From: a virus
Virus record (IMG/VR): IMGVR_UViG_3300005290_000006
Location: 1 to 23,621 of that record
Length of the DNA: 23,621 bases
Direction: 5' to 3' (one strand)
The position numbers and the translations under genes were made by a program. This document shows positions 1 through 23,621 of the stretch, piece by piece. Every line of letters begins with the position of its first letter. Within the stretch, counting starts at the first letter, position 1. The notes beneath the pieces were generated by a model, which was not told where the DNA came from, ran no database searches, and saw nothing but the letters and a program-made list of their open reading frames with translations.

Positions 1-3000
1 CGGCAGCAGCCGGATCAGCTGGAGCTTGTTGTCCACCTGCTGCCGCTGCAAACTTCGCGGCCGCCTCAGGAGACTTGAACCCAGCATGAACGTGACCACC
101 CGTACCAAGGGCTGTCTTGCTCCGATACTCGTTGATAACCAAGAAGTCAGTGCGGGGTTGTAACCCAGCTTGCTGCAAGATCTGTGTAACGATCGCAGCC
201 GCTTGATCACTTCCTTGAACACCGTTGGTCAACGTGAAGTCTGCCGCCAGACCTTTAGGGTGAGCACCCTTGGATCCCTTGTTGACGTGGTAAGCATCAT
301 TCAAAGCAGTGAACACCTTGAAACCTGGTACTCGCTCTTGAATGATCCGGCACAGAGCCATCAGACCCGGATGAGCCTGACCACCTGCTACCGATTCAGC
401 AGACTTCAGACGAAGCCCACCTGCACCCGAGGCATTGGAGTTAACCAAGCCACCGCCCGCTTGCATCTCTGGTTGACTACCCCAGCCACCGCCACCTGCC
501 GGAGCAGGAGTGCCGTAACTGCCAGACGAACCACCCGCAGGGGATGGAACCAGAGAAGGCAGACTACCACCGCCACCCATCATTGGACCCGGTGCTGCAC
601 CGCCGCCACTTGGAGCCGATGCCGGAGCACCCGTACCCGCGGCACCACCAGAAGATCCACCGCCGTACATGCTACCGGCAGTTTGGCCCTCAGGAGCGGC
701 CGCTTCTTCAGCAGTACCCGTTGTGGTCGACAGCTCACCCTTTTGCAGTTGCTCCAAGTATTGCAGGTACAGCTGATACCGTTTCGGCATCCCTGGCAAC
801 TCGTTACCACCGTTCAGGCCTTTTGCTGCTTCACCAAAGTTACCGGTTTGGCTGATACTCCTCATCAGCTTACTGTTCTTGAAGAAGTTAACCGCAACCG
901 CTGCCATCACGTTAGGGTCTGTGGAAGCGAGTTCTGGATGGTTAACCAGGTCGATCCCCAATTCCTGCCCGATCTTGGCGTAGTTCGCTTTACCCGTCAG
1001 TTGAATGAAGCCACGTCCGCGGTACTTCCAACCGTCTCCTGGTTCACGGTTACCGATCGACGCGCCTTTACCCCCACCGTAAACAGTGTTAGCAATGGCC
1101 ACTTCACCCTGTTCAATCAGTTGACGGGCTTGGTTAACGTTCTTCACTTCCTTGAACATCGAAACCAAACGATTCGGGTCGGAGTACTTCAGGCTCTCAG
1201 TGGTGTTCTGATAACCACCCGACTCGTAGTTGGTCAACGCCAGTACTTCCGCAATCTCCCGTGGATCTGTAAAGCCTTGCTTAAGCATTTCCCGAATCAG
1301 GATCTGCTCAGCCAGTTTCCGTGGAACCTTAACCCCTTTCTCGTTCCCTTCCTGTGCCTTAACACCCGACATGTCCAAGTGGCTGGTATCAGTATCCCCA
1401 CCCAACGGCGTGAACCCGTACTTGTTGGAAGGCGTGGTGTAAACACCGTTCGCTCCGTACGTGTTACCGGTTGGACCACCACTTGTACTGAACTGCCCAC
1501 CGCCTGCAACATCACGACGGGTTTTGGCTTTCGACACATCGTCGATGTTAGCCGCTTCCTTCTGGTAGTCACCACCAACCTTGTGCGGGGATACAGTCTT
1601 CGCCCAAGTTTGTGCGTTGGTCTTACCGGCTTCCCCTTCAGGATCTTTCAAGCGGGCTTGTGTACTGGCTTCGCCCAACAGCTTCAGCATCCGGTCTACC
1701 TTGTCAGGCTTCTCCGACGATCGGCTATCTTTGAATGGCGAAGCACGTACAGTCCAGATCGAGAAGTCAAACCAGAGGGTTCCTTTACCTTTGGTTTCAG
1801 TCAGTGCTTTGGCGATCTCATACCGAGCCGTTGCCGACAAGGTTTTCCACACCACCGCAGGACGACCGCGACGATACTGCTTCATGGTGTTCATGTAGTT
1901 CGTCAGAACCGGCAAGAACCGGTCACGGAACCACAGACACCAATCGTCGGCTTGACCCTTATCTACACGGAAGGAATCTTTGAACAGGCCAAACAGATCA
2001 CCAATTTGCCCGGTGAACTCCATGGTCTCCCCACGGTCAGCAAACAACGGCTCACAGTAGCGCTCGAGTTTCAGCACCGCTTCGACACGCCAAGGAATAT
2101 CCTCGCTGTTACCGTAGCAGGCCACACGAACGGCGGTCATGAGATCCATTGCTTTGTTATCGGGCATCATGTCCTTGATGTAAATATCCCCGACAACCTT
2201 ACCAACCTTGTACGACGAGTTAAGCTGGGCGATGTCCTTATCGATCTGGCTAAGGCGAGTTGTAGCTTTGTCGATCTTGGCGATCTTGTCAGAGCTCTCG
2301 AAGAAACTCCGAGGGGCATCCACCTCTTTCTGGAGAGCAGCCTTTTCACGCTCCAGGGAGTCCTTCGTGCGGTTGACAGGAACATCAACAGCTTTCAGGT
2401 CCGCCGAATCAGTGTGACGATCAACGTACTCCTTCAGCTCCTTCAACAGGTTGTTAACACGGATGATCGTTTGCTTCTCAGGCAAGATCGGAGTGTCAGC
2501 GTCAATCTTCGCGACGACAGAGTACGGATACGGCTGTACACTGCCCAATGCTTGGTGGGCTTGTTTCGCCACCTTGTAAACGTCCTGCGACTTACCTTCG
2601 TCATACTCCTTCAAGGTTTTAATCTTGACGGCATCGAGGCAAGCCATGTACGTCAACAGCACTGGTTTGAAACGACCGTTGAACCAAGTAAATACGTCGC
2701 CGATTTCCTTGTTGTTCTTCGGATCCGTGACAAACATCTGGATCACTTCGTTAATCGGGCTTTCTTTCGAGAACGAGGCTCGAGCATTCCCAATGACGAC
2801 GTGATTCGTCAGCATCTCTTCCGCTTTCAGTACCTTCTTCGCCAAGTCGCCTTCCGGATCAGAGATACCGTATTGCGCCATACGAATTTCAAGCTGCTTA
2901 CCACCGCCGCGATTGATGTAACGATAGATACCATAACCGGCAGCACCCACCGCAATCGCCGCCAACACGTAAGGGTTCAACAGCAATGGAGCAGCCGCAA

Positions 3001-6000
3001 TCCCCGCATTGGCAATCCAACCTGCCGCAGCAGTCCCCGCCAACCAAGTACCCGCGCCCGCCACAGCAGTACCAGCCCCTGCGGCCAAAGCGCCAGCGCT
3101 TACGTCGACACCTACAGCACCCGCGACACCGGTAGCCAACTGATACGTACCCACGACGTTCGCCGCAGTACCAGCCGCACCCAAGACGCTTTCGGTTGCA
3201 GAACCTTCATCAACGATACCGGAGTCCATCAGGTAGTCGGTCGCCATCCCAACGGCCAGACCCGCGCCGATCGCTTTGCCACCGAACGCCATCTTCCCAC
3301 CGTTGGTGCGCGGAGGACGACCACCACGACGACCACGTCGACCGCCAGCGCCGCCGCCACTGAGGGTATCCATCAGACTACCACCAGCCTCAGTCAGGCT
3401 ACGCGTCTTGATCAGGGTGAAGATGCCCTTAGCCACTGCCGCAATACCAGTCGCCAGCATCGGCAACACCCGTAAGCCCAGCCCAGCAAACTTGAAGAGA
3501 GTCGTGAATCCACCCAGGAGAGTTCTGGTGAAGAACTTGCTAATCCCACCCATGATTCCCATGATCCCGCCGAAACCCATCTTCAGCAGGCCAAACAGAC
3601 CCATCGATTCTTTCTTCTTCTTGTCGCCTGGCTTCTCACCAAAGCCAAAGTTCTCAGCGATATGGATAATCGCATCTTTGACCATGCCTTCCTTTTTGTT
3701 TTTGGCTTGGACTTTCTTATCAGCCAGAGAGTTCAAGCGCCCCGCAGGTCCGTTGCTGGTGAGTTCCTCTTTCTTAGCCGCGATGGCTTCTTCCAGAGGG
3801 GACTTCTGTTTAACCGTGGCATTCTTCGGAACAGGCTTGTCGTCATCGACCGCAGCGACAGGCTCCTCGGAAGGTTGCTTAACCGGCACTGCCGCCTCAG
3901 TGGCTTCAGGAACTTCCGGTTCTCCCGATGGAATGTCGTAACCCCAGTGCTTCAACAGCAAGTGGTAGATACGATCTACAGCATTCACGATTGGTGTATA
4001 GTTGACACTGACCAGGTCTTTCGACTTGTCCACCACACCTCGCATGAACGGGTTAGCCTTGTCCTTGATCTTGCCAAGGAAGTCCAGACCCAAACGTCCC
4101 AGCTTCTTCGAACCTTCCTGAAGCTTGTTGACGCTCACACCCATCGAGGTGCGCAACCCACGGTCGTACTCTTCCTGAGTAATGATGATGTCGCCCTCAG
4201 GCGTGTACACCGGACCGTCGATCTCGTTCCAACCGTTGATGACTTCCAACTCACCCGATTCGTTGCGCTTGCAATAAGCACCCGATGCAAATCGTTTCCC
4301 AACGAGCACCGGAGAATCTTCCCCTTCTCTGTACACATCCATTTGGTAGAAACGGGTTTTCAAGGCTTCGCCCCAACGCTTAACCCGAGCAAACGGATCC
4401 AACGTCTTGTAGGCTTTCAACATCATGTCCCGCAGCTTGCTCAAACCAGAGATGAACACTTCCTTGTTCTCTTGGTTAAACAGCTTGCCCGCCAGACGAC
4501 GAGCACCGATGATGGTGTTGTTGGAGATGTCCTTAACGCTGCCTGTGATCTTGTCCCAGCTGTCGATGATGAACCCGGTCGTCATGTCCAGATAATCACC
4601 GCGAGTCAGCTTGTTCGCTTCCAGGATCGGTACATCAGACCCTTCTTCGTACAAGTCTTCATCAGCCTTGGCCGAACGCGCGGTAGTCAGGCTCTTCATT
4701 TTCATGTAGGCCGTTGCGACTGCCGCGCCACCCGCTAACAGTGCCGCCCCTTTCGGGTTGTACACCGCCAAGCCAGCCAGACCACCCAACAACCCACCCA
4801 GGATCAGCGGCTGGTTATCGAGGATCTTGTCCACGCCCCCATTAAACATGTCACGGAAAGAGGTAGCCTTCAGTTTATCAAGGATACTTTTCTTTTCCCG
4901 GGAGACTTCCTTCTCGTCACTGTCAGAAAGAGGCTTCTGTTCAGGGGGTTGACGCATCAGGATATCGGTCAGGATCTGATTACGGGTCCCAGCCAGCGTG
5001 AGAAGCGATTCAAGGCGCTCTGTCATCTTGTCCATGGCAGAGGTTACCGGGAGCAGATCAACCGCAGGACCAGCCTCTGGTGGACGATAGCCCGAGAAGT
5101 TCTTGCCCAACTGATCCATGCTGTCTTTCAAGCCGGTCATGCCGTTCAACGACTTGGTCAGCTCTTCCAGTCCATTCAGGTTCAATGGTTCTGGTGTTGG
5201 GATTTCAGGCCACTTAAACTCAGGATACGCTGGCCATTTGAACTCTGGGTAATCCGGCCACGCGAACGTAGGCGGAACCCCACCCGGAGGTGTACCCGGT
5301 CCACCAAATGCACGACTCGGCAACAACGGAGAATCCGGAGCATGTGGAACTGCCGTGGATTGATCGGGATTGTCGATGAACGAGCGCAGGGTTTTATCCG
5401 TCAACGATTTGTTCAGGTAATCTTGACCGTTCTCCGTGATGATCAGACCGGCCTCTTTCATGGAGTCGTAGTAACCGGCTGCCTTGAGGAGGTCGACCTT
5501 ATTCGTCAGGTCAGGTACAAAGGCTCCCAGAGACCGTGCAGACGACGCTACTTCGTTAGCCTTAGCACGACCAGCCTCGGTCGGTAGATAAGCCAGCATC
5601 TTGCCACGGTCAACGTCTGTCCCGGTATTGAACTGCTTGATGTGCTCATCGGTAATGCCGAACTGCGCTTGGATCATTTTCTTGATCTCAGCAGCAATCG
5701 CCGGTGGCACGTCGTGTTCTTTATCGGTGTGCAGGTAGTTGTAAGGACTGAAGCCCAATTGAGCATCGGTGTCTTGTGCCAAGCGATAGGCCAGCTCTTT
5801 CTTAGCCGCTGGGGTCAACGCGTTGTCACTGTCCAGTTGTTCAGCCAACCGAGTCGCCATGTCAGCCTGAGTACCGAACTGACGTTTGTCCAGCACTGTG
5901 TTAAGCGCAGTACTGATCTTCTGGTTGTGGTTGACGAACTTACCCTTGACGTAGTCGTAGGTGATTTCCCGCAGGTCATCATTACCAGTCCGGAATTTCT

Positions 6001-7537
6001 CCAGCGACAGGTGAATCTGACCGAGCAACCCTGGTAATACTTCATTCAACGTACGGTCCGAACGTTTGTTCCACAGCTGAGCATCGAAGCTATCTTCCAG
6101 CGTACGGCGCGCCATGCTGTAGCGAGTACCACCAGGACGGGACATGTTGTCAAACACACCCGCGATGGCTTTGTTACCCATCTTTTTCGCGTTGTGCAGA
6201 ATCGTCCACTCGAACTTCTTGAGAGGGGTTTGATCCGCAGGCAGCGTGTCGATGTACTCCTCGTAAGACTCCGCTTCATTAAAGGAGTGGCCGCCCTGGT
6301 AATACTTCGACATGGTGTTGGTCAGTTCTTCGGCGTTGCTCAAGCCGTAGGACGCGACGTTACCCAGGTCAGTGATACGGGCGTAGGCATCTTCAGCCCA
6401 CTTAGCCTGCGCAGGAAACTTCTTCTTGAAGCTCTGGAGGTATTGTTGAGCTTTGCCGGACTTGGCCATGCGAGGCAGGTTGTTGATGAAGATCCCCGCT
6501 GCCGCATTACCCAGCATGTTCCCCAGGTTGATGTCCATCCCTTCGGTCATCTCGGCTGCCATGCGCAGGCCACCGGTGACTTCGCTTACGTCACGACCAA
6601 AAGCCGAACGCGCATCCTTACCAAAGCGCTCATCGAGGAAACCAGCAATACCGCCGATCTTGTCCTTGACGGTGTTGAACACGGATTCCCGCACACTCTT
6701 GCGAACCGCCTGGGAGTGGGTGGTCTTCTCGTAGTCCGACTTTGCCGAGCTGACGTTAAGGTTCTTCAGTTCCGTGATGATGCGATGGTTAGCCGCTTCA
6801 GAGAACTTGTAGTACTTTGCCGACGTCAGGTAAGACCGCGTCATGATGTTCAGTTTCAAAGCATCATTACGAGCCTGCACACGACGTTGGTAGTCAACGA
6901 TTTGTTCCAACAGTTGGTTGGTGCGAACACCACTGTTGTTCATGGCGCCCAGGCGAGCCATGGTACGACCACCTACAGTCGCCATCATGTCGGTGATATT
7001 GCTACCGACACCCATCATGGTTTCACGTTCCAAGATGGAGTTGGCATCAGCGTGGGCTAAGGCTTCCTTCACATCTTCGTCAGTGGTATCCGCAATGCCT
7101 TCTTGGCTGTCACTGGAAGAACTTTCGGAACGTTCCCAATCGCTGAAATCCTTCTTGCTGAATTCAGAGAAAGCGTCGCCGATTCTATTAGGGGTTCCTT
7201 TGCTGAGCTTAGCCCCGGCCCGTCCTGCGAGGTATTGCAGATCCTTGACCGCCTCGTAAGAGTCGCCCTGGATCTCTTGCAACAATGCAGCTTTGCGACG
7301 GCTCAGGTCGGCCATCGTGGTGAAGGCCCCAAGGTAAGTGCGTGGCAACACCATCTTCAAGGTGTCGATTCGGGCGTCGGTGTCACCGACGGTCTTGTCA
7401 ACGAGGCCTTTCAGAAAACCAGAAGTGAACGAATTCAGGAAGCCTCGTTTGTCAGGAGCATCAAAATCACTGTCAAAATCCATGCTCCCTTCAAAGGGAT
7501 CGTCGCCCCATGAATCAAAATCATCATTAGCAGCCAT
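1..7537 (-). CDS. Giant virion/tail-type peptidoglycan hydrolase with GH19 and M15 domains (partial, C-terminus beyond window)
   Basis: The frame is open from ATG at 7537 to the window edge, at least 2512 residues with no stop. AGGAG lies 7 nt upstream of the ATG. Residues about 2075-2225 match the GH19 lysozyme/chitinase family: ESGGY with E2105, a second acid E2113 in TESLKYS, and GDGWKYRGRGFIQLTG ending near 2181. Residues about 2385-2500 match an M15-type zinc peptidase: H2426-x6-D2433 in GAHPKGLAADF, then GGHVH (H2482/H2484). A Gly/Ser/Pro-rich linker (about 2273-2380) joins them. Upstream are hydrophobic segments (about 910-950, 1346-1370, 1476-1539), an Arg/Gly patch (RRGRRGGRPPR, 1400-1410), a likely coiled coil (about 1695-1770) and WP repeats (760-783). 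Length and position beside RNAP genes recall phiKZ gp181, a virion-associated muralytic protein. I infer a tape-measure or inner-virion role, cleaving both glycan and peptide during DNA entry. Domain calls are firm; the structural role is inferred. Confidence 0.85.
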   Translation of the reverse strand, partial: MAANDDFDSWGDDPFEGSMDFDSDFDAPDKRGFLNSFTSGFLKGLVDKTVGDTDARIDTLKMVLPRTYLGAFTTMADLSRRKAALLQEIQGDSYEAVKDLQYLAGRAGAKLSKGTPNRIGDAFSEFSKKDFSDWERSESSSSDSQEGIADTTDEDVKEALAHADANSILERETMMGVGSNITDMMATVGGRTMARLGAMNNSGVRTNQLLEQIVDYQRRVQARNDALKLNIMTRSYLTSAKYYKFSEAANHRIITELKNLNVSSAKSDYEKTTHSQAVRKSVRESVFNTVKDKIGGIAGFLDERFGKDARSAFGRDVSEVTGGLRMAAEMTEGMDINLGNMLGNAAAGIFINNLPRMAKSGKAQQYLQSFKKKFPAQAKWAEDAYARITDLGNVASYGLSNAEELTNTMSKYYQGGHSFNEAESYEEYIDTLPADQTPLKKFEWTILHNAKKMGNKAIAGVFDNMSRPGGTRYSMARRTLEDSFDAQLWNKRSDRTLNEVLPGLLGQIHLSLEKFRTGNDDLREITYDYVKGKFVNHNQKISTALNTVLDKRQFGTQADMATRLAEQLDSDNALTPAAKKELAYRLAQDTDAQLGFSPYNYLHTDKEHDVPPAIAAEIKKMIQAQFGITDEHIKQFNTGTDVDRGKMLAYLPTEAGRAKANEVASSARSLGAFVPDLTNKVDLLKAAGYYDSMKEAGLIITENGQDYLNKSLTDKTLRSFIDNPDQSTAVPHAPDSPLLPSRAFGGPGTPPGGVPPTFAWPDYPEFKWPAYPEFKWPEIPTPEPLNLNGLEELTKSLNGMTGLKDSMDQLGKNFSGYRPPEAGPAVDLLPVTSAMDKMTERLESLLTLAGTRNQILTDILMRQPPEQKPLSDSDEKEVSREKKSILDKLKATSFRDMFNGGVDKILDNQPLILGGLLGGLAGLAVYNPKGAALLAGGAAVATAYMKMKSLTTARSAKADEDLYEEGSDVPILEANKLTRGDYLDMTTGFIIDSWDKITGSVKDISNNTIIGARRLAGKLFNQENKEVFISGLSKLRDMMLKAYKTLDPFARVKRWGEALKTRFYQMDVYREGEDSPVLVGKRFASGAYCKRNESGELEVINGWNEIDGPVYTPEGDIIITQEEYDRGLRTSMGVSVNKLQEGSKKLGRLGLDFLGKIKDKANPFMRGVVDKSKDLVSVNYTPIVNAVDRIYHLLLKHWGYDIPSGEPEVPEATEAAVPVKQPSEEPVAAVDDDKPVPKNATVKQKSPLEEAIAAKKEELTSNGPAGRLNSLADKKVQAKNKKEGMVKDAIIHIAENFGFGEKPGDKKKKESMGLFGLLKMGFGGIMGIMGGISKFFTRTLLGGFTTLFKFAGLGLRVLPMLATGIAAVAKGIFTLIKTRSLTEAGGSLMDTLSGGGAGGRRGRRGGRPPRTNGGKMAFGGKAIGAGLAVGMATDYLMDSGIVDEGSATESVLGAAGTAANVVGTYQLATGVAGAVGVDVSAGALAAGAGTAVAGAGTWLAGTAAAGWIANAGIAAAPLLLNPYVLAAIAVGAAGYGIYRYINRGGGKQLEIRMAQYGISDPEGDLAKKVLKAEEMLTNHVVIGNARASFSKESPINEVIQMFVTDPKNNKEIGDVFTWFNGRFKPVLLTYMACLDAVKIKTLKEYDEGKSQDVYKVAKQAHQALGSVQPYPYSVVAKIDADTPILPEKQTIIRVNNLLKELKEYVDRHTDSADLKAVDVPVNRTKDSLEREKAALQKEVDAPRSFFESSDKIAKIDKATTRLSQIDKDIAQLNSSYKVGKVVGDIYIKDMMPDNKAMDLMTAVRVACYGNSEDIPWRVEAVLKLERYCEPLFADRGETMEFTGQIGDLFGLFKDSFRVDKGQADDWCLWFRDRFLPVLTNYMNTMKQYRRGRPAVVWKTLSATARYEIAKALTETKGKGTLWFDFSIWTVRASPFKDSRSSEKPDKVDRMLKLLGEASTQARLKDPEGEAGKTNAQTWAKTVSPHKVGGDYQKEAANIDDVSKAKTRRDVAGGGQFSTSGGPTGNTYGANGVYTTPSNKYGFTPLGGDTDTSHLDMSGVKAQEGNEKGVKVPRKLAEQILIREMLKQGFTDPREIAEVLALTNYESGGYQNTTESLKYSDPNRLVSMFKEVKNVNQARQLIEQGEVAIANTVYGGGKGASIGNREPGDGWKYRGRGFIQLTGKANYAKIGQELGIDLVNHPELASTDPNVMAAVAVNFFKNSKLMRSISQTGNFGEAAKGLNGGNELPGMPKRYQLYLQYLEQLQKGELSTTTGTAEEAAAPEGQTAGSMYGGGSSGGAAGTGAPASAPSGGGAAPGPMMGGGGSLPSLVPSPAGGSSGSYGTPAPAGGGGWGSQPEMQAGGGLVNSNASGAGGLRLKSAESVAGGQAHPGLMALCRIIQERVPGFKVFTALNDAYHVNKGSKGAHPKGLAADFTLTNGVQGSDQAAAIVTQILQQAGLQPRTDFLVINEYRSKTALGTGGHVHAGFKSPEAAAKFAAAAGGQQAPADPAAA
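5189..5260 (-). repeat. Tandem 8-residue WP repeats inside the giant hydrolase
   Basis: Within the giant minus-strand gene, residues 760-783 read as three 8-residue units: WPDYPEFK, WPAYPEFK and the diverged WPEIPTPE. The first two differ by one residue. The preceding residues are Pro/Gly-rich, so the unit sits in a probably extended or flexible part of the protein. Function unknown; aromatic-proline repeats of this kind could be a spacer or a docking strip. Confidence 0.8.
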
Positions 7538-7564
7538 GCTAACTCCTACTAAAGGGAAATTTGA
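7538..7564. promoter_or_regulatory. Divergent start region: two back-to-back ribosome binding sites in 27 nt
   Basis: The ATGs of the minus-strand giant gene (7537) and the plus-strand beta' gene (7565) are separated by only 27 nt. The minus-strand mRNA has TAGGAG 7 nt before its ATG; the plus strand has AAAGGG about 8 nt before its ATG. No promoter fits between them, so each transcript must start inside the opposite gene, giving 5' ends that are complementary to each other. Confidence 0.7.
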
Positions 7565-9181
7565 ATGAAACCCACAAACCTTAAGCTGTTAGACCCCAAG
7601 TCTATCACGCCGGGTATCTTCAAAGAGGTTACGTCCACAGACGCCTTTGAAGGCATGACCCAGAATTTGAATGACGAGGGTCTTTACTCCTTAGAGATCT
7701 TCGGTAAGTTGGGCAGTAAAGAGCGCGATAAAACAGAAGCGTTCATTGACACAAAGCTCGGGCTCTTCAACCCAACCTACTTCAAAGCACTGACACAAAT
7801 AAAATCTCTGTACCTGGGCATTCTCAAAGGAACGGAATACGCGGTGTGGGATTCGGAGGCTAAAGATTTCATAAAATCCAACATCCTCGATGGGGAAACG
7901 GGTTTTGCTTTCTTTATGCGTCACTTCCACGAAATCGTTCCGGCCAGCACCGATTCTTACAAACGTAAGCAACGGGTGAAAATGGTCAGCCAGTTCAAGG
8001 ACGTTGCGGTCAGTAATAAGGTGTTGGTGATCCCAGCGGGTTTGCGGGATATCCAGTTCCAACCGAACGGCGCACCGACTGAGCCAGAAATCACTGAGTT
8101 GTATCGCAAGCTGATCTTTAAGACTCGGGTGATTAGCCTGGGTAGTGCTCGTGATGCCGAGAACCCGCTGTACGACAACGTGCGCTGGGGCTTGCAGAAT
8201 GCGTTCAACGATATCGATGCTTACCTCTTCGGCCTGACTGAAGGTAAAGGTGGTCTGTTTCAGCGTCGTCTGTCCACTCGGGGTGTGGTGTCGGGTACGC
8301 GTAACGTTATTACTGCGCGTAAGGTTTCCCGGGCTGACTTGTTCAAGACCAACGGGGTTAACCCTAACTCGACGGACATCGGTCTGTACCAAGCGCTGTT
8401 GAACAACCAGTACGTCTGTGTCCATGCGCTGCTCAGCAAGTACCTGCAAAACATCTTCACCTCAGGCTCGCTGACCATCAAGCTGGTGAACACCAAGACC
8501 CTCGAATACGAGTACGTCGAAGTGGCACCAAGCACCGTGGAGAAGTGGTCGACCTTTACCGGGTTGAATAAACTCTTCAACGGCTTCTCGAACATCCACC
8601 TGCGCAACAAAGAGATCATCATCGACAAACACTACCTCGCTCTCGTTTATGACGACGGTGAAGACGTGTGTGTGTTGCATGACATCAACGATCTCCCAGA
8701 AGGCAAGGATCGGAAGTTCGTTAAACCCATCACGTACATGGAACTGTTCTACCTGTCGTGTCAATCGACCATCATGGAGCAAATCACCCAGCAGACACGT
8801 TATCCGATCATTGGTATCGGCTCTATCGTTCCGGCGAAGGTGAACCTGGTGACGATTGCGGGGGCTAAGCCTCGGACCATTCGCACCACGGAATGGGAAG
8901 TCATGGAAACCTGTATGCGGTATCCGCATCGGACTGAGCGGCCGGATTATTTCGACGCCATGTCGGTTGACCCTTCCCGTGAAGCAGGCTACGACTCCGA
9001 CCACGACGGTGACCAGCTGAACAGCAACAGCGTAAACGCCGAGGACAGTAAGAACGAAGTTCATGCCCTCTTTGGCAAGCGCGAGTACTACATCAGTGGC
9101 AGTGGTCGTTTCCTTTATGACCCTGTTAACGAACCGATTCTGTTTATGTTGAAGGCTGCTACGAGTGGCCTTGAGGAGTAA
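7565..9181 (+). CDS. Phage RNA polymerase beta'-like subunit, N-terminal catalytic part
   Basis: A 538-residue protein homologous to the part of bacterial RpoC that carries the active-site metal loop. The loop reads YDSDHDGDQ at 476-484, matching NADFDGDQ, so D479, D481 and D483 should bind the catalytic Mg2+. RYP at 412-414 matches the RAPTLHR region that precedes the loop in RpoC. The protein ends about 55 residues after the loop, so bridge helix, trigger loop and clamp are missing and must come from another gene outside the window. Giant phiKZ-type phages split beta' in this way. Position beside a virion hydrolase and prohead protease suggests the virion polymerase (phiKZ gp180-like), which is packaged and transcribes early genes; that assignment rests on remembered gene order. 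The start has AAAGGG upstream, and the stop is 2 nt before the beta start. Confidence 0.88.
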   Translation: MKPTNLKLLDPKSITPGIFKEVTSTDAFEGMTQNLNDEGLYSLEIFGKLGSKERDKTEAFIDTKLGLFNPTYFKALTQIKSLYLGILKGTEYAVWDSEAKDFIKSNILDGETGFAFFMRHFHEIVPASTDSYKRKQRVKMVSQFKDVAVSNKVLVIPAGLRDIQFQPNGAPTEPEITELYRKLIFKTRVISLGSARDAENPLYDNVRWGLQNAFNDIDAYLFGLTEGKGGLFQRRLSTRGVVSGTRNVITARKVSRADLFKTNGVNPNSTDIGLYQALLNNQYVCVHALLSKYLQNIFTSGSLTIKLVNTKTLEYEYVEVAPSTVEKWSTFTGLNKLFNGFSNIHLRNKEIIIDKHYLALVYDDGEDVCVLHDINDLPEGKDRKFVKPITYMELFYLSCQSTIMEQITQQTRYPIIGIGSIVPAKVNLVTIAGAKPRTIRTTEWEVMETCMRYPHRTERPDYFDAMSVDPSREAGYDSDHDGDQLNSNSVNAEDSKNEVHALFGKREYYISGSGRFLYDPVNEPILFMLKAATSGLEE

Positions 9182-9183
9182 CA

Positions 9184-12100
9184 ATGCGGCTTCTTACGTA
9201 CAGTGAGTTCTTCAAGCTGTTTGTGCAGCGGAAGAAACAAGAGCTGATCGACCCTAACTTCATCGGGGTGAGCGAGATTGTCATGCCGAAGATGGCTGTG
9301 GTGCACTACGTACCTAAGCTGGCTACGGAGTACGGTCCTTCGGTGTCGGAAGCCTTCATCTCCAACTTCCCCGAAAATGTCTTCATCGAGTTCGTTCCAC
9401 GTTTCACCCCGGTCATGGGTCATGGTCGTGTGCTGGCTTTCGACGTCAAGAAAGCTATCCAGTCCTATCGGGCTAGCCATTACACCTACAACTGGACCAA
9501 GGACATCAACACGGTTTACCGCCGGGCTGATGCGCTGATTGTTAAGAACTACGGGATCGCAGACAAGACCTGGGCGCAGCGTGCCGCTACCTTCGTTAAC
9601 TTCGAGGTTCACTACAACCGTCTGAACATGCTGATGGAAGGTGTGAACACGGAAGCAGAGAAGGCGACACGGAAGCAGTTCTTGCGGCTGGAACTGCCGA
9701 TCAACATTCCACCTTACAAAGAGTTGATGGTCGACTATGAAAAGTATATCGGAAGCTTTAAAGAAGGCCTTCCAGTTCCTTCTAACCAATCTCTTCGGGT
9801 AACCAAGGGTGAGGGTTCGTACTGGCTGCTGGATTTGCTGGCGTTCCTGTTGGGTGATTACGAGTACAGTCAGTTCAACAAGCTGACCGCTCAGGCGCAG
9901 GAAGACCTTCACTGGATCTTCACCGCCAACAGCAAAGCGTTGATCATCAACGTCAAGACGATCAAGGAATGGCTCGATGAGCTAAACCCGAAAGTCAAGG
10001 ATGGCGAGGACAAGCCACACGTCGTCTCGCCTAAGCGCCTTAACGTCACCAAGCGTTTCTACTTGGCACTGATGGGCTTGGTCCGCGGGGTTGCGGCCGA
10101 GAAGGATTTGATTGACGAGGAGAAGAGCGATGGAACAGGAGGAGCAGGAAACTCCGCCAAAGAAGACGACTCTTCAGTGGTTGAAGGAAAGGCGGGAACT
10201 GCGAAAGGGCAAGGACGAGCATCCGGTAACGGAAAAGCAACCTCGGCTACTGGCAAAGATGAGCTTGTGGATGATTATTCTGATGATCGCAGCCTCGTTG
10301 ATGTTTTCAGCAGTAACAAGGGAAACAACGACCCACTGGTGGAGGGGGCACGAGACGAGGGAGAACATACTCCTGATGAAGTTGCTGGGGACTGGACATC
10401 CGCGGTAGACGACTCGTTGCTGGAGGTTGAAACCACCACGGTTGAAATCAGCACCAAGAAGGATGCTTTCCCTACTCCTGAAAGCGGCATCCTGGCAGCA
10501 CTGGAAGAACGTGCAGCGGAAGGTCGCCTGAGTGTCGCAGAACAGAACTTGTTCATGCGCAAAGGCATGCGTTATCAGAGCATTGAAATGCCTAACGGTC
10601 AATCGTTGGGTGAGTTCATGCAGATCTCTCCTGAGGAGATCAACAGTCTGGATGGCAAGATCGAAGCAAACTTCATCACAGTCCTTGATGAGAGTATGTT
10701 GCGTAGCCGTTCGGCTGTTCTGAAGCAAGATTACGCCCAGCGCTTCCTGCACAAAGATATCGCCAAGATGGTGGTCGGTATCCAGAACGCGGGTATCGCG
10801 GTATCAGATTATCGCCCGGACATCATCTCGGGTGTGGAAGGTTCGTACGACGTTCTCAACATCCAGCTCCATCCGGTTGATGGTAGCCAGAGCACGCACC
10901 AGATTCGTCTGCCGCGGGTTCAGAAGGATGCGACGTTTACTGTGGACGGCGTTAAGCAACACATGCAGCTGCAACGCATGGAACTGCCGATCCGCAAGAT
11001 CAACGCTTTCAAGGTTGCTTTGACCAGCTACTATGACCGCAAGCTCATGGTGCTGCGCAGTCAGAAGGTGGTGGACGATTACGGTCTGTGGCTGGTTAAA
11101 CAGATTCGTAACCGGGGTGAACGAAGAGAGGGTGTGATTCCTCCTTTGGTCTACAGCCTGGGTACAGGGTACAACCCTGAATACGTTTCTCCGCGTATCT
11201 ACAGCATTCTGGCGAAGAAGTTCAAGCACATTACCGTGACGGGCTTTGGGCAGCTGAATTTCCAGATTGACGAGTTGCTCGACAAGTACCCTGAGTACAA
11301 GCGCTACACCAAGAAAGATGCATTCCTGGTGGGCGTTAAAGATGGTCAGCCTCTGACGATCGATGGGTTCGGTAACCTCTTCCAAGGGGACACCGAAGTC
11401 GGTACGGTAGAAAGCCTGATGGGGATTAACCTGTCACGCGCACCTATCGAGTATGCGGTGATCAACATCAGCGGGTATTACTTCCCGATTGGTGTGGTGC
11501 TCTGCTACTACTTCGGTATCGACAAACTGATCCAGGTCACCAAGGCTACCACTCGCACCGTTCCAATGGGCACTAAGCCTAAGCTCGGTGAAGATGAGTA
11601 CGCCATTGCGTTCAACGACGAGTACCTGATCTTCAACCGTCGTGAGAAGTTGGCCAGCCTGATCTTCGGTGGTATGCCTAAGCTGAACAACATCGGTAAC
11701 TTCAGCCGTGTCGATCTCAACGAGAAAGGCATCTGGGTTCCGTTGATGGGCGACCCTAAGGTTAAGCCTCAGCAGTTCAAAGAAATGAAGAACCTGTTCG
11801 ACCTCTTCATTGACCCGGTCACCAAGGAAGAACTGGCGAAGATGGGTCACGCTACATCGTTCCACTACCTGTTGATCGATGCGGTGAAAATGCTGGAAAC
11901 GGATTACACCCGGCATGAAGTGGAGTTGGAAGAACAGCGTATCGTGGGCTACGAACGTTTTGCTGGTCACGTGTACCGGGAGCTGGTGAAAGCCATCCGT
12001 CAATACCGGAACAAAGGCAAAGAGCGTAAGCACACGATCGACATCAACCCTGAAGCGGTGATCCTCAACATCATTACCGATACCTCGGTGAACTTGGTGG

Positions 12101-13512
12101 AGGAGGTTAACCCAATCCACCAGTTGAAGGATCAGGAGGAAGTAACCTTCGGCGGTGTGGGTGGTCGTAGCGAAATCACGATGGTCAAGCGGGCACGTCA
12201 GCAGTTGGAAAGCTACCGGGGCAAGATCTCGGAAGCGAACAAGGACAGCGGTAAGGTAGGCTTCGTAACCTATCTGACTTCTGACCCTGGTATCAAAGAC
12301 TTCCGTGGCAACATCGCGGTGGGCGAGAAACCAACCAACGCTGGTCTGGTGTCGGTAACGGGTAACCTGCAATACGGTGTGGGTCACGATGACTCGAAAC
12401 GCTCTGTCTTTACCTCGACTCAAGCGAGTCAGGCAGTCAGTGCAATGAACTACACCCCAAACATCCTCCGTACAGGCTATGAGAACGTCGTAGCGCACCG
12501 TACGTCCGAACTGTACAGCAAGGTAGCCGCTGAAGCAGGCAAGGTCACTGAAGTGTCTGACGACGCTCTGCGGGTGACTTATAAGGACGGCACCACTGAC
12601 GTCTACCCTCTGGGGTTGGCAATCGGTGAGGCCAGCGGTGAGTACCATCGGCACACACGCGTTACCGACTTGAAACCCGGTGACACCTTTAATAAGGGTG
12701 ATGTGATCGGTTGGGATGTACAGTGGTTTGCTCGTGATCCGTTCTGCCCAGGTCAGGTGGCGTGGAAGGCAGGTCGCATGGTGCGGATTGCCTTGGTAGA
12801 AGATCAGGACGTGTACGAGGATAGCTTGGCTATCGCGCATTCATTGGCGATGGAAGGGGTTACTCCGTACATCAAGCCGAAGCGTTTTGCGATCGATGTG
12901 AATCAGAACATCGAGATGATGGTGAAAGAGGGTGATTCCGTTGACTACGACTCGATTTTATGCAACGTTGAAGACGACCATTTGGTCGCGGATACTGCTG
13001 AAAGCGCAATCGCAGCCGAGGTGAACAAACTGGGCATCCGTCAGGTTCGCTCCAGCCACCATGGCAAGGTCATCAAAATCGAAGTGGTGTACAACTCGCC
13101 GCTCGAGGAAATGTCGGACAGCGTTCGGAAGTTTATCAACGCTCAAGACAAAACCCGCAAGAAGAAAGCCGACATCGAAGGGTCCGATGTAACCAAGGGG
13201 GCTGTGTCCAACAGCCTGAACGTGAACAAGCCGATTCTGTCGCCTGGTAAAGCGTTCGTCACCATCCTGGTTGAATCGATGGACCCAAGCACCAACGCTG
13301 ACAAATATGTTCTCGCTAACCAGATGAAGGGCACAGTGGGTCGCATCATGCACAAACCCCTGATGACCGAAGATGGTCGAGAAGTCCTGATCAAGTCCAG
13401 CCTTAAAGGTATGTTTAACCGCATGGTACTGAGCTTCCGTAACAAGCTGGTAAGTTGTGAGCTCACTATCGCGGTGTCTAAACAGGCCATCGCCATTTAT
13501 CGAGGTAAGTAA
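9184..13512 (+). CDS. Phage RNA polymerase beta-like subunit with extra N-terminal domain
   Basis: A 1442-residue protein with RpoB landmarks in order: TFTVDG near 583-590 (RpoB GTFIINGAERV); VGHDDSKR with H1068-R1073 (RpoB EHDDANR); a GDTFNKGDVIG stretch; VYEDS at 1210-1214 (RpoB NFEDS); and DKYVLANQMKG, whose K1374 and K1382 match the two active-site lysines of RpoB DKMAGRHGNKG with identical spacing. The protein ends about 60 residues later, so the RpoB C-terminal clamp part is lacking. RpoB's first listed motif lies near residue 130 in E. coli but near 585 here. The first 310 residues are therefore an extra, phage-specific domain, joined by an acidic, Gly/Ser-rich linker (about 315-430) that overlaps another candidate gene. 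GAGGAG precedes the ATG. It pairs with the beta' gene 2 nt upstream, probably as the virion polymerase (phiKZ gp178-like). Confidence 0.88.
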   Translation: MRLLTYSEFFKLFVQRKKQELIDPNFIGVSEIVMPKMAVVHYVPKLATEYGPSVSEAFISNFPENVFIEFVPRFTPVMGHGRVLAFDVKKAIQSYRASHYTYNWTKDINTVYRRADALIVKNYGIADKTWAQRAATFVNFEVHYNRLNMLMEGVNTEAEKATRKQFLRLELPINIPPYKELMVDYEKYIGSFKEGLPVPSNQSLRVTKGEGSYWLLDLLAFLLGDYEYSQFNKLTAQAQEDLHWIFTANSKALIINVKTIKEWLDELNPKVKDGEDKPHVVSPKRLNVTKRFYLALMGLVRGVAAEKDLIDEEKSDGTGGAGNSAKEDDSSVVEGKAGTAKGQGRASGNGKATSATGKDELVDDYSDDRSLVDVFSSNKGNNDPLVEGARDEGEHTPDEVAGDWTSAVDDSLLEVETTTVEISTKKDAFPTPESGILAALEERAAEGRLSVAEQNLFMRKGMRYQSIEMPNGQSLGEFMQISPEEINSLDGKIEANFITVLDESMLRSRSAVLKQDYAQRFLHKDIAKMVVGIQNAGIAVSDYRPDIISGVEGSYDVLNIQLHPVDGSQSTHQIRLPRVQKDATFTVDGVKQHMQLQRMELPIRKINAFKVALTSYYDRKLMVLRSQKVVDDYGLWLVKQIRNRGERREGVIPPLVYSLGTGYNPEYVSPRIYSILAKKFKHITVTGFGQLNFQIDELLDKYPEYKRYTKKDAFLVGVKDGQPLTIDGFGNLFQGDTEVGTVESLMGINLSRAPIEYAVINISGYYFPIGVVLCYYFGIDKLIQVTKATTRTVPMGTKPKLGEDEYAIAFNDEYLIFNRREKLASLIFGGMPKLNNIGNFSRVDLNEKGIWVPLMGDPKVKPQQFKEMKNLFDLFIDPVTKEELAKMGHATSFHYLLIDAVKMLETDYTRHEVELEEQRIVGYERFAGHVYRELVKAIRQYRNKGKERKHTIDINPEAVILNIITDTSVNLVEEVNPIHQLKDQEEVTFGGVGGRSEITMVKRARQQLESYRGKISEANKDSGKVGFVTYLTSDPGIKDFRGNIAVGEKPTNAGLVSVTGNLQYGVGHDDSKRSVFTSTQASQAVSAMNYTPNILRTGYENVVAHRTSELYSKVAAEAGKVTEVSDDALRVTYKDGTTDVYPLGLAIGEASGEYHRHTRVTDLKPGDTFNKGDVIGWDVQWFARDPFCPGQVAWKAGRMVRIALVEDQDVYEDSLAIAHSLAMEGVTPYIKPKRFAIDVNQNIEMMVKEGDSVDYDSILCNVEDDHLVADTAESAIAAEVNKLGIRQVRSSHHGKVIKIEVVYNSPLEEMSDSVRKFINAQDKTRKKKADIEGSDVTKGAVSNSLNVNKPILSPGKAFVTILVESMDPSTNADKYVLANQMKGTVGRIMHKPLMTEDGREVLIKSSLKGMFNRMVLSFRNKLVSCELTIAVSKQAIAIYRGK
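10130..10408 (+). CDS. Candidate overprinted gene: single-pass membrane protein nested in the beta gene
   Basis: A 92-codon frame in the +1 register relative to beta. Its ATG has AGGAG at 10118-10122 with 7-nt spacing, as good as any site in the window. The protein has a charged N-terminal 43 residues (about equal Glu and Lys/Arg, ending RLLAK), one hydrophobic helix at about 44-62 (MSLWMIILMIAASLMFSAV) and a 30-residue tail with HWWRGHE. Positive charge before the helix suggests N-in, C-out topology. The beta reading over this interval is low complexity and uses GGA, ACA, GCA and CGA codons that are uncommon in the rest of the gene, whereas the nested frame uses ordinary codons (CTG, AAG, GAG, CCG). 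That supports selection on the nested frame. The endolysin follows 3 kb downstream, so a holin- or spanin-like role is possible. I recognise no family. Confidence 0.55.
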   Translation: MEQEEQETPPKKTTLQWLKERRELRKGKDEHPVTEKQPRLLAKMSLWMIILMIAASLMFSAVTRETTTHWWRGHETRENILLMKLLGTGHPR

Positions 13513-13514
13513 CC

Positions 13515-14408
13515 ATGAACTACAGAAACTTCAACGGCATTCGCGATGTCCAAGTGATGTTGAAAGAAACCGGTCTTTACACTTCGTCCATTGATGGTAA
13601 GTGGGGAAGCGGCAGTTTGAACGCATCCATCTCTCTGGTGTCTGCGTATTTCCGCCAAGCGACCGGTCAGCCTCTGCCCAACATCCCGGCTTCGACTGTA
13701 CCGGGGGACGAGATGGCGCAAGTCATCGTTAAGCTCCAGGACCTGTTGAAAGCCGCCGGTCTGTATGACGGTAAAGTGGACGCTACCTACGGCATCGGTA
13801 CCAAGTCTGGTTTCCGTAAAGCCGCAGATGCCTACATCTTGGCTAACCGCCTGCCTCGTTATAAGGCTGCGTGGAGTGTCGTGGTGTCGAAGGAGTTTCT
13901 GGATGCGGTCATCGCGGGTTGCAAAGCCCGCAACTGGCCTGCTGAAGCGGTTGATTGGCTGATGTCCTGCATGCACTTCGAAAGCGGCGGGACGTTTAGC
14001 CCAACCAAACAGAACATGGCAGGCGCCAAGTACTTCGGGCTGATTCAGTTCGGTGACATGGCTGCTGCGGATCTCGGTACGACCACTGCTGAGCTGATCA
14101 AGTTGTCGCAGCTGGAGCAACTCAAGTGGGTCTTCAAGTACTTCGACATGTGGGCGAAGCGCGGCAAGACTTACACCCAGCTGGAAGACTTCTACCTCAC
14201 GATCTTTTACCCGAAAGCGGTGGGTGCGAAAGCCGACACTGTTATCTTCCGTAAGGACGTTGAAGCCGAGAAGAAGGGTTACGCCCAGAACAACGGCTTC
14301 GACTACAACAAGGACGGGGCGATCACCGTGGGCGAGATCAACTCCCGCCTGTACGACGTTTACTACAAAGGCATGGACACTGTGAATCGTGTTCTTGCTG
14401 CGGCTTAA
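13515..14408 (+). CDS. Modular endolysin: two peptidoglycan-binding domains plus lytic transglycosylase/lysozyme domain
   Basis: A 297-residue protein that degrades murein to release progeny. Two N-terminal peptidoglycan-binding repeats are visible: about 8-50 (VQVMLKETGLYTSSIDGKWG) and about 68-110 (LQDLLKAAGLYDGKVDATYG). The catalytic part begins near 120. HFESGGTFSP places the catalytic Glu at E156, followed by YFGLIQF as in soluble lytic transglycosylase folds. There is no signal peptide, so export needs a holin or equivalent. The organisation matches phiKZ gp144 (binding domain first, catalytic domain last). An EF-hand-like loop D263-YNKDGAITVG-E274 lies near the C-terminus. Start ATG follows GAGGTAAG that overlaps the end of beta. 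Placement behind the polymerase genes puts it in the same operon. Confidence 0.88.
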   Translation: MNYRNFNGIRDVQVMLKETGLYTSSIDGKWGSGSLNASISLVSAYFRQATGQPLPNIPASTVPGDEMAQVIVKLQDLLKAAGLYDGKVDATYGIGTKSGFRKAADAYILANRLPRYKAAWSVVVSKEFLDAVIAGCKARNWPAEAVDWLMSCMHFESGGTFSPTKQNMAGAKYFGLIQFGDMAAADLGTTTAELIKLSQLEQLKWVFKYFDMWAKRGKTYTQLEDFYLTIFYPKAVGAKADTVIFRKDVEAEKKGYAQNNGFDYNKDGAITVGEINSRLYDVYYKGMDTVNRVLAAA

Positions 14409-14438
14409 CTTCATTCTTCTGTCAAGGGTACGTTCATC

Positions 14439-14612
14439 ATGAACCAACAGACTTTCATTCAAGACACGGTGACTATCGCTAACACGGTAGAACTGGTGAA
14501 AAGCACTATCGACAAGGTTGGGTTGGAGTTCATCGCTCCGTTGGACCCGGCTATCCAGGACGAACACATCAGCAAGGCCATCACCGCTGCTGTGAAAGGG
14601 GAAGCGCAATGA
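14439..14612 (+). CDS. Small hypothetical protein (57 aa)
   Basis: A 57-codon frame from ATG (AAGGG about 10 nt upstream) to a TGA that overlaps the next start in ATGA. The protein begins MNQQTFIQDTVTIANTV and ends KAITAAVKGEAQ; it is mildly acidic, probably helical, with no membrane segment or cysteine. Tight packing, its own ribosome binding site and translational coupling to the 515-aa gene argue that it is real. I recognise no family; a small virion or chaperone-like partner of the next protein is only a guess. Confidence 0.7.
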   Translation: MNQQTFIQDTVTIANTVELVKSTIDKVGLEFIAPLDPAIQDEHISKAITAAVKGEAQ

Positions 14613-16156
14613 TTCGAGCATCCAGTGTTGCCATCGCTGAAGCCATCGCTGTAGCGGTCAACAGCGACACCCCTGTCAAGGCCAAAGACTTGGTGGCGGG
14701 TCTGAACGAACAGAGCTACGGTTCTGCTGCTTACGGCGCTGATTTCCGTGACGAGATCGTTCGCGTTACCACCCACACCACCGCGCACTCCGCTGTTAAG
14801 GAAGCCACCAGTGATGCACTGGCTGCGACCATCCGCGGTGCGTTCGACACCATCAAGAACTACGGCGTGCCTTTCGCGAAAGCACTGAGCGCCGAGATCG
14901 GTATGTTGTATACCTCCGATCGTCTGCAACAGCTGGCCTTCAGTCAGCTGCGCTACAACTACGTCAACGTCGATGATCCTTTCTTCGACTCGCCGATCTA
15001 CCCGACTGATGTGAAGAACACTTCGCTCGAGTTCACCAGCATTTCGCTGGATGCGCTGAAGCGTTTGGAATTCAACTACGTCTCGGAAGATGACGTGAAA
15101 GAGTTCGTCAACACTCAGCATCCTGATGTTGTCGAGATCATGGAGAACAGTGACTACGACGCCTCGCGCGCCGCCAACAGCATCACTGACTGGTACGACC
15201 TGTGCCAGCTCTTCGCGAACAAGAACGACGTGTTCAACTTCGGCGTGATCAAGAGCCTGGAAATCAACCGTCTGCTCAAGATGTATGTTGTGCTGACCAA
15301 GATGTATGCCCAGGAAGATCCGGTCAAGTGGCTGACCAAAGGTACGCTGGCTGACTACCGTCAGTTCGTGAACCTGCTGTGGAACGGCATGACCCGTTAC
15401 CTGCTGGTGCTCAAGCAAGTGGCTAACGCTTATAAACAGCGTGTGGTGGCCTACGCCGAGCTCGAGCCTGTGACCCTGGCTGATCATCAGCACTCCGACT
15501 ACTCGGGCGCTCGCTTCATCTCCGGCAACGTGCAGGTGTTCTACACCAACCAGGCGCTGGCCACTCTGGAATCCAGCGGCGTCAGCTTCAACGAATGGCT
15601 GGTCGCGATCCAGTACGCTCGTTTCAACAAGGTGCAGCTGGAACAAGTGGCTACCTTGGGCGATGCGGCAACCGTCAAGCGTTGGGCCGGTGAGTACTAC
15701 CAGTCCATCGACACCGCACTGAGCGCCAAAGCCAAAGTCATGTTCGTCAAGACCGCTGCTGCTCGCGCTCTGAAGTTCCTGGGCGAGACCCCGCTGTTGA
15801 ACGAACGCATCCGTGCTGTGTGCCCACAAGGCGTGCTGGTTCAGGATTGGTTCGAACAGAGCATGGGTCTGGAATACGAGAAAGCGTATTACGCTGTATC
15901 GAAAGCCCTGGCCGCTCACAGCGACAACGGCGCGACCCTGGACTCCGGTGTGGGTGACGGCGTGGTGATCCATGCGCTGATGGGTGGTTCTTTGGTTCCT
16001 GTGTTCCTGCGGGCTCTGAAGTGCAACCTGGCGGCCGAGATCGTTGAAGCCACCTACGTGTCGGTAGAACTGAACGACGACATCGTGGCGAAGCGTCAGC
16101 GCCTCCACAAGTCCCTGATCAAGCTGATCGTCAAAAACTCCATCGGCGGGAAGTAA
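14609..16156 (+). CDS. Probable virion structural protein (515 aa), unknown family
   Basis: A 515-residue protein starting at the ATG inside ATGA shared with the upstream stop; AAAGGGGAAG in the upstream gene serves as ribosome binding site. It is mostly soluble and helical, with an Ala-rich N-terminus, many Tyr/Phe (NYVNVDDPFFDSPIY near 125), and no recognised catalytic motif, signal or membrane segment. Strong preference for CTG, GGC/GGT and AAC codons suggests high expression. Its place between the endolysin and the prohead protease matches structural genes around phiKZ gp177. I infer a virion protein from context alone. Confidence 0.8.
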   Translation: MIRASSVAIAEAIAVAVNSDTPVKAKDLVAGLNEQSYGSAAYGADFRDEIVRVTTHTTAHSAVKEATSDALAATIRGAFDTIKNYGVPFAKALSAEIGMLYTSDRLQQLAFSQLRYNYVNVDDPFFDSPIYPTDVKNTSLEFTSISLDALKRLEFNYVSEDDVKEFVNTQHPDVVEIMENSDYDASRAANSITDWYDLCQLFANKNDVFNFGVIKSLEINRLLKMYVVLTKMYAQEDPVKWLTKGTLADYRQFVNLLWNGMTRYLLVLKQVANAYKQRVVAYAELEPVTLADHQHSDYSGARFISGNVQVFYTNQALATLESSGVSFNEWLVAIQYARFNKVQLEQVATLGDAATVKRWAGEYYQSIDTALSAKAKVMFVKTAAARALKFLGETPLLNERIRAVCPQGVLVQDWFEQSMGLEYEKAYYAVSKALAAHSDNGATLDSGVGDGVVIHALMGGSLVPVFLRALKCNLAAEIVEATYVSVELNDDIVAKRQRLHKSLIKLIVKNSIGGK

Positions 16157-16162
16157 TAAGCC

Positions 16163-16888
16163 ATGGATATCAGCCACCTGGTCAGAAACGATACCAAAAT
16201 TCACAACGCCTACACCGTTCTTGAAGATGGTTCTGTTGTAGCGAACCGTCCGATGGAAATTCACCTGCCTAAACGGTTTGTGGAAAACGGGATGGCTGTT
16301 GTGAGTGAGACGGTTTGGACTTCGGCTGTGCTGGGGCTGGTCATTCCGGGGGAGTGTTACGCTCCCCTGTTGGCTTTGGTTGACATCACCTTGGTGCCTC
16401 TCAGCATCCGTGAAGCAGCTATTGACGGGGTTCAGTACCTCATCCTCGAGTTCGGTAAGGGCGATACCCTGATCGAGAACCTGGACGTGTTGCAGGACCC
16501 CAACAAGCCTCACCAGTATTACCTGGAGTTCAACCTGTACTCCAAAAAGCCTTGGTACATGAACAAGGATGACCTGACTTCCCTTTATGACTACGCCGAG
16601 TACGAGTGTGGCGGTAAGGTGGGTAGCAGCCCTCAAGTAATGCGCGTATTCAACTCGTTGCAGTTTCGGGATCCTGATAACCTGGATGTCGCTTACCGGC
16701 ACAGCAAAGCCATGCTGGAAGGTCGGCCTCCGGTGATCGTGGGTCTCAACAACTCGGCGATGTTGATTGACGGTACCATCCCTAAACTGTTGGGCGGGTA
16801 TCTTCAGGACAACACCCTGGCAGCTATCGTTAACCCTGATACCAAAGTCACCGATCTGGAAGAGATCATCAAAGGGGTTCCAAAATGA
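16163..16888 (+). CDS. Probable virion-associated protein (241 aa), unknown family
   Basis: A 241-residue protein with GGGAAG upstream of its ATG, six nt after the previous stop. The sequence is mixed alpha/beta with a short hydrophobic stretch (TSAVLGLVIPGECYAPLLALVDITLV, about 53-78, split here as one segment) that is too interrupted by Pro/Glu/Cys to be a sure membrane helix. Near the C-terminus lies PPVIVGLNNSAMLIDGT. No catalytic signature seen. The stop codon overlaps the protease start as ATGA, implying coupled translation and perhaps a joint role in capsid maturation; the phiKZ counterpart by order would be gp176, which is unassigned as far as I know. Confidence 0.78.
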   Translation: MDISHLVRNDTKIHNAYTVLEDGSVVANRPMEIHLPKRFVENGMAVVSETVWTSAVLGLVIPGECYAPLLALVDITLVPLSIREAAIDGVQYLILEFGKGDTLIENLDVLQDPNKPHQYYLEFNLYSKKPWYMNKDDLTSLYDYAEYECGGKVGSSPQVMRVFNSLQFRDPDNLDVAYRHSKAMLEGRPPVIVGLNNSAMLIDGTIPKLLGGYLQDNTLAAIVNPDTKVTDLEEIIKGVPK

Positions 16889-17733
16889 GTCAGATCGTTA
16901 CCTTCGGGAACGTCATCCTCGCCGACACTGGCAAGCGTGGCATTCTCAAACCCATGTCCGATAACTCGGGCTACTGGCGAATGAACGCAGGCGGTTTCAA
17001 CATTCCGAACCGCAGCGGCATCGTTTACCGGATGAACGAGTACTTGAAGGAGTGTATGTCTCCTGAGAGTGACCTGAACCGTCGCGTTAGCGAAGGCCAG
17101 GTGTTTTGTGAGCTGGGGCACCCTCCTCAGTATTTCCTCGAACGCATCAACGGTCAAGTTGTTCGTACGCAGATCACGGAGGTCTTTCAATGGATCAACC
17201 GTCTGCGTACCATCGAGATGGCCAACGTGTGCGCTCACATCCGGAAGATCCACTGGGTCCTCACCGGGCGTGATACCGATCCGATCTACAACGAAGTCGA
17301 GCTGAAGCCATTCGGTCCTTACAAGGATTGGACGGATGACGCTCTGACCAACCCGGACATCAACTTTGCCATCAGTCTGCGTTCGGTTACCAAACCGCAG
17401 AAAATGGGTGACATGATTCGTGAAGTGGAATACCACAGCACTTATGACGTCGTGGTTGAGCAAGGTGTTCTGCGTGCTTGCAAGCACCTGACTGCCGGTC
17501 TGGAAAGCTACCTCCAGGAAGTGCAAGGCGCTCCTTTCACCGAGATGTCGACCAGTGTGGATGAAATGATCCACGCTTGCCAAGTCAAGATGAAGGACCC
17601 TGGCGTGATGGCGAAGTACGAAGGCTCGGAAAGCTTCAAGCACGTCAACGAAGTCCTGGCTGTTCTGAGCAAGATGCAAACCAAGCGTCCTGTTCAGCTG
17701 ATCCAGGCAAACTCGCTGGGTGTGTTCGGTTGA
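16885..17733 (+). CDS. Prohead (capsid maturation) serine protease, T4 gp21/phiKZ gp175-like
   Basis: A 282-residue protein with the phage prohead protease layout. GQVFCELGHP at 71-80 matches the G-x-L-x-GELxHP motif with catalytic His79. FAISLRS at 161-167 matches the (S)SRG-type motif, with S164 the best candidate nucleophile (S167 is the alternative). These proteases have a herpesvirus-assemblin-like fold; they are packaged in the prohead and cleave scaffold and inner virion proteins before DNA packaging. In phiKZ relatives they also process many other virion proteins. AAAGGGG lies 8 nt before the ATG, inside the upstream gene. This is the last gene of the operon, followed 12 nt later by a hairpin terminator. 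Family call is confident; the precise catalytic triad is not. Confidence 0.85.
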   Translation: MSQIVTFGNVILADTGKRGILKPMSDNSGYWRMNAGGFNIPNRSGIVYRMNEYLKECMSPESDLNRRVSEGQVFCELGHPPQYFLERINGQVVRTQITEVFQWINRLRTIEMANVCAHIRKIHWVLTGRDTDPIYNEVELKPFGPYKDWTDDALTNPDINFAISLRSVTKPQKMGDMIREVEYHSTYDVVVEQGVLRACKHLTAGLESYLQEVQGAPFTEMSTSVDEMIHACQVKMKDPGVMAKYEGSESFKHVNEVLAVLSKMQTKRPVQLIQANSLGVFG

Positions 17734-17745
17734 TACGCCATTAAA

Positions 17746-17786
17746 CTAAGGCCGGTGGGGTGACCCATCGGTCTTAGCTATTTTTA
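17746..17786 (+). terminator. Intrinsic terminator after the protease gene
   Basis: CTAAGGCCGGTGGG pairs with CCCATCGGTCTTAG (14 pairs, two of them G-U) around a GTGA tetraloop, followed by CTATTTTTAT. It closes the large beta'-to-protease operon. A long stem and a T-run directly after it are typical of factor-independent termination, or of an mRNA-stabilising 3' end. Confidence 0.85.
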
Positions 17787-17800
17787 TGTACCGCAGTGTC

Positions 17801-17813
17801 TTTTATATTGCCC
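17801..17813 (+). promoter_or_regulatory. AT-rich promoter-like element upstream of the 334-aa gene
   Basis: TTTTATATTGCCC sits between the terminator and the 334-aa gene, about 35 nt before its ATG. TATATTGC differs at one position from the TATATTAC element found upstream of the 146-aa gene, which I recall as a phiKZ early-promoter motif. No sigma70 -35/-10 pair is obvious. Confidence 0.4.
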
Positions 17814-17844
17814 GACGGGGTAAGACCATTCCTAGGAGAAAAAC

Positions 17845-18849
17845 ATGACCGCAGTTCCACAAGCAAATCTGAACGAGTATCTGGACTACCAGACTTTCAT
17901 CCTTCACATGCGTGATATCGTTTCTAACGCGAAGGTGGTCAAGTCTTTGTTCACTACTTCGGAAGAAGAGTGGGATCGTTCGCGTGACATCGGCACAGGG
18001 AACCACTTTATCCGTGGCGTGTTCCACAGCCCGCAGAAGACCGAGGCGGTAAAGACCTACATCGCCAAGCTGGTCAAGATGCACATGATTTCGCTGGGCA
18101 GTCGTTTGACCGCCTGGACCAAAGACACCGTGGCCGGCGAGAACCCAACCAACATCGCCATCAGCAACCGTATCGCAGCCATCGAGTTCAAGAACAACCG
18201 TGATCTGTTCAAGATCGTGGCCACGCGTCTGATCGGCTTCGACGACATGCTGGTTTCTTTCGCTCTGGAAGAAGACGTCGACGCCAAGGCCAAGCTGTTG
18301 ATGGACTACCTGTCGGCTCGTTTCGACATGTCGGTTAACGGTGAGAAGTCTCACCTGATGTACATCGACCAAACGGTTGACCTGGCCACCCTGCTGAAGA
18401 CCGACGGCTTCACGCCTGAATTCTTCGCTGACCATCTGTACCAAGCGACCAAGTACTTCGAAGCCTTCGGTGGCGGTGTGGTGAACTACTGGGACGTCTT
18501 CGACCTGATGGACGTGGTTGCGCAGGTGAACGCCGAACACGCCAGCAACGCGCTCTACGAAGAGCTGAGCACGGCCAAGGTTGTCATCGACGGCGGTGTA
18601 TCGTCTGCATTCGAGATCGAAATCGACCAGGACGACTCCGACGTGGTTCTCACGCTGGAAATCTGTGTTCAGCATCACGGCGATGTGAACGCAACCTTGC
18701 CGAAGGACATCGAGTACACCAAGGAGATCAAGGACAACATCGAAGAGTTGATCCAGAAATCCAAGTCGCTCGGTAAAACCCTGAAGGTGACCCAGCCGGG
18801 TTCGGACTACTCCTTCGCTGCTCCAATCGAAGTTGAAATGCCGAAGTAA
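17845..18849 (+). CDS. Hypothetical protein (334 aa)
   Basis: A 334-residue acidic, soluble protein with CTAGGAG 6-8 nt before its ATG. It is mostly helical in the first 230 residues (LNEYLDYQTFILHMRDIVSN; DAKAKLLMDYLSARFDM), then more beta-like with an acidic strand (EIEIDQDDSDVVLTLEICV) and a Lys/Glu-rich helix before the end. No signal peptide, membrane segment or catalytic motif seen. Codons are strongly biased to C-ending forms (AAC, TTC, ATC, GAC), suggesting abundant product. It forms a single-gene unit between two hairpins, with its own promoter-like element. A structural or abundant early protein are both possible. Confidence 0.8.
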   Translation: MTAVPQANLNEYLDYQTFILHMRDIVSNAKVVKSLFTTSEEEWDRSRDIGTGNHFIRGVFHSPQKTEAVKTYIAKLVKMHMISLGSRLTAWTKDTVAGENPTNIAISNRIAAIEFKNNRDLFKIVATRLIGFDDMLVSFALEEDVDAKAKLLMDYLSARFDMSVNGEKSHLMYIDQTVDLATLLKTDGFTPEFFADHLYQATKYFEAFGGGVVNYWDVFDLMDVVAQVNAEHASNALYEELSTAKVVIDGGVSSAFEIEIDQDDSDVVLTLEICVQHHGDVNATLPKDIEYTKEIKDNIEELIQKSKSLGKTLKVTQPGSDYSFAAPIEVEMPK

Positions 18850-18857
18850 CACCCGCC

Positions 18858-18897
18858 CCAGCCTGAGTGATTTAACGTTGCTCAGGCTGGAATATTT
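18858..18897 (+). terminator. Hairpin after the 334-aa gene
   Basis: CCAGCCTGAG and CTCAGGCTGG form a perfect 10-bp stem with a 13-nt loop (18858-18890), 8 nt after the stop codon. Only AATATTTC follows, a weak T-run, so it may stop transcription partially or protect the 3' end. Confidence 0.7.
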
Positions 18898-18903
18898 CAA
18901 GCC

Positions 18904-18911
18904 TATATTAC
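18904..18911 (+). promoter_or_regulatory. TATATTAC promoter-like element upstream of the 146-aa gene
   Basis: TATATTAC follows the hairpin directly, about 100 nt before the next ATG. I recall this octamer as the core of phiKZ early promoters used by the virion polymerase; the recollection is not checked. It would give the 146-aa gene a leader of roughly 90-100 nt. Confidence 0.4.
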
Positions 18912-19013
18912 TTTTAGGACAACGCAGGTTAATACCTGGGGAGGAGTGAACACATTCCTTTGTTTGTATCCATTCTTGTATCCTTTCAATGAAAACAAAG
19001 AGGTTAGTTATTT
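18912..19013 (+). promoter_or_regulatory. 5' leader with small palindrome, orphan Shine-Dalgarno and direct repeat
   Basis: CAGGTTAATACCTG (18925-18938) is a perfect 5-bp inverted repeat with a TAAT centre. GGGGAGGAG (18938-18946) is a strong Shine-Dalgarno-like run with no ATG in range; the adjacent TGA would end upstream reading. TTGTATCC is repeated at 18964-18971 and 18976-18983 (12-nt period). The probable ribosome binding site of the gene is AAAGAGG at 18997-19003. Confidence 0.45.
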
Positions 19014-19454
19014 ATGTCCGTTAACAAAACTTATGGCGAAACCATGGACCTGGGCGTTAAGGGTCTGATCGAACACAGCAACTACGACAAGGTAACCAAT
19101 CACGCTACGTTCGATGCCAGCAAAGTTGAGTTTCCTGAAGGTGTGACTCCGGAATCCCTGGGTACCCACGTAACCTTCATCAACGACCTCACCGCGCAGG
19201 CTGAAGAAGCCACTGCACAGATCGCACGCGAACAGTTCGGCAACAACGACAAGCTGACCACCATCGACAGCACGTTGGCGTTCGACATGTTCTCCATCAA
19301 CTCCCAGCATCACCTTCGCCAGCAAATCGGCGACGACTTCATCTACGGCGGCGCTACCACGATCGTCGACTACGTTCACACCGACGAACAGGCGACCTGG
19401 CTCAACACCCAGCGCACCGCCAACCAAGAACTTGCTGAAAAGCTGTTCGGTTAA
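19014..19454 (+). CDS. Hypothetical protein (146 aa)
   Basis: A 146-residue acidic, soluble protein. The ATG has AAAGAGG 10 nt upstream, longer than usual spacing but the best option. It starts MSVNKTYGETMDLGVKG, has a central helical part with Ala/Glu (LTAQAEEATAQIAREQF) and ends with a helix TANQELAEKLFG. Codon use is strongly biased toward C-ending codons, as in the 334-aa gene, consistent with high expression. It is a single-gene unit between two hairpins, with a promoter-like octamer and a long leader. I do not recognise the family. Confidence 0.78.
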   Translation: MSVNKTYGETMDLGVKGLIEHSNYDKVTNHATFDASKVEFPEGVTPESLGTHVTFINDLTAQAEEATAQIAREQFGNNDKLTTIDSTLAFDMFSINSQHHLRQQIGDDFIYGGATTIVDYVHTDEQATWLNTQRTANQELAEKLFG

Positions 19455-19466
19455 TTTGATCTGAAA

Positions 19467-19512
19467 ATATGGCCAGGGTTAACGCCCTGGCCATATGTCC
19501 GCATCTTTATTT
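19467..19512 (+). terminator. Hairpin terminator after the 146-aa gene
   Basis: ATATGGCCAGGG and CCCTGGCCATAT form a perfect 12-bp stem with a 6-nt loop (19467-19496), 12 nt past the stop. The T-rich run (TTTATTTTT) begins about 9 nt beyond the stem, so the hairpin may act as a 3'-end stabiliser or a bidirectional stop. Confidence 0.75.
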
Positions 19513-19514
19513 TT
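19504..19514 (+). promoter_or_regulatory. Shared AT-rich element TCTTTATTTTT
   Basis: TCTTTATTTTT lies 14 nt before the ATG of the 147-aa gene and recurs exactly at 23465-23475, 15 nt before the PP-loop gene ATG. Both copies follow hairpins, so they may simply be terminator T-runs or may belong to a promoter family with the element at 17801. Confidence 0.3.
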
Positions 19515-19528
19515 CGTAGGGGATTTCC

Positions 19529-19972
19529 ATGAGTGGTTCCGACTCATCTATTATTTCAAGCCTTCCCGTTTCTCCTCGGGTTAGCGAGTTGTACAAGCAG
19601 GTGATGGATCTCTACGCTAACGCTCATATTTCCGAAGTGTTCGGCATGGGTGCTTCGGAAAACACCATCGTGTTTATCAGGGATTCTGTCTCGACCAATC
19701 ACGCACTGTGGTTCTATCGTTTCTCCCACTCTAAACTGCCTTTAATCGAAATCATCGACCAGGGCAGAACGTTAGTACGGCGTGTTGACGAAACTGTATT
19801 GAGCGAGGACAGATTGGTGATGGAGTTGCAAGTGCTGCTCCCAGCAATTATCTTCAGGCGAGATCAGGCGTCGATCGCCGAAACCGGGCTGCCTTACGAA
19901 ATCGCGATGGGTCTCAAAGATCCTCCCGAAGCGACCAACCGTCGTAAACCCTATACACGCACTCAAAGGTAA
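19529..19972 (+). CDS. Hypothetical protein (147 aa), possibly related to repeats of the 742-aa protein
   Basis: A 147-residue protein with TAGGGG 6-7 nt before its ATG. The core (about 20-115) has a beta-rich layout: ENTIVFIRDSV, HALWFYRFSH, LPLIEIID, TLVRRVDE, then a helix with DRLVMELQVLLPAII. The strand-then-helix ending resembles the three repeated units in the adjacent 742-aa protein (IVW...VEDVLNELHTKF), suggesting shared ancestry. The C-terminal 25 residues are basic (NRRKPYTRTQR). Codon use is less biased than in the two preceding genes. The stop is 5 nt before the next start, whose ribosome binding site AAAGG lies in this gene. Function unknown. Confidence 0.75.
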   Translation: MSGSDSSIISSLPVSPRVSELYKQVMDLYANAHISEVFGMGASENTIVFIRDSVSTNHALWFYRFSHSKLPLIEIIDQGRTLVRRVDETVLSEDRLVMELQVLLPAIIFRRDQASIAETGLPYEIAMGLKDPPEATNRRKPYTRTQR

Positions 19973-19977
19973 GAATT

Positions 19978-22206
19978 ATGGAAAGCATGGTAATGAAGTT
20001 GTTCCGTCAATTGATCGAACTGGGCGTCTTCGGTAAGTCGTGGGTTCCCATCCTCAGCAAGAAGTACCTGATTGGCGTCCAGCGGTTTGAGTTGACCGTG
20101 AGTCGTAATGACGGTCCCGGCGTGATTGGTGTTCACAAGTCTTTCGATTGCACCCACCTGGTCACCCTCAACACAGACGGCAGCACTGTGTGGGGTAATG
20201 TTGAAACGTTCGGTGAACACGAGCTGGAACAAGTTCTTCAAGCTTTGATCGACGTCTACCCTCCAGAACTGAACGAACTGGGTCAGCTGGGCTTCTCCTC
20301 CATGCAGTGGCCTAACCTGCCTAAGCTGTTGGAGAAACTGGACACCCTGAGCGCCCGTGAGGCGTTTACCGCGTTGGCCGAGAAAGGGTTGTTCTTAGTT
20401 AATCAGTTCCCGATGATTACCGATGACAAACAGTTCGCTGTTTTCTTCAATAAGACTCCCCAGATGATTTCGATCTGCAAGAATGACGGGGACATCAGTC
20501 AGCACACTGTCCCTGGGTTGCTGGGGGAAATTGGCAAATTCACCCGCGTCTGCCACCTACGCAGTGGGACCATTGTCTGGTCGCATGAAGGCTACGGAAT
20601 CAAGCACGTCGAAGATGTCCTCAACGAGTTGCATACCAAGTTCGTCGCGTCTCAGCAGGTCGATCCTCTGAAATTCGGAATGGGTGAGGAAGACCACGAG
20701 AACGACAAGGGGTACGTGCACTACGAAAAAGGCACTGCCATCTTCGGACTCATGCACAACCTGAAGGCCAACGGCGTGTTTGAGAAGACTCGAGATCCTG
20801 TCTTCATCAATGATCTAGGGTCTCTGACTAACGCTGTCGCTTTCTTTTGTGCGGAAATCGATTACGTCCTCTTCTGTAATTCGTGGCCACATCACGAGTA
20901 CGCAGACGGACGTGTGGAAATCGTACAGAAAGAAGGCCCAAGTCTGTTCTACGATAAACTCTTGCAAGCCCGTCTGGCTCAAGGACCTATTGTTGTAGCC
21001 CGTTACTTCAACGAGGACAAGTATGGCGAAGATACCCTCCAACGCGTCCTACAAGTGCTTGTGAACTCTTCCGCCGGCATTATGAACCCAGTGTACCCTT
21101 TGGGTCGTGGTCTCAGTCAGAAGTCCATTGAGCAGCTCTTTAAAGAACAAAGCTCTGCCTCGAAACTGGATAACCTGGGTCGTGGTTTGACTCCTGAGGC
21201 CACTCGGAAACTCTTCCGGGAACAGAACCCACACATGTTCAACCAGGAGGGTGTCGTGAAAGAGATTCCTTTCATTTCTCCCGATGAGCTGGCCAGAGAT
21301 ATCATGGCGGGCGCCAACATGGGGCTGAATGGTATCGGGTACTTGTTCATGATGGACGCTGAGGGTAACCCCGTTCACAGCGATGGTAGCCCGCTGTCAG
21401 TCAACGACGGTAAAGGTAATCTGTTGATGGGTGCTGACGCCATGGCTTTCATGCAGAAACGTATTCAAAAGGGCCTGAGTCCGGAACCGGATAACGATAC
21501 GGTAAACGAAGGGCAACGAGCCGAATACATCGCCAAGCTCCGCAAAGACCTACCTGACCTGGTGAACGAAGATGGGTCATGGGATTTAATGGCGATAGCG
21601 TCTAAAGCACACATGAAAACCCGGGAAAACCGTGAAGGGTACATCAACGTTCTGGAAAGTGCGTTGCGTGAGTCTTTCAAGGACGACACGAAGTACATTG
21701 CTTTCCTCAAGCGAATGATCAAGCTACAAGTTATGTCGCCGGAGGAATTCATGGAGGACTCCAAGCGTTCTGCTGAAGAACTGACGCAGATGTATCCCAC
21801 TACGACTCAGGTGTTTGAACCCGGCGCTACGATCTTCTCCTCTATCACCCCAGGGGTAAAACCACCTTTGTACGTTCCACACCCTGACGAACCAAGTCCC
21901 TTTGGTCCTGATCAGGAGAACTACGTGGATAACCCATGGGTCGTTTGGAAGAATGACCAGGAGGGTTACGATGCACAGCATCAAGGCTCGAGTGTCCTCC
22001 TGCGTAAAGCGTTAATCGAACAACTGAAGGCGGAGCGCTATCGCTCTCAGGTTGATCGAGAAAGTGCTCCCTTCGAAATGCTAACCGGTTCTGGTAAGCT
22101 CTCACTGGGGTATGTAATCCATATACGTTACAGCCGTCGGATGGAGTGGGAAGAAGCCCACCGTTTCGGTTTGCAGAAGATCGAACAATTTAATCAATCC
22201 CGTTAA
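19978..22206 (+). CDS. Hypothetical repeat-domain protein (742 aa)
   Basis: A 742-residue soluble protein. The first half seems to hold three related units of 90-110 residues (about 7-93, 129-221, 255-363). Each opens with a helix ending GVF or GLF (LIELGVF, LAEKGLF, LKANGVF), continues through strands, and closes with (I)VW/VVA followed by a helix VLQAL, VLNEL or VLQVL. Residues 375-416 contain two 17-residue copies of LGRGL-x4-(I/T)xxLF(K/R)EQ. The second half (about 430-742) is charged and mixed, with DGKGNLLMGADAMAFMQKR, a helical part (about 500-610), a Pro-rich stretch (about 628-660) and a Lys/Arg-rich end. No catalytic motif, signal or membrane helix seen. AAAGG precedes the ATG. Followed 12 nt later by the Nudix-like gene. 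I do not recognise the family. Confidence 0.8.
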   Translation: MESMVMKLFRQLIELGVFGKSWVPILSKKYLIGVQRFELTVSRNDGPGVIGVHKSFDCTHLVTLNTDGSTVWGNVETFGEHELEQVLQALIDVYPPELNELGQLGFSSMQWPNLPKLLEKLDTLSAREAFTALAEKGLFLVNQFPMITDDKQFAVFFNKTPQMISICKNDGDISQHTVPGLLGEIGKFTRVCHLRSGTIVWSHEGYGIKHVEDVLNELHTKFVASQQVDPLKFGMGEEDHENDKGYVHYEKGTAIFGLMHNLKANGVFEKTRDPVFINDLGSLTNAVAFFCAEIDYVLFCNSWPHHEYADGRVEIVQKEGPSLFYDKLLQARLAQGPIVVARYFNEDKYGEDTLQRVLQVLVNSSAGIMNPVYPLGRGLSQKSIEQLFKEQSSASKLDNLGRGLTPEATRKLFREQNPHMFNQEGVVKEIPFISPDELARDIMAGANMGLNGIGYLFMMDAEGNPVHSDGSPLSVNDGKGNLLMGADAMAFMQKRIQKGLSPEPDNDTVNEGQRAEYIAKLRKDLPDLVNEDGSWDLMAIASKAHMKTRENREGYINVLESALRESFKDDTKYIAFLKRMIKLQVMSPEEFMEDSKRSAEELTQMYPTTTQVFEPGATIFSSITPGVKPPLYVPHPDEPSPFGPDQENYVDNPWVVWKNDQEGYDAQHQGSSVLLRKALIEQLKAERYRSQVDRESAPFEMLTGSGKLSLGYVIHIRYSRRMEWEEAHRFGLQKIEQFNQSR
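21100..21225 (+). repeat. Two-copy 17-residue repeat in the 742-aa protein
   Basis: Residues 375-391 (LGRGLSQKSIEQLFKEQ) and 400-416 (LGRGLTPEATRKLFREQ) match at 10 of 17 positions with conservative changes elsewhere, at a 25-residue period. Each looks like a loop plus amphipathic helix, possibly a binding motif. Confidence 0.8.
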
Positions 22207-22218
22207 TAAGGATAACCC

Positions 22219-23421
22219 ATGCTACTCAAGACCATTGCCAAAAACTCCGAGTTCACCTACGGCGTTCACAAGGACGTATTGGCTGAAGTCGTCGCCGACA
22301 ACGCGTTCACCTTGTTGCCGCAGGACAAGTTGCTGCATGCCTTGAAACACCTCGACACCGGCGTCATGGGTTCGGTCCGCGCGCTGAACCATCTGAAAGA
22401 ACTGCTGCGCCAAGCAATCGCCTACGGCCTGACCTACAAGGTTGAAGTTGTTGAAGGCGGTCGTATCCGTCTGGTGTTCGCGGTCTACAAGCGTAACAAG
22501 ACCAACAACGAAGGTCGCCTGTCGTCCAAACTGTCCCTGGGTGCTGGTGGTCATATCGAAGGCGATGACGTCTCGTACCACAGCCTGCAAGACAACGACG
22601 AAATCATGGTCACCAGCGCGATCGACATGCTGGAAACCATCGACGACTCGTACATCCGCGAATACGTGGAAGAAGTCCTGCTGGCAACCCGTGACGGCCT
22701 CGACCTGACTGCCGGTATCGTGGGCGCCGCTAACGCGACCGGCTTCCAGAAAGTCGGCTTCGTTATGGACAGCAAAGAAGAGCACGGTTACGTGGGTAAC
22801 ATCCACTTCGGCGTGGTCTACGCACTCGACGCAGGCGCAGACACCGCTGCATTCGAAATGCGTGAACCGCAAAACGAAGCGATCGCCTGGGCCAGCGCCG
22901 AAGAACTGCAAACCGACGCGATGTTCCACGATCCTGAAGTTCCGTTCGAACCGTGGTCGGCAATGATCGTTGCGCAGATCAAAGAACTGGAGGTGTACCT
23001 CCTGGACACCTTCCACAACATCGACCGCAATACCCTGACTGTCGAAGTTGATCCGGCCGATCCAGAACCAGAGCGTACTGTTGCCCTGGCTCGACAAGCG
23101 TTCAATGAAGCCCAAGCGATTGACATTCGTCAACAACTCGAAACCATCGCCAAAGAAGCATGGGCGACTGTCACCGCCGATACTTCCCTGGACGTGGCGG
23201 GTGCCGCAAAGGCTGTTGAGAAACTGACCAACGATGTCATCCTGGAAAAGTTGGGGCAGTACATCGATAGCGGTTTCCGCGTGGACGTAACCCCGCTGGC
23301 CGGTCAGGATCAAGACGGTCACTTCTTCACGATCGACATTACCGCGACCAAGTTGTCCGGCGAAGTGGTTGAAGTGCCAACCAAGCAATACCTGGTAACT
23401 GTTGAAGCCAGCGAAGCGTAA
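22219..23421 (+). CDS. Nudix-like hydrolase domain protein (400 aa)
   Basis: A 400-residue protein; AAGGAT lies about 8 nt before the ATG. Residues about 82-235 fit the Nudix superfamily: strand RIRLVFAVYKR, SLGAGGHIE (G111, E114), then REYVEEV at 147-153, equivalent to the REUXEE helix that binds metal, followed by VGNIHFGVVYAL and EAIAWASAEEL. The variant resembles predicted phosphoesterases of the MutT family (SxGxGGH type). Relative to the GX5EX7REUXEE spacing there are about 22 extra residues between the Gly and Arg, so the box is interrupted. The last 150 residues are a separate helical and then beta-rich domain with no match I know. Nudix enzymes cleave nucleoside-diphosphate-linked substrates; the actual substrate cannot be read here. 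It ends the transcription unit before a terminator. Confidence 0.72.
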   Translation: MLLKTIAKNSEFTYGVHKDVLAEVVADNAFTLLPQDKLLHALKHLDTGVMGSVRALNHLKELLRQAIAYGLTYKVEVVEGGRIRLVFAVYKRNKTNNEGRLSSKLSLGAGGHIEGDDVSYHSLQDNDEIMVTSAIDMLETIDDSYIREYVEEVLLATRDGLDLTAGIVGAANATGFQKVGFVMDSKEEHGYVGNIHFGVVYALDAGADTAAFEMREPQNEAIAWASAEELQTDAMFHDPEVPFEPWSAMIVAQIKELEVYLLDTFHNIDRNTLTVEVDPADPEPERTVALARQAFNEAQAIDIRQQLETIAKEAWATVTADTSLDVAGAAKAVEKLTNDVILEKLGQYIDSGFRVDVTPLAGQDQDGHFFTIDITATKLSGEVVEVPTKQYLVTVEASEA

Positions 23422-23432
23422 TTGCCGTTCAG

Positions 23433-23475
23433 TTCTCTCCCTGCTTCGGTGGGGAGGGGATTGTTCTTTATTTTT
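23433..23475 (+). terminator. Intrinsic terminator with UUCG loop
   Basis: A stem of about 12 pairs (23433-23444 with 23449-23460, several G-U) closes on a TTCG tetraloop and is followed by TTGTTCTTTATTTTT. It starts 11 nt after the Nudix-like gene and separates it from the PP-loop gene. Confidence 0.85.
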
Positions 23476-23490
23476 GCAAGAGGGAAAAGG

Positions 23491-23621
23491 ATGACAACGG
23501 TAAACATCGCATTCAGTGGTGGTGTGGAGTCGGTTTATTTGTTGCAGCTTGCTTTAGAACGTGGGTTTAACGTTAACCTGTGTTTGATCAACGTACACAA
23601 TGCGTTGAATAACCGGTTGGC
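23491..23621 (+). CDS. PP-loop ATP pyrophosphatase, QueC-like (partial, C-terminus beyond window)
   Basis: Only the first 43 codons are present. ATG follows AGGGAAAAGG. The N-terminus MTTVNIAFSGGVESVYLLQLALERG has the PP-loop SGGx(D/E)S that binds ATP pyrophosphate at residues 9-14, then a helix and a second strand (VNLCLINVH), as in N-type ATP pyrophosphatases such as QueC (7-cyano-7-deazaguanine synthase), ThiI, TtcA or GuaA. The helix with LALERG is closest to QueC to my eye. The usual Asp is Glu here. In phages, QueC-like enzymes can feed deazaguanine DNA or tRNA modification; other PP-loop functions remain possible until the rest is read. Confidence 0.65.
   Translation, partial: MTTVNIAFSGGVESVYLLQLALERGFNVNLCLINVHNALNNRL

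Follow-up and report, generated by a model that had tools for sequence, protein, structure and literature searches.

A gene for a single-pass membrane protein is very probably encoded at positions 10130–10408 of the analyzed viral DNA, overprinted in the gene for the virion RNA polymerase beta subunit of EL/OBP-type phages. The window, i.e., the whole analyzed stretch of 23,621 nucleotides, is taken from the start of a 133-kb viral record (IMGVR_UViG_3300005290_000006) and carries a row of genes on the + strand. The beta subunit gene (9184–13512, +; 1442 aa) is of the phiKZ gp178 type, gp178 being the beta subunit packaged in the phiKZ virion (PMC11620839). It is preceded by another RNA polymerase subunit gene (7565–9181, +; phrog_2986, E = 1.7e-206) and followed by an endolysin gene (13515–14408, +), which occupies the same position as EL188 and OBPgp279 and encodes a PG-binding motif, an SLT-type lytic domain, and an EF-hand-like C-terminus. 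The genes further along the row correspond to virion proteins in annotated relatives. Matches to the beta subunit were found in 295 phage records, 101 of them covering at least 80% of its length, with EL-type phages at the top (58% identity). The search of solved structures with the beta subunit gave no sequence match. A short ORF of 57 aa without TM segments was also found at 14439–14612, overlapping the start of the gene at 14609; similar small genes come after the endolysin gene in annotated relatives, some of them called virion structural.

The nested ORF (10130–10408, +) has 92 codons and lies in the +1 frame relative to the beta ORF. It has its own translation start at the sequence level: a Shine-Dalgarno motif AGGAG (10118–10122, +) is located 7 nt upstream of the ATG, exactly as described in the first-pass annotation, which had been made from the window's sequence alone. 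In the window's clade, the start ATG is found at one aligned position, with a putative Shine-Dalgarno-like sequence before it. Such a sequence was also found at the matching start in most relatives, being only 3 nt long in several OBP-type members. The encoded protein consists of a basic N-terminus, a single hydrophobic segment at residues 44–62 (MSLWMIILMIAASLMFSAV; codons 10259–10315, +), and a predicted helical C-terminal tail of only ~30 aa; it has no lipobox. Thus, TM prediction agrees with the single transmembrane helix proposed earlier. The accompanying claim of positive residues on the N-side is correct, but Lys and Arg residues are equally numerous near the helix on the C-side in this phage (3 vs. 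3). The N-in topology is clearer in relatives than in the window's phage; within the clade of the window it is ambiguous. For the nested protein, AlphaFold gave a model of low confidence (pLDDT 64). Comparison with Pfam and PHROG profiles revealed no significant match and no consistent family, the best E-values being 0.0053 (phrog_13924, unknown function, over a 15-residue stretch of the window's protein) and 0.041.

Across the nested ORF, the beta frame is rich in Gly, Asp, Ala, and Ser and, as was noticed in the first-pass annotation, contains codons otherwise little used in this gene. GGA accounts for 10 of the 15 Gly codons inside the nested ORF vs. 1 of 91 outside; the corresponding counts are 2/3 vs. 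3/71 for CGA, 4/10 vs. 18/87 for GCA, and 2/6 vs. 7/71 for ACA. The nested frame has an ordinary codon choice, its GC3 (0.67) being identical to that of the rest of beta, whereas GC3 of beta inside the nested ORF is 0.41. The chance openness of the frame was analyzed by synonymous-codon shuffling with the beta protein fixed, counting open +1 frames of at least 80 codons at this site. Such frames appeared with P = 0.83 in the window and 0.05–0.98 in relatives; an open frame together with a TM segment was rarer (0.06). The length of the ORF alone is therefore weak evidence, and the case is carried by conservation. The high frequency of open frames under shuffling, together with further long +1 ORFs in beta, speaks for an alternative explanation, in which the open frame is an untranslated by-product of beta codon usage and linker composition.

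Substitutions on the shared bases argue against such a by-product. In this overlap, position 3 of beta codons corresponds to position 2 of nested codons, and position 1 of beta codons to position 3 of nested codons. Outside the nested ORF, substitutions at beta position 3 are ~2–5 times as frequent as those at position 1, whereas inside it substitutions at position 1 are at least as frequent as those at position 3. This shift was found in all ten analyzed phage pairs (Fisher p of 1.7e-5 to 1.8e-8 per pair), which have no sequence in common, yet the branches between pairs are not all independent. The summed position 3/position 1 ratio falls below 1 only in intervals between 10114 and 10413 and is lowest, 0.38, at the TM codons (10234–10323), i.e., the stretch of strongest nested-frame constraint. 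Among the long +1 frames within the first 1000 codons of beta, the periodicity is flipped only at the nested ORF. In nine pairs, some of them sharing sequences, changes that altered beta but left the nested protein as it was were 1.79 times as frequent as expected, those that altered the nested protein but not beta only 0.76 times; in the same pairs, 3 nested-frame stops were observed vs. ~20 expected. Judged from these comparisons, it is chiefly the nested frame that is under selection in the overlap, whereas beta is a tolerant linker there; the earlier suggestion of a constrained nested frame is thus borne out. In the AlphaFold model of a beta fragment, which is weak as a whole, pLDDT is below 50 at residues 312–429 (10117–10470, +) and ~25 in the middle of this stretch, the lowest values of the fragment, consistent with the predicted disordered linker.

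An open +1 frame encoding a related one-TM protein was found in all 40 loci examined, namely 36 loci plus four further contigs. These loci belong to the EL, OBP, RisingSun, Miami, pTD1, and Aeromonas lineages, spanning Pseudomonas to Vibrio phages, and some of the sequences are near-identical to each other. They include 16 metagenomic or EL loci; RisingSun, EL-like HHBS8, Miami, pTD1, FishSpeaker, OBP, Survivor, and pEt-SU; AH04, SXP01, N1M2, Yubaba, PS1, ZPAH34, and LAh10; Aphrodite1, Kc263, AhC3_1, and CF8; and the four further contigs. In an alignment of 30 nested proteins, exactly one TM segment was predicted in 30/30, and the profile built from these proteins recovers the locus in carriers with E-values of 1e-11 to 1e-31. 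In the window's closer clade, the residues M1, W17, R21, K26, S56, M58, S60, R77, and G89 (numbering of the clade alignment) are invariant. Relatives with an intact beta gene and stops in the +1 frame, named beforehand as evidence against the nested gene, were not found in the EL/OBP-type clade. Thus, the second frame is both conserved as a protein and under selection, and the real overprinted membrane-protein gene proposed in the first-pass annotation is supported. With the inverted periodicity in ten pairs, the depletion of nested stops, and the conserved TM protein all standing against it, an untranslated by-product is extremely improbable. The profile search for standalone copies of the nested protein in 16 whole genomes revealed none at a convincing E-value.

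With the same profile at E ≤ 1, no match was found in seven complete genomes, namely Eowyn, PhiPA3, SPN3US, KpSz_1, pir03, Ea35-70, and the phiKZ-like KEN51. The nested gene is thus absent from Ea35-70 and from the phiKZ-, SPN3US-, and Eowyn-type phages. In all annotated carriers examined, an endolysin-type or similar-sized gene is located directly 3' of the beta gene; two such genes, OBPgp279 and EL188, encode biochemically characterized endolysins (PMC3352856). A strict co-occurrence of the nested gene with the adjacent endolysin gene was considered and rejected, because in Ea35-70 (locus L034, 7609–8322) an endolysin-type gene follows beta in a genome without the nested gene. This gene order is thus independent of the overprint and not sufficient for it. 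Carriage of the nested gene tracks phylogeny, and so does the position of the endolysin gene.

Overlapped two-component spanins were listed by Kongari et al. for EL, OBP, phiKZ, 201phi2-1, and Ea35-70 (PMC6139136). The pairs were located here as OBP gp140/gp139 and EL gp111/gp110, at ~80–135 kb from the nested gene. A convergent gene for a hairpin TM protein adjoins these pairs (OBP gp138, 124723–125373; EL gp109, 115514–115885); the protein has two TM segments in the EL type, apparently doubled in the OBP/Aeromonas type. Almost every carrier surveyed, and Ea35-70 as well, has a similar spanin/hairpin arrangement, whole or in part, beside RuvC (loci L081–L096). In the EL genome (NC_007623, 115947–116631; locus L080, DNA L073), gp110 is annotated from 116180 with a length of 234 bp. 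Read from the start at 116396 (− strand), it encodes a 149-aa lipoprotein with a lipobox that overlaps gp111, by which features EL gp110 is an o-spanin with a truncated annotation.

The first-pass annotation had offered a holin, a spanin, or a membrane anchor as possible identities of the nested protein. If the nested gene encoded an i-spanin or o-spanin, it would have a precedent in the lambda Rz1-type spanins, which sit in the +1 frame (PMC6139136). In a two-component spanin, a TM i-spanin whose periplasmic domain is long is paired with a lipoprotein from an overlapping or embedded gene. The nested protein does not have these features: it contains no lipobox, its tail is only ~30 aa long, and separate overlapped i-/o-spanin pairs sit elsewhere in OBP and EL. 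Since the spanin pair is encoded elsewhere, the nested protein is not the spanin, and the spanin guess, now contradicted, is very improbable. The likeness to lambda Rz1 in Rz concerns the arrangement, likewise a gene for a small membrane-associated protein wholly inside the +1 frame of another gene and often missed by gene callers (PMC6139136). The present case differs in that the surrounding gene encodes an RNA polymerase subunit, the protein has one TM helix and no lipobox, and a separate spanin pair is present in the same phages.

The nested gene is probably translated from its own Shine-Dalgarno sequence on a presumed polymerase/endolysin mRNA, presumably late in infection. The protein is probably located in the host inner membrane, with N-in/C-out as the likely orientation. 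A role in lysis control is our leading guess for it, and a tentative one: it could act in lysis timing or membrane permeabilization, as a second holin or antiholin working with the downstream endolysin. This protein has one TM segment, and 3.1 kb separate its gene from the endolysin gene downstream, which is read from the same strand and is of the EL188/OBPgp279 kind (PMC3352856); the distance is in line with the ~3 kb given earlier. Against this role, the hairpin TM protein beside the spanins, present with them in almost every carrier surveyed, is a better holin candidate, which weakens the holin reading of the nested protein. Moreover, the lysis genes of Ea35-70, including the endolysin gene after beta, are present without the nested gene, so lysis is apparently possible without the nested protein. 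The hairpin proteins EL gp109 and OBP gp138 are also small membrane proteins of the same phages and candidate lysis gene products; unlike the nested protein, they are encoded by separate genes, have two or four TM segments, and are found also in Ea35-70. Among known lysis proteins, the class III holin T of phage T4 has one TM segment, a cytoplasmic N-terminus, and a periplasmic C-terminus with a large periplasmic domain. This layout is the one predicted for the nested protein, but the nested tail is only ~30 aa long, and a hairpin holin-like protein is encoded beside the spanins. Lysis proteins of single-stranded RNA phages, such as L of MS2, are overprinted, and their single hydrophobic segment comes after a basic N-terminus. 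The nested protein resembles L in both respects, with no homology claimed; the nested gene, however, belongs to a jumbo phage with a dsDNA genome, which encodes an endolysin and spanins of its own.

Two further roles were considered. The protein may be a membrane factor for virion assembly or for polymerase packaging or delivery, e.g., an inner-membrane tether of polymerase or capsids, with nested expression in step with beta. The location of the nested gene within a virion polymerase gene and among virion structural genes, the seemingly complete lysis module without it, and the disruption of capsid assembly by targeting of phiKZ gp178 (PMC11620839) are in favor of this role. Nevertheless, phiKZ- and SPN3US-type phages have the homologous polymerase gene without the nested protein, the overprinted position tells nothing firm about function, and we consider the assembly role rather doubtful. 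Small basic single-TM proteins can also serve in host takeover or superinfection exclusion. Such a membrane-acting role, apart from lysis or assembly, would fit the distribution confined to one clade, but the late-gene setting makes exclusion less likely, and the only family match is a weak one to SieB in a single member (E = 0.16); this role is unlikely. Taken more broadly, the chances are about even that these proteins form a new lineage-wide membrane-protein family, born by overprinting in a viral multisubunit RNA polymerase gene, whose members either switch a membrane event late in infection (lysis timing) or tether the virion polymerase to the membrane.

Genes for membrane proteins nested in other genes are known in phages; Pfam, PHROGs, and the literature searched, mostly non-subscription papers without preprints, gave no record of this family, its surrounding gene, or its spread over a jumbo-phage lineage. 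Nor was any nested gene in phiKZ-type polymerase genes found in that literature. The nested ORF is absent from the annotation of all annotated records examined, gene callers having missed it in every case. Thus, an unannotated conserved gene is added to the model phages EL, OBP, RisingSun, and pTD1. The locus also provides a clean case of a nested gene shaping a linker in the frame of its surrounding gene.

In Aeromonas phage AhC3_1 (locus L041, 6751–8676), the gene after beta encodes a 641-aa protein. A weak LAGLIDADG-like match lies between its PG-binding motif and its lytic part at the C-terminus, which suggests an inserted endonuclease or intein. In HHBS8 (L020) and FishSpeaker (L023), HNH endonuclease genes interrupt the polymerase genes or lie next to them, an arrangement that recalls the intron of PhiPA3 gp210 (PMC11620839).
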